DNA of 64,000 nucleotides from positions 248,001 to 312,000 of the forward strand of contig NZ_JAQSLN010000002.1 in assembly GCF_028649655.1 (NCBI RefSeq), in the 5' to 3' direction. The stretch comes from Halobacteriovorax sp. GB3 (GTDB lineage: Bacteria; Bdellovibrionota; Bacteriovoracia; Bacteriovoracales; Bacteriovoracaceae). The notes beneath the pieces were generated by a model. The model ran no database searches and had not been told where the DNA came from. It saw nothing but the letters and a program-made list of their open reading frames with translations. Shown here piece after piece: positions 1 through 64,000 of this stretch. The position numbers were made by a program, and so were the translations under genes. The number at the start of each line of letters is the position of its first letter. Within the stretch, counting starts at the first letter, position 1.

Positions 1-54
1 TTTGAGGATCAAGGCTTTGATGAAGAATTTGTTCAAAGCTTTCTTCAAGAGTAA
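1..54 (+). CDS. 3' end of an unidentified gene
   Basis: An open frame runs in from the left edge and ends at TAA (52-54). Only 17 codons are visible, ending in an acidic tail (FEDQGFDEEFVQSFLQE). It stops 12 bases before the recQ start on the same strand, so the two are probably co-transcribed. Too little is visible to assign a function. Confidence 0.6.
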   Translation, partial: FEDQGFDEEFVQSFLQE

Positions 55-66
55 ATACTTGTCTAT

Positions 67-1878
67 ATGGAAAAGAGAAAAGAAAAGTTAATTGATTTAT
101 TACAAGAGAATTTTGGTTATGACTGCTTTCGTTTAGAGCAGGAGAATATTATCAATTCTATTTTAGATGGAATTGATACAATGGCCATCATGCCAACAGG
201 GGGAGGAAAGTCTCTTTGTTATCAAATTCCAGCATTATATCTTGATGGAGTTTGCCTTGTTATTTCTCCTTTGATTTCTCTCATGCAAGATCAGGTTCTT
301 GGTCTACAGCAAAATGGAATAGAGGCTGCATTTTTAAACTCAACGCAGAGCTTTGAAGAGAAGCTTGAAATTGAAAGGAAGCTTGTTTCTAAAGAAATAA
401 AAATTCTCTATCTCGCCCCAGAGGCCATTCACGCTGGTTTTATTCAAAACCTATTGAATAAGCTTGATGTGTCTTTAATTGCCGTTGATGAGGCTCACTG
501 TGTGTCTCAGTGGGGGCATGAGTTTAGAGCTGATTATACGCGTTTATGTGAGCTAAGGGAGCTTTGTCCAAACGCTCCTATGGTGGCCCTGACTGCAACT
601 GCGGACAAAAGAACAAGAAAGGATATTGCGAATCAACTTAAGTTTGATCATTACAATGAATATATAAGTTCTTTTGATCGCCCAAATATCAAGTACCTCA
701 TTGCAGAGAGAACGGATGAGCTTAAGCAACTTCATGACTTCATTCAGTCTTTTCATAAAGAAGATACGGGTATTGTTTATTGTCTTTCGCGAAAGAAAGT
801 TGAAAAGGTTGCAGAGCAGCTTCGTGGCCTTGGCTATAATGCTATTGCGTATCATGCAGGGTTGAGTTCTGATGTGAGAACTCACCATCAAAATCTCTTT
901 AATCAAGAAGAAAAGATTATTGTTGTTGCAACAGTTGCTTTTGGAATGGGGATAGATCGCCCAGATGTCCGCTTTGTAGCTCACCTTGATCTACCTAAGA
1001 GTGTTGAGAATTATTATCAAGAGACCGGAAGAGCTGGTCGAGATGGTAATCCCTCTAATGCTTGGATGATTTATGGTCTTGCTGATGTCGTTAAAAATTC
1101 TCGCATGATTGAAATGACTGAGGCGCATGAAACTTATAAGAAATTTGCCAGACACAAACTTGATTTTATGCTTTCACTTTGTGAGTCGACGAGCTGTCGA
1201 AGAAAGCAGCTTCTTGGCTATTTTGCAGAGAAGATAGAAGATTGTGGGAATTGCGATAACTGTCTTGATACTCCGGAGCTTTTTGATGCGACGGTTTACG
1301 CTCAAAAATTTCTTTCAACTGTCTATCATACGGGAGAGTTCTACGGAGCTGCCTATTTGATTGATATTTTACGTGGGAGTAAGAACGCCAAAGTTCTTGA
1401 GAAAGGCCACGATAGACTCTCTGTCTATGGAATTGGAAAAGAAATTTCTAAAGACACGTGGAATGTTGTCATACGCCAGTTACTTACTCAAAACTTCATC
1501 ACTATTAAAAATTGGGAATATCGTAACTTCGGTCTTATGGCCAAATGTTCACCCCTTTTAAAAGGTGAGGAAAAATTCTATATTCGAAAACTAGTTAATG
1601 ATCGTTTTCAAGGAGTTCGTAAGAAGCTTAAAAGTGATGGAACTTCTGCTCATGGTAGAGATGATCTCTTTGAAAAGCTTCGTTCTCTAAGAAGAGAGAT
1701 CTCTCTTGAAACCAATGTTCCCCCCTATGTCATCTTTGGTGATAAGTCCTTACATGATATGTGTCTTTTTCTACCAAAATCAATGGATGACCTCCTTATG
1801 GTTTATGGAGTTGGAAAGAGTAAGCAAGAGAAGTACGGGGAAGACTTTTTAAGAGTAATTAAAGAGTATCAAGTTTAA
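67..1878 (+). CDS. recQ: ATP-dependent DNA helicase RecQ
   Basis: RecQ is a 3'-5' DNA helicase of superfamily 2 acting in recombinational repair and fork processing. The 603-residue protein has the full family layout: Walker A TGGGKS (about 44-49), the DEAH box with the RecQ hallmark VDEAHCVSQWGHEFR (140-154), motif III ALTATA, and motif VI QETGRAGRDG. A four-cysteine zinc site follows (one Cys in SCRRKQ, then DCGNCDNC), then the RQC winged helix, and a C-terminal HRDC domain over about the last 80 residues. Length is normal. No strong ribosome-binding site precedes ATG 67; translation may be coupled to the upstream gene ending at 54. It converges on rlmH with only 3 bases between stops and no visible terminator. 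Confidence 0.96.
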   Translation: MEKRKEKLIDLLQENFGYDCFRLEQENIINSILDGIDTMAIMPTGGGKSLCYQIPALYLDGVCLVISPLISLMQDQVLGLQQNGIEAAFLNSTQSFEEKLEIERKLVSKEIKILYLAPEAIHAGFIQNLLNKLDVSLIAVDEAHCVSQWGHEFRADYTRLCELRELCPNAPMVALTATADKRTRKDIANQLKFDHYNEYISSFDRPNIKYLIAERTDELKQLHDFIQSFHKEDTGIVYCLSRKKVEKVAEQLRGLGYNAIAYHAGLSSDVRTHHQNLFNQEEKIIVVATVAFGMGIDRPDVRFVAHLDLPKSVENYYQETGRAGRDGNPSNAWMIYGLADVVKNSRMIEMTEAHETYKKFARHKLDFMLSLCESTSCRRKQLLGYFAEKIEDCGNCDNCLDTPELFDATVYAQKFLSTVYHTGEFYGAAYLIDILRGSKNAKVLEKGHDRLSVYGIGKEISKDTWNVVIRQLLTQNFITIKNWEYRNFGLMAKCSPLLKGEEKFYIRKLVNDRFQGVRKKLKSDGTSAHGRDDLFEKLRSLRREISLETNVPPYVIFGDKSLHDMCLFLPKSMDDLLMVYGVGKSKQEKYGEDFLRVIKEYQV

Positions 1879-1881
1879 TTC

Positions 1882-2337
1882 TTATTTGTGATAAGGATGA
1901 TTTTGAAAAATCGTTTGTGCTCGATAAAGTTGTTCGACAAGAAGTAGTCGTGCAAGTTTATGGGGATAGGTAAGTGGTGAGAGCGAGAGCTTTCCATTGG
2001 CCCTCTTTAAAACTTCTTCTCCATGCCCAGCCGCTCCACCAATCACTAAAACAATAGGCTCTTGCTTGGTTTCAATATGATTGTATAACCACTTTGAAAA
2101 TTTAGGGCTATCGTAGAGATTTCCATTCTCGGCCATTAAGACAACAAAAGCATTCTTTGCAATATCGTCAATTTTTTTTAAAACGTCATTAGCTTCGAGT
2201 TGAAGGTTTTCTGAATGGGATTTAACTTCGTGGATTTTAAGTTTTGGAAGCTTGAGGCGTTTTAAATAATCGTCCTCAAGCTTCTCGATATGCTTGTCTT
2301 TTAATTTACCGACAGTGATTAAGTGAAGCTCACGCAT
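1882..2337 (-). CDS. rlmH: 23S rRNA pseudouridine-1915 N3-methyltransferase RlmH
   Basis: RlmH is a small SPOUT methyltransferase that methylates pseudouridine 1915 in helix 69 of 23S rRNA on the assembled 70S ribosome. The 151-residue protein is close to the usual 155. It carries the SAM-binding knot motif LVIGGAAGHG and the very conserved tail LARLLLVEQLYRAQTIF ending in NHPYHK. The start ATG overlaps the rsfS stop codon by one base (TAATG), which indicates translational coupling. It is the last gene of the obg-rsfS-rlmH unit, whose products all act on the large ribosomal subunit. Confidence 0.96.
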   Translation of the reverse strand: MRELHLITVGKLKDKHIEKLEDDYLKRLKLPKLKIHEVKSHSENLQLEANDVLKKIDDIAKNAFVVLMAENGNLYDSPKFSKWLYNHIETKQEPIVLVIGGAAGHGEEVLKRANGKLSLSPLTYPHKLARLLLVEQLYRAQTIFQNHPYHK

Positions 2338-2807
2338 TAAAAGAAGCCACGATCATCAGATTGATCGCTATTGCTTTGGTCTTCAGCATCAGAAGAAAAA
2401 TAGTACGATTGAGGAATCTCAATACTCTTCGCTCCTGACCATAGATTATCGAGGTCATAGACACTTCTTGTCGTCTCTTGGAAGATGTGAACAATAACAT
2501 CTCCAAAATCGATTAGAATCCAGTCTGTATCAGTGAAACCTTCTCTAGAAATAGTTTCATGACCTAGCTCTCTCATTTGAACAGCAATTTCATCGGCCAT
2601 TGCTTTTGCAGCAGTGATGTTTGTTGCCGAACCAAGAACAAAGTAATCAGCTAGTGAGCTGGTTTTAGATACATCGAGAATTTTAAGGTTAATACCTTTG
2701 TAGTTCCCTAAGATCCATGCAGCTGACATGGCCATGTTAAGCGGGTATTCGAGACTCTCGTCTTTGAAAATTTTAGTAACTTCTTTTGTGATAAATTCTC
2801 TACTCAT
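2337..2807 (-). CDS. rsfS: Ribosome silencing factor RsfS (Iojap family)
   Basis: RsfS binds ribosomal protein L14 and blocks subunit joining when nutrients are scarce. The 156-residue protein contains the family core: LADYFVLGSATN (about 52-63), a TDWILIDFGDVIVHIFQ strand region, and R-S-V-Y-DLDNLWSGA, matching the usual YY-LE-LW ending. The N-terminus (about 30 residues) and the acidic serine-rich tail after the core are longer than in the E. coli protein. It overlaps rlmH by one base and lies 19 bases downstream of obg; this order is common in bacteria. Confidence 0.93.
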   Translation of the reverse strand: MSREFITKEVTKIFKDESLEYPLNMAMSAAWILGNYKGINLKILDVSKTSSLADYFVLGSATNITAAKAMADEIAVQMRELGHETISREGFTDTDWILIDFGDVIVHIFQETTRSVYDLDNLWSGAKSIEIPQSYYFSSDAEDQSNSDQSDDRGFF

Positions 2808-2826
2808 ATTTTTTCCGTTCTCTAAT

Positions 2827-3822
2827 TTATTCTAGAGTTTTTAGCATTAAGTTCTTCAAAATATCAATATTTCTTCCTGATGGAGACGAAATAGGCAGTA
2901 CTTTTCTATCGAGCTGCTCCTCAAAGAATGTTTGAAACTTTTCGATCTCTTCTTCAGTCATTGCATCAATTTTTGTAAGACAGACTATTTCTCTTTTGTT
3001 GAGAAGGTCTGAGTTGTATTTTTCAAGCTCTTGTCTAACGATGACATATTGCTCGAATGCCTCAAATTCATCAAGACACCAAGAAACATCAACGAGATGA
3101 ACAAAGGCCTTAGTTCTTTCAATGTGTTTAAGGAACTTGATACCAAGTCCTTTCCCCTCTGATGCATCTTCAATAAGACCTGGAATATCGGCGACAACAA
3201 AAGATTCTTCACCTAGAGAAACAACACCTAGATTTGGTTCAAGGGTTGTAAAAGGGTAGTCTGCAATTTTAGGTTTTGCTGCAGAAACTCTTGAAATAAG
3301 TGTCGATTTTCCTGCGTTAGGTAGACCTATGAGAGCGATATCAGCAATGAGGCGAAGCTCAAGCTCTATCTCTAAACTTGTTCCTGGTTGACCTTCTTGG
3401 GCATATCGTGGTGCTTGGTTTGTCGATGTCTTGAAGTTCATATTACCAAGACCACCTCGTCCACCTTCGGCCAAGATTATTTTTTGCTCATTTTCAGTGA
3501 GGTCAGCGAGAATTTCACCAGTGTCTTGGTTGCGAATAATAGTTCCAACAGGAACTTTTAAGATGAGGTCATCTCCATAGCGGCCATGCATTTGGCTGCC
3601 TTTCCCGTTTTCTCCGTGTCCTGCTTGGTAGATACGTCGTCCTCTAAAATTCATTAGAGTGTTGATACCTTCATCGGCCTGGAAGTAGATGTTTCCACCA
3701 TCTCCACCGTCTCCACCATCTGGACCACCAAGAGGCACGTGCTTTTCTCTACGAAAGCCTACGCAGCCATCTCCGCCGCGACCAGAGCTAATTGTGATTT
3801 TTACTTCATCTATAAAGCGCAT
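2827..3822 (-). CDS. obg: Obg family GTPase (CgtA/ObgE)
   Basis: Obg GTPases take part in 50S subunit assembly and respond to (p)ppGpp. The 331-residue protein begins with the glycine-rich Obg fold (residues 1-157, e.g. GGPDGGDGGDGG). The G domain follows, with G1 GLPNAGKS (166-173), G3 DIPG (212-215) and G4 TKID near 284. It ends soon after the G domain, so the optional C-terminal OCT domain is absent, as in many members. It follows rplU-rpmA on the same strand but is separated from them by a strong terminator. A TATAAT at 3838-3843 (minus strand) may be its own -10 element. Confidence 0.96.
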   Translation of the reverse strand: MRFIDEVKITISSGRGGDGCVGFRREKHVPLGGPDGGDGGDGGNIYFQADEGINTLMNFRGRRIYQAGHGENGKGSQMHGRYGDDLILKVPVGTIIRNQDTGEILADLTENEQKIILAEGGRGGLGNMNFKTSTNQAPRYAQEGQPGTSLEIELELRLIADIALIGLPNAGKSTLISRVSAAKPKIADYPFTTLEPNLGVVSLGEESFVVADIPGLIEDASEGKGLGIKFLKHIERTKAFVHLVDVSWCLDEFEAFEQYVIVRQELEKYNSDLLNKREIVCLTKIDAMTEEEIEKFQTFFEEQLDRKVLPISSPSGRNIDILKNLMLKTLE

Positions 3823-3864
3823 ATTTTCTCAATTGTTATTATAATACAATGCAGTATATATAAT

Positions 3865-3891
3865 AAAAAAGGGGAATCATAAAGATTCCCC
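3865..3891 (-). terminator. Rho-independent terminator after rpmA
   Basis: GGGGAATC (3871-3878) pairs perfectly with GATTCCCC (3884-3891) around a five-base loop. On the minus strand the stem is followed by six Ts (3870-3865). It lies between rpmA and obg, so full read-through would be needed for the ribosomal protein promoter to feed obg. Confidence 0.85.
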
Positions 3892-3922
3892 TCTTATTTT
3901 GTATTCTTTTTAGTGCTTTGAA

Positions 3923-4177
3923 TTAAGCGTCTACAACAGAAACTGTTTTCTTGTTCTTGTTGTAGTAAGCGAATTTTACAACGCCGTCTTTAAGAGCGAA
4001 AAGAGTACGGTCTTTACCTTCTCCAACACCGTTTCCAGCGTGGAATTTAGAACCTTTTTGTCTAATAAGGATGTTCCCAGCAAGAACTTTTTCTCCACCA
4101 AATCTCTTAACACCAAGCATTTTTGGGTTTGAGTCACGTCCGTTATTTGTTGAACCACCGGCTTTTTTGTGTGCCAT
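3923..4177 (-). CDS. rpmA: 50S ribosomal protein L27
   Basis: L27 sits near the peptidyl transferase centre. The 84-residue protein is a full-length member: N-terminus [16 protein letters not shown], then LGVKRFGGE and [18 protein letters not shown]. The N-terminus begins directly with the mature form, without the cleaved extension seen in Firmicutes. It follows rplU by 25 bases, and a terminator lies just downstream. Confidence 0.97.
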
Positions 4178-4202
4178 GATATACTCCTGTAAATCTAATT
4201 AA

Positions 4203-4568
4203 TTATTTTAAAAATTTCTTAGCGTTCTTTGAATCAGCTTCGATTTTCTGAACGTTACCGCTACCATCGTTAACTTCTGTGATTAGAAGTGAAGTATAGT
4301 GTTGACGGTGTCCATTTTTTCTTTTGTACATTCCTGGCTTTCTTTTGAAAACGATGATCTTTCTAGATCTGTCATGCTTAATTACTTTCGCAGTAACTTT
4401 AGCACCGTTAACAGTTGGGAAACCAACCGCTGGTGTTTCACCACCAACAAAAAGAACGTTTTCGAATTCAACAGTTGTACCAGCTTCGTTAGCTAGTTTT
4501 TCAACGTCAAGAACGTCTCCAGCTTGAACTTTATACTGATGTCCTGCAATTTCTACAACTCCGTACAT
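4203..4568 (-). CDS. rplU: 50S ribosomal protein L21
   Basis: L21 binds 23S rRNA in the large subunit. From ATG 4568 the protein has 121 residues and begins MYGVVEIAGHQYKVQAGD, the standard L21 start. It includes KVTAKVIKHDRSRKIIVFKRK and KRKNGHRQHYT. An open frame continues 26 codons upstream, but an AGGAG at 4576-4580 (minus strand) is ideally placed for 4568 and the extra residues resemble no L21. It is slightly longer at the C-terminus than the usual 103 residues. It forms an operon with rpmA. Confidence 0.96.
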   Translation of the reverse strand: MYGVVEIAGHQYKVQAGDVLDVEKLANEAGTTVEFENVLFVGGETPAVGFPTVNGAKVTAKVIKHDRSRKIIVFKRKPGMYKRKNGHRQHYTSLLITEVNDGSGNVQKIEADSKNAKKFLK

Positions 4569-4596
4569 CAAGAATCTCCTATTTTCGACAAACCCA

Positions 4597-4633
4597 GGGG
4601 TTCGGTCTCTATGACCAGAAGCTTTTAAGCCCC
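4597..4633 (-). promoter_or_regulatory. Structured 5' leader of rplU
   Basis: On the minus strand GGGG (4633-4630) can pair with CCCC (4600-4597), enclosing a hairpin with stem GGTC/GACC (4616-4613 with 4607-4604) and loop ATAGA. It sits about 30 bases before the rplU start, where autoregulatory L21 leaders occur in other bacteria. Pairing is read by eye only; I do not claim a match to a known leader family. Confidence 0.4.
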
Positions 4634-4665
4634 GAATTTGAGTCATTAACCATATGAACCTATGA

Positions 4666-4694
4666 CTTTTATTAGTTTTTTGGCCTCATGTCAA
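4666..4694 (-). promoter_or_regulatory. Likely housekeeping promoter of rplU-rpmA
   Basis: On the minus strand a perfect TTGACA (4694-4689) is followed after 17 bases by TAAAAG (4671-4666), a weak -10. Position and spacing suit transcription of rplU-rpmA with a leader of about 90 bases containing the hairpin at 4597-4633. Confidence 0.55.
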
Positions 4695-4819
4695 GAGGGA
4701 ATAGGCCCTCCAGTAGGAAAGTTATGCCATTGCTCTATAGGTATTGTTTAGTTGGTTGGATTTGTTTCATTTAAGCCGATAAGTCATTTGGGTGACTGAA
4801 AGGAGTGAATGAGGTTTAT

Positions 4820-5656
4820 ATGAAAAAAATTGAAAAAGATCAGCTAGATGATGGTGTTGTATACACGTATTTTCAGTACTTTAAAGAAAGTGATCTTCCT
4901 ATTTATCTGAGGGTTGCTCTTGAGGACTTTGAGCCAGATATTCTTGGGTTTCTTCAGGAGATGAAATTCGATGAATTAAAAGAAAATGAGGTCGAAGTTG
5001 TCTTTAAGGATATTAATTCGAGGCCAAATACGCGACTACTAACAATCTCTGAGGCATCAACTCAGGTGGCCAAGCAAATTGAGATGGCCCAGGATAGCGA
5101 TCGTTATGGCCATGAAAGTATCATTCCTAAAAATGGATACAGTGTTTATCGCTATAAGAATGTCGGAATGATGGTCTATTCTCTCGCATCGAGAGAGTGG
5201 CAACTTGGAGCGTTTCCCGATTTTGGCTCACCTCACTTCGAGGTTGCAAGTCGATCGATAATTAACCGCTACCTTGCTTGGTCTCTGAGTGCTGTTGGTA
5301 TTCTAGGATTTTGGGCAAGCCCAGTAGAAGATGGACTCGTTGTCTTGAGACAGGGTGAAGCGAAAGGTGAAGCTGTCTTTGTTGATTTGAGAAATCGTTT
5401 TATGTACTCACTAGATGGTAAGCGAAAGATGAAAAGGCGTTTTAAGTTTTTGAAGCTCGATCGCAATCTTAAAAATAGAAATCTTCCGATGCAAACTGAA
5501 GAGCTTGCGAGCTTCTTATCAGTTCACTGTGCTTATTTCGATTATAAAGGTCTATCAACTGCTGTAAGACAAATGATTAGTGCAGTAGCGAAAGAATCCG
5601 TCGGACTTATCTATCCAGCGGAGAGTTTTGTTCCTAGAAAGGAAGCATCTAACTAA
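4820..5656 (+). CDS. Conserved hypothetical protein
   Basis: I do not recognise this family. From ATG 4820 the protein has 278 residues, no signal peptide and no clear membrane segment; one mildly hydrophobic stretch (AWSLSAVGILGFWAS) is short. It mixes acidic N-terminal and basic central parts (RKMKRRFKFLKLDRNLKNR). The frame is open from GTG 4805, but GAGG at 4811-4814 fits ATG 4820 better. It lies upstream of lgt on the same strand (47-base gap). A GCCGATAA octamer at 4775-4782 resembles the -10 of a sigma28 promoter. Confidence 0.8.
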   Translation: MKKIEKDQLDDGVVYTYFQYFKESDLPIYLRVALEDFEPDILGFLQEMKFDELKENEVEVVFKDINSRPNTRLLTISEASTQVAKQIEMAQDSDRYGHESIIPKNGYSVYRYKNVGMMVYSLASREWQLGAFPDFGSPHFEVASRSIINRYLAWSLSAVGILGFWASPVEDGLVVLRQGEAKGEAVFVDLRNRFMYSLDGKRKMKRRFKFLKLDRNLKNRNLPMQTEELASFLSVHCAYFDYKGLSTAVRQMISAVAKESVGLIYPAESFVPRKEASN

Positions 5657-5703
5657 TAAATCATTATATTTACACAACTAAGTGACGGGGTTAACATCGT
5701 GGT

Positions 5704-6489
5704 ATGACATTTCCACAGATAGACCCCGTTATTTTTTCTTTAGGCCCTCTTCAAGTTCGTTGGTACGGACTGATGTACGTTATAGGATTTTTAATCGCAG
5801 GATTTCTTTTAAAGAAACTTGTGCAAAGAAATTTCTTTAAAGTTGGTGTAGAGAAAATCGACTCACTTATTACAACAATGCTCATTTGTATGTTTCTTGG
5901 AGCAAGACTCATTTATGTCTTCGTGTATAACTGGGATTATTATTCTCATAATCTAGCTGAATTACTTTCTGTATGGAAAGGTGGACTGAGTTTTCATGGG
6001 GCCATCATTGGACTTGTTGTTGGTGGTATTATTTTTGCGAGAAGAAATAATATACCTTGGTTCCAGGTCATGGACTCTGTAGCTCTTGCAGGTTGCCCAG
6101 GACTTTTCTTTGGAAGAATGGGAAATTTTATTAACGGAGAACTCTATGGACGAGTGACCGATTCACCCCTAGGAATGGTCTTTCCTAACGGTGGTCCTTA
6201 TCCACGCCATCCTTCTCAACTTTATGAAGGAATTTTAGAGGGTGTCGTTTTAACTCTCATTCTCTGGCTTGTTGTAAGAAGAGTAAAAGTTTATGGAATC
6301 ATCTGCGCGTTCTTTTTGATTGGATATGGATCATTCCGTTACTTTGTAGAATTCTTTCGCGAAGCAGATAAGCAACTCGGCTATTATTTCGCAGGGACGA
6401 CGACCATGGGACAAATCCTATGTCTACTCATGATCATTGCTGGCGTTCTTTTAATGGGATTTGCTAGAAAGAAAAACTACAAAGTTTAA
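5704..6489 (+). CDS. lgt: Prolipoprotein diacylglyceryl transferase
   Basis: Lgt transfers diacylglycerol from phosphatidylglycerol to the lipobox cysteine of prolipoproteins, the first step of lipoprotein maturation in the inner membrane. The 261-residue protein shows several membrane segments. It has RWYGLMYVIGF near residue 19, GGLSFHGA with the conserved His (98), and the Lgt signature GRMGNFINGELYGR (137-150). HPSQLYE follows near residue 170. Length is typical. Substrates encoded in this window plausibly include the lytic transglycosylase (7250) and the TPR lipoprotein (17764). Its stop is 2 bases from that of the convergent gene at 6492. Confidence 0.96.
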   Translation: MTFPQIDPVIFSLGPLQVRWYGLMYVIGFLIAGFLLKKLVQRNFFKVGVEKIDSLITTMLICMFLGARLIYVFVYNWDYYSHNLAELLSVWKGGLSFHGAIIGLVVGGIIFARRNNIPWFQVMDSVALAGCPGLFFGRMGNFINGELYGRVTDSPLGMVFPNGGPYPRHPSQLYEGILEGVVLTLILWLVVRRVKVYGIICAFFLIGYGSFRYFVEFFREADKQLGYYFAGTTTMGQILCLLMIIAGVLLMGFARKKNYKV

Positions 6490-6491
6490 TT

Positions 6492-7040
6492 TTAAATCTT
6501 CTTAAATAAATCGATATTCATAAATTGTTGGAGAAGGGGCTTAATGGCCTCTTCTTTTTTAGGCTTTTTCATCACGCTTAAATAAACGGGGAAGCAAGTA
6601 ATCGTACAGGCTCCGTTATAGACAATCATATTTCCATTTGCATTCTTCCAGATATAAATGGCCTCGGATTCCTGCTTTTTATAGGTGTCTTGTTTTCCAT
6701 ATCGATTGATAAGAGACTGATGAAAGATATCGTGTAAAAAATAAGTTGGAAGTTTGGCGTAGTAGCCAATCGAAGTCTTATTTTTAAGTTGAATATAGAC
6801 TGGATACTTGTAGCGAGTTTGGGCGACGTAGATTTTTATGATTTGTTCTTCACCAGATTCTTTAATGACATCAATATCTTTGTACTTCTCTTTGATCTTT
6901 TCTAAAGGCTGGCCTGGAGCGAATAATGCCAATTCATCTAGGCTGAAATTATAATTTTGTGCTTCAACTTTGGCGAAAGTCTTTACATTTAGAGTAAAAA
7001 AAAGAGAGAGCAGACAAGTCAGGGATATTAAGTCTTTCAT
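6492..7040 (-). CDS. Secreted protein of unknown function
   Basis: The 182-residue product starts with a clear signal peptide (MKDLISLTCLLSLFFTLNVKTFA, likely cleaved near residue 24). The mature part is a small soluble domain with a possible disulfide pair (GACTITCFP). I recognise no family. It is transcribed divergently from the MltD-like gene across a 209-base spacer and is convergent with lgt. Probably periplasmic. Confidence 0.75.
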   Translation of the reverse strand: MKDLISLTCLLSLFFTLNVKTFAKVEAQNYNFSLDELALFAPGQPLEKIKEKYKDIDVIKESGEEQIIKIYVAQTRYKYPVYIQLKNKTSIGYYAKLPTYFLHDIFHQSLINRYGKQDTYKKQESEAIYIWKNANGNMIVYNGACTITCFPVYLSVMKKPKKEEAIKPLLQQFMNIDLFKKI

Positions 7041-7249
7041 AACAATATTTTACTCTATTACTTAGGTGAACAAAGATCGGAAAGTTATTCTAAAGACCGC
7101 TCAGAGCACTCAAGTTCTTAATATAATACTCTTTTTTGACGATAAAATTTATTGTAAAAGTAAAAAAATATTAGGCCTGTTGACTGGTTCTTATACACAA
7201 TAGAGAATAAAGGGACGTTGCCTTCAGGATGAACATAAGGGTAGAGGTC

Positions 7250-8767
7250 ATGGACGTTATATTTAAGCATACTAAAGTAGTAAAAGTTCTCGCGATTGCG
7301 GCTTTGTTTTCAGGATGTGCTACTCAATCAAATCAAAAAAGTGACAATGACGTTGCAAAATCAGTAAAACAACCAATTTCTAAGCATAAGGCCTGGACTC
7401 TCGAGGCTCAAGATTACCATGCCACTCATGATGATCCGAACTCAATTACGGGTTCAGCTTTAATTGAGAAGCCTGGTCTATACGAAGGGAAGACATATTT
7501 TCTCTACGGTGCTGAACATTTGAATTTAGAAAATTATTATTTCGATATTCCCGTTGTTTATAACCGCGCTGTTAAGAAGTGGATTAATTATTTCCTAAAT
7601 AGAGGTAGAGGATTTTTTGAGCGCTATGGCGCTAGAGCTGGAAGATATGCACCAGTCTTGGGAAAAATTCTTGAAGACCATGGTCTTCCAAGAGATCTCA
7701 TTTTCTTAGCGATGGCCGAGAGCGGATTCCAAAATAAGGCGAAGTCTTGGGCAAAAGCTGTTGGTCCATGGCAGTTCATGCCCTATACGGGAAGAAGATA
7801 TGGACTTCATATCGATTGGTATATTGACGAAAGACGTGATCCGATTAAAGCGACGATCGCCGCTTCAAAATATTTGAAGAAGCTCTACGGAGATTTTGGT
7901 GCTTGGGAATTAGCCGCTGCTGCATATAATGCAGGAGAGGGAAAAATGTCTCGAGCAATCAGAAGATATAGAACAGAGAATTTTTGGCGTATTCGAAAGG
8001 GGAGATATCTTAAGCCTGAAACTAAGAACTACGTTCCAAAAATTATGGCCCTTGCCATTATTGGAAAAAACTTAAAGTCATTTGGATTTGAGGAAATTGA
8101 ATTTCACGAGCCACTTGATTTTGAAGAAGTTAAAGTTCAAGGTGGTACAGATTTAATGATGGTCGCACAGGCCCTCGATGTCGAGTTTGAAGAAATCCAA
8201 AGATTAAACCCAGAAGTTCTTCGTTGGTTTATTCCAAACTCAATTGAATCTTACACTCTTCGAGTTCCTGTTGGTAAAAAAGTTGCGTGGAATGAGTGTT
8301 GTAGGGAAGCCAAACTTCTTGCCTCAGACTTTCAAAACTATCGCGTAAGAGGGAGTAGAACTACATTAAAAGATGTCGCTAGAAAATTTAAAATTAAAGA
8401 TCCCAAAGTTCTCCTCGCCCTCAATCCTGTGGTAAAGTCTACGCGATCTCGATTAAAAAAAGGGGAGAAAATTTCTATTCCTTTTAGACAGGGTCAAAGC
8501 AAACGCGCTCCTATGTATGCTGATCTCTATGAAAAACCGAGAAAGAGTGTTGTTAGAAAAAGACGTTATAGTAAGAGAATTCATATCGCTAAGAGACGTG
8601 GAAAGAGAATTACCAATCCTAAGAAGTATTACACTGTCAGAAGTGGTGACTCTCTTTGGAGTGTCTCTAGAAAAACGGGAACAAGTCTTGATACTTTGAT
8701 TGTTTCTAATCTTAATATCATTAAGCACAGAATGATTCGAGCTGGTGATAAATTAATCGTTGAATAA
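7250..8767 (+). CDS. Membrane-bound lytic murein transglycosylase (MltD-like) with LysM repeats
   Basis: This family cleaves peptidoglycan glycan strands non-hydrolytically, making 1,6-anhydromuramic ends. From ATG 7250 (505 residues) a signal peptide ends in a lipobox-like FSGC (Cys 23), so it is probably a lipoprotein. The SLT domain holds the catalytic Glu in AMAESGF (about E157), then AVGPWQFMPYTGRRYGL and AAAAYNAGEGK. The C-terminus has two or three LysM-like modules, the last being the clearest (YYTVRSGDSLWSVS). ATG 7229 is in frame, but AAGGGTAGAGG before 7250 fits better. TTGACT at 7180-7185 may be its -35. It ends at a strong terminator. Confidence 0.92.
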   Translation: MDVIFKHTKVVKVLAIAALFSGCATQSNQKSDNDVAKSVKQPISKHKAWTLEAQDYHATHDDPNSITGSALIEKPGLYEGKTYFLYGAEHLNLENYYFDIPVVYNRAVKKWINYFLNRGRGFFERYGARAGRYAPVLGKILEDHGLPRDLIFLAMAESGFQNKAKSWAKAVGPWQFMPYTGRRYGLHIDWYIDERRDPIKATIAASKYLKKLYGDFGAWELAAAAYNAGEGKMSRAIRRYRTENFWRIRKGRYLKPETKNYVPKIMALAIIGKNLKSFGFEEIEFHEPLDFEEVKVQGGTDLMMVAQALDVEFEEIQRLNPEVLRWFIPNSIESYTLRVPVGKKVAWNECCREAKLLASDFQNYRVRGSRTTLKDVARKFKIKDPKVLLALNPVVKSTRSRLKKGEKISIPFRQGQSKRAPMYADLYEKPRKSVVRKRRYSKRIHIAKRRGKRITNPKKYYTVRSGDSLWSVSRKTGTSLDTLIVSNLNIIKHRMIRAGDKLIVE

Positions 8768-8782
8768 ATAAATCTCATAAAG

Positions 8783-8809
8783 GCCTGACTATTCGTCAGG
8801 CTTTTTTTT
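8783..8809 (+). terminator. Rho-independent terminator after the lytic transglycosylase gene
   Basis: GCCTGAC (8783-8789) and GTCAGGC (8795-8801) form a perfect seven-pair stem with loop TATTC. Eight Ts follow (8802-8809). Confidence 0.9.
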
Positions 8810-8904
8810 GCCCAATATTCCTTAATAGAGCGCTTGCAAAGAGGTTTTCATTTGTTGTAAACTCGTGCCTTCACCTGTCTTCATCGTGGTTAAAGGAAAT
8901 ACAA

Positions 8905-10044
8905 ATGGCCTATAGTGATCTTAAAAAGCTCAAGAAAGTTGACGTTAAAGAAAGCGAAGTTATTTTCGTTCGCAATCTTGTCGTTGGAAATGATGCTTTT
9001 GCTGTTAAGACATTCTTAGACCTGAAAGAAAAACTAGGTGAAGAAGTGAAGCTTTTAACAAATACAGAGCTAACGAAAGAGCACTTAAGAATTAAAGGGC
9101 CAAGTTCAATTAGAGGGCTATCTAATATTAACTATATTAAAGATAACTTCTCTGAATATGTTTTAAGTGAAGCAAGTGATATGCCTGTATTTTTTAAAGA
9201 CTTAAAGCTTAAAGATTTTGGTGGTCGTTCAAAGTCTGAAACTCTGCTGTGGGATGAAGAGTACTACAGTACACCTGCACTTCATTTTGATTATGATAAG
9301 TACTTTTCTTTTTTAAGAGATGAAGAACTTATAAAGAAGATCAACGAAGAGTCTTTCAATAATCTTATTACTCATACAAAGCAAATTGAGCCAGAAGATC
9401 TCGTTGAAAATGCTCACCACGAAGTAGAGTGTGCAAATGGTACTATTTATCGCGTAGAAAATCTTTATTGGGCCATGGGACCAGAGTTCTATAAAGAGTG
9501 TTATAAGAACATGAATCAGCTTTCTGATTCATTCATTGAATTTTGCGAATCAACGGCTACACCGTGCTCTTTGTTCATTAAACTTGTTTTTGATAAACCT
9601 ATTACTGATCTTGAAAAAACACTTTTTATTCCATTGAGTTATACGCATGATTGGGGCCATTTCATAGGTGATTTTCAAGAAGAAGAGGGTTCCCAAGTCG
9701 TAGAATTTCTCCACTTTGTAGATAAAAATAGTACTTCAGAAGAAGATTTAAGTAGAAAAATAAGAAATTTGAAAAAAAATTTAGAAAAAATTTTCGCAAC
9801 ATCTAAAGATGTTTCATTTAAAGAATTCATAACTCTCACTGAAAATACGATGAGTCTAAAAATTGACGATTCGATTTATGCTCAAACTAAGGGTGAGAAT
9901 AAGAACCTAACTTTCATTAGCTTTAATGCACCTCTTGAAGTTTCTCTTAAAGAAGATGGTAGCATCGCAGATTCCTGTGAGTTTTTAACGCATTTTGCCA
10001 GAGCGCTTAAAGGGCAAGAGGAATTAGCGAAAATTCTCAGCTAA
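8905..10044 (+). CDS. Hypothetical protein, 379 residues
   Basis: I recognise no family. The protein is soluble and acidic with no signal peptide. The first strand and helix (VIFVRNLVVGNDAFAVKTFLDLKEKLG) followed by VKLLT loosely recall the start of a dinucleotide-binding flavoprotein fold, but the GxGxxG motif is missing, so this is a weak resemblance only. Start ATG 8905 has a good AAGGAA upstream. The gene stands alone between a terminator and the OMP pair, so the context gives no function. Confidence 0.8.
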   Translation: MAYSDLKKLKKVDVKESEVIFVRNLVVGNDAFAVKTFLDLKEKLGEEVKLLTNTELTKEHLRIKGPSSIRGLSNINYIKDNFSEYVLSEASDMPVFFKDLKLKDFGGRSKSETLLWDEEYYSTPALHFDYDKYFSFLRDEELIKKINEESFNNLITHTKQIEPEDLVENAHHEVECANGTIYRVENLYWAMGPEFYKECYKNMNQLSDSFIEFCESTATPCSLFIKLVFDKPITDLEKTLFIPLSYTHDWGHFIGDFQEEEGSQVVEFLHFVDKNSTSEEDLSRKIRNLKKNLEKIFATSKDVSFKEFITLTENTMSLKIDDSIYAQTKGENKNLTFISFNAPLEVSLKEDGSIADSCEFLTHFARALKGQEELAKILS

Positions 10045-10190
10045 ATTCGCTCCATTCATGTGATTTTAAAGTATTGACAAACATCCAAAAGGCCTCGAAA
10101 CTTTTATTAATAAATAAATTAGTATTTCGTACTGCTATTAATAAAAGGATTACAACTAGGGATGTAATCGATTAATCAAGGAGAAGATTG

Positions 10191-11243
10191 ATGAAAAAGC
10201 ACGTACTTCTTGCAACTGGACTTGCTGTACTTTCAACAAGTGCATTCGCAACAAAATCAAGAATGGCCGCTCTTGGGCAAAACACTGACAGAGGGTCTTT
10301 CTACATCGAAGACACAAGAAACGTTTTCAGAAACGCTTCTGCTCTTAACAACACTAAAAACTACCTAGTTACTGAGTGGGGAGATTCAAATGCTTCTGAA
10401 ACAGTTGAAGGTGGATTCTTTAGAGAAATGGGATCATTTGCTTACGGTCTTTACCTAGGTGATGAAGCTAACGGAACTTTTGACAGATCAAACTCAAACT
10501 TCCTTAAGCAAGATAACAACCTTGACCTTATGTTCGCTGGTGACATGGGTGTTAAATGGGGTGCAAGACTTCACTATACTTCTTCTGAAGATGAGTCTGG
10601 AGCTTTCAAGAAAGAAAATGACGGTCTAGGACTTGGTCTTGGTATCGAAATGGGAGCTATCGAAGTATATGCTAACCTAGATCTTAAAGATGAGTCTAAA
10701 GGTGCTGCAACAGCTGACGATAAATTCGAAGGTGACGGTATGGTACTTGGTGCATCATACAACATGGGTGCAATGACTTTCTTTGCTGATTACGAAACAA
10801 ACACAAAAGAAGAAACTGTTTCAGGAACAAAAACTGAAACTGATTACACTGCAATGACTGTTGGTGTTGGTCACATTCACGAAGTTACTTCTACTGCAAG
10901 AGTTTTCACTGACATCGCTTATGCAACTACTGAAACAGAAGTTAAAGGTGGAACTAAGACTGAAACAACAGCTCTTCCACTTACAGTAGGTTTCGAGTCT
11001 GACGCAACTTCTTGGCTAACTCTTAGAGGTTCTGTTAAGCAAAACGTTATCATCAACGAAACTAAAACTGATGGTAAGAAGAAATCAACTAACAACACTA
11101 CTGATGTAGCTGCTGGTGCAACTCTTAACTTTGGTAAGCTAAAAGTTGACGGTGTTATCGGAACTGACGGTTCAGGTAACGAAAATGGTAACCTAAGAAC
11201 TGATGCTCTTATGTCAAAAGTAGCAGTTCACTACTGGTTCTAA
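10191..11243 (+). CDS. Outer-membrane beta-barrel protein, first of a tandem pair
   Basis: From ATG 10191 the protein has 350 residues with a signal peptide ending at SAFA. The mature part shows alternating polar/hydrophobic strands and ends in aromatic residues (VAVHYWF), the usual outer-membrane barrel signal. Near the N-terminus it shares with the next gene the pattern R-x-x-ALG followed by YI-D-RN-F-N, so the two are paralogues. Codon use is strongly biased (AAC, TTC, GGT, GAC, CTT), which suggests high expression. An in-frame TTG at 10188 is ignored because AAGGAG (about 10178-10183) suits the ATG. The upstream TTGACA (10074) has no good -10 at normal spacing. Possibly a major porin. Confidence 0.85.
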   Translation: MKKHVLLATGLAVLSTSAFATKSRMAALGQNTDRGSFYIEDTRNVFRNASALNNTKNYLVTEWGDSNASETVEGGFFREMGSFAYGLYLGDEANGTFDRSNSNFLKQDNNLDLMFAGDMGVKWGARLHYTSSEDESGAFKKENDGLGLGLGIEMGAIEVYANLDLKDESKGAATADDKFEGDGMVLGASYNMGAMTFFADYETNTKEETVSGTKTETDYTAMTVGVGHIHEVTSTARVFTDIAYATTETEVKGGTKTETTALPLTVGFESDATSWLTLRGSVKQNVIINETKTDGKKKSTNNTTDVAAGATLNFGKLKVDGVIGTDGSGNENGNLRTDALMSKVAVHYWF

Positions 11244-11258
11244 TTATTTGATTAAATG

Positions 11259-11298
11259 GGCCTCCTTTGCTTGTTAGAGTAGAGGAGGCCTTTTTTTT
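11259..11298 (+). terminator. Terminator between the two OMP genes
   Basis: GGCCTCCT (11259-11266) pairs with AGGAGGCC (11283-11290) and is followed by eight Ts. It lies only 37 bases before the next OMP start, leaving little room for a separate promoter. Confidence 0.85.
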
Positions 11299-11335
11299 GG
11301 GTGCTTCCTGACCCAACGTTCATGGAGGAAAGATC

Positions 11336-12673
11336 ATGAAAAAAATTATTTCTACACTTGCCCTTGCAGCAGTTCTTGCACCTTCTGCAAACGCAACAGT
11401 AGCTAGAATCAAAGCTCTTGGTAACAACGAAATCGATAGCGAAGGTTCTTACTACATTCAAGATAACAGAAACATCTTTCTTAACGTTGCTAATATTCAC
11501 GATTACGCTAACAGCGTAATTCTTGAGTTTGGTAAAAACGGAAAGGTTCTTACTGGTGACTCTTCATCAAATACAACTGTTGATGCAGATACTAATCCAA
11601 AAGCTCAAGGTGGTTTTCTTAAGAAGCACGGTAACTTTGTTTACGGTGTTTACGTTGGAAATGAGTCGAAGACTTCAACTCTTTTAAGAGTTCTTTCTAC
11701 TTCTCAAGCCGCTGTAGTTGCTGGTGCATCTACAAACAGTAGTTCTTCTGCTGGTCACCTTCTAAATACTTCAGATAACCAAGTAGACCTATTCTTTGGA
11801 TGGGAAGCTGCTGGTCTAAAGTGGGGATCAAACTTCCTTTACACAAAGTCTGAAGATAAAGAAAGCGCACAAAAAGAAGAAGATAAGGCCATGGCAGCTC
11901 GTTTTGGTGTTAAAGCTAAAAACTGGGATGCTCACCTAAACCTATCTCTTGCTTCTTCTGCAAAAGAAACAGTTACATTTACAGGTTCTCTAGCTGGACT
12001 TGGTTCTTTCGAGCACGAGTTTGATGGAAAACTAGGTGTACATGTTGGTGGTGCTTACCACATGGGACAAAATACTTTCTGGGCCTACTACAAAACTTTT
12101 AAGTGGGATCAAAAAGATGGTTTCAACTACACAACTGGTGGAACAACTCTAGATGCAGCTTCTTCTGGATCTTCAGCTAGAGGTAAGCAAGGAACTTCTG
12201 AAGGTAGCTTCAATACAATTCAAGTTGGTTGGGGTAATACTATGACTAACGGTGATGGTACTCTTTACACTAGTGTATATTTCGAAAAGAAAGACATCGA
12301 AATTAAACTAGCAAAGACTGCTGAAGTTGGTCTTACTTATGTTCCAGTTGTTCTTGGATACGAGTCAAAGGCTACTGACTGGTTAACTCTTAGAGGTTCA
12401 ATCATTCACAACCTTTACGGTAAAAAAGACAACAAGAACTATGATTCAATTAACGCTGTTGTAGCTCAACTTGCTGCTGCTGAATTTGGATCACAAGGTA
12501 AGGGATCAATCACTAACTCTACAGATGTAAGAGCTGGTGCAAGTCTTAACTTTGGTAACCTTGATATTGATGGTCTAATTGGTGCAACAAACAATGGATC
12601 TACAATTTCTGAAAATGGGAACCTAAGACTTGATCAACTTCTTTACAGAGTTGGTATGACTTACAAGTTCTAA
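11336..12673 (+). CDS. Outer-membrane beta-barrel protein, second of a tandem pair
   Basis: This 445-residue paralogue of the preceding gene has a signal peptide (MKKIISTLALAAVLAPSANA), the shared N-terminal pattern R-x-x-ALG and YIQDNRNIF, and a C-terminus ending YRVGMTYKF. It also shares TxWLTLRGS and the ending NGNLR-D-L. It is about 95 residues longer, with serine/alanine-rich inserts that probably form loops. A strong GGAGG precedes ATG 11336. Codon use is as biased as in the first copy. A terminator lies just upstream and another just downstream, so it may depend on read-through from the first gene. Confidence 0.85.
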   Translation: MKKIISTLALAAVLAPSANATVARIKALGNNEIDSEGSYYIQDNRNIFLNVANIHDYANSVILEFGKNGKVLTGDSSSNTTVDADTNPKAQGGFLKKHGNFVYGVYVGNESKTSTLLRVLSTSQAAVVAGASTNSSSSAGHLLNTSDNQVDLFFGWEAAGLKWGSNFLYTKSEDKESAQKEEDKAMAARFGVKAKNWDAHLNLSLASSAKETVTFTGSLAGLGSFEHEFDGKLGVHVGGAYHMGQNTFWAYYKTFKWDQKDGFNYTTGGTTLDAASSGSSARGKQGTSEGSFNTIQVGWGNTMTNGDGTLYTSVYFEKKDIEIKLAKTAEVGLTYVPVVLGYESKATDWLTLRGSIIHNLYGKKDNKNYDSINAVVAQLAAAEFGSQGKGSITNSTDVRAGASLNFGNLDIDGLIGATNNGSTISENGNLRLDQLLYRVGMTYKF

Positions 12674-12699
12674 TTCTAGAATAAATTGTCAGATAAAAG

Positions 12700-12725
12700 A
12701 CCCGGGCTTCGTCCCGGGTTTTTTT
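12700..12725 (+). terminator. Terminator after the second OMP gene
   Basis: ACCCGGG (12700-12706) pairs with CCCGGGT (12713-12719) around CTTCGT, followed by a run of Ts through 12725. The GC-rich stem stands out in AT-rich DNA. Confidence 0.9.
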
Positions 12726-12807
12726 GTGTTAGATTTTCCCGTATTCACTTTTTAAATACTAACAAATAAGAGAGAATTGAAGAACAATAGGCTGAAGGGA
12801 GTTATGA

Positions 12808-13200
12808 ATGCAGCAACAAATTATTGTGACAGATTTAGATTTTGAACGCTTAGAAGGCCTTATTGAAAATTATCATGGCTATGAAAAGATTGAACAAGAG
12901 CTAAAGAATGCCTGTGTTGTTGCTAAAGAAGAAGTTCCTAAGGATGTCGTAACCATGAATTCTGAAATTGAATTTATGGATCAAATGACTAATTCAAAGC
13001 TAGAGGCAACTCTAGTCTATCCAACCGATGTAACAAAGAAGAGAAAGGGACTTTCTGTTTCAGATTCTCTTGGTTCAAAAATTCTCGGCCGTCGCGAGGG
13101 AGATAATATAGAGTGGGTAAGTGAGAATGGGATCACTAAATTCATTACTATTTTAAAAGTCGTCTATCAACCAGAGGCCAATGGGGACTGGGATTTATAA
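12808..13200 (+). CDS. rnk: Rnk-type regulator of nucleoside diphosphate kinase (GreA/GreB C-terminal fold)
   Basis: Rnk proteins bind RNA polymerase and have a GreA-like C-terminal domain but lack the long Gre coiled coil. The 130-residue protein is the right size. It starts with IIVTDLDFERLEGLI, has the conserved VPKDVVTMNSEIEF (about 43-56), the LVYPTD strand, and ends YQPEANGDWDL, close to the Rnk ending YQPEAAGDYLL. AGGGAG precedes ATG 12808. Its 3' end overlaps that of trmL by six bases on the opposite strand. Confidence 0.88.
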   Translation: MQQQIIVTDLDFERLEGLIENYHGYEKIEQELKNACVVAKEEVPKDVVTMNSEIEFMDQMTNSKLEATLVYPTDVTKKRKGLSVSDSLGSKILGRREGDNIEWVSENGITKFITILKVVYQPEANGDWDL

Positions 13201-13677
13201 TTTCAGATTGATTTGTCTTAAAGCTTCGTATGCAGCAGTTGTTGCAACATTAGAAAGATTCAATGAACGTACATGCTCACTAAACATTGGAAGTGAAAAC
13301 ATTCTCTGTGGGTATTTATCAAAGATATGCTGGGGAAGACCTTTTGTCTCTGATCCAAAGATCAAATAGCCATTGATTTTGTAGTCGGCTTGAAAGTAAT
13401 TCTGCTCTGGATTTTTTGAAAAGAAATAGAGTTGATCATTTTCAGGCTTTTCATTTTCTAGAAAATCATCCCAATTCTCATATTCGGCGATATCAACATG
13501 TTTCCAATAGTCGAGTCCAGCTCTTCTGACTGCTTTTTCTGAGAGGTCAAAACCATAGGGTTTAATTAAGACAAGGCGAAGACCAAGGGCCACACACGTT
13601 CTCCCGATGCTTCCAGTGTTACCTGGAATCTCGGGAGCGTAGAGTACGATATTAAAACGTGTGGGCTTGATCTTCAC
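13195..13677 (-). CDS. trmL: tRNA (cytidine/uridine-34 2'-O)-methyltransferase TrmL
   Basis: TrmL methylates the ribose of the wobble base in tRNA-Leu isoacceptors. The 160-residue SPOUT protein has the three motifs: NTGSIGRTCVALGLRLVLI, the FGSETKGLP loop, and RSLNLSNVATTAAYEALRQ, the C-terminal knot. RRAGLDYWKHVD is also typical. It is small and single-domain, as TrmL (YibK) is, rather than the larger TrmH/RlmB. It may be co-transcribed with pepA (16-base gap). Confidence 0.92.
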   Translation of the reverse strand: MKIKPTRFNIVLYAPEIPGNTGSIGRTCVALGLRLVLIKPYGFDLSEKAVRRAGLDYWKHVDIAEYENWDDFLENEKPENDQLYFFSKNPEQNYFQADYKINGYLIFGSETKGLPQHIFDKYPQRMFSLPMFSEHVRSLNLSNVATTAAYEALRQINLKL

Positions 13678-13693
13678 TCTTATCTCTTTTTAA

Positions 13694-15211
13694 TTATGAG
13701 TTCTTAAGGAAATCAACAAGTGATCTAATCACAAGTCCAGAAGCCCCTTTAGAAGGACAGTATGGAAGATGAGATTGTGAATCACCAACACCTGCGATAT
13801 CTAGGTGGGCCCAAGCAACATCATTCTTAATGAACTCACTAAGGAATGCCGCAGCTTTCGCTGTTCCACCAAATCTTGAACCACCAATGTTTTTAAGATC
13901 AGCGATATTTGATTTCATATCTTTGTGCCACTCAGGAATCACTGGAAGTTGCCACATGTACTCATCAGCATTTTTAGCTGACTTTAGAAGCTTGTCCTGA
14001 AGTTTTTGATCGTTACCCATAAGTCCACAAACTTCTGTTCCTAGAGCAATTAGACATGCTCCAGTAAGAGTTGCAGAGTCAATAAGTGCGTCTGGCTTTA
14101 GATCACAGGCATAGTCTAGACAGTCGGCCATAACTAGACGACCTTCGGCATCAGTGTTGAGGATTTCAACAGTTTTACCATTTCTAGCTTTTACGATTGC
14201 ATCTGGCATTGTTGCATGAGAGTTAACTGCGTTATCTGTCATACCTAGGATACATGTCATTTTAACATTAAGACCCATTTCTGCAGCAGCTTTGAAAGCA
14301 GCATAAACAGTTGCAGATCCGGCCATGTCAAATTTCATGTTTACCATAGAACCACCTGGCTTAAGTGAGTATCCACCAGTATCAAAAACGAGACCTTTAC
14401 CAACAAATGCAATGTGCTTTGTGTTCTTAGTTACTTTCTTTGGAGTGTAAGTTAGGTGAACAAGTTGAGCTTCATAAGCAGAACCAGCATTAACTGAAAG
14501 GAAAAGGTTCATCTTTTCTTTTTTCAGTTCTTTGTTTCCAAGAATTTTACACTTAACACCTTTAATACTCTCAACGTCTTTCTTGATACGCTTAGCATAT
14601 TCAGTTGAACGAAGAACGTTTGGTGGTTCGTTTACTAGGTCTCTTGCAAAGTTAATTGCTGAAGTCACTGTTGTTGCTTCATCAATGGCCGCTTGAAATT
14701 TCTTTTTAGAAGTACCTTTTTCTGCAGAATCAAATGTAACTGTTTTAAGAGTTGGATTTGATTTCTTTGCTAGGTAAGTATCAAAAGAGTAAGCAGTCAT
14801 AAGAAGAGATTCAACGATTGCTTTAAGTGAATCTTCCTTGCTTCCTTTTACAAAACCATCAAAAGCAACAGAAACGTCAGCATACTTAGAACTTACCGCC
14901 TTATAGAAGTTTGCAAATTCTTTTCTGATCTTTTCAAGGTCAAGAGCTTTCTTATCTCCAAGTCCTAGAACGCATACTTCCGTTCCATCTTGTAGAGCAA
15001 AGAAATATCTTTCTCCAAGTGAAGCCTTATAGTTCTTAGAAGACTTAATAGCTAGAAAAGCTTCTTTAAGTTCTTTTGACCAGTGAGTGTTAACAACTTC
15101 AGTTGTTTCTTTCTTTTTACCTTTTGCTTCAACTGTTTTTTGGAAAGCTGAAACAACGATTAGATCTTTTCCTGAAAAATCTTTCGTATTGAGATTTAGT
15201 TTAATGTCCAT
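13694..15211 (-). CDS. pepA: Leucyl aminopeptidase (M17, PepA type)
   Basis: M17 aminopeptidases release N-terminal residues using two metal ions. The 505-residue protein has the variable N-terminal macro-like domain and a C-terminal catalytic domain. That domain has GKGLVFDTGGYSLKPG, the signature NTDAEGRLVMAD carrying metal ligands, and DSATLTGACLIALG. Length is normal and there is no signal peptide, so it is cytosolic. AAGGAG lies seven bases before ATG 15211. The 124-base spacer to the divergent permease gene must hold promoters for both. Confidence 0.95.
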   Translation of the reverse strand: MDIKLNLNTKDFSGKDLIVVSAFQKTVEAKGKKKETTEVVNTHWSKELKEAFLAIKSSKNYKASLGERYFFALQDGTEVCVLGLGDKKALDLEKIRKEFANFYKAVSSKYADVSVAFDGFVKGSKEDSLKAIVESLLMTAYSFDTYLAKKSNPTLKTVTFDSAEKGTSKKKFQAAIDEATTVTSAINFARDLVNEPPNVLRSTEYAKRIKKDVESIKGVKCKILGNKELKKEKMNLFLSVNAGSAYEAQLVHLTYTPKKVTKNTKHIAFVGKGLVFDTGGYSLKPGGSMVNMKFDMAGSATVYAAFKAAAEMGLNVKMTCILGMTDNAVNSHATMPDAIVKARNGKTVEILNTDAEGRLVMADCLDYACDLKPDALIDSATLTGACLIALGTEVCGLMGNDQKLQDKLLKSAKNADEYMWQLPVIPEWHKDMKSNIADLKNIGGSRFGGTAKAAAFLSEFIKNDVAWAHLDIAGVGDSQSHLPYCPSKGASGLVIRSLVDFLKNS

Positions 15212-15335
15212 GAAGAATCTCCTTGGATGTTGAACATAAAATATATCTAAAGCATGTGCTTTATTGTTAATTAAGCTCGGGCGGTATAAACTAGCATAGC
15301 TCGATTCAAAATGCCATTTTGGGATGTGACGAACT

Positions 15336-16484
15336 ATGTTAAAAATTACTGAGCGCTATTTAGCTGCTACATTCATTCCACCGTTTCTTTTTAGTACGTT
15401 CTTTTTCGTTACTTTCCTCTTAACGTCACAGTTATTTCGAATAACTCGTATTGTCACTAAAAAGGGCGTACCATTTTGGACCATCTTTGAATTAATTGGT
15501 CACATTGGTATCTCGTTTCTTCCTATGGCGGTTCCTCTATCGGCACTTTTCGCAACAATCTATACACTAAATAAAATGAGTGAAGATTCTGAGATTGTGG
15601 CCATGAGGGCCTTTGGGGTTAATAAATTTAAGCTATTTAGACCATTTCTCATCGTTGGAATCTTTATTTCACTAGGGATCTTCTCGCTCAATAGAAGTAT
15701 TATTCCTTATTCAAAAACTCAGTATAAAAATACATTAATTCGTCTAACTTCAAAGGGCGTACTTGTCGACATTAGGCCAGAGCAGTTCTTTACAGATATT
15801 CCTGGCGTCACTCTATTTGCTGAAAGAGTCGAAGATGACGGAAATGTCCTTCATAATGTTTTCATTAAATTTAAGGCGAGTGGAAAAGTTGAAGAACAGG
15901 TTGTGATTGCTAAAAAAGGAATCATGATTAAGCACAAAATTGGACAGTGGGGTGTTCCTACACTGAGGCTAAGACTTTTGGATGGAAATATCTATAAAAC
16001 GGGAAAGAATAACAGCAAAGAAAAAGTTATTTTTGAGCAATATGAATTTCCGATTATCGAAGGTCGCGCAATCAGTAACTTTGTTACTAAAGATAGCATG
16101 AGAACCAATGGAGAGCTTTTAAAAGAAGTGGAAAAGTATAAGGCACTTCGCGATAGTGCTAAAAATGAGACTGATAAAAAAGATGCCCACATAAAATTAG
16201 AAAAAACAAAACTAGAGTATTGGTCGAGATTTAATACTCCTATTCAGTGCCTGATTTTTGTTTTTCTTGGCTTTTGTCTTGGAATCAAGCAGGGAAGGGG
16301 AAGAGGTAAGAATACTTCAGCCGTTGCCTTAGGAATTCTTCTTGTCTATTACGCTCTCTTCTTTACGGGTGTAAGCTTTTCTAAACGAGGTCAATTAGCA
16401 CCATTTATTACGGTATTCGTACCAAGTTTGATGGCCTTTCTTCTAGCTAGTTATTATTATCGAAAATTAGATTGGGCGAGTTAG
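15336..16484 (+). CDS. LptF/LptG (YjgP/YjgQ) family permease
   Basis: LptF and LptG are the membrane subunits that, with the ATPase LptB, extract lipopolysaccharide from the inner membrane. The 382-residue protein has three N-terminal membrane segments, a soluble beta-rich periplasmic part (about 120-290) and three C-terminal segments. Typical family sequence includes MAVPLSALFATIYTLNKMSEDSEI and AMRAFGVNKF. The partner permease is not adjacent, so I cannot choose between LptF and LptG; the N-terminus looks slightly more LptF-like. Its TAG overlaps the TAA of the convergent RodZ-like gene. Confidence 0.9.
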   Translation: MLKITERYLAATFIPPFLFSTFFFVTFLLTSQLFRITRIVTKKGVPFWTIFELIGHIGISFLPMAVPLSALFATIYTLNKMSEDSEIVAMRAFGVNKFKLFRPFLIVGIFISLGIFSLNRSIIPYSKTQYKNTLIRLTSKGVLVDIRPEQFFTDIPGVTLFAERVEDDGNVLHNVFIKFKASGKVEEQVVIAKKGIMIKHKIGQWGVPTLRLRLLDGNIYKTGKNNSKEKVIFEQYEFPIIEGRAISNFVTKDSMRTNGELLKEVEKYKALRDSAKNETDKKDAHIKLEKTKLEYWSRFNTPIQCLIFVFLGFCLGIKQGRGRGKNTSAVALGILLVYYALFFTGVSFSKRGQLAPFITVFVPSLMAFLLASYYYRKLDWAS

Positions 16485-17758
16485 TTCTCGCCCTGTTCTA
16501 AGTCACTTGATGGTGAGACTTCACCAGTTTTCTTATTAAAAATAAAGAGTGGGATTTTAAATTTAGAAACACTTTCTTCAGGGAAAACGAGACTTTTAAC
16601 ACCTGAACTCGATTTAATGTCGAGCAATTGGTTATTTAAGAAAATCTTAGTCACATGAACGTTACCAAAGAAGATTCTTATTTCATCACCACGAATGAGA
16701 AGTTGTCTCCCTTCCTTTAAGATGAACTTCTTAATAGGCTCATCATCAGCTTTATAAGTAATCCACGAGTCACCTTTAAATGCATTGATAAAAAGGTTCT
16801 GCTTTCCTTCAACAACTGATTGCTTATATTTTTCAGGTAGTAATTCTTGAAGTTCCTCATCAGTTGGTGAGGCGAAAGTATAAAGTGGAGTAGGGAGAGG
16901 TCTAAGAGTAATTTGCTCTTCTTCCTTCTCTTTCTTCTCTACTTTCTCTTCTTCAACTGGCTCAGGTGTCTTTGTTTCAACAGCGACTTCTTGAACCTCT
17001 TTTGTTACCTCAGGCTCTTTAGTGTCAGTTTCTTCTTGAGTTTCTTCTTGAACTAGCTCCTGAGTTCCTGCTTGGACAGTTTCTTCTTCAGCTGTCGCAG
17101 GAGTCGATTCCTCTACAATTTCTTGAATTTCATCTTTTACTTCTTGAATCTGTTGAGTGTCACTAGAAACTTGATTCGTTTCGTTTTCATCGGATGCTTT
17201 GAAAAAGAGGAAAGCGACAAGAGTTGCCAAAACAATGGCTCCACCAAGTTTATAAATGGCTCCGGTATTCTTATTAGGCGCATTGTAACTCGTTTCAGGA
17301 ACTCTCGAGTCATCTTTTGAAGAAAGATCGACATTCATATCGATATTTTCGATTTTTGATGTTGGAGTTGAAACTTCTTTTTCAATATGGCCTTGACTTT
17401 GACAAAGAATATCAACAGCTTCTTTTTCATCTAGATTAAGAATCTTGGCATAATTTCTAACAAAGCCTTTGAGGTAGGCGATATTAGGAAGTTTGTCGAA
17501 TTCATTTCTTTCTAAGTGTTCAAGGTTTGTAACATTAATTTTTGTATGCTGAGCAACGACCTTTATAGAGTAGCCCTTTGCTTCTCTATGAGTTCGAAGA
17601 TATTCTCCAATTGTAGGAAGATCACTACTTTGATTTTCGTCGAGGTTATTTGTCTCGACTTCTTCAATCGACTCATCTGGAGAAATAACAGGACCTTGAA
17701 CTTCATTGTTCACTTCTGTTTGTGTTTTAATGTTTCCCTCATTTTTTTTCTTTGTCAT
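16481..17758 (-). CDS. RodZ-like helix-turn-helix membrane protein
   Basis: RodZ links the MreB cytoskeleton to wall synthesis through a cytoplasmic HTH, one membrane helix and a periplasmic domain. This 425-residue protein has that plan. An HTH_25-type domain lies at about 48-115 (IGEYLRTHREAKGYSIKVVA, then LEHLERNEFDKLPNIAYLKG). A single transmembrane helix at about 168-187 is followed by a long acidic Glu/Pro/Thr-rich linker and a C-terminal beta domain resembling DUF4115. The start is only 5 bases after the TPR gene's stop, so the pair is coupled. The ribosome-binding site is weak. Confidence 0.85.
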   Translation of the reverse strand: MTKKKNEGNIKTQTEVNNEVQGPVISPDESIEEVETNNLDENQSSDLPTIGEYLRTHREAKGYSIKVVAQHTKINVTNLEHLERNEFDKLPNIAYLKGFVRNYAKILNLDEKEAVDILCQSQGHIEKEVSTPTSKIENIDMNVDLSSKDDSRVPETSYNAPNKNTGAIYKLGGAIVLATLVAFLFFKASDENETNQVSSDTQQIQEVKDEIQEIVEESTPATAEEETVQAGTQELVQEETQEETDTKEPEVTKEVQEVAVETKTPEPVEEEKVEKKEKEEEQITLRPLPTPLYTFASPTDEELQELLPEKYKQSVVEGKQNLFINAFKGDSWITYKADDEPIKKFILKEGRQLLIRGDEIRIFFGNVHVTKIFLNNQLLDIKSSSGVKSLVFPEESVSKFKIPLFIFNKKTGEVSPSSDLEQGEN

Positions 17759-17763
17759 TTCAT

Positions 17764-18624
17764 TTAAAACTTTGGTGATTCTATGTTCACATCATTATTT
17801 TGATTATTTGCTTTATAGTATTGTCTTCTAATTTTAGATCTTTGTTGATGGGTGAACATTTCTTCCTCTTTAATCAACGATATTTCACGTTTGGCCAAGC
17901 TTACATACTTAGACTCTGGAAAATTTTCCTGAATTTCGAGGAATTTCTTTAATGCGTGATCAGTCATATGAAGGTTTTTCAATGTCAGCGCCCATTGGTA
18001 ATGTGGCTCTGGATTATTTGTACATGTACCTTTTGATGCATCTTTAAAGGAGTTTAGCGCCTTGTGATACTTGAATGTACTCTTGTAGACTAGGCCGAGT
18101 TGGTAATTGGCCGCACAATAATCTTTTTTAAGGTCAGTTGCTTTTGTTAGAAAGGTAACTGCTTTTTGTTTTTCATTTTGCTTAAGAAAAATTAAGCCTA
18201 AATTATAGTGAGTTCTATACTGGTGAGGGTAAGTCAGATCTTCTAAAATCAATTCATATTGTTGCTTAGCTTTTGAAAGTTGCCCCATCTCGAAATAAAT
18301 TGAAGCAAGATTATTTCTTGCATCAGAGTTTTTTGGATCAAGTTCAAGTGATTTCTCCAAATGCTTAAGTGCGAGATCATTTCTTTTTTTGAAGTAGTAG
18401 GCCATTCCCAAGTTATTAAAAGTCCTTGAACTACTTGGATCAAGTTTAGCCGCTTGTTTTAAGTAATTAAGAGCATCTGTATAGTCTTTAGAGATAAGCT
18501 TTTGAGTTCCATGAGCATAGTAGATATCAGCTTTTTTCTCATTACTCGATTGTACTTTCTTAGATGCACAAGAAGTAAGAGTTGATATCGAAAGAATAAT
18601 TAAAATACTTTTTAACAACGACAT
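17764..18624 (-). CDS. TPR-repeat lipoprotein (PilF/Tgl-like)
   Basis: The 286-residue protein has a lipoprotein signal peptide with lipobox LTSC (Cys 19) followed by at least five tetratricopeptide repeats (e.g. SRTFNNLGMAYYFKKRNDLA). PilF/Tgl proteins of this size are outer-membrane lipoproteins that help secretin assembly; whether this one does is inference, as no pilus gene is in the window. It is directly upstream of the RodZ-like gene. AGGGG seven bases before ATG 18624 serves as ribosome-binding site. Confidence 0.85.
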   Translation of the reverse strand: MSLLKSILIILSISTLTSCASKKVQSSNEKKADIYYAHGTQKLISKDYTDALNYLKQAAKLDPSSSRTFNNLGMAYYFKKRNDLALKHLEKSLELDPKNSDARNNLASIYFEMGQLSKAKQQYELILEDLTYPHQYRTHYNLGLIFLKQNEKQKAVTFLTKATDLKKDYCAANYQLGLVYKSTFKYHKALNSFKDASKGTCTNNPEPHYQWALTLKNLHMTDHALKKFLEIQENFPESKYVSLAKREISLIKEEEMFTHQQRSKIRRQYYKANNQNNDVNIESPKF

Positions 18625-18681
18625 TGAAAAACCCCTGATTAAACTTAGTTAAATTGTACTTGAAGCCCTAGGGGAAAGCAA

Positions 18682-19800
18682 TCATCGTCGTTTTAGTATT
18701 GCCAGAGTTTCAAAGTGCCGCGTTCCTGGAAAAAGATCAAAGAGGTGAACTTCCAGCAATTCATATCGATCTGAAATTTTGGCCAGATCGCGAACTAAAT
18801 TAGGGCACTCACAGCCTATGTAGTAAATCATTTCAGGGTAAGATGCCTTTTCTAGAAAAGCGTCAATATTCTTAAGTCCACTTCGTGGAGGGTCTATGAT
18901 GAGAGTTTCACATTTCTCACTAAAGAATTGGTCAAGTAGTTGAGAGAAATGCTCGGGAGCTTTTCTTCCATAGAGGTTGAGCTGGCGATAACTTTGATGC
19001 TCTTTGACTTTAATATATTTTGTTTCAGTTCCATCGATGACGAGAGTTTTGAGGTGAGCGCTCGTGGCCGTTAAATTACCGCTACCACCAAATAAATCAA
19101 TCGCATTACCAGACCTTTCTTCAAGGTGGGTGCTAAGCGTGAGATTCATTAATTGGTTCATTTTCTCATTAACTTGACTGAAGCCGCCATGAGCATAATT
19201 TTTATTGTGGTGAACTGAGACTTCATGATCTTTTAAATAGATTTCAAAATGTCCTTGGGCCTTGTCTTTAGGACCAATCTTCCTTTGCCAATTCTGATAA
19301 AGTTGATCAAATTTCTCTTGGAGCTCACTTCTTAAGAGCTTGCATTTTGGAACTTCAACGATACTTTCTTGAAGCGCGTCAAAGTAGCCAAGTTTATTTT
19401 CTTCAACATCGTAATGAAGCTGAATACGGTTTCTGTAACCAAAACGCTCACTGGCCTTGTGAATATGAATCTTACTCGAATCTAATTGCGATTGAATCGT
19501 TCTAAAGTGCCTCTTGAGGGCCTCTTCTTTAAAGACAACCTCTTGCTCGTAGTCGGTATGGAGATAGTGGCAACTGGGGCATTCATGAAAGTGAGGGCAC
19601 TGGTCCTCGATTCTTAGATCGCTTTTGCGATCAACTTTGGTGGCCTTAGCAAAGTGAACTTTCTTCTTTGATTTAAGAATCTCACAGGTACCCGACTCCC
19701 CAGGTAGGGTTTTAGGAATAAAAATTATTTTGTCATCTTTTTTACTGACACCCTGACCGAGTGGGTCAATATGCTCAATTTCAAACTTATTTACTTTCAC
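18682..19800 (-). CDS. RumA/TrmA-family 23S rRNA (uracil-5-)-methyltransferase
   Basis: This family makes 5-methyluridine in rRNA or tRNA. The 372-residue protein starts with a TRAM-like RNA-binding domain. An iron-sulfur cysteine cluster follows (CPHFHECPSC, about 88-97), then the SAM-binding domain with IDLFGGSGNLTAT and IIDPPRSGLKN. The segment holding the catalytic cysteine reads YIGCECPNLVRDL instead of the usual SCNPxTLxRD: the Cys is kept, but Asn-Pro is replaced by Glu-Cys. GFSQVNEKMN is typical. The Fe-S cluster points to an RlmD/RlmC-like rRNA enzyme rather than TrmA. It is divergent from trkH. Confidence 0.9.
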   Translation of the reverse strand: MKVNKFEIEHIDPLGQGVSKKDDKIIFIPKTLPGESGTCEILKSKKKVHFAKATKVDRKSDLRIEDQCPHFHECPSCHYLHTDYEQEVVFKEEALKRHFRTIQSQLDSSKIHIHKASERFGYRNRIQLHYDVEENKLGYFDALQESIVEVPKCKLLRSELQEKFDQLYQNWQRKIGPKDKAQGHFEIYLKDHEVSVHHNKNYAHGGFSQVNEKMNQLMNLTLSTHLEERSGNAIDLFGGSGNLTATSAHLKTLVIDGTETKYIKVKEHQSYRQLNLYGRKAPEHFSQLLDQFFSEKCETLIIDPPRSGLKNIDAFLEKASYPEMIYYIGCECPNLVRDLAKISDRYELLEVHLFDLFPGTRHFETLAILKRR

Positions 19801-19874
19801 GTTGACTCTTTAATATGTAAGGTGGAAAAAGTAACCTATCAAATCTAATAGGCAATTAGTATTATCATAGTCTT

Positions 19875-21617
19875 ATGTTTCAAATTTTACTGAAAATTCC
19901 ATTTTTGTTAGAGCTCTTTTTTAACGGCACATTTATCCTCTTTTATACAATGAAGACGATGGACCGTTTACCTAAGTCAATCGATTCGAGTCTCGTTGAT
20001 TGGGGTCTTCAGCATGGGGCTAAGATAGTTCCTTTCATGATCTTTTTAAACATCATAGTAAATTTTATCTCAGGTAAAGGCGTAGAAGACTTTCTAAGAA
20101 AGCACATCTTCTCGGTTCTTTGCTTTGTTCCTCTATTGATAACTTGGGGAGATATTGAATTTGCTTTTGGTCTAAGTGCTGCTCACTTAATTGCAACAGT
20201 GCTATCGCTTTATGATGAAGAAGACAAGTCAGAACAAAAAGAAGATGAGCAAAATAGGGGACCACAAAAACCATCTGAGTTTTTAGGTATTAAGTTAAAG
20301 CCAGCACAATTAGTTCTTTTATCATTTGGACTTGTTATTTTGATTGGAGCCTTTCTGTTGAAGCTTCCTGTTTCCAGTGTTTCTGGAAAGAGTATGGACT
20401 TTATTGATGCTCTCTTTATGGCCACTTCAGCAACTTGTGTAACTGGACTTGGGACCATCTCTGTTGCGAGTGATCTTTCTCTTTTTGGCCAGATCGTCAT
20501 TCTTATTCTTATTCAGATTGGTGGACTTTCTATTATGACTCTTTACTCTTCAATGACTATTCTTCTTGGAAAGTCGATGAGGATGAAAGACCGTATTATT
20601 ATGCAGGATCTTCTGGATGTTTCATCTCTTGAAGAGCTCTTCCATATGATCGTTGATATTGTTAAATACACATTCTTCTTAGAACTATGGGGTGGAATTG
20701 TTTTAACAATTGCATTTACTTTTGAAGGCTTCGAATTTTCTAGGGCCATCTATTACGGTTTTTTTCACAGTATTTCAGCCTTCTGTAATGCGGGCTTTGC
20801 CCTCTTTGATAACTCTCTTGAAAGTTATGCAACGAGCCCACTTATTCACGGAACAATTTCCGTCTTAATCACATTAGGTGGACTTGGTTTCATTGTTTTA
20901 AAAGAACTAAAAGAAGTTGCAACTGGTAATAAATCTCTTGTTCGTCTTGGAATGCACTCTAAGATTGTTATCGTTTCTTCTTTTGTTTTAACTGTAATGG
21001 GATTTTTCATAATCTTCTTTGGTGAGTTCTTAAATGCACTTGATAACTATACAGTTTGGGAAAAGGTTCAAGTGGCCATGTTTCAGTCTGTCACTTTAAG
21101 AACGGCTGGATTTAATACCATTCCATTAACAAATTTAAATAACTATACAATTTTTGCGATGATCCTCTTTATGTTTATTGGTGGTTCTCCGGGCTCAACT
21201 GCTGGTGGTATTAAAACGAGTACCCTCGCCATTCTTGTCCAGTCTATTCGATCTACTTTATCTGGTAAGAAAGATGTAATTGCCTTTGATCGAAAGATTC
21301 CTCCGCAAATTGTTGTTAGGGCAACGGCCCTGACCTTTATCTCCGTTTTCATTGCTTCATTCTTTGTCTTTCTTTTAATGAAGCTCGAACCGGAACAATC
21401 ATTTTTGCCACTTGTTTTTGAAGTCATCAGTGCTTCTGGAACAGTTGGTTTAACCTTAGGAATTACAAGTTACTTAAGTTTTATGGGGAAATTTGCTATT
21501 TCTGTTTTGATGCTCATTGGCCGGATTGGTCCACTAACTCTCATTCTTGCTATTGGAGAAAAGAGTGGCTCAAAAGGAAATGCAGAATACCCTCATGGCC
21601 GAATCATGATCGGTTAA
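19875..21617 (+). CDS. trkH: K+ uptake channel subunit (TrkH/KtrB family)
   Basis: This is the membrane pore of a Trk/Ktr potassium uptake system. The 580-residue protein shows the four pore-loop repeats expected, with filter-region sequences TCVTGLG, AFCNAGF, LRTAGFN and SASGTVGLT, and GGSPGSTAGGIKTST after the third loop. Two or more hydrophobic segments and a charged linker (DEEDKSEQKEDEQN) precede the core, an N-terminal extension that KtrB lacks. It is followed by trkA (21-base gap) and a HAMP-PAS gene. Whether transport is H+- or Na+-coupled cannot be read from the sequence. Confidence 0.94.
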   Translation: MFQILLKIPFLLELFFNGTFILFYTMKTMDRLPKSIDSSLVDWGLQHGAKIVPFMIFLNIIVNFISGKGVEDFLRKHIFSVLCFVPLLITWGDIEFAFGLSAAHLIATVLSLYDEEDKSEQKEDEQNRGPQKPSEFLGIKLKPAQLVLLSFGLVILIGAFLLKLPVSSVSGKSMDFIDALFMATSATCVTGLGTISVASDLSLFGQIVILILIQIGGLSIMTLYSSMTILLGKSMRMKDRIIMQDLLDVSSLEELFHMIVDIVKYTFFLELWGGIVLTIAFTFEGFEFSRAIYYGFFHSISAFCNAGFALFDNSLESYATSPLIHGTISVLITLGGLGFIVLKELKEVATGNKSLVRLGMHSKIVIVSSFVLTVMGFFIIFFGEFLNALDNYTVWEKVQVAMFQSVTLRTAGFNTIPLTNLNNYTIFAMILFMFIGGSPGSTAGGIKTSTLAILVQSIRSTLSGKKDVIAFDRKIPPQIVVRATALTFISVFIASFFVFLLMKLEPEQSFLPLVFEVISASGTVGLTLGITSYLSFMGKFAISVLMLIGRIGPLTLILAIGEKSGSKGNAEYPHGRIMIG

Positions 21618-21638
21618 GAATAAAGAATTGGAGATACT

Positions 21639-22334
21639 ATGTTAGTTGCAGTCATTGGACTTGGAACATTTGGAGCTAAAACAGCTGTACGTCTTTATGA
21701 AAAAGGCGCCGAGGTTATTGCGATTGATAAAGAGCAAGACCTTGTCGATAAAATTAAAGACCGTGTTACACATGCCGTGGCACTAGATGTTACTGAAGAG
21801 AGGGCCCTTCGCTCCGTTAATATTTCAGATGTCGATGTTGCCGTCGTCGCAATTGGTGACTCTATTGAAAGTTCAATTATGGCCGTAACAATGCTTAGAA
21901 AACTAGGGGTAGGTCGAGTAATTGCAAGAGCAACCTCAGTTCTTCACGAGCACGTTCTCCATGAAATTGGAGCTTCTGAAATTATTAAAGTTGAAGAAGA
22001 GATGGGGGAAATTATCGCCTCTAAAATCGTCGCGCCACACGTACTTCAGAGATATAACTTCGCCGCAGGTTATTCAATTGTCGAATTGAAGCTTGGTAAA
22101 AAATTTGAAGGAAAGACTCTCGTTGAAAGTAAAATTAGACAAAATTACAACTTAAATATCGTTGCCCTTCAAAAGAAAGTTCCATTTATTTCAGAGGATG
22201 GAAAGTCTTCTTATCGAGTTGAAATTAACGATTGTCCAATGCCTATGGATGTAATCGAAGCCGATGATATCGTCGTTCTCGTAGGTAGTGAGAAAAACTT
22301 TAATAAATTATTTGCCGAATTGGCAGAGGGGTAA
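21639..22334 (+). CDS. trkA: K+ uptake regulatory subunit (TrkA/KtrA, RCK domains)
   Basis: RCK proteins form a cytoplasmic ring that gates the TrkH/KtrB pore in response to nucleotides. The 231-residue protein has a Rossmann RCK_N domain (VAVIGLGTFGAKTAVRLYEKG, with its G-x-G-x-x-G) and acidic D/K motif AIDKEQD, followed by an RCK_C domain (about 145-231). A single RCK pair makes it KtrA-sized rather than the double-length TrkA of E. coli. GGAGAT precedes ATG 21639. It lies 3 bases before the next gene. Confidence 0.94.
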   Translation: MLVAVIGLGTFGAKTAVRLYEKGAEVIAIDKEQDLVDKIKDRVTHAVALDVTEERALRSVNISDVDVAVVAIGDSIESSIMAVTMLRKLGVGRVIARATSVLHEHVLHEIGASEIIKVEEEMGEIIASKIVAPHVLQRYNFAAGYSIVELKLGKKFEGKTLVESKIRQNYNLNIVALQKKVPFISEDGKSSYRVEINDCPMPMDVIEADDIVVLVGSEKNFNKLFAELAEG

Positions 22335-22337
22335 GCC

Positions 22338-23570
22338 GTGAACTTATCACTAAGAAATAGAGTCGCAACGAGTTTTGGTATCGCTACAATTGTAGTCCTG
22401 ATTCTTACTTTTATGGTCTTTCATTTTTTGAATTCACTAAATAAAGACATTGAATCAATTACTTTAAAATCAAACAGAGCTTCTATTCTAACTGATGAAG
22501 TTCGTATCTCTGCGGTTTCTATCATGAAGAGATCAAGAGAGCTTTTAGCAAGAAAGAGAAAGGCCAATACGGTAGAGAGGCTTTCTACACTATGTGATAG
22601 TTTCACTTCTCAACTTCAAGCACTTGATACACTTTATAAAGATGGAGATGCTAAACAGGCCGTAAAGCAGATGCTCTCTTATGTTGATTCTTTAAAAATC
22701 GTTCTTTCTAAGGCCTCTGTTTATAATAGAGATGACCCTGGAATGAATTCAATTGGAGATCTTGCGGATAAAATTCTTGATGCCTTTTCTGAATTTCAAG
22801 ACATCCAATATGATCACAATTTAGATCGTGACAAGAAGATTAAGAAAATTATTGAAGAAACCAAAAGAAATATGATGATCACGTTGATCATCGGTTTCCT
22901 TGGAACAATTATTCTGGCCTTAGTTGTACCTGGAAAGATTGCACTACCATTTAAGAAGATCAAAGATGCTATTCGTGAACTTCAAGATTGTAACTTCGAT
23001 GTTAGTATTTACTATTCACAAGATGATGAGATTGGAGAGATTGCTCGAGAAATGAATAAAATGATTCAGTCATTTAAAGTTTTCGAGGAACTTCGTACAG
23101 ATAGAATCAATGTTGAGAATAGAAAATTTGATGTTCTTGCTAATATGGTTAGAAGACCAGTTCTTATTGCCAATGCTAAGGGAGAGCTTATTTATATGAA
23201 TAATCAGCTCTACTCACTACTTCAAGTTCAATCTGAAGATGTAATTGGTAAGCAGATGGATGATACTGCACTTCCAAAATCTATTATGGAAACTTTTGAA
23301 ATTGCGATTAAACGTCGTTCAAAAATTGAAAATGCTGAGATTGGAATTGTTGCGAAAAAAGAAATTGAAAGCAAAGATGTTGGAGAGGCCATTTCACATG
23401 GAGTAGAGATCACTGATGAGGTTGGTGAAGTCGATGCTCCTGTCGAAGAGGAAAGCGAACCAGAGATTGAATATGTTTATCAAGGTTATGCTAATGTCAT
23501 TCCTATTAGAGGAAAAGATAGCTCTCTCGACTATTACCTTATGGTTATGTCAAAAGAAGTTTATGCATAA
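22338..23570 (+). CDS. Membrane HAMP-PAS protein without an output domain
   Basis: The 410-residue product has one N-terminal membrane helix (about 10-30) and a helical periplasmic region. A second helix near 178-198 is followed by a HAMP domain (PFKKIKDAIRELQDCNFDV, then QDDEIGEIAREMNKM) and a PAS-like domain (RRPVLIANAKGELIYMNNQ). The C-terminus is acidic and ends without kinase, GGDEF, EAL or methyl-accepting domain. GTG 22338 is supported by GAGGGG six bases upstream and by the 3-base gap to trkA. Co-transcription with trkHA suggests it senses a condition relevant to K+ uptake; this is inference. Confidence 0.88.
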   Translation: MNLSLRNRVATSFGIATIVVLILTFMVFHFLNSLNKDIESITLKSNRASILTDEVRISAVSIMKRSRELLARKRKANTVERLSTLCDSFTSQLQALDTLYKDGDAKQAVKQMLSYVDSLKIVLSKASVYNRDDPGMNSIGDLADKILDAFSEFQDIQYDHNLDRDKKIKKIIEETKRNMMITLIIGFLGTIILALVVPGKIALPFKKIKDAIRELQDCNFDVSIYYSQDDEIGEIAREMNKMIQSFKVFEELRTDRINVENRKFDVLANMVRRPVLIANAKGELIYMNNQLYSLLQVQSEDVIGKQMDDTALPKSIMETFEIAIKRRSKIENAEIGIVAKKEIESKDVGEAISHGVEITDEVGEVDAPVEEESEPEIEYVYQGYANVIPIRGKDSSLDYYLMVMSKEVYA

Positions 23571-23598
23571 AAATGGCGCATCACGCGCCATTTTTTTT
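23571..23598 (+). terminator. Terminator of the trk operon
   Basis: AAATGGCGC (23571-23579) pairs with GCGCCATTT (23585-23593) around ATCAC, and eight Ts (23591-23598) overlap the 3' arm. It begins at the first base after the stop of the HAMP-PAS gene. Confidence 0.9.
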
Positions 23599-23723
23599 GC
23601 CCACAAATAGGTTTTGTTTTACATTTGTTTTAATGCACAGTGTTTTTTTGTCGAAAAACAGAGTTTTATTTGGCTTTTTCGCTCGATTGGCTCAATTTCT
23701 ATATTAATAATTCCCATTAACTT

Positions 23724-23732
23724 TGCTAGAAT
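23724..23732 (+). promoter_or_regulatory. Extended -10 promoter for lepA
   Basis: TG-C-TAGAAT (TG 23724-23725, hexamer 23727-23732) matches an extended -10 element and lies 44 bases before the lepA start. I see no good -35 at 17 bases, as is usual for extended -10 promoters. Confidence 0.45.
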
Positions 23733-23776
23733 GATGTGATTTTTAAAATCAAATAGACTTCATTGAAAGGCCAAAA

Positions 23777-25582
23777 ATGATAGACAGGAAATTAATTAGA
23801 AACTTTTCCATTATTGCTCACATCGATCACGGAAAATCAACGCTTGCTGATCGTCTGATTGAGCATACAAATGCCATCACAGATAGAGAAAAAACAGATC
23901 GGCTTTTAGATAACATGGATCTTGAAAAAGAGCGTGGGATTACAATTAAAGCTCAAACTGTTCGTATCTCGTACGATGCAAAAGATGGAAATACATACTA
24001 TCTCAATCTAATCGATACTCCAGGTCACGTGGATTTTTCTTATGAAGTTTCTCGCTCTCTTGCCTCTTGTGATGGAGCACTTCTTGTTGTTGATGCTTCT
24101 CAAGGAGTTGAAGCACAAACTCTGGCCAACGTTTATATGGCCATTGAAAATAATCTCGAAATCGTTCCCGTTCTTAACAAGATTGATCTTCCTCACGCTG
24201 ATGCTGATCGAGTAAAGCAAGAGATTGAAGATGTTGTTGGAATAGATGCATTAGAAGCTGATGAAGTTTCCGCCAAATCGGGGATTGGAATTGATAATTT
24301 ACTTGAAACAATTATTGAAAAGATTCCTTGTCCTTCAGGTAACCCTGATGCAGATCTTCAGGCCTTGATTTTTGATTCTTGGTTTGATCCATACCAAGGT
24401 GTTGTCTTCATCGTTCGTGTTGTACAAGGAACATTGACTAAGAAAGATAAAATTTATCTCAAACATTCTGATCAAGAGTATGAAGTTTTAAAACTTGCAG
24501 TTAACACACCATTTTTCACTGAGCTAAAAGAAATTGGAGCAGGTGAAGTTGGAATGGTTATCTGTGGGATCAAAAATATTCGTGATGTCAAAGTTGGTGA
24601 CACACTTATTCATGCGAAGAAAAAGAACACTCCAAGTTTAGCTGGTTACGAAGAAGTAAAACCAATGGTTTTCTGTGGGATCTTTCCAGTTGATTCTGTT
24701 GAGTATGAAAATTTAAAAGATGCCCTCGAGAAATTAGCTCTCAATGATTCATCATTTACATATGAGCCAGAAACTTCACAGGCCCTCGGTTTCGGTTTTA
24801 GATGTGGATTTCTAGGCCTTCTTCACATGAACATTATCCAAGAGAGACTTGAACGAGAATTCCAATTAAGTCTCATTTCTACAGCACCATCTGTATCGTA
24901 TCGAGTGAATTTAAACAGTGGTGAAAATATTGAAGTTTCTAACCCTTCAGAACTACCTGATGCGACAAAGTTTGAAACAATTGAAGAGCCTGTTGTCGCT
25001 ATTTCTATTCACGTTCCAAATGAATATGTTGGAAAAATCATTAAATTATGTGAAGAGAAGCGCGGTATTCAGACTGGGATGGATTACATTACTGAAGATA
25101 GAGTACAAGTTAATTACGACCTTCCTCTAAGTGAGATGGTTTTTGATTTTTACGATAAGCTAAAAAGTATGACTAAAGGTTATGCTTCTCTAGACTACGA
25201 CTTTAAGGGATATGCAGCCGCTGAACTTGTAAAAGTAGACGTTCTTCTCAATGGTGAAAAAGTTGATGCTCTTTCAATTATTAGCCACAGAGACCACGCC
25301 TATAGTAAGGGTCGTGCCCTTACTGAAAGACTTAGAAAAGTAATTGAAAGGCAGCAATTTGATATTGCTATTCAAGCTTCCGTTGGTGCGAAAGTTATTG
25401 CAAGGGAATCTGTTAAGGCCCTTAGAAAGAACGTTCTTGCTAAATGTTATGGAGGGGATGTTTCGAGAAAGAGAAAGCTCCTTGAAAAGCAGAAAGCTGG
25501 TAAAAAGAGAATGAAAATGGTTGGAAGTGTAGAGGTTCCACAAGAAGCTTTCCTTGCTGTATTAAGTATGGATGAGGATTAG
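23777..25582 (+). CDS. lepA: Elongation factor 4 (LepA)
   Basis: LepA is a translational GTPase that acts on the ribosome and can back-translocate tRNAs. The 601-residue protein is full length: G1 AHIDHGKS near residue 14, the G2 region [12 protein letters not shown]3 DTPGHVDF, G4 NKIDLP. EF-G-like domains follow, with [12 protein letters not shown], and the LepA-specific C-terminal domain contains [17 protein letters not shown]. Its stop codon directly abuts the ATG of the next gene, so the pair is translated together. Confidence 0.97.
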
Positions 25583-26209
25583 ATGGATACAAACCTTGAA
25601 AAGCACATTCAAAATGCTCTCGTGAAGTTTACTTCTAAAGAGTATTATGAAGATCTCGTTAAAGCGAAAGAAGAATACTTCACAAAAGCCGGTCAAGTTT
25701 TCGAAGAAGATGACGATTACGAAAATAGAATGAGCTCTTTTAACCTTTGGTACCTTCTACAAAGATTGCCGAGTAATTCTAATGCAACGTTAATGTCAAA
25801 ATATATTGAAGAAGAAGAGGTTGAAGAAGAGGTTAAAGAATCTCTTCTTAATGTTAACCACTCTCTTTTTGAATATACAGGTCAAAGTTTTACTAAGAAG
25901 CATGTTCTTCGCGATATTTTACACGATAAGAAAATTGTTCTAGAGAAAAACTACATCATGCCTTCAATTGTAAAAAATGATATTTTCATGGGAAGAACAA
26001 TTGATTTTAATAGCAAGTCATACCTTCTTGAAGGTATCACAACGGTTCCTGTTGATGTGAGGTCCGTTTTGATCAAAGAATCTAAAAAGGTAAGAAAGCT
26101 TCAGGATGATAAAAGGGACTTACAATTTCTTATGAAAGTAGAGGCCTTTAAGACAAAGTGGCGCAGATACGGCCACATTGATGCTAAAAAGATTTTTCAA
26201 TTCAAATAA
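25583..26209 (+). CDS. Hypothetical protein co-translated with lepA
   Basis: The 208-residue product starts on the base after the lepA stop codon. I recognise no family. It is soluble, highly charged and predicted mostly helical, with an acidic run (EEEEVEEEVKE, about 75-85) and a basic C-terminal part (KKVRKLQDDKRDLQF, KTKWRRYGHIDAKK). There is no signal peptide. A terminator follows, so lepA and this gene form a two-gene operon; a role linked to translation is only a guess from position. Confidence 0.85.
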   Translation: MDTNLEKHIQNALVKFTSKEYYEDLVKAKEEYFTKAGQVFEEDDDYENRMSSFNLWYLLQRLPSNSNATLMSKYIEEEEVEEEVKESLLNVNHSLFEYTGQSFTKKHVLRDILHDKKIVLEKNYIMPSIVKNDIFMGRTIDFNSKSYLLEGITTVPVDVRSVLIKESKKVRKLQDDKRDLQFLMKVEAFKTKWRRYGHIDAKKIFQFK

Positions 26210-26211
26210 AA

Positions 26212-26242
26212 AAAGCCTCTCTTACGAGAGGCTTTCTTTTTT
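26212..26242. terminator. Bidirectional terminator between lepA operon and a minus-strand gene
   Basis: AAAGCCTCTC (26212-26221) and GAGAGGCTTT (26226-26235) form a ten-pair stem with loop TTAC. T-rich sequence follows on the plus side (TTTCTTTTTT) and an A run precedes it, so it can work for both the lepA operon and the convergent gene at 26257. Confidence 0.85.
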
Positions 26243-26256
26243 ATACTTCTCTTTAT

Positions 26257-27024
26257 TTATTTCTCCATATCTACTGATACTGTCATTTGTGCACGACTGC
26301 CTCTTAGGTTGTTCGATACTGCCTTAATTCGAAGTGTTGTTGCTTTTGCTCCTTGATTGGCATTGAGTTTAACGGCTTCTTCGACACCTTTTCTTAAAAC
26401 TCCTTCTAATCTTGGAAGATCAATAACACGACCATTTGAAAGAACAAGGCTTGCTTCAAGTACGGTTGTATTATTATCCGCTTTAATTTTAATTGCTTTG
26501 ATTTGCTTTGTTGGTAGTTGAATATGTCTTTCAGTTTCGATCCATTTTGATACTTTAAATGTTCTAAGTTCCTTTGTTACGATCTGTGGAAGGGGAGGTT
26601 GTTGTCTTTTTTCATCGACAATAAGAACGACTTTTCTAACTTTAATATTTCCTTTCAATTTAAGTTGCCATACTCCTTGTGAGCTAAGAGCTGGGTTTCT
26701 TAAAACGATTCTCGAGAATGTGCTTCTGTGAGAATCATCGAAGTCGTAGGGACGACCATCAATAATTTCTTTGAGAGAATCATCTTGGCCAACTGTGAGA
26801 TGAACTTTTCCATGACCTTTTTTACTCTTGGCCACGATGGCAACTCTAAGGAGTTCTAGTCCTTTTGCTGTTTTACCTGTTTGTGCTTTTAGGAGTTGCT
26901 TGAGTTTTATAGTGCTCTCACCCCTTAAGTGTTCATCTTGTAATGGTAATTGGATTCTCTGGACGGCTGCTTGAGTTCCTAGTGCTGATAAGAGTAAACC
27001 GGCCAACAATACTTTTTTCATCAT
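26257..27024 (-). CDS. Secreted beta-rich protein of unknown function
   Basis: The 255-residue product has a signal peptide (MMKKVLLAGLLLSALGTQA, cut probably at TQA-A) and a mature part rich in short beta strands and basic residues, with no membrane segment. I recognise no family. Two ATGs are adjacent (27022-27024 and 27019-27021), and GGGAGGGAGAGG just upstream can serve either. It may be periplasmic or exported. Confidence 0.78.
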   Translation of the reverse strand: MMKKVLLAGLLLSALGTQAAVQRIQLPLQDEHLRGESTIKLKQLLKAQTGKTAKGLELLRVAIVAKSKKGHGKVHLTVGQDDSLKEIIDGRPYDFDDSHRSTFSRIVLRNPALSSQGVWQLKLKGNIKVRKVVLIVDEKRQQPPLPQIVTKELRTFKVSKWIETERHIQLPTKQIKAIKIKADNNTTVLEASLVLSNGRVIDLPRLEGVLRKGVEEAVKLNANQGAKATTLRIKAVSNNLRGSRAQMTVSVDMEK

Positions 27025-27151
27025 CCTCTCCCTCCCAGTTTGTGGATGTTGTGACTATTCATCAATTCGTTTGATGTTTGATCGTGATGAAAACAATAAA
27101 AGCAATTGTTATGCCAAAAATGGTTTATGAGATTTCAGTAAGAAGACGCGC

Positions 27152-27176
27152 TGCTCGGTGCAGATCGAACCGAGCA
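27152..27176. other. Isolated GC-rich hairpin in a 168-base spacer
   Basis: TGCTCGG (27152-27158) and CCGAGCA (27170-27176) form a perfect seven-pair stem with an 11-base loop, inside a GC-rich patch of an otherwise AT-rich spacer. On neither strand is it followed by a T run in the right direction, so it does not look like a simple terminator. A protein-binding site or part of a small RNA is possible. Confidence 0.4.
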
Positions 27177-27192
27177 AAAAGGCACTGTGGTT

Positions 27193-28182
27193 TCAGTTTG
27201 TCCCGTGTTCGAACTCTTCTGCCTCTTTTAAGTTATGTTGCTTACCAAAAAAGAGAAATGGAATAACTCCTAAAAGGTTATTGAAGACAACGACAACAAA
27301 GAAAATATTAAAGAGTGATGCGCCATTACTAATTCCTGCATAGGAAAAGAGTTCATTGAAGATAAGGTGACCAACTCCTGCTCCAGATGGTGAAATTGGT
27401 ACGGCTACAGCGATAAGACCAATTGGAATGAACGTGAAGGCCTGAGTTAAAGAAAGATCTTTTCCGTAGAATCCCTTCGTTAAAAGCCAAAAGGCCATAA
27501 TGTTACTAAATTGAAGAAGCATACTAAAAAGAAGACATTTGATTGTCGTCTTTTTACTTTTACCAATATGCCAAACTTGCTCCATGACATTGGCCACTTT
27601 TGGACCAATGGCCGGAATCTTATTAAGAATTTGAAGAATAGGTTCTCTAATTTTCTTTGGTAGAAAAAGAAGAGTTATAAAAACAATTGATCCCAAAAAG
27701 AGAATGAAGTTAAAGCTGATCAGTCCTTTCATTTGTGGGCTAATCGCTACCATCTCTTTATAGTCAAAGATTGTAAAAAGCCCCATGAGAAAGAGAAGTC
27801 CTATAAGTCCTAAAATTCTATCAATAAGCACTGATGAAAAAAGAAAACTTCTATCAAAGTTCTTATCTAAGTCTTTGGCATAAACGAGCTTGAGGAGGTC
27901 CCCACTTACTGCACCTGGCAAAACAGTATTAAAAAGCAGTCCTATCCAAGTGAGATTGAGCGCCGCAAAAGGCTTAATTGGTTTAGAGGCCTTAAGATCT
28001 AAAAGCCATTTCCATCTAACAGATGATAGAGCAGCCTGTGTAATAATGAGAACCACACCTAGATAAGCGATCGAACCACTTGAAAAAGCTTTTTTAACAA
28101 GCGTAAAATCCAACTTTCCGCTGTCATACATCCAGTAAATAATGGCCGCAGCGCCAAGGAATTTGAGGGCAGTTTTGAACAT
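27193..28182 (-). CDS. Flippase-like integral membrane protein (LPG synthase TM / UPF0104 family)
   Basis: The 329-residue protein is almost entirely hydrophobic, with about eight membrane helices. It carries family-typical sequence: SSVRWKWLL, FNTVLPGAVSGDLLKLVYAK, SSVLIDRILGLIGLL and a late VPISPSGAGVGH. Relatives of this domain are linked to lipid or glycolipid translocation; the catalytic C-terminal domain of MprF is absent, so only the membrane part exists. It is divergent from the UDP-sugar dehydrogenase gene, and the shared spacer carries an inverted repeat, which would fit joint control of surface polysaccharide or lipid functions. Confidence 0.87.
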   Translation of the reverse strand: MFKTALKFLGAAAIIYWMYDSGKLDFTLVKKAFSSGSIAYLGVVLIITQAALSSVRWKWLLDLKASKPIKPFAALNLTWIGLLFNTVLPGAVSGDLLKLVYAKDLDKNFDRSFLFSSVLIDRILGLIGLLFLMGLFTIFDYKEMVAISPQMKGLISFNFILFLGSIVFITLLFLPKKIREPILQILNKIPAIGPKVANVMEQVWHIGKSKKTTIKCLLFSMLLQFSNIMAFWLLTKGFYGKDLSLTQAFTFIPIGLIAVAVPISPSGAGVGHLIFNELFSYAGISNGASLFNIFFVVVVFNNLLGVIPFLFFGKQHNLKEAEEFEHGTN

Positions 28183-28188
28183 AAAGAG

Positions 28189-28252
28189 AACCTATTTTAC
28201 TTTGAAAAATACGTTTTATAATGCGAAAAATAAGTGCTATTGTAAATAGGTT
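28189..28252. promoter_or_regulatory. Inverted repeat in the divergent ugd/flippase promoter region
   Basis: AACCTATTTTAC (28189-28200) and GTAAATAGGTT (28242-28252) are inverted copies apart from one extra T, separated by 41 bases. A TATAAT lies between them at 28217-28222. The arrangement suits two operator half-sites or operators flanking a promoter. Confidence 0.4.
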
Positions 28253-28278
28253 TTATAAAATAAGAATTGGAGTAAAAT

Positions 28279-29598
28279 ATGAAAGTATCAGTAATTGGAA
28301 CGGGATATGTTGGTCTTGTTAGTGGAACATGTTTCGCTGAAATTGGGCACGATGTCACTTGTATTGATATTGATGAGAATAAAGTACAAATGCTTAAAGA
28401 TGGAAAATCTCCAATATATGAACCAGGTTTAACTGATCTTTTAGAAAGAAATATTGAAGGAAAGAGATTACATTTCTCTACTGGTTACGAATCAGTTGGT
28501 GAGGCTAAGGCAATCTTTTTAGCGGTTGGAACTCCTTCAAGTGATGATGGGCAAGCTGATCTTACTTATTTAAGAGCTGCTGCTGTTTCTGTCGCAAAAG
28601 AACTTTCTGATGATGCAATTGTTGTCATAAAATCAACTGTACCTGTTGGTACATGTCAGATGATCGAAGCCCTTGTAAAAGAGAACACGAATAAAAAGTT
28701 TCATATTGTGAATAACCCAGAATTTTTAAAAGAAGGTTCAGCGGTTGAAGACTTTATGAGACCAGATAGAGTTGTTATTGGTCGTAAAGATCAGTATGCA
28801 GCAGATGTTATGACTGAACTCTACGCACCACTTGTTCGTCAAGGTAATCCAATTTATATGATGTCTAACTTGTCTGCTGAAATGACAAAGTATGCAGCAA
28901 ATTGCTTCTTAGCAACTAAGATCTCTTTTATCAATGATGTAGCAAAACTTTGTGACTTCACTGGTGCCGATATTAATGAAGTGAGAAAGGGGATTGCCTC
29001 TGATCAAAGAATTGGTGGTCACTTTCTTTACCCAGGTCCAGGATATGGAGGAAGTTGTTTTCCAAAAGATGTTAAGGCCCTTATGTACACGGCAAATGAA
29101 TACGGTATGGACCTAAGAGTTGTTCGTGCAACAGAAGAGGTTAATGATGATCAAAAAGTTAGGCTTTTTGATAAGATGAAAGCTCACTATGGAGATGTAA
29201 AAGGTAAAACATTTACATTTTGGGGTGTTGCTTTCAAGGCCAATACTGATGATGTTAGAGAGACTGCAGCAATTTACATGGCCAAGGTCTTAACTGAAGC
29301 TGGTGCAACAGTTCAATTTTTTGATCCAGTTGCTTCTGATAACTTTCTCAAGCTTATGGGAAATAACGACAAGCTAATTCGTTTTGAAAATAAGTATGAT
29401 GCTCTTAAAGGAAGTGACGCTCTTGTTACAATGACAGAGTGGAGAGAATTTAGTTCTCCTGACTTTTCTGAAATCAAAGAGAGACTAAACACTCCTGTTA
29501 TTTTTGATGGAAGAAATCTGTACGATACTCAGAAAGTGCTCGATGCTGGTTTCACTTACTATGCGATTGGAAAATATATTCCAGCAAACGAGAAGTAG
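28279..29598 (+). CDS. ugd: UDP-glucose/GDP-mannose 6-dehydrogenase family
   Basis: These enzymes oxidise a nucleotide sugar to the uronic acid in two NAD+-dependent steps, feeding surface polysaccharide synthesis. The 439-residue protein starts with the dinucleotide-binding motif VIGTGYVGLVSGTCFAEIG. It has the catalytic-cysteine segment PGPGYGGSCFPKD and the C-terminal domain with FWGVAFKANTDDVRETAA. Length and motifs fit UDP-glucose 6-dehydrogenase best. It may form a short operon with the nitrilase gene (3-base gap). Confidence 0.92.
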   Translation: MKVSVIGTGYVGLVSGTCFAEIGHDVTCIDIDENKVQMLKDGKSPIYEPGLTDLLERNIEGKRLHFSTGYESVGEAKAIFLAVGTPSSDDGQADLTYLRAAAVSVAKELSDDAIVVIKSTVPVGTCQMIEALVKENTNKKFHIVNNPEFLKEGSAVEDFMRPDRVVIGRKDQYAADVMTELYAPLVRQGNPIYMMSNLSAEMTKYAANCFLATKISFINDVAKLCDFTGADINEVRKGIASDQRIGGHFLYPGPGYGGSCFPKDVKALMYTANEYGMDLRVVRATEEVNDDQKVRLFDKMKAHYGDVKGKTFTFWGVAFKANTDDVRETAAIYMAKVLTEAGATVQFFDPVASDNFLKLMGNNDKLIRFENKYDALKGSDALVTMTEWREFSSPDFSEIKERLNTPVIFDGRNLYDTQKVLDAGFTYYAIGKYIPANEK

Positions 29599-29601
29599 AA
29601 A

Positions 29602-30387
29602 GTGAAAGTCAGTCTTATCCAATTAACTTCGGTATTAGACTATAAAAAAAACTTGGAGAAGTTAGAAGAGCTTCTCCAAGTTGCAAAAGATAATCATTCT
29701 AAAATGGCCTTTCTCCCTGAATGCTTCTATTCGCTTTCAGATGGAACTGGACCAACTCCTTACCTTGTATCTAATAATAACGAGCACTATAAAAACATTC
29801 AAAACCTCGCCAAACGTTTTGATCTTTATTTAATAGGCGGATCTGCTGCTACAGAAAGTGAAAAAGGTATTTTAAATCGTGCCTATAACTTTTCACCGCA
29901 AGGGGAAGACCTTGGTCACTATGATAAGAGATATCTCTTTTCGTGTGATATTGTTCGCGATGGAAAGAGAAAGAAAGTCGATGAAGGTGATATCTATACA
30001 AGAGGTCAGAAAGAGAAATTGATTGATGTCGATGGCTGGAAAATTGGTCTAGGGATTTGTTTTGATATTCGCTTTCCTGAACTTGCGAGAAGTTATCGAA
30101 ATCAAGGTGCAGATATTTTGACTTTCAGTTCCGCTTTCACTGTTCCAACTGGTCAAGCTCACTGGCATTTACTTAATAGGGCAAGGGCCGTTGAAAATCA
30201 AAGTTACGTCATTTCTTCAGCGCAGTGGGGGAATCATAATGAGAGAGTCAATACTTTTGGTCACTCCCTTTGTGTTGATCCTTGGGGCGATATTCTTTGC
30301 GATAATGGTGAAGCTCAAAATGTTATGACAGCAACTCTATCTAAAGAACGTATCCAAGAAGTTCGCCAGTCTGTGATAATGGGTTAG
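29602..30387 (+). CDS. Carbon-nitrogen hydrolase (nitrilase superfamily, Nit-like)
   Basis: The superfamily hydrolyses amide or nitrile bonds with a Glu-Lys-Cys triad. All three are visible: E40 (FLPECF), K109 (HYDKRYLF) and C153 (GLGICFDIRFPEL). The 261-residue size and these motifs resemble the Nit1/NIT2-type amidases, including those that repair deaminated glutathione; the true substrate is unknown. It starts at GTG 29602, three bases after the ugd stop. Its TAG overlaps the TAA of the convergent lipoprotein gene. Confidence 0.9.
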   Translation: MKVSLIQLTSVLDYKKNLEKLEELLQVAKDNHSKMAFLPECFYSLSDGTGPTPYLVSNNNEHYKNIQNLAKRFDLYLIGGSAATESEKGILNRAYNFSPQGEDLGHYDKRYLFSCDIVRDGKRKKVDEGDIYTRGQKEKLIDVDGWKIGLGICFDIRFPELARSYRNQGADILTFSSAFTVPTGQAHWHLLNRARAVENQSYVISSAQWGNHNERVNTFGHSLCVDPWGDILCDNGEAQNVMTATLSKERIQEVRQSVIMG

Positions 30388-30740
30388 TCTCTTTTTACGA
30401 GAGTCTTAACTTTACCAAGTCCATCAAGATATTCAATTTGATTATTATTTAAAGAAGAAAAATACTTTCTTAAGCTCATTCCACTTGGTCCGTCATTAAA
30501 GATGATCAGATTTCTGTAATCATTGATTTCGTAAGATTCGTAAACTTCAATCGTGTTACGGCTGTGAACATAGGCCTTCCCATTTTGAACTTTAAATTTC
30601 AAAAGGCCGTCTTCATCATACCAACTTCCTTCTAGCTTACCCATAAGCGGGTGGCATGAAGTGATCATGATAAGAATAAGGAATGTGATTAAGTTCTTTA
30701 TATTTGTCACGGAATATTTATGCCATAGTCTGATTTTCAT
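30384..30740 (-). CDS. Small predicted lipoprotein
   Basis: The 118-residue product has an N-terminal hydrophobic stretch ending in a lipobox (ITSC, Cys 29) with a longer than usual charged N-region (MKIRLWHKYSVTNIKN). The mature part is about 90 residues with alternating strands and a GSWYDEDG motif reminiscent of small lipocalin-like folds, but I cannot assign a family. An internal start nearer the hydrophobic stretch is possible. Confidence 0.65.
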   Translation of the reverse strand: MKIRLWHKYSVTNIKNLITFLILIMITSCHPLMGKLEGSWYDEDGLLKFKVQNGKAYVHSRNTIEVYESYEINDYRNLIIFNDGPSGMSLRKYFSSLNNNQIEYLDGLGKVKTLVKRD

Positions 30741-30877
30741 GAAAAGTTAAATAATCTTAATGATTTTAAGTTTCCGTTAAGATTGTAATGCACAAATATT
30801 CGAATTTCATTACTTTTTTAATAATGTGCGCTTTTTGCCGATGAGAGAAGGGTAAAATAAGAAAACAGGAGGCATTT

Positions 30878-31087
30878 ATGGGAACGACTGAAATGATTAT
30901 TATTGGAGTTGTCGCTGGCCTGTGCTTCGGTGGTGGAGCAATTTTTATGACACTTCGCTTTTTCTCTGATGAAGTCGAATATTATGAAAAGACTCATCCA
31001 GACGAAAATGTCATGCCAATGCGCCCTCATGAGAATCAAGTGACGGAAGCCGAGGCTCGTCTAGGTGATGACACTAAATCTGCTTAA
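30878..31087 (+). CDS. Small single-pass membrane protein
   Basis: A 69-residue protein with one N-terminal transmembrane helix (about residues 6-27, IIIGVVAGLCFGGGAIFM) and a charged acidic tail. AGGAGG lies six bases before ATG 30878, strong support that it is a real gene. I recognise no family. A GCCGATGA at 30837-30844 resembles a sigma28 -10 element with a partial -35. A hairpin after the stop ends the transcript. Confidence 0.75.
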   Translation: MGTTEMIIIGVVAGLCFGGGAIFMTLRFFSDEVEYYEKTHPDENVMPMRPHENQVTEAEARLGDDTKSA

Positions 31088-31102
31088 TCAAAAATAGGGA
31101 TG

Positions 31103-31125
31103 CCCTTTCTACATGAAAGGGTTTT
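31103..31125 (+). terminator. Possible terminator after the small membrane protein gene
   Basis: CCCTTTC (31103-31109) pairs with GAAAGGG (31115-31121) around TACAT and is followed by TTTTC. The hairpin overlaps the last codons of nfuA on the opposite strand. Confidence 0.5.
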
Positions 31126-31363
31126 CTCCCTTATCGTGTTCTGTTAAATCAATTACTTCTTCAATTTCAGGAAAGTGTCTCTTCAAGAGAGTTTCGATTC
31201 CATCTTTTAATGTGGCATTTGAGCTAGAACAGCCTTGGCAACCACCTTGAAGTCTTACATAAACTTTGTTGTTGTCGATATCGACGATTTCAATATTTCC
31301 CCCGTGGGCGGCAAGGGCCGGGCGGATTTGCTCATCTAATATATGTTCTACTTTTCTAAGCAT
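31109..31363 (-). CDS. NifU C-terminal-domain Fe-S scaffold/carrier protein
   Basis: The 84-residue protein is a stand-alone NifU C-terminal domain. It has the Fe-S-binding pair C42 and C45 in LQGGCQGCSSSNATLKDGIE, and the preceding RPALAAHGGNIEIVDI. Such Nfu proteins carry 4Fe-4S clusters to targets. The N-terminal A-type domain of NfuA is absent, so it is the short Nfu form. AAGGAG precedes ATG 31363. It follows rsmE's neighbourhood but rsmE lies upstream on the same strand (36-base gap), so they may be co-transcribed. Confidence 0.93.
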   Translation of the reverse strand: MLRKVEHILDEQIRPALAAHGGNIEIVDIDNNKVYVRLQGGCQGCSSSNATLKDGIETLLKRHFPEIEEVIDLTEHDKGENPFM

Positions 31364-31399
31364 AATAAACTCCTTATTTTTTTATTATATACCCTAAAG

Positions 31400-32140
31400 T
31401 CAAAGCTTCGGAAACTTTAAGAGTTCAAGTTGACCGAGGGCACTGTAAGTCGCTATTTCGACTCTCAAGATATGTTCAGAGATTTTAACTTCTTCATATC
31501 CCATCTCGTTAAAGTTTTGAAGTTCTTTTGCTGTCCATCCTCTCTCTGAACCAATTGCTAATTCAATGGGCTGACTAAAGTCTATAGAAAAGTCTTTAAA
31601 GCTCTTTTTAGCAAAAGGACTTAAAATAAATTTTTGCTTCATCTTAGGGCCTTGGTCTCTTAGCCCGCTAATATGATTTGAAACGTTAACTTCAGGCAAT
31701 TGATAGAGGCCGTTTGATTGAGAAAGTCCTAGATGAATAAGTTTTTCATATTCTTTATTCAAAAAGAGATTTGATTTTGCATAACTCTTTTCGCTCAACT
31801 CAGAAGTAAAGAAATGAAATGATCTAACTCCTAAAGAAGTTCCATGCTCAATAACTTTCTTGCACGTCATAGGTCGTGAAAGGCCTACAGTTAAGTGAAT
31901 ATCAGCTTCTCGACCTACTTTTGTTTCACTCTCTAGTTCAAAGACTGCGCAGTTCTTATCGATTGTTAAAATCTTAGCCTCGCAAAGGCCAACGTTTGCT
32001 ATGGTCACTTTAAGTTGATCACCTTCACCGAGTTTTAAAATCTTTTGAATATGCTCAGCTCTAAGTGAACAAGAGATCTTTGCTAACTTAACATCTGATT
32101 GTGTTTCAATTTCATCTTCAAATATGACGATTCGATTCAT
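31400..32140 (-). CDS. rsmE: 16S rRNA (uracil-1498 N3)-methyltransferase RsmE
   Basis: RsmE methylates U1498 of 16S rRNA in the 30S subunit. The 246-residue SPOUT protein has an N-terminal PUA-like part (SLRAEHIQKILKLGEGD) and the family motifs KVIEHGTSLGVRSF, LAIGSERGWTAKEL and the C-terminal knot LRVEIATYSALGQLE. The usual LR-ETA reads LRVEIA here. The length is normal. Confidence 0.93.
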   Translation of the reverse strand: MNRIVIFEDEIETQSDVKLAKISCSLRAEHIQKILKLGEGDQLKVTIANVGLCEAKILTIDKNCAVFELESETKVGREADIHLTVGLSRPMTCKKVIEHGTSLGVRSFHFFTSELSEKSYAKSNLFLNKEYEKLIHLGLSQSNGLYQLPEVNVSNHISGLRDQGPKMKQKFILSPFAKKSFKDFSIDFSQPIELAIGSERGWTAKELQNFNEMGYEEVKISEHILRVEIATYSALGQLELLKFPKL

Positions 32141-32206
32141 TTTAATCCATCTTTTTGATGACTTAGAAGAGCTCTCTGTAGTCTCTTCTTGCTGTATTCT
32201 TTATTT

Positions 32207-33307
32207 ATGGAACATAGCATACACTTTCACCAACTCGTCAAGAATCAATCACACTCTGCAATTATTATTGCTCCCACTGGATGGGGAAAGACTTCTCTTG
32301 TTTTCGATTTATGTAAACGCGATAAAGTTGTGTTTATTAGCCCTCTAAGAATTATTGCTGAAGAAGTCTTTGATCGAGCGAAAAAGAACCTAAATACTTT
32401 TTACCTAAGTAAGCCGGAAGATGTCTCAGCTTTTTGTCGTTCAAAGAGAGGTCTTCTTGTTGCAACAGTAGAGAAAGTCTTACAGTTTCAAGAGTTACTT
32501 TATGGCAGGGAGCTTCTCTTTGTTTTGGACGAATTTCATTTATTCTGGCTTTGGCAGTCCTTTCGACCGAGCTTAGAAGAATTACTTATGGGAGTGTGTT
32601 CTCATAGTGAAAGGTTAATGGCCCTAAGTGCTACTTTTGGTCCCGAACTAATTAAAAGGGCCGGAGAATATTTTCATGGTCACTACTTAAAACAACATGT
32701 CATTGATTTATCAAGGTCCCAGTCTTCGAAAAAAGTACTCCATGACCGTTGCTCATATTATCTATCTAAATATCGTTTTTTAAAAATGGCTTCTTTTCTC
32801 ATTCAAAGAGATGGGGTTAATACTCTTTATTTTGTTCGATCAAGAAAAGAAGTTGATTTTGTTGGAGAGTATTTTAGAAGGCAAGGACTCAATGTTTTAA
32901 CTTGTAAAGGTGGACAAGTTGGCCAGTTCTACGAAGAGGTAACTAAGGTTTGTTCACCATTTGTTATTGTATCAACCTCTGCTCTTAGTCATGGTGCCAA
33001 TCTTCCTGTACTTCGAAATATTTTTATAAGTTATCAGGTAAGGGCCAGTGAAATGTTTTTTCAAATGAAAGGAAGGGGCGGAAGAGATAATAAGGGCTTC
33101 TCCTTTTATCATAGAAATCCAGGTCCGATCGAATGGAAATGGTTGTTGATATCATTCATCTTTAGTACGGTTATAGGAGATATTCTCAGCAATAAACCTA
33201 AGATAAGAGATGAAGACAAAAATAGAAGGTATTCTTCTTTCAAAGGTCCCTTATGGAGATCGACATATTATTGGAAAGCTACTTTTAAGAAGTGGAAAGA
33301 AAATTAG
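32207..33307 (+). CDS. Compact Ski2/Hel308-like SF2 helicase
   Basis: This 366-residue protein has the superfamily 2 helicase motifs: Walker A APTGWGKT (about 22-29), DEFH (108-111) as motif II, LSATFG as motif III, STSALSHGANLP as motif V and QMKGRGGRD as motif VI. Motifs V and VI resemble the Ski2/Hel308 branch, but the winged-helix and ratchet domains of that branch are missing. The frame is open from TTG 32189, but ATG 32207 is more likely; neither has a clear ribosome-binding site. Its last 98 bases overlap the RecO-like gene in another frame. A role in DNA repair is inferred from this neighbour. Confidence 0.82.
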   Translation: MEHSIHFHQLVKNQSHSAIIIAPTGWGKTSLVFDLCKRDKVVFISPLRIIAEEVFDRAKKNLNTFYLSKPEDVSAFCRSKRGLLVATVEKVLQFQELLYGRELLFVLDEFHLFWLWQSFRPSLEELLMGVCSHSERLMALSATFGPELIKRAGEYFHGHYLKQHVIDLSRSQSSKKVLHDRCSYYLSKYRFLKMASFLIQRDGVNTLYFVRSRKEVDFVGEYFRRQGLNVLTCKGGQVGQFYEEVTKVCSPFVIVSTSALSHGANLPVLRNIFISYQVRASEMFFQMKGRGGRDNKGFSFYHRNPGPIEWKWLLISFIFSTVIGDILSNKPKIRDEDKNRRYSSFKGPLWRSTYYWKATFKKWKEN

Positions 33308-34007
33308 TGTCCTCTTTTACGGTGGTCAAGGAGGAGGCTCTAAGAAGAAGTCTTCAATTTTGGAATTGGGGTATATGCTACAAATTGAGTTAGGGCATAG
33401 TCGATCGACTGAACATATGTACAGGGCAAAAGAAACAATTCTTCTTTGGGCCCACGAAAAAATTCGCTTAAATCATAAGGCCTTTTACTTAACATGCTTT
33501 TATCTTGAAATGTTATCGAAGCTTGCTCTTGAAGATGATCTTCATGATGAGCATGGTGAATTTGATCAGTCTTCAGCAGGGCACTTTCGAGTTTTGAGTA
33601 ATGCTCTTTTTTATCTAGATCAACAATTAAAGAAATCTAGTTTTAGTGAGTTGGATCAGGTCTTTATCTTTTTAACAAAGCTTTCTATAGAGACAGGAGT
33701 ATTCCCAGATGTGAAACACTGTGCTCTTAGTGGTGAAGAATTAAGTAAAATTGAAGACGTGATACTTTTAAGTGAACAAGGTGGTTTTGCTGATCTCACA
33801 TGTATCAACTTAGAAGATCAACAACATTATTTTTTACAGGGAAAAGATCTTTCAAAGTGGATGCGCTATATTTCTACGACCAAGTATGGAGAGATCGAGG
33901 AGCTTGGCATTCCTTCAACCTCTCATGTGCGAGCATTACTTTCTTTTTTATGTTTTCAATATCAATTTCAAGAAAGTGATTTTAAATCTTTGACACTATT
34001 TCTTTAA
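33210..34007 (+). CDS. recO: RecO-like DNA repair protein
   Basis: RecO helps load RecA onto SSB-coated single-stranded DNA with RecR. The 265-residue protein starts like RecO: KIEGILLSKVPYGDRHIIGKLL, then a GGQGGGSKKKSSILELG segment in place of the usual basic KG-R-KS stretch. The helical C-terminal domain has FPDVKHCALSGEEL where RecO usually has a zinc-binding C-x-x-C-G; only the first Cys remains. It begins inside the helicase gene (98-base overlap), and its 3' end overlaps the convergent gene by 12 bases. The assignment rests on pattern, size and the N-terminus. Confidence 0.72.
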   Translation: MKTKIEGILLSKVPYGDRHIIGKLLLRSGKKISVLFYGGQGGGSKKKSSILELGYMLQIELGHSRSTEHMYRAKETILLWAHEKIRLNHKAFYLTCFYLEMLSKLALEDDLHDEHGEFDQSSAGHFRVLSNALFYLDQQLKKSSFSELDQVFIFLTKLSIETGVFPDVKHCALSGEELSKIEDVILLSEQGGFADLTCINLEDQQHYFLQGKDLSKWMRYISTTKYGEIEELGIPSTSHVRALLSFLCFQYQFQESDFKSLTLFL

Positions 34008-34607
34008 ACACTCTATTGAAGAGAGTACTTCTTTAAGATCGCGACCATATTTCTTCAATAGATAGTCTGTTACTAGTGTCGAGGCCGTATACATTTTGTC
34101 ATTACAGGCGAAGAAGTAATTCATTTCATGGAAAACGAGATCGTCTTTTCTATAAGTTAGTCCCATTGTTGCGCTCTTACCATTTTTCGTGATTTTTTTG
34201 ATTTCAAATGGGTAAAACGATATGAGTTCGCCACTATTCTTTTTAAGCCAATTCTCTTTTATCGACTTATATTTGTCGTAATCACCCCAGAAGTTCTTCT
34301 TGGAAATATCCTTGGCATCCTGCTTTGTATTGTAGATAGAAAGAACAACACGTTTTGATCCTGTATCTGGACCCCAAATCATGAGGGGAGCATTGAGGAA
34401 ACTCTCAGCATATTGCCATTCATTTGGGGCATCAAACCTTAAGGTTTCTGGCCCAATCTTAAGGGTAACTTGACCTAGGCCTAAGACTTGGGCTGGACTT
34501 AATAAAAGCGCAAATACAATAAGTTGAGCCTTCTTAGTTAATCTTACTAAATACTTCATTTTCTTTTTCATTTTGGCAGTCTCACTTTTTATTCTTTTTT
34601 CCATCAT
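33996..34607 (-). CDS. Secreted protein of unknown function
   Basis: The 203-residue frame has a hydrophobic signal (LIVFALLLSPAQVLG) preceded by an unusually long, basic N-region. A start at ATG 34571 or 34559 would give a more normal signal peptide, but AGG four bases before 34607 keeps the long form possible. The mature part has two cysteines (FFACNDK and SIECLKK), likely a disulfide, and no family I recognise. It overlaps recO tail-to-tail by 12 bases. Confidence 0.7.
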   Translation of the reverse strand: MMEKRIKSETAKMKKKMKYLVRLTKKAQLIVFALLLSPAQVLGLGQVTLKIGPETLRFDAPNEWQYAESFLNAPLMIWGPDTGSKRVVLSIYNTKQDAKDISKKNFWGDYDKYKSIKENWLKKNSGELISFYPFEIKKITKNGKSATMGLTYRKDDLVFHEMNYFFACNDKMYTASTLVTDYLLKKYGRDLKEVLSSIECLKK

Positions 34608-34719
34608 ACCTTATGGCAATATCGTAAAAAGAGAAAAAAATATTTAAAGATTTTTTGACTTTTATACGATCAATCTAAAGACAAAATTAAGGAACCGTAA
34701 AGGAAAATTGAAGTTGTTT

Positions 34720-37700
34720 ATGAAGAGAATTGCTGCCATTACACTTACTCTAAATTTGTTTTTTACAACTGCCTTTGCTCAGTTGGCTCAGCCTCCTTTT
34801 AGGTATGTTGATCAACCTTCTGAAGTGAAGACTATCTCAAGCGAACCTGAGGCTCTTGCTGAAGATGACCTAATCAATGGAAGTGAAGATGTTCTTGCTT
34901 TCCATGATGCTTACATCGCCTTTGGAAAGAATTGCTTAGATAAAGAGGGAAAAGAACTTGCTCCTAATGTTTTTATTGATGCTAAAGTTGAGGCTTGCTC
35001 AGCTGAGGCCGATGCTCTTGCTAAGATGTATGAGGATTTACAAGAGAAGGCTGACTTTGAAGATGATAAGTTAGTTTCATTGGCAAATTGTTCTTCGAAA
35101 AAAGGTTTCAAAACAATTGAAGATCTTATTGCTGGTGTTTCAAATGCCAGTTCTAAAGTTTCTTGTACTGAAACAAGAGATGAGAATACTTGCTTTAGTG
35201 ATCTTGGATGTAACGTTGCTCGATCAGTCTTTAAGGTCACAGATAATGCCAACTGGATGCTAAAAAAACTTGGTGGCAAACTTAAGAGTAAAATCATTGA
35301 TTCAGGATATGCAGATCAAAGCTGTTTTAATAACAGTGAAGGTGACTGTATGTCCGATCTTGTTAATGCATTTGCAGGAAGTCTCATTGGAACGGGAAAG
35401 AGTTTATGGTCACTCGTTAAAAAGAGTTTTAACTTCTTTGGGGATGTCGCAACAGGTGAAGCTTTGGATAATGTTTCCAATAATCTTCATAAAGCAATGG
35501 ATCAAAGTTCAAAAAGTGTTACTAGTTTTACAAATGATCCTTTTGCTTGGATAAAAAATAAAATTATGTCGGGAATCAAGTCTATTAAGACTTGGGTAAA
35601 GGCAAGTGTCTTCTGCCAGAAGTGGGAGGGAATGCCATATAACTCAAATTGCTCCGAGCCACTTGAGCAATTTGAATGTCTCGATTGTAATGACTCTCTC
35701 AATGCTGTTTGTGGTGCAGTTGGAGTTCTTGGTTCAGAGATGATTGTAATGGCCCTAACTGGGGGAGCAGGGACTGCTCTAGGAGTAGGAGCTAAACTTA
35801 CTGCAAAGTATGCAAGTTCTGCTTTTAAAGTAAAGGCTCGAATTTCTGCAATGACTCCTGAGTTAAAATTTTTAAAAGGTAAAAAGAAAGCTGACGCTAA
35901 GGCGAGCAAGTTAAAAGGCAGTCTGAATAAATCAAATGCCTTTCTTGCGGCATTTTCGAAAGTAAAAGCAAAGGCCATTGAGAAATCTCTAGGTCTCTTT
36001 AGTCCTGAAAAAATCGCTCTAGCAAAAGCAAGTTATGAAAAAGCGAAGAGAGCGAAGAGAATCGCGGCTATCAATTCTAAAAAAGCTGGACAAGTTGTAG
36101 CTCAAAAGGCTGCAAAAGCTGTCGAAGTGGCAGTGAATACAGCAACGAAGGCGAAAGAAGTTGTCGATACTGTGAAAAATGCAACAGGTGTTAAGTGGGT
36201 GGAAGATAAACTTGAAAATTCCTATAACAAAGGTCAAAAGTTAACTGAAGCTGCCCTTTATTTTGGGACGGGAAAGAAAGTTCGTCTTAGAAATTCTGGT
36301 AAGGGTGATATCGTTCAAATTAAGCTCGATGAAGATGGAAGTCTTTCAAAGATTACAATCAACATGGAAAAGGCGAATAAAGTCGGCCAAGTTTCAGCAA
36401 AAGTTGTTCACGCCAGAAGACTTTATCGTTCAGCTACAAAGACAAATGCGAGAGTAAAAAGTGATACATTTATGGATCACATTAAAGATCAAGCAGAGAC
36501 TCTTAAAGAAAGTGTAACGGGTTCTGGAAATCATGGCCATCAGACTGCAAAAAGTAAGAGTGAGCCAACAGCTCCTTCTCAATCGAAACAAAATGAACAC
36601 CATCAAAAAGAAGAAAATACTAATGGCAGTGGTGCATTGGGTGTAAGACAGTTAGCCCGCTTAGGGAAATATGAAAAGAATCTCGATCCTAGAATTGCTG
36701 GAAATGTACCTCTACCTGTTAAAGCAGCTATTAAGAGAAGAATTCCTTCAAAAACATCGACTAAGAAAAAAATGGCGCTTGGAGCTGTTGTCGCTGCTGA
36801 TGTTTCTAATAAGATAAATGAGAAGAATAAAGAAATGAAGAATGATCTATTCTCTAATTCTTTTGCGGATGAAAATATCGAAGATGAAGTTAATCATGTT
36901 CTAGAGAGTTCATCAAAAGTAAATTTTTCTAAGCTTGCTAAGAATGAGAGAAGTTTGGAGACTGTGAAAGAAGCTTTAAATGTTAGTGGATCAAATATTG
37001 ATCACCAAGTACTCAGTGATAGAGTCTCTAAAGCGGCCGAAGCTTTCTCGGAAGGAAATAGAGATAAGTTTGTTTCGGCAATCTCTAAAAAGACTGGTGT
37101 CTCAAGTAAAATGGCCAATGAAATCTTTGAAGAGAGAAAGCAAGAGGTTCTCGCGGCGAAAGATTACTTAAGCAATTATAAGAATGATCTTTCAAATACA
37201 ATTAAGTCTGCTGTGAGAGATAGAGAAGATGCATCTCGTAAAAAGAGCAATGATCAAATGATTGCAAATCTCGAACAAAAAAGAAGAGATCTTGAAAAGA
37301 AAATTGAAAGTGCTCAAAGTGATCTAAGTGGCAGTTCAAATAAAAGAGTTGCCGCTAAAAAGACTGAAGTAGAAAGAAGTCAAAAAGAAGCTCAAACGCC
37401 ATCACGTTCAATCGCTAGCGTAGCTCCTTCAAAATCATCTGGAAGTTCAACTCGCAATGCTGTCGCTCCAAGACAAAGTTTTTCTTCTGGGTCATCTGCA
37501 AGCTCTGGAATAAGTGCTCCCGCTCCAACTTCTGCAGAGTCATTTTCTGATGTTAGTTTTGTAGATGAAGGACGATCAAATAACCTAGAGAAGAATAAAG
37601 ATCTTTCTAACTTCGCGAAAGAGAGCGATACTGAATTAGCAGACGCCTCTGAAAGTTCAACACTTGCCGTTAGCTCTAAAGATGAAGAGATTCGCCCGAA

Positions 37701-38022
37701 GGCTTCGAGAGCAAAGAAGCTAGATAAGATTCTTGATTTTAAAATGAAAAAAGATTTAGCCAGTGGGGTTGAGATTCCATGGAGTATGAATGATATCGCT
37801 GCCGTTAAGGGAGAGCCACTGCTTAAGGAGAAACTTTCGCAATTGATCTCTAAACAAGAGAAGGTTAAGCGCATTGAAAAGCAAGAAGGTAAGGGCTATG
37901 TCCTTCATATTATTGAACTTATGAATGGTGATAAGATCACTGTGAAAGAGAGTTCAGGTTCAATGGAAATTATGGACATGGCAAGCTCACTCGAGCTAGA
38001 TAATAAATTGGTTAAAAATTAG
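34720..38022 (+). CDS. Large secreted coiled-coil protein of unknown function
   Basis: From ATG 34720 the product has 1100 residues. It has a signal peptide (MKRIAAITLTLNLFFTTAFA), then a cysteine-rich region (about 65-325, roughly 13 Cys). One hydrophobic glycine/alanine stretch follows (VMALTGGAGTALGVGAKL, near 350-367), a long Lys/Ala-rich helical section, low-complexity His/Ser/Lys linkers, further coiled coil, a Ser-rich linker, and a compact C-terminal part ending in a short beta domain (GYVLHIIELMNGDKITVKES). The hydrophobic stretch in a large secreted modular protein recalls membrane-inserting effectors, but I recognise no domain. TTG 34708 is an alternative start. Confidence 0.8.
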   Translation: MKRIAAITLTLNLFFTTAFAQLAQPPFRYVDQPSEVKTISSEPEALAEDDLINGSEDVLAFHDAYIAFGKNCLDKEGKELAPNVFIDAKVEACSAEADALAKMYEDLQEKADFEDDKLVSLANCSSKKGFKTIEDLIAGVSNASSKVSCTETRDENTCFSDLGCNVARSVFKVTDNANWMLKKLGGKLKSKIIDSGYADQSCFNNSEGDCMSDLVNAFAGSLIGTGKSLWSLVKKSFNFFGDVATGEALDNVSNNLHKAMDQSSKSVTSFTNDPFAWIKNKIMSGIKSIKTWVKASVFCQKWEGMPYNSNCSEPLEQFECLDCNDSLNAVCGAVGVLGSEMIVMALTGGAGTALGVGAKLTAKYASSAFKVKARISAMTPELKFLKGKKKADAKASKLKGSLNKSNAFLAAFSKVKAKAIEKSLGLFSPEKIALAKASYEKAKRAKRIAAINSKKAGQVVAQKAAKAVEVAVNTATKAKEVVDTVKNATGVKWVEDKLENSYNKGQKLTEAALYFGTGKKVRLRNSGKGDIVQIKLDEDGSLSKITINMEKANKVGQVSAKVVHARRLYRSATKTNARVKSDTFMDHIKDQAETLKESVTGSGNHGHQTAKSKSEPTAPSQSKQNEHHQKEENTNGSGALGVRQLARLGKYEKNLDPRIAGNVPLPVKAAIKRRIPSKTSTKKKMALGAVVAADVSNKINEKNKEMKNDLFSNSFADENIEDEVNHVLESSSKVNFSKLAKNERSLETVKEALNVSGSNIDHQVLSDRVSKAAEAFSEGNRDKFVSAISKKTGVSSKMANEIFEERKQEVLAAKDYLSNYKNDLSNTIKSAVRDREDASRKKSNDQMIANLEQKRRDLEKKIESAQSDLSGSSNKRVAAKKTEVERSQKEAQTPSRSIASVAPSKSSGSSTRNAVAPRQSFSSGSSASSGISAPAPTSAESFSDVSFVDEGRSNNLEKNKDLSNFAKESDTELADASESSTLAVSSKDEEIRPKASRAKKLDKILDFKMKKDLASGVEIPWSMNDIAAVKGEPLLKEKLSQLISKQEKVKRIEKQEGKGYVLHIIELMNGDKITVKESSGSMEIMDMASSLELDNKLVKN

Positions 38023-38032
38023 ACCTTGAAAA

Positions 38033-38086
38033 TAAGCATGCCTCGTTTACGATCTTTAGAATTAAAGCTAAACTGAGGCATGCTTA
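38033..38086 (+). promoter_or_regulatory. Long hairpin that includes the start codon of the MsbA-like gene
   Basis: TAAGCATGCCTCGTTTA (38033-38049) pairs along its full 17 bases with 38069-38086, with one bulged T at 38074. The start codon ATG (38080-38082) and the only GAGG ribosome-binding-like sequence (38075-38078) lie within the 3' arm. There is no T run after the stem, so a terminator role is unlikely; control of translation is the simpler reading. Confidence 0.6.
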
Positions 38087-39792
38087 AATTACTTAAAACT
38101 CAGTTATTTCCTTATATTATTCCATTTAAAGCAAAAGTTGTTGGAACCATCCTTCTCTCTTTTGTTATCGCTGCCGTTGGTGCGCTACAAGTTCGCTTGG
38201 TTAAGCCGATTTTCGATCACGGCCTATCACCTGAAGCGACTTGGCAAGATGTCTACCTTTTGGCCGGTGCCCTGGTTGGTTTAAGTATGATTCACTTTCC
38301 AGCGCGCTTTTTACACTTCTATTGGATTCGCTTTATTGTCGACCGAGCGACGTGCTCAATTCGTGAAGATATCTTTCGCAAGTTGCAGGCCCTTCCGACT
38401 TCTTACTTTGCAAGAAGTAAGCAAGGGAATTTGATTTCCAGTATTGTTAATGACACCCATGTATTCTCTCTTGGATTCAAGTCGATCGTCGACCTTGTAA
38501 GAGAGCCTCTCAAGGCCGTGGCTTTTCTAGGAATGGCCTTTTACAGTGATTGGCAATTAACATTGGTGATCTTTTTTATTGCTCCATTTCTTGTCGTTAT
38601 CTTTGGCGTGTCGGGGAAAAAAGTAAAAAGAAACCAAGGGCAAGTTCAAGAAGAGCATTCTGATTTAACTCACAATATTGCTGAAGGTATTTCAGCTAAT
38701 AAATTAACAAAGGCCTTCAACTTACAAGATTATATTGTCAGTCGATTTAGCATGGCCCAAGACAAGTTCTTCAACGCTCAAATGAAAACGACTTTCGTTG
38801 AAGAAATGGCCCACCCTCTCGTTGAATTTGTAGGAGCGATGGCCTTTGGAGCAACGATTCTCTTTGCCCATTATAGAGTTTCCTCTGGAGCAACAACTGT
38901 AGGTGACTTTGTCTCTTTTGTTGCAGCACTGGCCCTCTTTATGGACCCTATTAGAAAATTCTCTCAGGCCAATGTTAAGCTCTCACAGGCTAAAGCTGCT
39001 TCAGATAGAATTTTTGAAGTTCTAAAATTGGAAGAAGAAAAAGATGATGGGAAAGTTGAGTTAACTAGCTTTCAAAAAGAAATTATTGTTAAAGACCTAA
39101 GCTTCTCCTACGGTAATGGGGATGTTATCAAGAACATGAATTTAGAGGTTAAAAAGGGTGAAAAAATCGCCTTGGTTGGACTTTCTGGATCAGGGAAATC
39201 GACGCTCATTAATCTTCTACTTAGACTCTATGATTTTGATAGAGGGGAAGTTCTTATTGATGGTCACCCTCTTAAAGACATTAAGCTTCATTCTTTAAGA
39301 GAGCTCTTTGGACTGGTCTCTCAGGATATCTTTCTCTTTCACGATTCAATTAAAAATAACCTCTCGCTTGCTAAAGAATTCTCTGAGCAAGAGATTAAAG
39401 AAGCTCTTGATGTCGCTTATGCTAGTGAATTTGTTGATAAATTAGAAGAAGGAATCGAGACGATCGTCGGTGATCGTGGGGCGAGACTTTCAGGTGGTCA
39501 ACAACAGCGTATTACAATTGCTCGCGCATTCTTGCAAAATACAGAGGTTTTACTCTTTGATGAAGCCACTTCAGCTCTTGATAATGAGTCGGAAAAAGTC
39601 GTTCAAAAGGCCCTTGATAGCATTGCTGGAGAAAAAACAGTCATTGCTGTGGCCCATAGACTGAGCACAATTCAAGATTTTGATAGAATCTATGTTCTTC
39701 ATGAAGGTGTTGTCGTTGAGCAAGGAAATCACAGCGAACTTATGGCCAAGGGTGGAGAATACTCTAAACTTTATGAGTTGAGTCAAAAGTAG
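38080..39792 (+). CDS. MsbA-like ABC exporter (lipid A-core/lipid flippase type)
   Basis: Exporters of this type are homodimers with fused membrane and ATPase parts; MsbA flips lipid A-core. The 570-residue half-transporter has six membrane helices in the first 310 residues. The nucleotide-binding domain has Walker A GLSGSGKS (367-374), LVSQDIFLFHD (Q-loop), signature LSGGQQQR and Walker B VLLFDEATSALD, then the H-loop AHRLST. An in-frame TGA at 38074-38076 fixes ATG 38080 as the first possible ATG. The substrate is inferred only from family likeness. The start codon is buried in a strong hairpin. Confidence 0.9.
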   Translation: MLKLLKTQLFPYIIPFKAKVVGTILLSFVIAAVGALQVRLVKPIFDHGLSPEATWQDVYLLAGALVGLSMIHFPARFLHFYWIRFIVDRATCSIREDIFRKLQALPTSYFARSKQGNLISSIVNDTHVFSLGFKSIVDLVREPLKAVAFLGMAFYSDWQLTLVIFFIAPFLVVIFGVSGKKVKRNQGQVQEEHSDLTHNIAEGISANKLTKAFNLQDYIVSRFSMAQDKFFNAQMKTTFVEEMAHPLVEFVGAMAFGATILFAHYRVSSGATTVGDFVSFVAALALFMDPIRKFSQANVKLSQAKAASDRIFEVLKLEEEKDDGKVELTSFQKEIIVKDLSFSYGNGDVIKNMNLEVKKGEKIALVGLSGSGKSTLINLLLRLYDFDRGEVLIDGHPLKDIKLHSLRELFGLVSQDIFLFHDSIKNNLSLAKEFSEQEIKEALDVAYASEFVDKLEEGIETIVGDRGARLSGGQQQRITIARAFLQNTEVLLFDEATSALDNESEKVVQKALDSIAGEKTVIAVAHRLSTIQDFDRIYVLHEGVVVEQGNHSELMAKGGEYSKLYELSQK

Positions 39793-39917
39793 CGCTCGGC
39801 ACTAACTAAAATCCTTATCAATCAGCGATTTTACGCTTATCAACTATGCTTGTGTATTGTACAATGCAGAGGCATTTTAGTTTTTAATTAGTCGAATTTA
39901 GTTGATAGGAGCGCGTT

Positions 39918-41243
39918 GTGTCAGAAACCAACCTAAAAGATATGCAAGACCTCGTTAGTCTTTGTAAGAGAAGAGGATTTATTTTCCAAAGTTCTGAAAT
40001 CTATGGTGGTCTCTCTTCTTGTTGGGACTACGGACCATTAGGGATTGAGCTTAGAAAAAATATTAAAGATCGTTGGTGGAATGCCATGACTCTTCGTGAA
40101 GATGTTGTGGGTATCGATGCTTCAATTCTTATGCACCCTGAAGTTTGGAAAGCTTCTGGACACGTTGATGGTTTCAACGATCCAATGGTTGACTGTAAAG
40201 AATGTAAGTCGCGCTTTAGAGCAGATAAAATTGATCTCGCTGCAAACTGTCCAGTTTGTGGAAAATCTGGAACATATACTGAGCCAAAAGACTTCAACCT
40301 CATGTTTAAAACTCAAATGGGACCAGTTGAAGACTCATCAGCTCAAGTTTATTTAAGACCTGAAACAGCTCAGGGGATCTTTGTAAACTTTCTTAACGTT
40401 CAATCGACAATGAGAAAGAAACTTCCTTTTGGTATTGCTCAAATTGGTAAGGCCTTTAGAAATGAAATTACTCCCGGGAACTTCATTTTTAGAACGAGAG
40501 AATTCGAACAAATGGAAATGCAATTCTTCGTTAAGCCTGGATCTCAAATGGAATTCATGGAGCAGTGGAAAGAAATCCGTTGGAATTGGCACCTTGAAAA
40601 TGGTCTTCGTCCAGAAAGACTGAGATGGGAACCACATGGACCAGGTGAACTTGCTCACTATGCTGATGCGGCAACTGATATTGAATATCAATATGCTCAT
40701 GGTTGGGGAGAGATGGAAGGTATCCACTCAAGAACTGACTTTGATTTAAAACAACACGAATTATTTTCTAAGAAAAATCTTAAGTATCTTGATGCTGAAG
40801 ATGGAAATAAAAAATATCTTCCATTTGTTATCGAAACATCTGTTGGTTGTGATCGTTGTCTTCTCGCAGTTCTCTCGGATGCATACCGAGTTGAAAATGA
40901 GGGAGACAAAGAAAAAGAAAGAACTGTTCTTAAGTTCTCTCCAAAAGTTGCACCAATTAAAGTTGCAGTTCTTCCTCTTCTTAAAAAGGAAAAGCTTGCT
41001 GCACCTGCAAAAGAACTTTTCAATAAACTGAATAAGAAATACCCTGCAGAGTTTGATGTAACAGGAACAATTGGTAAGAGATATAGAAGACAAGATGAAA
41101 TTGGAACTCCGTTCTGTATTACTTTTGACTTCGACTCTCTAGAGGATCACGCTGTTACAATTCGTGACAGAGATACGATGGTTCAAGAGAGAGTTTCGCT
41201 GGATAAAGTCGAGCAATATCTACAAGACAAATTACAATTATAA
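39918..41243 (+). CDS. glyS: Glycyl-tRNA synthetase (single-chain alpha2 type)
   Basis: This enzyme charges tRNA-Gly. The 441-residue protein is the bacterial/archaeal-eukaryotic-like class II homodimer, not the E. coli alpha2-beta2 form. It has [33 protein letters not shown] and a zinc-like cysteine set (CKECKSRF and CPVCGKSG, about 93-120). Motif 2 [18 protein letters not shown] and the motif 3 part [10 protein letters not shown] follow, then the anticodon-binding domain. GTG 39918 has AGGAG six bases upstream. TACAAT at 39861-39866 is a possible -10. A terminator follows. Confidence 0.95.
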
Positions 41244-41252
41244 TTGAGAGAG

Positions 41253-41279
41253 GGAGGCATTGATGCCTCCTTTCTTTTT
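41253..41279 (+). terminator. Terminator after glycyl-tRNA synthetase gene
   Basis: GGAGGCA (41253-41259) pairs with TGCCTCC (41264-41270) around a TTGA loop, followed by TTTCTTTTT. PPDK starts 25 bases later. Confidence 0.85.
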
Positions 41280-41303
41280 GGACCATGATACGGAGGGAAT
41301 CTG

Positions 41304-43961
41304 ATGAAGTGGGTCTATCTATTTAGCAAAGAAAATACTGAAGGTAACAAGGAAATGAAGAATCTTCTCGGAGGTAAAGGTGCAAACCTTGCTGAGATGT
41401 CTTCTCTAGGACTTAATGTTCCTCCTGGTTTCACTGTAACAACTGAAGCTTGTATTGATTTTCAAAAAGCTGGAAACCAAATAAGTGATTCAATCAAACA
41501 ACAAGTTCAAGAAGCGCTGAAAGAAGTTGAAAAAGTAACGGGAAAAGTTTTCGGTGACAGTAAGAACCCTCTTCTTTTTTCGGTTCGATCTGGTGCTAGA
41601 GTTTCTATGCCAGGAATGATGGACACTGTTCTCAATCTTGGAATGAATGATGAAACAGTTGAGGGAATGAGTGAGCTCACAGGGGACGCTCGTTTTTCTT
41701 GGGATTCATACCGTCGTTTCATTCAGATGTATGCTAACGTTGTCATGGGTTTCAACCACTCATTACTTGAAGCAACTCTTGAAGACTTAAAAGATGCAAG
41801 AGGTGTCGATGAAGACACTGAATTAACGGCAGAAGATTTAAAGGATCTTGTGACTGTTTATAAGCAAATCATTTTAGAAGAAAGTGGACGCTCATTTCCA
41901 ACAGATCCAATGGATCAATTATGGCAGGCCATTGGTGCTGTTTTTAGATCTTGGACAAATCCTAGAGCGATTAAATATCGTGACATAAATGGGATCGATC
42001 ACAACTGGGGAACTGCAGTTAATGTTCAAACGATGGTGTTTGGAAATATGGGTGACGATTGTGCAACAGGTGTTTGTTTTACACGTGATCCAAGTACTGG
42101 AGACAAGAGGTTTTTTGGAGAATATCTAATTAATGCTCAAGGTGAAGATGTTGTTGCAGGTATTAGAACCCCGGCTCCAATCAATGATGAGTCTAAAAAT
42201 GATTCAAATAGAAATTTGAAAACATTGAAAGAAGCAATGGGTGAAACATTTGATGAACTCACAGAAGTATATCAAAAACTTGAGGCCCACTATAAAGATA
42301 TGCAGGATATCGAGTTTACTATTGAAAAAGGGAACCTCTTTATTCTTCAAACGAGAAATGGAAAGAGAACGGCAAGTGCTGCTATTAAGATTGCCTCAGA
42401 CCTCGTTGGTGAGGGGATTCTTTCTAAAGAAGAGGCCATTCTAAAAATTGAGCCTGAACTACTTAACCAACTTCTTCACCCAAGACTTGATCCTAAGGCT
42501 GATAAAAAAGTCGTAGCTAAGGGGCTACCAGCTTCTCCTGGTGCGGGAGCGGGAGAGATTGCCTTTTCTTCTGAACTTGCCATTAGCTTAGCTGAATCTG
42601 GAAAAAAGGTTCTTCTGGTTCGTCAGGAAACTTCTCCTGAAGATATTGGAGGAATGAATGCTGCTCGCGGTATTCTAACGGCTAGAGGTGGAATGACTTC
42701 TCACGCTGCCGTCGTTGCCAGAGGAATGGGGAAACCATGCGTAGCAGGTTGTTCTGATCTTGTCATTAATTACAGTGCTAAGACTGTTTCAGTGAATGGC
42801 AAAACATTTAAAGAAGGTGACCACTTAACAATTGATGGTGCAAGCGGAGAAGTATTTGAAGGTCTTGTTCCAACGATTGATGCTGAAATTTCAAAAGAAT
42901 TTGCTAACTTTATGAGTTGGGCAGATGAATATAGAACTCTTAAAGTAAGAACAAATGCTGACAATCCTGAAGATAGTGAAGTTGCAAATAACTTTGGTGC
43001 AGAGGGGATTGGACTTTGTCGAACTGAGCATATGTTCTTTGAAGCCGAGAGAATCTTGGCCGTAAGAGAAATGATTTTTGCTGAAGATGTTATGTCTAGA
43101 GAGAAGGCCCTTTCGAAATTACTACCATTTCAAAAGAAGGACTTCCTAGGAATATTCAAAGCTATGGATGGGAAGCCAGTTAATATTCGTCTTCTCGATC
43201 CACCACTTCATGAATTTCTTCCACACTCTGAACAAGAGAAGAATGAACTTGCTGAGTATCTTGGAATTGATATTCGTGAAGTTGAAGATAGAGCTGAAAA
43301 GCTTCAAGAGTTCAACCCAATGCTCGGGCATCGTGGTTGTCGTTTAGGTGTGACTTATCCTGAAATCTATAAGATGCAAGTTCGTGCAATTATGGAAGCA
43401 GCCGTTGAGTCTAGTGAATCTAATATTACTGTTATGCCAGAGATTATGATTCCACTCGTTGCTCTTAAAGGAGAGTTGGCCATTTTAAAAGAAGATGCTC
43501 TTGAAGTTATTAAGGCCGTTTTCAAAGAAAAAGGAAAAGAGATCAAGTACAAAATTGGAACAATGATCGAACTTCCAAGAGCAGCAATTACTGCTGGAGA
43601 AATTGCTAAAGAAGCAGAGTTTTTCTCTTTTGGAACGAACGATTTAACTCAAACAACATTTGGTCTCTCTAGAGACGACGCTGGAAAATTTCTTCCAGAA
43701 TATGTTGGAAGAGGTCTAATGCCTAATGATCCATTTGTTTCACTTGATCAAAGTGGAGTTGGATTCCTTGTTGAGCACGCTGTTAAAGAAGGTAAGAAAA
43801 CCAATGCAAATATGCATATGGGAATCTGTGGAGAGCATGGTGGTGAACCTAGTTCTATTGATTTCTGTCACAGAGCAGGTTTAGACTATGTTTCTTGCTC
43901 TCCTTATAGAGTACCGATTGCACGTCTAGCGGCCGCTCAAGCAGCTTTGAATAACAAATAG
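41304..43961 (+). CDS. ppdK: Pyruvate phosphate dikinase
   Basis: PPDK interconverts pyruvate, ATP and phosphate with phosphoenolpyruvate, AMP and pyrophosphate. The 885-residue protein is full length. It has an N-terminal ATP-grasp region (GGKGANLAEM, near 28), the swivelling phosphohistidine domain with GGMTSHAAVVARGMGKPC (His near 455), and the C-terminal TIM barrel with FGTNDLTQTTFG and the Cys segment GICGEHGGEPSS. The next gene starts one base after its stop, suggesting co-translation. It can serve gluconeogenesis or pyrophosphate-based glycolysis; the direction cannot be told here. Confidence 0.96.
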   Translation: MKWVYLFSKENTEGNKEMKNLLGGKGANLAEMSSLGLNVPPGFTVTTEACIDFQKAGNQISDSIKQQVQEALKEVEKVTGKVFGDSKNPLLFSVRSGARVSMPGMMDTVLNLGMNDETVEGMSELTGDARFSWDSYRRFIQMYANVVMGFNHSLLEATLEDLKDARGVDEDTELTAEDLKDLVTVYKQIILEESGRSFPTDPMDQLWQAIGAVFRSWTNPRAIKYRDINGIDHNWGTAVNVQTMVFGNMGDDCATGVCFTRDPSTGDKRFFGEYLINAQGEDVVAGIRTPAPINDESKNDSNRNLKTLKEAMGETFDELTEVYQKLEAHYKDMQDIEFTIEKGNLFILQTRNGKRTASAAIKIASDLVGEGILSKEEAILKIEPELLNQLLHPRLDPKADKKVVAKGLPASPGAGAGEIAFSSELAISLAESGKKVLLVRQETSPEDIGGMNAARGILTARGGMTSHAAVVARGMGKPCVAGCSDLVINYSAKTVSVNGKTFKEGDHLTIDGASGEVFEGLVPTIDAEISKEFANFMSWADEYRTLKVRTNADNPEDSEVANNFGAEGIGLCRTEHMFFEAERILAVREMIFAEDVMSREKALSKLLPFQKKDFLGIFKAMDGKPVNIRLLDPPLHEFLPHSEQEKNELAEYLGIDIREVEDRAEKLQEFNPMLGHRGCRLGVTYPEIYKMQVRAIMEAAVESSESNITVMPEIMIPLVALKGELAILKEDALEVIKAVFKEKGKEIKYKIGTMIELPRAAITAGEIAKEAEFFSFGTNDLTQTTFGLSRDDAGKFLPEYVGRGLMPNDPFVSLDQSGVGFLVEHAVKEGKKTNANMHMGICGEHGGEPSSIDFCHRAGLDYVSCSPYRVPIARLAAAQAALNNK

Positions 43962-43962
43962 A

Positions 43963-44868
43963 ATGGAAAAATTACGAAAGTATTGTTTAGATGAATTAAA
44001 AGACAAGAACTTCGATCGCTTAGCGGTCGCAGTTCTTGACTTTAAGAACTTTACTTTCGATGCTCTTGAATTTGAAAATGGCCGTGAAGTTCAAGTTGGA
44101 GCAGCTGTCTTTGACCTCGCTTCTCTGACTAAGCCATTAACATTGGGCCTTGCTTTTCAGCTTTTCCCTGCCGATTTTTCGATAGATCAAATCCTTTTAC
44201 TTGAACACAGAGGAGGACTTCCCTCATGGGGAAGGTTGTCTCGAAGTGATTGGAAGGAACAGGTTTTAAGTTATCCTATTTCAAAATCTAAAACTCTCTA
44301 TTCTGATTTTTCTGCCCTAAGACTTATGCTTGATCTGGAATCTAAGTGGGGAGAATCGATTTACCAGAGACTTTCTTCTCATTGGGATGGGGAACTCAAA
44401 AATTGGCTAGATTTGGATTCAAAACTTCATTGTCCTGTTACAGGCTGGAGAAATGGACATCCGATTCAGGGTGATGTTCATGATGATAATGCTTTTGTCA
44501 TAAATGAGAGAGTTTCACATGCCGGACTGTTTTCTAATATAAACTCACTGGCCCGAACTTTAATCGACTTTGATCAGAACAACCACTTATTAGAAAATAT
44601 GCTTAAAGAGGACTGGGCTGTAGCAGAGCGTTTCATAAAGGGATGGGATCGTCCAACAGATTTAGAGAGGACACTAGCAGGAAAAGGATGTTCTAAAGAG
44701 ACATTTGGGCATCTCGGTTTTACTGGAACTTCAATTTGGATTGATGCTCGAACTAAGAAAGGACATATCATTTTAACCAATGAAACAAAGAAGTATTGGT
44801 ATGACCGCGCTAAAATCAATGAATTTCGTCGAAATGTGGGCGAAATGATCTGGAACGATCAGATTTAA
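43963..44868 (+). CDS. Serine hydrolase, class C beta-lactamase-like
   Basis: The 301-residue protein has the serine penicillin-recognising fold motifs: S54-x-x-K57 (DLASLTKP), Y113-S-D (LYSDFSALR) in place of Y-x-N, and a late HLGFTGTS with H-x-G. No signal peptide is present, unlike true AmpC or DD-peptidases, so it probably acts in the cytoplasm as an esterase, amidase or peptidase of muropeptides. It lies one base after ppdK and upstream of mpl (78-base gap with its own promoter). A role in wall recycling is inferred only from position. Confidence 0.85.
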   Translation: MEKLRKYCLDELKDKNFDRLAVAVLDFKNFTFDALEFENGREVQVGAAVFDLASLTKPLTLGLAFQLFPADFSIDQILLLEHRGGLPSWGRLSRSDWKEQVLSYPISKSKTLYSDFSALRLMLDLESKWGESIYQRLSSHWDGELKNWLDLDSKLHCPVTGWRNGHPIQGDVHDDNAFVINERVSHAGLFSNINSLARTLIDFDQNNHLLENMLKEDWAVAERFIKGWDRPTDLERTLAGKGCSKETFGHLGFTGTSIWIDARTKKGHIILTNETKKYWYDRAKINEFRRNVGEMIWNDQI

Positions 44869-44891
44869 TCGTTGTTTCGTGCTTTCAAATA

Positions 44892-44920
44892 TTTACCCCA
44901 CTGATTTTTCCTAATAGAAT
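44892..44920 (+). promoter_or_regulatory. Likely promoter of mpl
   Basis: TTTACC (44892-44897), a 17-base spacer and TAGAAT (44915-44920) resemble a housekeeping promoter 26 bases before the mpl start. The same TAGAAT hexamer forms the extended -10 upstream of lepA. Confidence 0.5.
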
Positions 44921-44946
44921 AGAAGTATTCAAATCAAGGAAGAGTT

Positions 44947-46383
44947 ATGAATTTAGATAATAAAATAAGCTGGGAAGAACTTAAATCTAAGAGTACTTCG
45001 ATTAAAAAGATCTTTTTCTACCGTGTTTGTGGAACAGGTATGGGAGCAGCAGCTTGCTTGCTAAAAGAAAAAGGTTACGAAGTTGAAGGGGGAGATAATA
45101 ATTTTTATCCTCCAATGTCCACTTATTTAGAAAGTACTAAAATACCTCTTTATCAATTAGATGAAATTACACCTGATTTTCTTAAGCAATTTGATCTTAT
45201 TGTCGTTGGAAATGTCGTTCCAGGAAGTAGTGATCAAGCGAGAATGATTGAATCTCTCGATGTTCCTTTCTGCTCATTTCCTCAGGCCCTAGGTTCACTT
45301 GTTCTTAATGATATAAACGTTGTTGGTCTTGCTGGAACACATGGAAAGACAACGACGACTTATTTTGCAACCCAAGTTTTTGAAAAGCTTGGAGAAGCTC
45401 CTGGCTATTTTATTGGTGGTGTTGTTAATGGAAGAGCTTCATCAAAACTTGGAGAAGGAAAGTACTTCTTTATTGAGTCTGATGAGTATGACAGTGCATA
45501 TTTTGAAAAAATCTCAAAATTTAGACTCTATTCTTTGAAAAATATGATTTTAACTTCTCTTGAATTTGATCATGCTGATATTTTTGATTCTATTGAAGAC
45601 ATTAAAAATGAATTTAAGCAAGTTGTCCCTAATATTAAAGGGAGTCTTATCTTTAATGGCGATTATAGTGCTATTAACGAGTTGATTGAAGAAAGCGAAT
45701 TAGACAATGTTGTTCTCTATGGACTCGATCAAAAGTTTGGACCAAAAATTTTAGATGAAAATGACAAGGGTACTCGATTTGAAATCATTTATAAAAATGA
45801 AACATTTGAGTTTTCAACGAACCTTATTGGAAAGCATAATATTTTAAACCTCACTTCAGTGCTTCTCTATGCGCTTGAAGAAGGTTTTAGTTATGAGTCG
45901 CTGACTCAATCAATTCTTGAGCTAGAGATGGTGAAAAGAAGACAGGAAGTAAGGGGATTCTATAAAGGAGCTCCTGTCATTGATGACTTTGCTCACCACC
46001 CTAGAGCGGTAGAGTTAACAATTGATTCAATTAAAACGAAATATCCCAATAAAGAAATTCTTGTTGTTATGGAACCGAACTCCGCTACGGCCAGAAGTTC
46101 TATTTTTCAAAATGAATTTGAACAAGCACTAGAAGATTCTGATTATCTTGTTTTTACAAAACCTAATCGTCCAACAAGCGTTAAAGGTTGTGGTAACCTT
46201 GATTACGAAAAAATTGTATCAAGTCTCAATGAAAAGGGGCGTAAGGCCTTTGTTGCTAATGATTTAAATGATCTTTTAACTGTTTTTAATGAGCATGTTG
46301 ATGAGAATAAAGTCATTCTTGTTTTAAGTAATGGTACATGTCTTGGTCTTTGGGAGTCTGAATTTGTTAAAGAGATTTCGTAA
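44947..46383 (+). CDS. mpl: UDP-MurNAc : L-Ala-gamma-D-Glu-meso-Dap ligase (Mpl)
   Basis: Mpl re-attaches the recycled murein tripeptide to UDP-MurNAc, feeding peptidoglycan recycling. The 478-residue Mur ligase has the N-terminal G-T-G-M-G nucleotide-sugar motif, the ATP loop GLAGTHGKTTTTYFA, then SDEYDSAYFEK, SLEFDHADIF and DDFAHHPRAVE. Mpl differs from MurC in the start (HIL-replaced FYRVCGTGMGAAACLLKE) and in SDEYD-AYF-K, which fit here. AGGAAGAG precedes ATG 44947. Its last 20 bases overlap a predicted wall hydrolase gene, linking recycling and wall cleavage. Confidence 0.93.
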   Translation: MNLDNKISWEELKSKSTSIKKIFFYRVCGTGMGAAACLLKEKGYEVEGGDNNFYPPMSTYLESTKIPLYQLDEITPDFLKQFDLIVVGNVVPGSSDQARMIESLDVPFCSFPQALGSLVLNDINVVGLAGTHGKTTTTYFATQVFEKLGEAPGYFIGGVVNGRASSKLGEGKYFFIESDEYDSAYFEKISKFRLYSLKNMILTSLEFDHADIFDSIEDIKNEFKQVVPNIKGSLIFNGDYSAINELIEESELDNVVLYGLDQKFGPKILDENDKGTRFEIIYKNETFEFSTNLIGKHNILNLTSVLLYALEEGFSYESLTQSILELEMVKRRQEVRGFYKGAPVIDDFAHHPRAVELTIDSIKTKYPNKEILVVMEPNSATARSSIFQNEFEQALEDSDYLVFTKPNRPTSVKGCGNLDYEKIVSSLNEKGRKAFVANDLNDLLTVFNEHVDENKVILVLSNGTCLGLWESEFVKEIS

Positions 46384-48070
46384 TTCGATTTTTGCTCTTT
46401 GTACTTTTTCTCTCTCGTTTCACTCTTATGCAAACCAGAGTCATAAGTCTTTATTCTCTTTTAAGAATAAAGAAAGTTATGTACTAAAATCATATGACAA
46501 AATTCATAAGAAATTTTCTCGTACAGTTTGCGCTCCTGGAGTTGAAGAAAAATTTTGGCAATTAGATAAAAACTTTAGGGGTGACGGTCATTTCATCCCA
46601 ACATTAGATGATGAAACTCTCGATAAAGAAGCCATAAAGAAGAACTTATCAGTGTTAAAAGATAAGCATCGTTTTCTTCAAAATGAGCTCGTTAATTTAA
46701 GAAAGAAGAAATTATTTAAAAAAAGTATTAATGAAGTACGAATATTAAAGAAGAAAATAAGCAAACTTCTTCATTATAAGAAAGAAAGCTATGGGCCTTC
46801 AGCAGGTGAGTTGAAACTAAGAGCCAAGAGTGACTATGAGAGCTTTAAGTCTGAGACGATGGCGTTTCTAAACTCGATCACATTTCTTCATACTTATCCC
46901 TTTCCAACTGATTTTGCGAATCTTCGTATGAACTTTGATCTGGTAAAGGATTCTGAAGAGATCTCTGATATCAAAAAGAAGAATGAAATTTATCTCTATC
47001 GAAAAATCGTTGAAGATGGAGCGCAGAATAAGAAACACGAAAGACCAGATCGTTATTTAAGGGCAAATATAAGTACTGTTTATTTGCGACTACAAAATAC
47101 TGATGAATATCTTTCTGAAGATCTTCGCTATGATTTAGAATCTATTTTTGATGGTATCGAAAGGCAACTTCGCTATAGTAAGAGAAAGAAGATTGAGCGC
47201 ATGCAAGAGTGGACTGAAAGGTCGAAGAGGGCCCTCGACTTCTATGAAATGCTTTTGCAAGACAAAGTTGTTTTAGATGGAAAAAGTCTTTTAGCGACAG
47301 ACCTATTGGGTCAAAAAGCTAAGGCACGATATGTTTTAAAAGATTTTGTTTTAGAAAAAGAAAAAGAAACTTATAAGTTTTGGATTAAACAAAACCCCCT
47401 TTATAGAAGTCTATTTGCTCTTGAAACAATTCTTTATAATGAAGTTGGACGAATCGATTCAAAAGGGGCTCCCGAAAGAAGAAGTGTTGCTCAGGTTGTA
47501 ATCAATCGTCGCTTTAATGATAAATATAATTCAATGGGCGATGAAACGGATCTTTATACAATTCTTGAAAGAGAAAGAGTCAAAACTAAAAATTATCCTT
47601 GGCTAAATGTAATGTTTAAAAAGGGAGAGTTCTCTTTTACTTATTTTTTTATATCAGCAAACCTAAGGATCTATTGTCCTGATCAGACGAAAATCGGAAG
47701 GAAGCTTAGAAAAGAGAATTTGAAATTAGTTCTTTCACTGCTTAAAAAGCCAAACTTTTCATTTGGTGCTCTTAGATATTTTTCTAGGGCCTCAATGTTA
47801 GGCCGTATTGATATGGCCCCCTTGTGGAGTGACTATCATTCTTTACCAGAGGAGCCTGGGGTTAGAATCTATAAGGACAAAAGGCTTAAAGCACTTTATA
47901 AAAAGGGTGGTTATCAATTTCTCTATCGCTTCAAAGATGCAAAGGGAGCTTGGTTTCGCGTTCTTAGAATAGGGCGAAGAAATTATGTTCTCAGTGAGAA
48001 AAGCCAGCGATTTTATACCTATCGAAACCCGCATTACTTTCGCTATTTTGAGCAAATAAAAAATAGTTAG
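46364..48070 (+). CDS. Secreted SleB-like cell wall hydrolase with long N-terminal region
   Basis: From TTG 46364 (GGGAG seven bases upstream) the protein has 568 residues and a good signal peptide (LLKRFRNSIFALCTFSLSFHSYA). The open frame reaches ATG 46331, but that start lacks a signal-like N-terminus. The region near 350-400 resembles the SleB/CwlJ Hydrolase_2 fold: LETILYNEVGR with the likely catalytic Glu (E360), then RRSVAQVVINRRF, close to the YGEARGE...AVAAVILNR pattern of that family. The N-terminal 340 residues are helical, with no known domain. It overlaps mpl by 20 bases. The assignment is by motif only. Confidence 0.75.
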   Translation: MLKRFRNSIFALCTFSLSFHSYANQSHKSLFSFKNKESYVLKSYDKIHKKFSRTVCAPGVEEKFWQLDKNFRGDGHFIPTLDDETLDKEAIKKNLSVLKDKHRFLQNELVNLRKKKLFKKSINEVRILKKKISKLLHYKKESYGPSAGELKLRAKSDYESFKSETMAFLNSITFLHTYPFPTDFANLRMNFDLVKDSEEISDIKKKNEIYLYRKIVEDGAQNKKHERPDRYLRANISTVYLRLQNTDEYLSEDLRYDLESIFDGIERQLRYSKRKKIERMQEWTERSKRALDFYEMLLQDKVVLDGKSLLATDLLGQKAKARYVLKDFVLEKEKETYKFWIKQNPLYRSLFALETILYNEVGRIDSKGAPERRSVAQVVINRRFNDKYNSMGDETDLYTILERERVKTKNYPWLNVMFKKGEFSFTYFFISANLRIYCPDQTKIGRKLRKENLKLVLSLLKKPNFSFGALRYFSRASMLGRIDMAPLWSDYHSLPEEPGVRIYKDKRLKALYKKGGYQFLYRFKDAKGAWFRVLRIGRRNYVLSEKSQRFYTYRNPHYFRYFEQIKNS

Positions 48071-48109
48071 TGTTCGGTTTTTTTTCACAGTACATTTTAG
48101 TATTGTCCG

Positions 48110-48143
48110 CCTATGACTATAGGTGTATAGTCACAAAACTATA
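48110..48143 (+). promoter_or_regulatory. Overlapping alternative hairpins upstream of metK
   Basis: Three overlapping dyads are visible. A is CCTAT/ATAGG (48110-48114 with 48119-48123). B is GACTATA/TATAGTC (48115-48121 with 48126-48132). C is TATAGT/ACTATA (48126-48131 with 48138-48143). B excludes A and C, so the RNA could switch between states. They could instead be a repeated operator. No known SAM riboswitch consensus was recognised. Confidence 0.45.
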
Positions 48144-48196
48144 GTGTATTATTTATTTAATTAAAAAATGTTTATTACGAAATACGGAGTAGAACA

Positions 48197-49363
48197 ATGC
48201 TAAAGGACTATACATTTACTTCAGAGTCAGTAACTGAAGGACATCCAGATAAGATTGCAGACCAGGTATCAGATGCCGTTCTCGATGCTATGCTTGCACA
48301 AGATCCAGCTTCAAGAGTTGCCTGTGAAACAATGGTGACAACAGGACTTGTTGTTCTTGCTGGAGAAATTACTTCAAAAGCGCAAATTGATTTTCAAGAA
48401 GTTGTTAGAAATAAAATTAGAGAGATTGGATATGATCACTCTGACAAAGGTTTTGATGCTAACACTTGTGGTGTTATGGTTGCACTAGATAAGCAATCTC
48501 CAGACATCGCTCAAGGTGTAAATGAAGGTGAAGGTACATTCGCTGAAATGGGTGCAGGAGACCAAGGTCTTATGTTTGGTTATGCAATTAACGAAACTGA
48601 AAGCTTTATGCCATTAACGATTGATCTTTCTCACAAACTGTCTAAAAGACTTTCAGAAGTAAGAAAAAATGGAACTCTTCCAGAGCTTAGAGCTGATGGT
48701 AAGACTCAAGTTTCTGCTCAATATGTTGATGGAAAGATTTCTCACATCAACAATATCGTTATTTCTACTCAACACTCAGAAAATATGTCTCTTGCACAAG
48801 TTCAAGAGTCACTTATGGAAGAAGTTATTAAGAAGACTGTTCCTACTGAGTACATTACTAAAGATACAAAATTCTTCCTTAACCCAACTGGTAAATTTGT
48901 TATTGGTGGACCAATGGGAGACTGTGGTTTAACTGGTAGAAAAATCATCGTTGATACTTACGGTGGTCACGGAGCTCACGGTGGTGGGGCATTCTCTGGG
49001 AAAGATCCTTCTAAAGTTGACCGTTCAGCTGCTTATGCAACAAGACAAATTGCTAAGCACATTGTAGCTGCTGGTCTTGCTGATAGAGCTCTTGTTCAAG
49101 TTGCTTATGCTATTGGTGTAGCTGAGCCAATGTCTCTTCTTGTCGATACTTTTGGAACAGAGAAAGTTGATGTTAAAAAGATTGAAGGTGCTGTAAATGA
49201 AATCTTTGATATGAAGCCAAAGGCAATCATTGATAGATTAGACCTTCTAAGACCGATCTATTCTAATACTGCTGCTTACGGACACTTTGGACGTGAAGCT
49301 GTAGATGGTCTTTTCCCATGGGAAAGGCTAGATTTCGTAGATCAGCTTAAATCACTTCTATAA
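48197..49363 (+). CDS. metK: S-adenosylmethionine synthetase
   Basis: MetK makes S-adenosylmethionine from methionine and ATP. The 388-residue protein is full length: [19 protein letters not shown] near the N-terminus, [12 protein letters not shown], the glycine-rich [21 protein letters not shown] (shown in part) and AAYGHFGRE at the C-terminus. CGGAGTAG lies before ATG 48197. The 126-base leader contains overlapping hairpins. Several methyltransferases in this window (rlmH, trmL, rsmE, RumA type) use its product. Confidence 0.97.
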
Positions 49364-49375
49364 TAGGTAAAAAAG

Positions 49376-49401
49376 AGCTCCCTAACTGGGAGCTTTTTTT
49401 T
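49376..49401 (+). terminator. Terminator of metK
   Basis: AGCTCCC (49376-49382) pairs with GGGAGCT (49388-49394) around TAACT, followed by a run of eight Ts (49394-49401). Confidence 0.9.
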
Positions 49402-49428
49402 GCTCTCATCTAAAGTTAAAATAGTAGA

Positions 49429-49653
49429 ATGCAGGATTTAATTTATTTTATCGTTAAGTATATTCCTTTTTGGGCAACGCCTATCATGCTTATGGCCCTC
49501 TCTTTTGCCTACGTATACTGGATCAAGGACATTAGAAGTATTGCCTTCTATTTGGTTATTACGTCCTTCCTGTGTTTTCTCATTAACTTGTACTGGTTGG
49601 TAACAGGTGGTCCAAGTGGAAGTGTCAGATTTATTCAAGAGTTTGTTTTGTAG
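49429..49653 (+). CDS. Possible small two-helix membrane protein
   Basis: A 74-residue open frame encodes two hydrophobic segments (about 5-30 and 36-58) with a short Gly/Ser C-terminal tail. It lies 28 bases after the metK terminator. No ribosome-binding site is evident, and the antisense frame over the same region is also open, so this is a tentative call based on membrane character and lack of another gene here. Confidence 0.45.
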   Translation: MQDLIYFIVKYIPFWATPIMLMALSFAYVYWIKDIRSIAFYLVITSFLCFLINLYWLVTGGPSGSVRFIQEFVL

Positions 49654-49773
49654 CCCCTTGTGTCAATCGGGCAGACCCTGATTATCACTCTTTTACAGGG
49701 ACTAAATAAGATACTGATATTTAAGTACTTTTTACCATGTAAGATTTCTTCAAAAAGAACATGTGTTGAAAAA

Positions 49774-49802
49774 TTGACACCCATCCTTTAATTCGCTAGC
49801 AT
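49774..49802 (+). promoter_or_regulatory. Likely promoter of the NtrC-type regulator gene
   Basis: A perfect TTGACA (49774-49779) is followed after 17 bases by TAGCAT (49797-49802). The gene starts at 49842, so a leader of about 30 bases would include the dyad at 49810-49829. Confidence 0.5.
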
Positions 49803-49809
49803 TTTTTAT

Positions 49810-49829
49810 ATCGGAAATGATGTTCCGAT
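49810..49829. promoter_or_regulatory. Perfect dyad just downstream of the regulator promoter
   Basis: ATCGGAA (49810-49816) and TTCCGAT (49823-49829) are exact inverted copies around ATGATG. Placed about eight bases after the -10 element, it suits a repressor operator, perhaps for autoregulation, or a leader hairpin. Confidence 0.45.
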
Positions 49830-49841
49830 TTCAAACCTCAA

Positions 49842-51404
49842 ATGGACTATTCAAGCATGAATGATTTTGATTTTCTTCATAATAATCTAGGTGAAAATTC
49901 TAACGATTTTCAAAATTTTGATGACGTTAAAATTCCCGATGTCGTACTTGTTGAAGATGATCAAACTCTAGGTAAAACAATTAAAAAATATCTTGAGAAA
50001 ACGTTGAATTTAACGATTCACTATGTTCAAGGTCCATCTCAATGTCTAGAGCTAATTTCAACATTTGAGCCTGATAAGAGCTTTTGTTTAATTTCTGATA
50101 TTAGTTTTGATGAAGGGGGGGCTGACGGCCTTCTTCTTATTGACCTCTTAAAAGAAAGGTCTCTAAACTTTGTTTCAATTGTTATGACAGGTTTTGCATC
50201 GATTGAAACGGCCATTACAGCGACTAAAAAGGGTGTTTATCACTATTTAACTAAGCCATTTGAACTTCATATCCTGCAAGATCTCATTGTTAAAGCAATG
50301 GATGAAAGATTTGGTGTTGAAAAAAATCTTCTCTTCAAAAAGAAGACCGCCCCGTCTTCTTCGAAAATACAAACGAGTACACTTTCTGAAAGATTTAAAA
50401 TTGAAGCACCTACAAAAGAAGATATTTTTTGTGGAATGATTGGCCGTTCTCGCGTTATGAGAGAGGTTTTTGAGCGCATTCAAAAGGTTGCTGCTTCGGA
50501 TTCAACAGTTCTTATTAATGGACCATCTGGTACAGGGAAAGAGCTTGTCGCTAATGCTATCCATACTCTTTCTCTTAGAAAAAATAATGGAAACGTTTCT
50601 GTTAACTGTGGAGCGATTCCTGGAGAACTCTTAGAAAGTGAGCTATTTGGTCACGAGAAAGGTTCTTTTACAGGAGCTATAAGCGCTAGAAAAGGACGTT
50701 TTGAGATAGCTGATAAAGGAACTATCTTTCTTGATGAGATTGGTGATATGCCTCTTCTTCTTCAAGTAAAGCTCCTTCGCGTTCTTCAAAATAGAACGAT
50801 TGAAAGAGTAGGAAGTACAACTTCAACGGCCATTGATGTTCGAATTATTACTGCCACTCACCGCAACTTAGAACAAGCTGTCATGGATGGTAATTTTAGA
50901 GAAGATCTCTATTATCGTTTAAATGTTATTCCTATTAAAATTCCTGCTCTGTCTGAGAGAAGAGAAGATATACCACTACTTATTTCTTATTTCCTTTCAC
51001 GTTTCGTTAGTGCTGATGGTAGAAACTCTATCGAGTTTGATGATGAAGCTTTAGAGCTCCTACTTACTTATGATTGGCCAGGTAACGTTAGAGAGTTAGA
51101 AAACCTTATGGAAAGACTTGTTATTTTGAAAGGTGGAAGCCTTGTTAGAGCAAGTGATTTACCAAAGAAGTTTTTGGCCCATTCTTCTAAGACTTTTGCT
51201 TACTATGAAACAGAGAATTTTATTTCACTTCCTGAGCAGGGGATTGATCTTAAAAAGATGCTTTCTGAGATTGAGGACTCTCTCATTACACAGGCCTTAG
51301 AAAAAACCAGCGGAAATAAGAATCGCGCTTCCAAACTTCTTAGTATGAATCGTACGACTTTGATTGAGAAAATGAAGAAGAAGGGCATTCAACTGGAAAT
51401 TTAG
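49842..51404 (+). CDS. NtrC-family sigma54-dependent response regulator
   Basis: The 520-residue protein has three parts. A receiver domain (about 33-155) has acidic pair E38-D39-D40, phosphorylation site D86, T116 and K138. A sigma54-activating AAA+ domain (about 197-430) has Walker A GPSGTGKE (227-234), GSFTGA (274-279) as the sigma54-contact loop, and Walker B IFLDEIGDMP. A C-terminal Fis-type HTH covers about 475-520. No partner kinase is in the window. Position upstream of the flagellar operon suggests, but does not show, control of flagellar genes (FlrC/FlgR-like). An alternative ATG is at 49857. Confidence 0.93.
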   Translation: MDYSSMNDFDFLHNNLGENSNDFQNFDDVKIPDVVLVEDDQTLGKTIKKYLEKTLNLTIHYVQGPSQCLELISTFEPDKSFCLISDISFDEGGADGLLLIDLLKERSLNFVSIVMTGFASIETAITATKKGVYHYLTKPFELHILQDLIVKAMDERFGVEKNLLFKKKTAPSSSKIQTSTLSERFKIEAPTKEDIFCGMIGRSRVMREVFERIQKVAASDSTVLINGPSGTGKELVANAIHTLSLRKNNGNVSVNCGAIPGELLESELFGHEKGSFTGAISARKGRFEIADKGTIFLDEIGDMPLLLQVKLLRVLQNRTIERVGSTTSTAIDVRIITATHRNLEQAVMDGNFREDLYYRLNVIPIKIPALSERREDIPLLISYFLSRFVSADGRNSIEFDDEALELLLTYDWPGNVRELENLMERLVILKGGSLVRASDLPKKFLAHSSKTFAYYETENFISLPEQGIDLKKMLSEIEDSLITQALEKTSGNKNRASKLLSMNRTTLIEKMKKKGIQLEI

Positions 51405-51440
51405 TCAAATAACCAACTTAATCAGTTTTTAAATTACTTG

Positions 51441-51470
51441 GCCGTTACTAATGTAACGGCTTGTTTTTTT
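51441..51470 (+). terminator. Terminator after the response regulator gene
   Basis: GCCGTTAC (51441-51448) and GTAACGGC (51453-51460) form a perfect eight-pair stem with a TAAT loop, followed by TTGTTTTTTTT. It separates the regulator from the downstream motility-associated genes. Confidence 0.9.
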
Positions 51471-51648
51471 TCGCATTCTTGTCAATGTCATTTTTTTGAG
51501 CAGAAAAAAAATCCCACGAGCAAAATTTTCCTTTTAAATTTTTTAAAACACGGTAGAATTATCTCAGGTGCTAAAAAGATCTTCAGGAAGAAGAACTTTT
51601 AGTTACCGCCTAGTTATTACTTTATAGAAACAGGAAGTTTCAGAAAGT

Positions 51649-54291
51649 ATGAGAAAACATGCATTCAAATTATTGACATTCTTATGCCTGCTGGGTGCCT
51701 CTGGGGAAATTCTTTCCAAGGGATACTTTGATCAGATTCAAAACGATGATTTCCTTCGTTTATCTTTGCACGCACAAACTTCTGAACAACTTATTATTAG
51801 TCGCAAGGGAAGTGAAATTGAGATCAAGACTCTCGATCTCGAATTACTAGATAACATCGTTAATGACTTAAAGAGTGAGAAATTAAACGCTAAGTACTTT
51901 TCTGGCTATCAACTTCTTGAACCCAATGCAAAGAACAATGTTCCTTCTTTAAAGATCACTTTAGCTAGTCCAAGTGTTGAACTCTTTTCTTTCTATAAAG
52001 AAAGAGAGAAGAAAAAGGTTCTCGACTTTTGGATTGATTCAGATTCTCTTGGTACAAAGACTGCTGCAACAAAGCCAGCGGCTAAGGTTACTTTTACTAA
52101 ACCAATTAAGGGAAAGAAGCTAACAAAGAAGGCTGCTGCTAAAAAGATAGAGAAACCTATAGTTGTAAAAAAGAATAAAGACTATAGAGACTTTAGATAT
52201 GGAGCTTCTTTTATTTGGGACTATGAGGCGCTTTCTCCGAGAGTTAGTAAACCTTTAAATATTGAGAGAAAGACTCCGGAGTACTTTTATCCTGTAGCGA
52301 ATAGAGAATTCAATAAAAGTGAAAAAGAAGCTCACTTACAACTTGCTGTAAATCTCTTTAGAAAGAAGAAGTGGGGGCTTATGTATAAGTCTCTTCGTCT
52401 ATTTGTTCAAAAGTATGGAGAAGATACAGAGATTGATTTAATCGAATATCTCAAAGCTAATGCTATCTTGAGAGAGAATCTTGAAAAAGGTGAAACTGAG
52501 CCCGTAAAGATGGCCATTTCAATGTTTCAAAATATTTTTAAAAGAAGTGAAGTTTACGATATGAGAAAAGGTGTTGGGAAATACCTTTTAACTTATTATT
52601 TGAACAATAATGAAACAGTTCAAGCTCTTGATCTTGCAAAGAAGATGTACGTAGATTCAAAAGAAAATTTTGACTACGAAGAATCAGATAAAGCAGCAGA
52701 ATATATCCTTTATACTCTTGCGAAGCTAAATCAAGTTGATAAGGTTAGACAACTAGTTAAAGAAAAGACAATTATTAAGCTGCTTCCTAAGCAAGTTCTT
52801 ATTGCTTATGAGATGTTCTCACTTTTAAAACTTGGAAAGACTGAAGATGTTCTTTCATATTATAACGAAGTAAAAAATAGTCTCACAAAGCCGGTTCACG
52901 AGGCTATTCTATTTAATGTTGCTGAAGCATATTTTAGAGAAGCAAATTACGAAAAAGCAGTTGCTGTTTACGATAGCTTCTTGGCACAGCATTCATACCA
53001 CATCAAATCATCTGAAGCCCGACTTAGAATTGCTCTAGCCTATGATCTTTTAGATAGAGAACCTAAAAAGGTTGAAGAACTTTATAAAAATGCAATCAAT
53101 AGATCTCAAAACCCATTTGTTAGCTATGAAGCTAGAATTAGATATGTTGCTCATAGAAGTATTAGAAAAAATGCAATCAATGATGCTGATAGAGAAGTTC
53201 GTGTCTTTCTAGATAACGATAATTTAAAAAACATTTCATATGATCTTAAAAAGCTTCTATGGCTAACTCGTTTAAGAACATTTATTAAAGATGCTCAATA
53301 TACAGAGGCCTTGAGCTTCTTAACTGCTCTTCCATTAAAAACAATGAAAGAAGAAGTGAGAAGAGTTTATGAAGGTGATGGTGCAGAGATTGTTTACGGA
53401 ATTATGATGGATAATTTCGAAAAAACAGAATACTCAAAAGTATATAGAGCTTGGGAAATTTATAAAGACTCTTATATTAGTCGAGTTGCCACTGATCCAT
53501 ACCTCAATTACATTGTTGCTAAATCACTACTAAAGCTTAATTTCAATGATCTCTTTGAGAAGTTTGTTAGTCGTCTAGAAGGATTAAAAGAAAACAAATT
53601 TAAAAGTTTTCCAGTATGGGTTTCGAGAGCGACTGATTCAGACTTCGATACTGTTATAAGTGAGTTAAGGTTGCTAAAGCAATTTCAAATGCAGGATTGG
53701 GATGGTGCTTGGAGAAGTATTGCTTCGATTAAGTTTTCTAACACAAAGAAAAAACACTATTACCAAGCTCTGATTCACTATCATCGTAAGAACTTTGATA
53801 AAGCAGAAGAAGAGTTTGAAAAGTACTTAACTGAAGCTGGAAAGATGGAAACTGTCGATTCAGTTGAAGTTGCAAAACTATTAAAAGCCTATACTGATTC
53901 AATCTATGAGCAGGGGAAGGCCGATAAGTTTGTGAAGGTTACAAGAGCGCTTTTAAGCGATACAGAGAGCCTCAAAGAGAAGAATAAGTATGTTCAAGGA
54001 GTTAGAGAACGTATGAATTATCTTCTTCTCGAAATGGTCGGTGTCGAAATGAAACCGGATTTTGTAACTTTTTCAAAAGATGTTACAGCGTTTAAAAAAG
54101 ACTACCCACAATCCCAATATCTTGGGAGAATTAACTACCTTTTCGGGATCAACCTCGTTAAGGCCGGAAATTCGAAGGAGGGTAGAGAAGTATTTGAAGG
54201 GATTTTGAAGGATACAAAATCTAGCGAATACTTAAAAGAAATGGCGAGAACGGAATTATCATTACTCGCTATTAAAGATAGAAAAATATAA
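51649..54291 (+). CDS. Large secreted TPR-like repeat protein upstream of the flagellar operon
   Basis: The 880-residue protein has an N-terminal hydrophobic signal (HAFKLLTFLCLLGASGEIL) and an N-terminal beta domain (to about 125). A Lys/Ala/Pro linker follows, then long helical repeats of TPR type (e.g. FNVAEAYFREANYEKAVAVY and YYQALIHYHRKNFDKAEEEF). It is probably periplasmic or outer-membrane associated. Only 40 bases separate it from the regulator gene and the flagellar genes on the same strand, so a structural or assembly role in motility is plausible. I do not recognise the family beyond the repeats. Confidence 0.85.
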   Translation: MRKHAFKLLTFLCLLGASGEILSKGYFDQIQNDDFLRLSLHAQTSEQLIISRKGSEIEIKTLDLELLDNIVNDLKSEKLNAKYFSGYQLLEPNAKNNVPSLKITLASPSVELFSFYKEREKKKVLDFWIDSDSLGTKTAATKPAAKVTFTKPIKGKKLTKKAAAKKIEKPIVVKKNKDYRDFRYGASFIWDYEALSPRVSKPLNIERKTPEYFYPVANREFNKSEKEAHLQLAVNLFRKKKWGLMYKSLRLFVQKYGEDTEIDLIEYLKANAILRENLEKGETEPVKMAISMFQNIFKRSEVYDMRKGVGKYLLTYYLNNNETVQALDLAKKMYVDSKENFDYEESDKAAEYILYTLAKLNQVDKVRQLVKEKTIIKLLPKQVLIAYEMFSLLKLGKTEDVLSYYNEVKNSLTKPVHEAILFNVAEAYFREANYEKAVAVYDSFLAQHSYHIKSSEARLRIALAYDLLDREPKKVEELYKNAINRSQNPFVSYEARIRYVAHRSIRKNAINDADREVRVFLDNDNLKNISYDLKKLLWLTRLRTFIKDAQYTEALSFLTALPLKTMKEEVRRVYEGDGAEIVYGIMMDNFEKTEYSKVYRAWEIYKDSYISRVATDPYLNYIVAKSLLKLNFNDLFEKFVSRLEGLKENKFKSFPVWVSRATDSDFDTVISELRLLKQFQMQDWDGAWRSIASIKFSNTKKKHYYQALIHYHRKNFDKAEEEFEKYLTEAGKMETVDSVEVAKLLKAYTDSIYEQGKADKFVKVTRALLSDTESLKEKNKYVQGVRERMNYLLLEMVGVEMKPDFVTFSKDVTAFKKDYPQSQYLGRINYLFGINLVKAGNSKEGREVFEGILKDTKSSEYLKEMARTELSLLAIKDRKI

Positions 54292-54331
54292 CCACGGAAT
54301 AGGTTAAGGTTTATTCAAGACAGGAGGTCAA

Positions 54332-55261
54332 ATGAATACGGTAAATGTCGAACTATTTGGGAAGGATCCAAAAATTGTTAAGGCACTTTCTATCGCAAGA
54401 AATGTTTCGGTTACGAAAGCACCAGTGCTTATCACAGGTGAAGCTGGACTAGGAAAGAAGACACTAGGTCACTTCATTCATGACAGCTCAACAAGAGCAA
54501 ATCAGCAGCTAATGGTCGTAGATTGTTCAGCTGAAGGAAAAGAAGTAGAAAATAAAATTTTAGGTTACAGAGATGAAGAAACAGGTCGTTTCAATCGTGG
54601 TGCTCTCGAAGTTGCTAACGGTGGAACCGTTATCTTTGCAAACATCGACGGACTTGAAGATGAATTTCAAAAGAGATTTCACAAAATTCTAACTGAATTA
54701 TCTGACTATGATATCGATGTAAGAATTGTTGCTACGACAACTAAAAATCTTTCAAAGCTTGTTGGTGCTGGAAGATTTTATAGAGGTCTATATACATTTA
54801 TTTCACCAAACACAATCAATCTTACTCCTCTTAGAGAAAGAGTTGGTGATCTTGAAATGATCGCAAGACATTACATTACAGAACTTTCTTCTGAAGAAGT
54901 TACTCTTAATGACAATGCTCTTAATAAGATTCTAAATCACTACTGGACACATAATGTTCAAGAGCTAAAAGCTGTAATCGAAAGCTCTGTTGCTAATCTT
55001 CAAGATGGTGTTCTTGGGGAAGAAGCTCTAGAGATCGGTGAGAAGAGAGCAGTTAGCATGATTTCTGAAGAAGATTCAGAAGGAATTAGACTAATGTCTC
55101 TTAAAGAAGCTGAAAGACTACTTATTAAGAAAGCTCTTATTCACACAAGTGAAAATAGAACGCAAGCTGCAAAGATCTTAGGTGTTTCTATTAGAACTCT
55201 TAGAAATAAGATCAATGAGTATAGAAACTCAGGAAATGCATACTTCGTAAACTTAAGATAA
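54332..55261 (+). CDS. Regulator with degenerate sigma54-type AAA+ domain and Fis HTH
   Basis: The 309-residue protein aligns with the AAA+ and DNA-binding parts of NtrC relatives but has no receiver domain. Walker A survives as GEAGLGKKT (36-44). The GAFTGA loop that contacts sigma54 is missing (GYRDEETGRFNRGALEVA spans its place), and Walker B reads VIFANID instead of FLDEI, so the acidic pair is lost. LTPLRERVGDLE and the Fis-type HTH (about 258-297, NRTQAAKILGVSIRTLRNKI) are intact. It probably binds DNA without activating sigma54. AGGAGG precedes ATG 54332, and flgB starts 12 bases after its stop. Confidence 0.88.
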   Translation: MNTVNVELFGKDPKIVKALSIARNVSVTKAPVLITGEAGLGKKTLGHFIHDSSTRANQQLMVVDCSAEGKEVENKILGYRDEETGRFNRGALEVANGGTVIFANIDGLEDEFQKRFHKILTELSDYDIDVRIVATTTKNLSKLVGAGRFYRGLYTFISPNTINLTPLRERVGDLEMIARHYITELSSEEVTLNDNALNKILNHYWTHNVQELKAVIESSVANLQDGVLGEEALEIGEKRAVSMISEEDSEGIRLMSLKEAERLLIKKALIHTSENRTQAAKILGVSIRTLRNKINEYRNSGNAYFVNLR

Positions 55262-55273
55262 TAAGGACGATAC

Positions 55274-55681
55274 ATGATTTCGGACGATAAAACTCTACAA
55301 GCACTGGCGACATCACTAAACTTTAGACAGATGAGACAAGAAATCATCAGTTCGAATATCGCTAATGCCGAGACTCCAGGTTACAAAGCAAAGAGACTTG
55401 AATTTGAAGAAGCTCTTGCTCGTGCCCTAGATGTTGATGGAAATTTATCGATGTTGACCTCCGACGAAAAACATCACGATGTTGGAAGTGGTGGTTTTGA
55501 TAATCTTCAGCCTGAAGTCGTAGAAGATTCAAATGGAATCGTTAGTGAAGACGGAAATACAGTTGATAGAGATGCCGAAATGGCAAAAATGGCCGAAAAT
55601 AAAATCATGTACGATGCATCAGTTCAGCTACTGAATAAAAAGCTGGGACTAATGAAATATGCCGTGAGCTCAGAGAGGTAA
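55274..55681 (+). CDS. flgB: Flagellar basal-body rod protein FlgB
   Basis: FlgB is one of the proximal rod proteins that link the MS ring to the drive shaft. The 135-residue protein has the rod signature near the N-terminus, ISSNIANAETPGYKAKRLEFE (given here in part), and a C-terminal helix (YDASVQLLNKKLGLMKYAV). Size is normal. It is followed by flgC after 3 bases. Confidence 0.95.
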   Translation: MISDDKTLQALATSLNFRQMRQEIISSNIANAETPGYKAKRLEFEEALARALDVDGNLSMLTSDEKHHDVGSGGFDNLQPEVVEDSNGIVSEDGNTVDRDAEMAKMAENKIMYDASVQLLNKKLGLMKYAVSSER

Positions 55682-55684
55682 TAA

Positions 55685-56125
55685 ATGGATCTATTAACAA
55701 GTTTGAAAATTAGCTCATCAGGACTATCAGCAACTAGAAAGAGAATGAACGCTATCTCTTCTAACATTGCTAATGCTCAAACGACGAGAACTGCTGAAGG
55801 TGGACCTTACCGTAAGAAAGAAGTTGTTTACGGAGCGGAACCTGCAAGAGAGAACTTTTCAGAAATACTTGAAGGTGAAATTGATGCTCAAGCTCAGTCT
55901 GTCCACGCGACAGAGGTAATTTCAACTAATAAACCACCTATTCTAAAATATGAGCCACATCACCCAGATGCAAATGCACAAGGTTATGTGGCCTATCCTA
56001 ACATTAATGTTATGGAAGAAATGGCCAATATGATCTCAGCTTCAAGAGCATATGAAGCCAATGTTAATACAATGAATACTACGAAGAATATGGCCATGAA
56101 GGCCCTAGAAATCGGTAGAAACTAA
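55685..56125 (+). CDS. flgC: Flagellar basal-body rod protein FlgC
   Basis: FlgC is another proximal rod subunit. The 146-residue protein has the rod signature SSNIANAQTTRT after MNAI, the PYRKKEVVYG stretch, and the C-terminal PNINVMEEMANMISASRAYE followed by an N-N-T-N-like helix. Normal length. It lies between flgB (3-base gap) and fliE (14-base gap). Confidence 0.96.
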   Translation: MDLLTSLKISSSGLSATRKRMNAISSNIANAQTTRTAEGGPYRKKEVVYGAEPARENFSEILEGEIDAQAQSVHATEVISTNKPPILKYEPHHPDANAQGYVAYPNINVMEEMANMISASRAYEANVNTMNTTKNMAMKALEIGRN

Positions 56126-56139
56126 GGGAGAGATAGTTT

Positions 56140-56505
56140 ATGCCAATCAATAATGTTTCATCAATGAACGAAATTTTAAGTAAACATGGTGCTCACGAGT
56201 GGTCTAAGTCCGCTGAGGTGAATATCAAAAAGCCACTTGATTTTAGTGATGTTAACTTTGATGAACTACAAGTTGGTAAAACGAGCCAAAGCTTTAGCGA
56301 CATGCTAAATGCTTCTATTAAAGATGTTAATAAACTGCAAAAGGATGCGGATGTTGCTGTTCAAAAGCTCGCATCTGGACAGTCTAAAAATCTACACGAG
56401 ACAATGCTGGCGGTAGAGAAGGCTGAAATTGCTTTCAAGACGATGAACCAAATTCGTATGAAAGTAATCGACGCCTATAAAGAAGTAATGAGAATGCAAG
56501 TCTAA
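56140..56505 (+). CDS. fliE: Flagellar MS-ring/rod junction protein FliE
   Basis: FliE joins the MS ring to the rod. The 121-residue protein has the typical C-terminal half: SFSDMLNASIKDVNKLQKDAD, LHETMLAVEKAEIAFKTMNQ and the ending KVIDAYKEVMRMQV. The first 40 residues are variable, as expected. It precedes fliF, with a 51-base gap that holds a strong AGGAGG for fliF. Confidence 0.95.
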   Translation: MPINNVSSMNEILSKHGAHEWSKSAEVNIKKPLDFSDVNFDELQVGKTSQSFSDMLNASIKDVNKLQKDADVAVQKLASGQSKNLHETMLAVEKAEIAFKTMNQIRMKVIDAYKEVMRMQV

Positions 56506-56556
56506 TTTAGGCTTGAGTTAGGGCATGAAGCCCGCTAGAGAATCAGGAGGATTCCC

Positions 56557-58221
56557 TTGCAGGACTTTTTAGAAAAAATTATAAGAAATTTCTCGGAATT
56601 TTATCAAAGTCTAGATGCTTCAAAGAAGATCGGTCTTGTCTCAATTTCTGTCTTTATTGTAGGTGTTTTATCGGCACTTATTATTTGGGCATCGAAAACG
56701 AGATTTGAAGTCCTTTATACAGATCTTAATAAAGAAGATTCAAAGAAAATTGCTGTCATCCTTGAGCAGAACAAGATTGATTATCAACTGACAAATGATG
56801 GTAAAACAATCATGATTCCAGAGGACATGGTAGAAGTATGGAGACTTCAACTTGCAACGAAAGGTGTGAACTTTTCGGGAACAGTTGGTTATGAAGTTTT
56901 CGATAAGCAATCATTTGGAACGACAAGTTTCGTTCAAAAAGTAAATAAGCAAAGAGCACTTGAAGGTGAGCTGATCAAGACGATTACTTATCTTAGAGGA
57001 GTTAAAAGGGCCAGAGTTCACCTTTCAATCCCTGAATCAAGTCCATTTGCCTCTGAGAAAAAACCACCTTCTGCTTCAGTTGTCCTAGAGCTTAATAGAG
57101 GTGTTGTTCTTACTGAAACTGAAATTAGAGGAATCGGCTCACTTGTTTCATCTACTGTTGAAGGAATGAGAACTGAAAATGTCGTCATTCTAGATCATAG
57201 GGGTAAGAAGCTTTCTGATAATATCGGCGATATTATGACAGCTAATACGGCGAATCGTTTAGCTCTTGAATCAAAGTTAAACAGCCAGTATGAATCTCAA
57301 ATTGAAGAAATTCTAAGTAAAGTTGTTGGTGCGGGTAAAGTTATTGCGAAGGTAACTGTTAAGCTAGATTACACCGAATCTGTATCGACGAGTACAGAAT
57401 ATGATTCAGAAAATAAAGCTGTTCTATCCGAAGTTGCGAATGTTCAAAAACTAAATGGTTCAAGACCATCTCCACAAGGAATTCCTGGAGCGAGATCAAA
57501 TGTTCCAGGTGAGCAACCGCAACCAGGTATCCCTGAGACGAGAAATAATGTCGATAAATCTCTGACGACAAGAAACTATAATGTTCCAACTAAGATTACG
57601 AAGTCGAAAAAACCAACGGCATCTGTGAATAATATTTCAGCTGCTGTTATGATCGATGGAAAGATGGTTCCTATGAAAGGTGAGGGTGGACAGACTGTTA
57701 TGCAGTATGAGCCATGGTCGGAAGCTGATATCGCCAACTTTCAAGCGATTGTTGCTTCAACACTTGGGATTGACAATAAAAGAGGTGATAAAATTGTTAT
57801 TAAAAATATGCAATTTCATCACGAAGATATGGAAGGTGTTGAAGCTCTGATGCGAGAGCGTGAAAATAGAGAACTTCTTAAAAACATAGTAAAATATGTA
57901 GCAGTTGGTCTCGTTATCTCACTTTTCTTCTTCCTTGTTGTTAGACCATTTATTCAGTGGATTACTGATAACACGGTTGAGACTGTTGAAGACTTTCTTC
58001 CTAAGACTCTTGAAGAGCTTGAGAAGGTACAGGCTAACCAGAAACTTCCTGGACTTGAAGATGCTCTTCCTCAGATTGAAGAAAAACTCAATCCAGAGAA
58101 GATTGAAGGAAATATGCTACGTGAGAAGATTATCTCTCTGGTAGAAGGAAACCCTGGTAAAGCAGCACAAATCCTTCATGAAATGATTCATGCAAATGAG
58201 TCGGATAAACAAATCGCTTAA
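56557..58221 (+). CDS. fliF: Flagellar MS-ring protein FliF
   Basis: FliF forms the membrane and supramembrane ring on which the rotor and export gate assemble. The 554-residue protein has one N-terminal membrane helix (about 22-46), and the ring-building region with YTDLNKEDSKKIAVILEQNK and ARVHLSIPESSPF. A proline/asparagine-rich variable part and a second membrane helix near 445-470 follow, then a C-terminal FliG-binding tail. It starts at TTG 56557, supported by AGGAGG six bases upstream; no ATG lies close. Length is normal. Confidence 0.96.
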   Translation: MQDFLEKIIRNFSEFYQSLDASKKIGLVSISVFIVGVLSALIIWASKTRFEVLYTDLNKEDSKKIAVILEQNKIDYQLTNDGKTIMIPEDMVEVWRLQLATKGVNFSGTVGYEVFDKQSFGTTSFVQKVNKQRALEGELIKTITYLRGVKRARVHLSIPESSPFASEKKPPSASVVLELNRGVVLTETEIRGIGSLVSSTVEGMRTENVVILDHRGKKLSDNIGDIMTANTANRLALESKLNSQYESQIEEILSKVVGAGKVIAKVTVKLDYTESVSTSTEYDSENKAVLSEVANVQKLNGSRPSPQGIPGARSNVPGEQPQPGIPETRNNVDKSLTTRNYNVPTKITKSKKPTASVNNISAAVMIDGKMVPMKGEGGQTVMQYEPWSEADIANFQAIVASTLGIDNKRGDKIVIKNMQFHHEDMEGVEALMRERENRELLKNIVKYVAVGLVISLFFFLVVRPFIQWITDNTVETVEDFLPKTLEELEKVQANQKLPGLEDALPQIEEKLNPEKIEGNMLREKIISLVEGNPGKAAQILHEMIHANESDKQIA

Positions 58222-58239
58222 TGGTAAAGGAGAACCGTT

Positions 58240-59268
58240 GTGAGTAAGAATTTAGATCCAGATGTAGAATACTCCCTGCTTACCGGGCAGGACAAAGCAG
58301 CACTGCTTTTGAGTTCTCTTGGAGTAACAACGACACAGTTAATCTTTTCTTATATGAAGGATAACGATGTAAAACGAATGATTAATGCGATGGCAAACAT
58401 TCGTCGTGCTCCAATTTGGATGATTAAAAGAGTTCTAGAAGAATTCTACTCACAGCTTAATGAAGAGAACGATCTCCTATTCTCTGAAAACTCTGGGCGT
58501 GACTTTATCGTTAATGCTCTTGGTGAAGATAGAGCGAAGCAACTTCTTGGTCAGATTGTTGATGTTGGAGCTTCAAACACACTTGAATCTCTTGAGCTTG
58601 TAGATACAAGAACTCTTGCTAACTTCCTTATTAATGAACACCCTCAGACGATTGCCTTAATTGTCGCTCACCTGAATCCAGAAAGAAAAGTAGACGTCCT
58701 AAGACGTCTTCCGGAAGGACTTCAGGCAGAGGTTGTTCTTAGGGTGGCAAACCTTGACCACGTATCACCAGAACTCATTGCTCAACTTGATGATGTTCTT
58801 AAAACTGAGCTTAGTACTCTTGGCTCAATCGATACGAATCAACTTGGTGGTGTTGAACCTATCGCTGATATGCTTAACCTTATGGATAAGAACAGTGAGA
58901 AGAACATCATGGGAAGAGTTGAAGAGAAAGATCCTGAGCTTGCTGAAGAAATTAGAAAACTCATGTTCGTATTTGAAGACCTTGTCTATGTTGATGACAA
59001 AGGGATTCAAAACCTTCTTAAAGAAGTTGATGGTCAAAAACTTGTTATTGCTCTTAAAACAGCGCCAGAAGATGTTAAAACTAAACTCTTTAAGAACATG
59101 TCAAATAGAGCGGCTACACTTCTCAAGGAAGACCTCGAGACGCTTGGGCCAACGAAGTTATCAGATGTTGAAAAAGCTCAAGCTGAAATTGTACAGAAAG
59201 CAAAAGATCTTGAATCTCAAGGTAAAGCATTTATCTCTCGTGGTGGAGACTCAGACGCTCTCGTTTAA
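58240..59268 (+). CDS. fliG: Flagellar motor switch protein FliG
   Basis: FliG is the rotor subunit that interacts with the stator and sets rotation with FliM/FliN. The 342-residue protein has the armadillo-like domains with NEHPQTIALIVAHLNP (EHPQ motif), PEGLQAEVVLRVANLDHV, and the C-terminal torque-generating helices with KDPELAEEIRKLMFVFEDL and MSNRAATLLKEDLETLG. GTG 58240 has AGGAG nine bases upstream. Normal length. Confidence 0.96.
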   Translation: MSKNLDPDVEYSLLTGQDKAALLLSSLGVTTTQLIFSYMKDNDVKRMINAMANIRRAPIWMIKRVLEEFYSQLNEENDLLFSENSGRDFIVNALGEDRAKQLLGQIVDVGASNTLESLELVDTRTLANFLINEHPQTIALIVAHLNPERKVDVLRRLPEGLQAEVVLRVANLDHVSPELIAQLDDVLKTELSTLGSIDTNQLGGVEPIADMLNLMDKNSEKNIMGRVEEKDPELAEEIRKLMFVFEDLVYVDDKGIQNLLKEVDGQKLVIALKTAPEDVKTKLFKNMSNRAATLLKEDLETLGPTKLSDVEKAQAEIVQKAKDLESQGKAFISRGGDSDALV

Positions 59269-59289
59269 TTAGAGCACTAAAGGATAATA

Positions 59290-60093
59290 ATGGATTTTGA
59301 TGTTAAAAATTACGAGTTTCAATCTTTCTCTGGATCTAAGTTAAAAGACGGGGAAGTTTCTGATTTCGAGTTTAGTAACTTGGAAGGAAAGACGATTGAA
59401 CAAATTGAGCGTCATCAACAGATTATTAAATCTGAAAGAAAAGTTGCTCGAACATCAAATTTCAATATTTCTCCGATTGTTAGACATCACAGAGGAATTC
59501 AAGATCAGGAAGAAGCTGAAACTGAAAGACGTATTCAAGATGAAGTAGAACGTCGTGTTGCTGCTATTCAAGAACAAGCTTATGCCGATGGGTATGATAA
59601 AGGTGTTCAAATTGGTCGAGAAGAGGTTTACGAGCAAACAATTAAGCAGACTGAAGAGAAGTTAGAAACTCTTTCTGCAATTATTAATGATGTTCTTGTT
59701 TCACAAGAAGACATATTACAAAATCAAAAGCTTCAAATCTATTCACTAGTTAAGACACTGTCTAAATGGGTCATTTTGAAAGAATTAGAAGATGATGGGC
59801 AATATATTGAACGCCTTTTAGAAAAGCTTATTCTTGAAATGCAAACAAAGAAGAATCTTCTTATTCGCGTTGATCAAAAAGATTTTGAACAAATGCCTGA
59901 AGTTCTCGAACATGTTCAAAAGAGATTAGGGGAGCTCGTCAATGTAAGAGTTGAGACAGACTATGACATTGAGGGGCCAGGAATTGTCCTAGAGTCTGAA
60001 AATGGAATTATCAACGGGACAATCGAGGAACAATTTAAAAGCCTATCGAAACTATTTGAAAGTGTTGGAGTAATTGAAGATGCCAACGAATAA
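59290..60093 (+). CDS. fliH: Flagellar export ATPase regulator FliH
   Basis: FliH holds the FliI ATPase and docks it to the C ring. The 267-residue protein has a charged helical middle (RIQDEVERRVAAIQEQAYADGYDKGVQIG, written here in part) with the FliH-typical A-x-x-x-G spacing, and a C-terminal domain (LLIRVDQKDFEQMPEVLEHV and PGIVLESENGIINGTIEEQF) that binds FliI. Its 3' end overlaps the fliI start, indicating coupling. Confidence 0.92.
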   Translation: MDFDVKNYEFQSFSGSKLKDGEVSDFEFSNLEGKTIEQIERHQQIIKSERKVARTSNFNISPIVRHHRGIQDQEEAETERRIQDEVERRVAAIQEQAYADGYDKGVQIGREEVYEQTIKQTEEKLETLSAIINDVLVSQEDILQNQKLQIYSLVKTLSKWVILKELEDDGQYIERLLEKLILEMQTKKNLLIRVDQKDFEQMPEVLEHVQKRLGELVNVRVETDYDIEGPGIVLESENGIINGTIEEQFKSLSKLFESVGVIEDANE

Positions 60094-61441
60094 TATCCTC
60101 GATTTAGAAGCAATTCATAAAGCCTACGAATATGCGACTCCCTATCAAAAAATTGGAAAGGTGAGAGCATCGAAGGGAATGCTTTATGAAATTAATTTGG
60201 CAAGAGCCGTTATTGGTTCCAATGTTGAATTTGTAACAGAGTTTGGTGACTCTTGTTTAGGAGAAGTTGTTTCTATTGATGGTAACCGTTGTTTGGCGAT
60301 GCCGTATTCTGAAATTTCTGGAATAAATTCTGAAACAAAAGTTTATTTAAAAGATTTAACAACAACGATAAGAATTTCTCATGAGATGATTGGTCGTGTT
60401 ATTGATTTCCAAGGTAATCCTATCGATGGTAAAGGGCCAATAGAAAACTTTGTCGAAAGTAGAAGTATTTTTGGAAAACCGATTAATCCTCTGGAACGAC
60501 CTCCAATTCGCGAACAACTCGACACTGGAGTAAATGCAATCAATTGTTTTATGACTGCAGGAAAAGGTCAGAGAATGGCGATTATGGCCGGGTCTGGTGT
60601 AGGTAAGTCTGTTACCTTAGGAATGATTGCAGAAAATTCTTCGGCCGATGTTAACGTTATCGCCCTCATCGGAGAGCGTGGTCGTGAGGTTCTTGAATTT
60701 ATTGAATCAGACTTAGGTCCAGAAGGACTTAAAAAGTCGATTGTTGTTGTGGCAACTTCTGATACATCTCCTTTGATTCGTATGAAAGCTGCTTATGTCG
60801 CAACGACATTATCAGAATATTTTCGTGATCAAAATAATGATGTTCTTCTTATGATGGATTCAATCACACGTTTTGCTATGGCAAATCGTGAAATTAGTTT
60901 AAGTGCCGGAGATCCTCCAGGACAAAAAGGTTATACGCCATCTGTTTTTGCTCAATTACCAAAACTGATGGAAAGAGCTGGAACAAAAGCTGGAGCAGGA
61001 ACAATTACTGGAATCTATACTGTCCTTGTTGAAGGGGGAGATATGGATGAACCTATTGCTGACGCGGTTCGAGGGATTTCTGATGGTCACATCATTCTCT
61101 CTCGTGATCTCGCATCAAAGAACCAATTTCCTGCCATCGATATTCTTCAATCTCTTTCAAGGGTTATGAATAAAGTTGTTTCAAGTGAGCATCGAGTTGT
61201 TGCCGGTCACTTAAGAGACCTTCTAGCTTCATACAAAGAAAGTGAAGATCTCATTAGTGTAGGAGCTTATGCTAGAGGATCGAATCCTAAAGTAGATAAG
61301 GCCTTATCTATTTATGATGAACTTATGGATCTTATGAAGCAATTTCAAGGAATGAGTGAACCAATGACGATGGAAGAACTTTATGATCGTATGGTTGATT
61401 TAGCGAGAAAAGCTGAGCAAAGTATACAACCAGTAGGATAA
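60080..61441 (+). CDS. fliI: Flagellum-specific ATPase FliI
   Basis: FliI is the F1-beta-like ATPase of the flagellar type III export apparatus. From ATG 60080 it has 453 residues, with Walker A AGSGVGKS, the GERGREVLEFIE motif and Walker B VLLMMDSITRFAMANREI. The ASxKNQFPAID region and PSVFAQLPKLMERAG follow. The frame is open from TTG 60074, but the ATG has better spacing from GGAG at 60067-60070. It overlaps fliH by 14 bases. Confidence 0.95.
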   Translation: MPTNNILDLEAIHKAYEYATPYQKIGKVRASKGMLYEINLARAVIGSNVEFVTEFGDSCLGEVVSIDGNRCLAMPYSEISGINSETKVYLKDLTTTIRISHEMIGRVIDFQGNPIDGKGPIENFVESRSIFGKPINPLERPPIREQLDTGVNAINCFMTAGKGQRMAIMAGSGVGKSVTLGMIAENSSADVNVIALIGERGREVLEFIESDLGPEGLKKSIVVVATSDTSPLIRMKAAYVATTLSEYFRDQNNDVLLMMDSITRFAMANREISLSAGDPPGQKGYTPSVFAQLPKLMERAGTKAGAGTITGIYTVLVEGGDMDEPIADAVRGISDGHIILSRDLASKNQFPAIDILQSLSRVMNKVVSSEHRVVAGHLRDLLASYKESEDLISVGAYARGSNPKVDKALSIYDELMDLMKQFQGMSEPMTMEELYDRMVDLARKAEQSIQPVG

Positions 61442-61450
61442 GGATATTAG

Positions 61451-61909
61451 ATGCCTAAGAAGTTTAAATTTAAATTAGAAGGGCTATTAAAGGTTCGAGA
61501 ATTTAAAGAGAAAAAGATCAAGATTGAGCTTGGTGAACTTCTTAAGGAAATGAATGACGTAGAAGATAGAATTCGTGTTCTTAAAGATGAGATTGCGCAG
61601 ACCTATGAGGCACAAGAGGCTTTCGTTGCTGAGCCCGCAGCTGGGAGAATGATTCAATTCTTTCCTGCATTTATTGAGGCCAAAAATAACGATATAAAAA
61701 ATAATGAGAACCTCCTTTACTCTCTTAAACGAAAATATGATGAAAAAGTTCAAGAGATGAGTAAGGCCAAGGGTGACGTTAAAATTATGGAAAACTTCAA
61801 AGAAAAAAAGAAGACTGAACATTATAAAGAAATAGAAAAGAAGTTATTAGAGGCCATTGAAGAACATACAATGGCCAAGAAATTTAGAGAAAAGGGAGAA
61901 AATCTCTAA
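61451..61909 (+). CDS. fliJ: Flagellar export chaperone FliJ
   Basis: FliJ is a coiled-coil stalk that links FliI to the export gate and escorts chaperones. The 152-residue protein is nearly all helix, begins KFKFKLEGLLKVREFKEKK, as FliJ does, and has long heptad stretches of Lys/Glu. Sequence identity in this family is low, so the call rests on size, coiled coil and position between fliI and the motE-like gene, whose ATG overlaps its stop (TAATG). Confidence 0.87.
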   Translation: MPKKFKFKLEGLLKVREFKEKKIKIELGELLKEMNDVEDRIRVLKDEIAQTYEAQEAFVAEPAAGRMIQFFPAFIEAKNNDIKNNENLLYSLKRKYDEKVQEMSKAKGDVKIMENFKEKKKTEHYKEIEKKLLEAIEEHTMAKKFREKGENL

Positions 61910-62454
61910 TGAAAAAAATAATTTGTCTCCTCGCCTTAAGTTTATGCTTACAGACGATGGCCAATGAAAATAAAGATTCAGACAAGCTTTCTTTTACTAA
62001 AGAAGAATTTAAAAAAGCTGTCATGGATGAGTTAAGTAAGAAGATGAAGCAAACTGGTCGTGGTAACATGATTGATTTTTCGAAAAGTCTTATAAAAAAA
62101 GAAGAGGAACTCAAAGAAAAAGAACTTGCGATCTCTAAGAGAGAGGAGCAGTTAAAACTTAATGAAAAGCAGTTTGTCTCTCGTGTAGAAGCTTTCAAGC
62201 AAGAACAATCGAAGTTCATTGCCTGCCTTGATGAAGTTGATAAGAAGGCCAATGATCGCATTGCTCATATGGTAAGTATTGTCTCTGGAATGAGACCACA
62301 AAAAGCCGCAGATCTACTATCTGAACAGGAAGCTGAAATTTCTGTAAAAATAATTAGTGAATTAGATGGAGCTAAGAGCGCGAAAATATTCAATTTAATG
62401 GATAAGGAAATATCTGCCCGGCTTCAAAAATTATACCTAAAGATGAAAAAATAA
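61909..62454 (+). CDS. MotE-like periplasmic coiled-coil protein with MgtE-N domain
   Basis: The 181-residue product has a signal peptide (KIICLLALSLCLQTMA) and a coiled coil (about 60-105). A C-terminal MgtE intracellular-N-like domain follows, with VSIVSGMRPQKAADLLSEQ and ELDGAKSAKIFNLMDKEISARL. This architecture matches MotE, a periplasmic chaperone for the stator protein MotC in some alphaproteobacteria, and similar proteins sit between fliJ and fliK in other bacteria. It overlaps fliJ by one base. The name is by architecture only. Confidence 0.82.
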   Translation: MKKIICLLALSLCLQTMANENKDSDKLSFTKEEFKKAVMDELSKKMKQTGRGNMIDFSKSLIKKEEELKEKELAISKREEQLKLNEKQFVSRVEAFKQEQSKFIACLDEVDKKANDRIAHMVSIVSGMRPQKAADLLSEQEAEISVKIISELDGAKSAKIFNLMDKEISARLQKLYLKMKK

Positions 62455-62487
62455 TACAGTGTGTTACCGGTGGGTAAGGAAAAATAA

Positions 62488-63951
62488 ATGTTACAAGGAA
62501 ATATCTTAGCAAATTTAACAGCAATGAAAGGAGCAAAGGCTACTAAGGGTAGCGCTGTAAACTCTGATCAATTGCTCTTAAATAATGAAGGAGCTCTTCA
62601 AGGGGAGAATGCTCTTTTTTCTAAGGTACTAAAGCTTGTTAACTCAGATGCTTCCCCAGAGACGATCATTAATTTTCTAAATGAAGAAGGGAAGGGATTA
62701 AATAAAGAAGATAAGTCACTTCTTTTCGATATGGTTTCTCAAAAGCTTGAAGCAGAAGATAGTTCATTAGAAACTCTTTCTAAAGAAGCACAATCAATTC
62801 TTAAAGAAAGTGATTTTGCTCAAAATACTTTAGCGAGAGAAGTGAATCAAAAATCAATACCAACTCAAACAAATGGTAATGACCTCCTCGCAAAACTTAA
62901 AACAGATTCACCTGAAGTTAAGTTAAATGAGCTTCAAGAGGCAACACAAAATTCAAATAAAGAATCAATTAAGGGTGAAGGAAATATTCTAAGCTCTATT
63001 TTAAAAACAAAGTCTCCTAAGGCGAATGCTGAAAATAATGAGTTAACAAAATTATTTAAGAATATGCCTGTTAGCGAGTCTGCAAAGTTAGATTCTGAAC
63101 AAGTTGGAAAAGATTCAAGCAAGCTTAAATTAATCAAAAGCGGTGAAGATTTTCTTGAAAATAGAAAGTTCATTAATAAAAAGAATATTCAGACCACTGA
63201 ATTGTTGAAAAACTCTAGTGAAGGCAAGAGTATTCGTAACTTCAGTGGTATTACAAAATTTCAACAAGAGCAGTCTGTTCTTGAAAATGGAATCATCAAG
63301 ACTGATAAAAAAGAAGTTATGAAGAGTTTAAAAGGTAGCTCTTCAGCTGATGGTGAAATGAAAATTGATATGGCCTTACAGGGGCAAGCTAAAACTGCTT
63401 CAGAATTAGGTCTATTAACAAATGATGGTATTAAGCCACTTCAAGCTAAGACTGCATCAGTTGAAGCTAGTGTTCAAAATAAAGTCATTGATCTCACTAG
63501 TATGAATCCAACCGATACAGAGCAAATGATTCAAAAAATTTCTGATTATGTCGTTCAATCAAGAGTACAAAATGCTGATCGTCTAGATCTTACAGTTAAG
63601 CATGACTCTCTTGGGCAATTCAATATTCAAGTAAATAAACAATCAAATTCTGAGTTCGTCGATTTACAGATTAAAACGGCAACAGCAGAAGGAAATCAGT
63701 TCTTTGCAAAGAACGAAGTTGAACTATTAAAACACCTTTCACAAAAAGGTGTTAAAATTCAAGATATTAAAATTGCAATGAATGATGCTCCTCAAATGGC
63801 ATCAAATACTAAAGAATCTTCTGATAATTCTTCGTTCAATCAAAACCAAGGTGATAGTCGTTTTCAAAGACAGGATCAGCAAAGTTCAGATAGAGGAAGT
63901 GAGAGAAGAAGACAACTTTGGCAAGAATATCAAGAAAGGCTAGGGGCTTAA
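62488..63951 (+). CDS. fliK: Flagellar hook-length control protein FliK
   Basis: FliK measures hook length and switches export specificity. The 487-residue protein has a long, low-complexity, Lys/Ser/Asn-rich N-terminal ruler and a conserved C-terminal domain (about 360-440), DRLDLTVKHDSLGQFNIQVNK (in part), matching the L-x-P-x-x-LG-x-x-x-V core of the Flg_hook domain, followed by LLKHLSQKGVKIQDIKIAM. The Gln/Ser/Arg-rich tail is variable. It is followed by flgD after 4 bases. Confidence 0.88.
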   Translation: MLQGNILANLTAMKGAKATKGSAVNSDQLLLNNEGALQGENALFSKVLKLVNSDASPETIINFLNEEGKGLNKEDKSLLFDMVSQKLEAEDSSLETLSKEAQSILKESDFAQNTLAREVNQKSIPTQTNGNDLLAKLKTDSPEVKLNELQEATQNSNKESIKGEGNILSSILKTKSPKANAENNELTKLFKNMPVSESAKLDSEQVGKDSSKLKLIKSGEDFLENRKFINKKNIQTTELLKNSSEGKSIRNFSGITKFQQEQSVLENGIIKTDKKEVMKSLKGSSSADGEMKIDMALQGQAKTASELGLLTNDGIKPLQAKTASVEASVQNKVIDLTSMNPTDTEQMIQKISDYVVQSRVQNADRLDLTVKHDSLGQFNIQVNKQSNSEFVDLQIKTATAEGNQFFAKNEVELLKHLSQKGVKIQDIKIAMNDAPQMASNTKESSDNSSFNQNQGDSRFQRQDQQSSDRGSERRRQLWQEYQERLGA

Positions 63952-63955
63952 TTAG

Positions 63956-64000
63956 ATGCCATCAATTGGAAAACCTAATCAAGGTAAAAACGACTTCGCA
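63956..64000 (+). CDS. Start of a further flagellar gene, probably flgD
   Basis: An open frame begins at ATG 63956, four bases after the fliK stop, and runs off the right edge (MPSIGKPNQGKNDFA). Flagellar operons commonly have flgD (hook cap) after fliK, which is the basis for the guess; 15 residues are too few to show it directly. Confidence 0.5.
   Translation, partial: MPSIGKPNQGKNDFA

Follow-up and report, generated by a model that had tools for sequence, protein, structure and literature searches.

A putative FlbD-like regulator uncoupled from sigma54 in the flagellar operon of Halobacteriovorax sp. GB3

We find that the gene directly ahead of flgB in Halobacteriovorax sp. GB3 encodes a protein of the bEBP family that has lost the motifs for sigma54 activation and has kept its P-loop and a strongly constrained Fis-type HTH. 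We name this sigma54-uncoupled bEBP-like protein DEG (ORF 54332-55261 of the 64,000-nucleotide stretch of DNA that we analysed, hereafter the window). With a probability of roughly 0.6, DEG would be an FlbD-like DNA-binding autoregulator of its own flagellar operon, a reading that draws on motif losses, constraint, gene linkage and promoter comparisons across several families of the phylum.

DEG is the second gene of a flagellar operon

DEG matches the Pfam families Sigma54_activat, AAA_lid_14 and HTH_8 (38.6 bits), with Sigma54_activat scoring 78 bits in DEG versus 241 bits in the intact regulator nearby. A preliminary description of the window had placed DEG 12 bases before flgB and downstream of a complete NtrC-type regulator, and both points hold: 12 bases part the DEG stop from the flgB ATG, and the regulator at 49842-51404 carries GSFTGA and a DE pair at Walker B. 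That description also had DEG heading the operon, which needs correction: an 880-residue TPR protein gene starting at 51649 ends 40 nt upstream of DEG, and a terminator-like hairpin parts the TPR gene from the intact regulator, so DEG is the second gene (Table 1). The operon runs TPR gene, DEG, flgB, flgC, fliE, fliF and on, where flgC, fliE and fliF are names that we presume from position and typical products. By eye, the TPR gene (51649-54291) has a signal-peptide-like start.

In the window's family (f1) and in families f6 (probably the Bdellovibrionaceae, as we take it), f11, f8 and f12, the regulator follows a long first gene. Outside the window's family, a profile of the window-family TPR proteins matched 43 of 44 such long ORFs (E <= 1.6e-11 in this set of 44), matches that TPR repeats by themselves could yield.

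Table 1. Features of the DEG operon and its upstream region (window coordinates).
Feature	Coordinates	Strand	Details
Intact NtrC-type response regulator	49842..51404	+	Receiver + AAA+ with GSFTGA and DE Walker B + HTH; possible partner
Terminator-like hairpin and T run, after intact regulator	51440..51470	+	Hairpin itself 51440-51461
TGTCA half-sites upstream of operon promoter	51480..51499	+	GTCA in 27/32 family regions vs 11.2 in shuffles
Palindromic block GAGCAAAATTTTCCTTT, centred near -40.5	51518..51534	+	Conserved in family
Sigma70-like -10 TAGAAT	51554..51559	+	19 nt past block; sigma54 -24/-12 element sought without result
GGA-loop hairpin farther upstream, the second CsrA-like site	51580..51594	+	In operon leader
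Hairpin GAAACAGGAAGTTTC with GGA in loop, by SD; CsrA-like site	51627..51641	+	30/32 regions
TPR protein gene, operon gene 1	51649..54291	+	880 aa; tblastn match upstream of DEG in 35/35 family loci
DEG	54332..55261	+	309 aa, good SD; Pfam, alignment, predicted model
DEG domains			Degenerate AAA+ about 1-167; AAA lid 168-about 250; Fis-type HTH about 254-300; C-terminal tail FxNLR
Walker A GEAGLGK, residues 36-42	54437..54457	+	K42 81/81, G36 80/81
GAFTGA place, now RDEETGRF, residues 80-87	54569..54592	+	0/81 GAFTGA-like
Walker B D-E place, now A-N, residues 103-104	54638..54643	+	A 64/81, N 79/81, no D at 103
flgB, flgC, fliE	55274..56505	+	flgB by Pfam

DEG lacks the motifs for sigma54 activation and is conserved in its family

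We aligned DEG with the best 80 of 236 relatives from named contigs (81 sequences in all), and separately aligned 35 window-family members with intact bEBPs. Walker A is kept as GEAGLGK and so is the Fis-type HTH, both as first described; the HTH motif is present in all 35 window-family proteins. The two losses reported there also stand: a GAFTGA-like motif occurs in 0 of 81 aligned sequences and 0 of the 35, and the Walker B pair is replaced by A-N, with Asp at the first place in none of the 81. At the shortened GAFTGA loop, which in the window protein reads EETGRF, a G survives in 79/81 and T or S in 68/81; the central F is absent, its place being taken by E in 53/81. The description had further read an Arg-containing sensor region as kept, which the alignment contradicts: sensor II retains its R in only one of 81 sequences and lacks it in the window protein, where NVREL has become NVQEL. 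Both arginine-finger places are without R in all 81 (FREDLYYR has become FYRGLYTF; the finger motif is found in 0/35 of the window-family set), and an invariant R lies one residue off the first of them. The sensor I place holds T or S in 80/81, and the loop ahead of it is eight residues shorter than in intact forms. Whether the loss is conserved, a point raised in the same description, can be answered for the window's family, where it holds in every member aligned. These losses are not due to chance. They support the reading of DEG as a DNA-binding regulator that would be unable to activate sigma54 by itself.

A C-terminal tail, F-x-N-L-R, is near-invariant (F305 81/81; N, L and R 80/81 each). 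This tail (window 55244-55258) was not seen in the aligned intact relatives.

We also looked for an intact GAFTGA or Walker B elsewhere in DEG, the finding that the preliminary description had named as contrary to its reading, and found none, either by regex on the 81 sequences or by structure comparison. The predicted model of DEG (pLDDT 85.1, pTM 0.71) superposes on NtrC4, PspF, FlrC, FleQ and VpsR (Z about 25-27) with a short hairpin at the GAFTGA place, which argues against a displaced motif. Two candidates for Walker B were rejected: four MIADD/FIVDD-like matches fall outside the ATPase core, at about residues 242-247, and IFDEL of L020, the sole match in the 35-member set, lies near residue 128, off the Walker B place. 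DEG thus has the AAA+ fold with Walker A and the Fis-type HTH of a sigma54-dependent bEBP and lacks GAFTGA, the Walker B D-E pair, the arginine fingers and the sensor II arginine; nor was a sigma54 promoter found at its operon, a feature that a bEBP does not strictly need.

Compared with a same-genus relative, DEG has a dN/dS of 0.112/1.077, and the HTH alone, its most constrained part, 0.016/1.262. Its dN of 0.112 is below those of the intact regulator (0.205) and the TPR protein (0.262) and above those of FlgB (0.066) and FlgC (0.075). Selection has kept the DNA-binding part and, in the window's family, the P-loop.

Of the 37 family genomes searched, 35 have a close DEG orthologue (E <= 5.4e-90), and G030 (67% complete) and G031 (86%) gave no match. 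Thirty-three of the 37 have flgB (E < 1e-50), and all 33 have DEG with flgB behind it; a sigma54 gene is present in 34/37. Neither flgB (E < 1e-50) nor FlhA gave a match in G028 (91% complete) or G032 (99%), and both genomes keep the regulator with HTH and tail, with a FliF-like gene directly behind. The FliF-like genes lie at L049:5096-6691 (+) and L048:2642-4135 (-), with YscJ_FliF matches of 59 bits in L049 and 23.5 bits, just under cut-off, in L048. G032 keeps TTTTTCCTTT-19-TAAAAT and the GGA hairpin before its TPR gene; the promoter block of G028 is weak, with the lowest score of the scored regions. The TPR-regulator cassette seems to outlive the flagellum, and the FliF-like product may be a ring protein that serves something other than a flagellum.

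The operon has a predicted sigma70-like promoter with conserved upstream elements

No sigma54 promoter was found upstream of the operon in any of 32 window-family regions (best score 6; L093 alone lies outside the 32-region counts). The window family carries the pattern GAGnAAAATTTTCCTTT, 19 nt, TAnnAT, which scores at least 15 of 20 in 30 of 31 regions (31 of the 33 loci, L093 and L098 lying outside the block footprint counts) versus 2.5% of shuffles; here and below, shuffles were generated by first-order Markov resampling, and the sequences scored are those from which the motifs had been taken. The exact core pattern has 20 matches in 19 of 59 family genomes, and its reversal gives 3. Block and -10 match just once in the window's genome, at this promoter; G003 has a second match elsewhere. 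The G and C positions flanking the A/T run of the block are about as conserved as the run itself, and the -35 hexamer beneath the block is poor in the window's family. The proposed promoter is missing from the list produced by a generic sigma70 scan.

In the leader, the SD-proximal GGA hairpin, of the type A[CT]A(A)GGA[AT]GT, recurs in 30 of 32 family regions. The two GGA-loop hairpins look like CsrA sites. CsrA itself has a match in 34/37 family genomes, that of G017 being a fragment below cut-off. Two further candidates were rejected: a leader RNA family, for which a single weak Rfam lncRNA match fell below cut-off, and a FliA-type promoter, since by eye the block is unlike the TTAAG-N16-CCGATA consensus given in PMC3627812.

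The genome itself holds 33 exact TGGCAYN5TTGCW sites versus 0 in the reversed control, so sigma54 probably has a regulon here. The part of C2 in which this operon lies, 275116-327980, contains none of the 33.

Upstream of the corresponding operons of other families, TGGCAY-N5-xTGC was found in 19 of 20 f6 regions, scored 8 or more of 11, a score that 8.1% of shuffles reach; the region without a site is that of L224, where the gene start may be misplaced. A sigma54 promoter was present at 11/11 loci examined in f11 and f8, which encode intact proteins. At the 11 loci of the degenerate family f12 there was none; one weak GG-N10-GC match was seen, and sigma70-like elements are found instead. In the intact families f3 (two loci) and f9 (two of three) no sigma54 site was detected within the upstream scan, in which the upstream genes differ and the L053 sequence reaches only about 1.2 kb upstream. 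A simple rule, that an intact protein goes with a sigma54 promoter and a lost one with sigma70, therefore fails, since f6 is uncoupled with a site and f3 and f9 are intact without one; protein and promoter states do not correspond one to one.

Two upstream elements are common to f1 and f6: GTCA (27/32 and 19/19 regions, respectively) and a T-run-CC block (26/32 and 16/19), both above all shuffles. It looks as if the core promoter changed beneath these older elements. A TGKC-GMCA dyad occurs in 10/19 regions of f6, 5/11 of f11 and f8, and 5/32 of the window's family (shuffled mean 0.6), and TTGKC is at chance in the window's family (6/32 versus 7.8 shuffled). Because the dyad is weak and TTGKC at chance in the window's family, we do not claim a shared operator. 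Separately, in several of the f12 loci L301-L311 the region ahead of the first gene shows, by eye, a CACAAT box with a GGCAGATTCTGCC-like repeat close upstream, a candidate operator.

Relatives of DEG ahead of flgB in other families

A bEBP gene ahead of flgB is found also in other families of the phylum. The flgB-linked protein is intact in f11 (L050 and nine of nine more), f8 (L052), f3 (three loci) and f9 (three loci, where it carries a receiver domain); within f11, L318 reads GAFTNA. L312 too is intact. The f11 count covers 10 of 13 close orthologues, the other three having in-frame stops in the match. Degenerate proteins were found in f6, with a GAFTGA-like motif at 0 of 30 loci and the HTH at 30/30 (the best 30 of 41 genomes that a degenerate query had picked out; upstream regions were examined for 20 of these 41), and in f12, with 0/11 and 11/11 (11 of 13 genomes examined). 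Two of the 30 f6 relatives, L193 (137 aa) and L204 (141 aa), both flgB-linked, have lost the P-loop domain and retain only lid and HTH, which indicates that the AAA+ ring is dispensable in f6. On the evidence of such sequences, decay is still going on in that family. The arginine-finger motif survives in 10/11 proteins of f12, 11/30 of f6 and 0/35 of the window's family; decay patterns differ between families.

NCBIfam FlbD is the best match for L050, L052, L054 and L056. Of the four intact flgB-linked relatives tested, three have it as their best match, as does one degenerate f12 protein. L103 from f6 matches no other NCBIfam model, and in L100, from f9, AtoC and NtrC outscore FlbD. In a tree that took in no FlbD sequence, flgB-linked rows stand apart from other bEBPs (98/96) with one exception, L058, which is not beside flgB yet falls inside the flgB-linked group. 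The AU test rejected a single clade uniting all degenerate rows (p 0.0147), a grouping chosen after the first tree had been seen; a single clade of all flgB-linked rows was not rejected (p 0.155). Sigma54 coupling would thus have been lost at least twice, two being the fewest changes on the tree when the "other" bEBP rows are taken as intact (all have a GAFTGA-like motif bar C_L005, which was excluded from the count). As part of the whole best explanation, it is probable that DEG descends from a single-domain, FlbD-like flagellar sigma54 activator encoded just before flgB.

The window's genome encodes a second degenerate bEBP, on C3 (L218:7230-8780 (-)), of 516 aa, with GIVGGA at the GAFTGA place and N-N at Walker B. 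We read its N-terminal part as GAF-like, and Tol-like genes lie a few kb away.

Discussion

Several known regulators resemble DEG in part. FlrC, FleQ and FlgR share its AAA+ fold (Z about 25-26 for FlrC and FleQ) and its flagellar setting; unlike DEG, they retain GAFTGA together with the catalytic residues and have N-terminal domains. PspF (Z 26.8 to the DEG model) is a single-domain AAA+ plus HTH protein and an active sigma54 activator, whereas DEG lacks the motifs for such activation. FlbD of Caulobacter (NCBIfam NF050807) is likewise a flagellar bEBP and the best model for most intact flgB-linked relatives tested; unlike FlbD, DEG has no receiver domain (its AAA+ part begins near residue 9, and no receiver match was found), no GAFTGA and no Walker B pair. 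DEG scores 150 bits against the FlbD model and 158 bits against its top NCBIfam match, DhaR (NF008485), below the curated cut-offs of 750 and 551, respectively. FlbD both activates and represses flagellar genes (PMC3930126, PMC3096577) and represses the early gene fliF through ftr4 (PMC3930126). TyrR, DhaR and HupR, from which GAFTGA has been lost, depend on sigma70, and in DhaR, TyrR, HupR and VpsR, as in DEG, GAFTGA is deleted or changed in a recognisable bEBP (PMC3162934); VpsR is also a good structural match to the DEG model (Z 24.8). DEG differs from these four in lying in a flagellar operon and in having no sensory N-terminal domain, and its use of sigma70 is a prediction. It also lacks the arginine fingers and the sensor II arginine, the comparison with DhaR and TyrR covering GAFTGA alone.

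We propose that an ancestral single-domain, FlbD-like sigma54 activator beside flgB would have lost, in this lineage, the sigma54-contact loop and the catalytic and trans-acting residues while keeping the P-loop and, nearly unchanged, the Fis-type HTH. DEG would then sit as a dimer or oligomer, perhaps ATP-bound without hydrolysis, on the conserved sites upstream of 51649 and adjust RNA polymerase at the sigma70-like promoter of the TPR-flgB-fliF operon. A classical activator is implausible here because we found no sigma54-contact loop, Walker B pair, arginine fingers or sigma54 promoter; we propose a local autoregulator acting at 51480-51560 because GAFTGA-less relatives are sigma70-dependent and FlbD also represses early fliF. 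As for the sign of its action, we lean slightly and tentatively to class II-type activation in the window's family, since the block overlaps the -35 and the -35 hexamer is poor. The FlbD precedent leans the other way, and the chances of repression are only slightly poorer. The tie of block GAGCAAAATTTTCCTTT to DEG is putative, and the block might instead be an UP element or be bound by another factor.

An alternative is that DEG is a plain repressor or negative feedback regulator at the operon promoter, and so would keep the one of FlbD's two roles for which no contact with sigma54 is needed. It is suggested by the repression of fliF by FlbD (PMC3930126, PMC3096577) and by the repeats close to the CACAAT box at several f12 promoters, noted by eye. 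The poor -35 in the window's family suits activation, however, and we regard this reading as doubtful.

Unlikely, in our estimate, is that the block is an UP element or the site of another factor and that DEG acts elsewhere or by protein contacts, for instance through its tail. The sequence AAAATTTT around -44 to -37 would fit an UP element, and the near-invariant tail is otherwise unexplained; against this stand the conserved G/C flanks and the HTH as the most constrained part of DEG.

The preliminary description had suggested that DEG oligomerises with its intact neighbour. In such a model, resembling FleQ/FleT, DEG would join hetero-oligomers with the NtrC-type regulator at 49842 and damp its ATPase as a dominant-negative or modulating partner. 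DEG retains the AAA+ fold, an intact regulator is next door (with a match of at least 500 bits in 16 of 33 upstream stretches, some contigs ending early), and the sigma54 promoters of f6 operons call for another bEBP. But linkage to the intact regulator is patchy, at 16/33, versus complete linkage to flgB (33/33) where flgB exists; two of 30 f6 relatives have no AAA+ core, and a sigma54 promoter was found before none of 32 window-family operons. We therefore consider hetero-oligomerisation distinctly unlikely and the suggestion of the preliminary description not supported. That DEG is a decaying, functionless gene, as the loss of most catalytic motifs might suggest, has next to no probability: with a dN/dS of about 0.1 and a conserved HTH and tail it is a maintained protein and no relic, and two relatives in which neither flgB nor FlhA was detected still have it.

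Our preferred reading of DEG as a sigma54-uncoupled autoregulator extends to an evolutionary one, which we hold to be somewhat less likely than not. The regulator would have been uncoupled at least twice at its own operon, after which two families would have exchanged a sigma54 core promoter for a sigma70 one, one of them under retained upstream elements. Living families would represent successive stages: intact protein with sigma54 promoter, uncoupled protein with sigma54 promoter, uncoupled protein with sigma70-like promoter, and loss of the P-loop. We rate this slightly lower because the intact f3 and f9 loci have no detected sigma54 site. In the two members without detected flgB or FlhA, where the cassette stands before a FliF-like gene, the regulator may now serve a non-flagellar role.

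bEBPs without GAFTGA are already known; new, as far as literature listings show, are the recurrent uncoupling of a flagellar one and the promoter change in two of three uncoupled families. We found no description of an uncoupled bEBP in a flagellar operon in the literature searched, subscription papers lying mostly outside its scope. To call such genes sigma54-dependent regulators from a Pfam match alone would mislead. Our reading, if true, puts a name to a regulator encoded within the flagellar operon of predatory bacteria, in whose relative Bdellovibrio the flagella belong to the attack-phase programme (PMC3627812). It would also show a sigma54 activator turned into an ordinary local regulator, with the intermediates surviving in living relatives.
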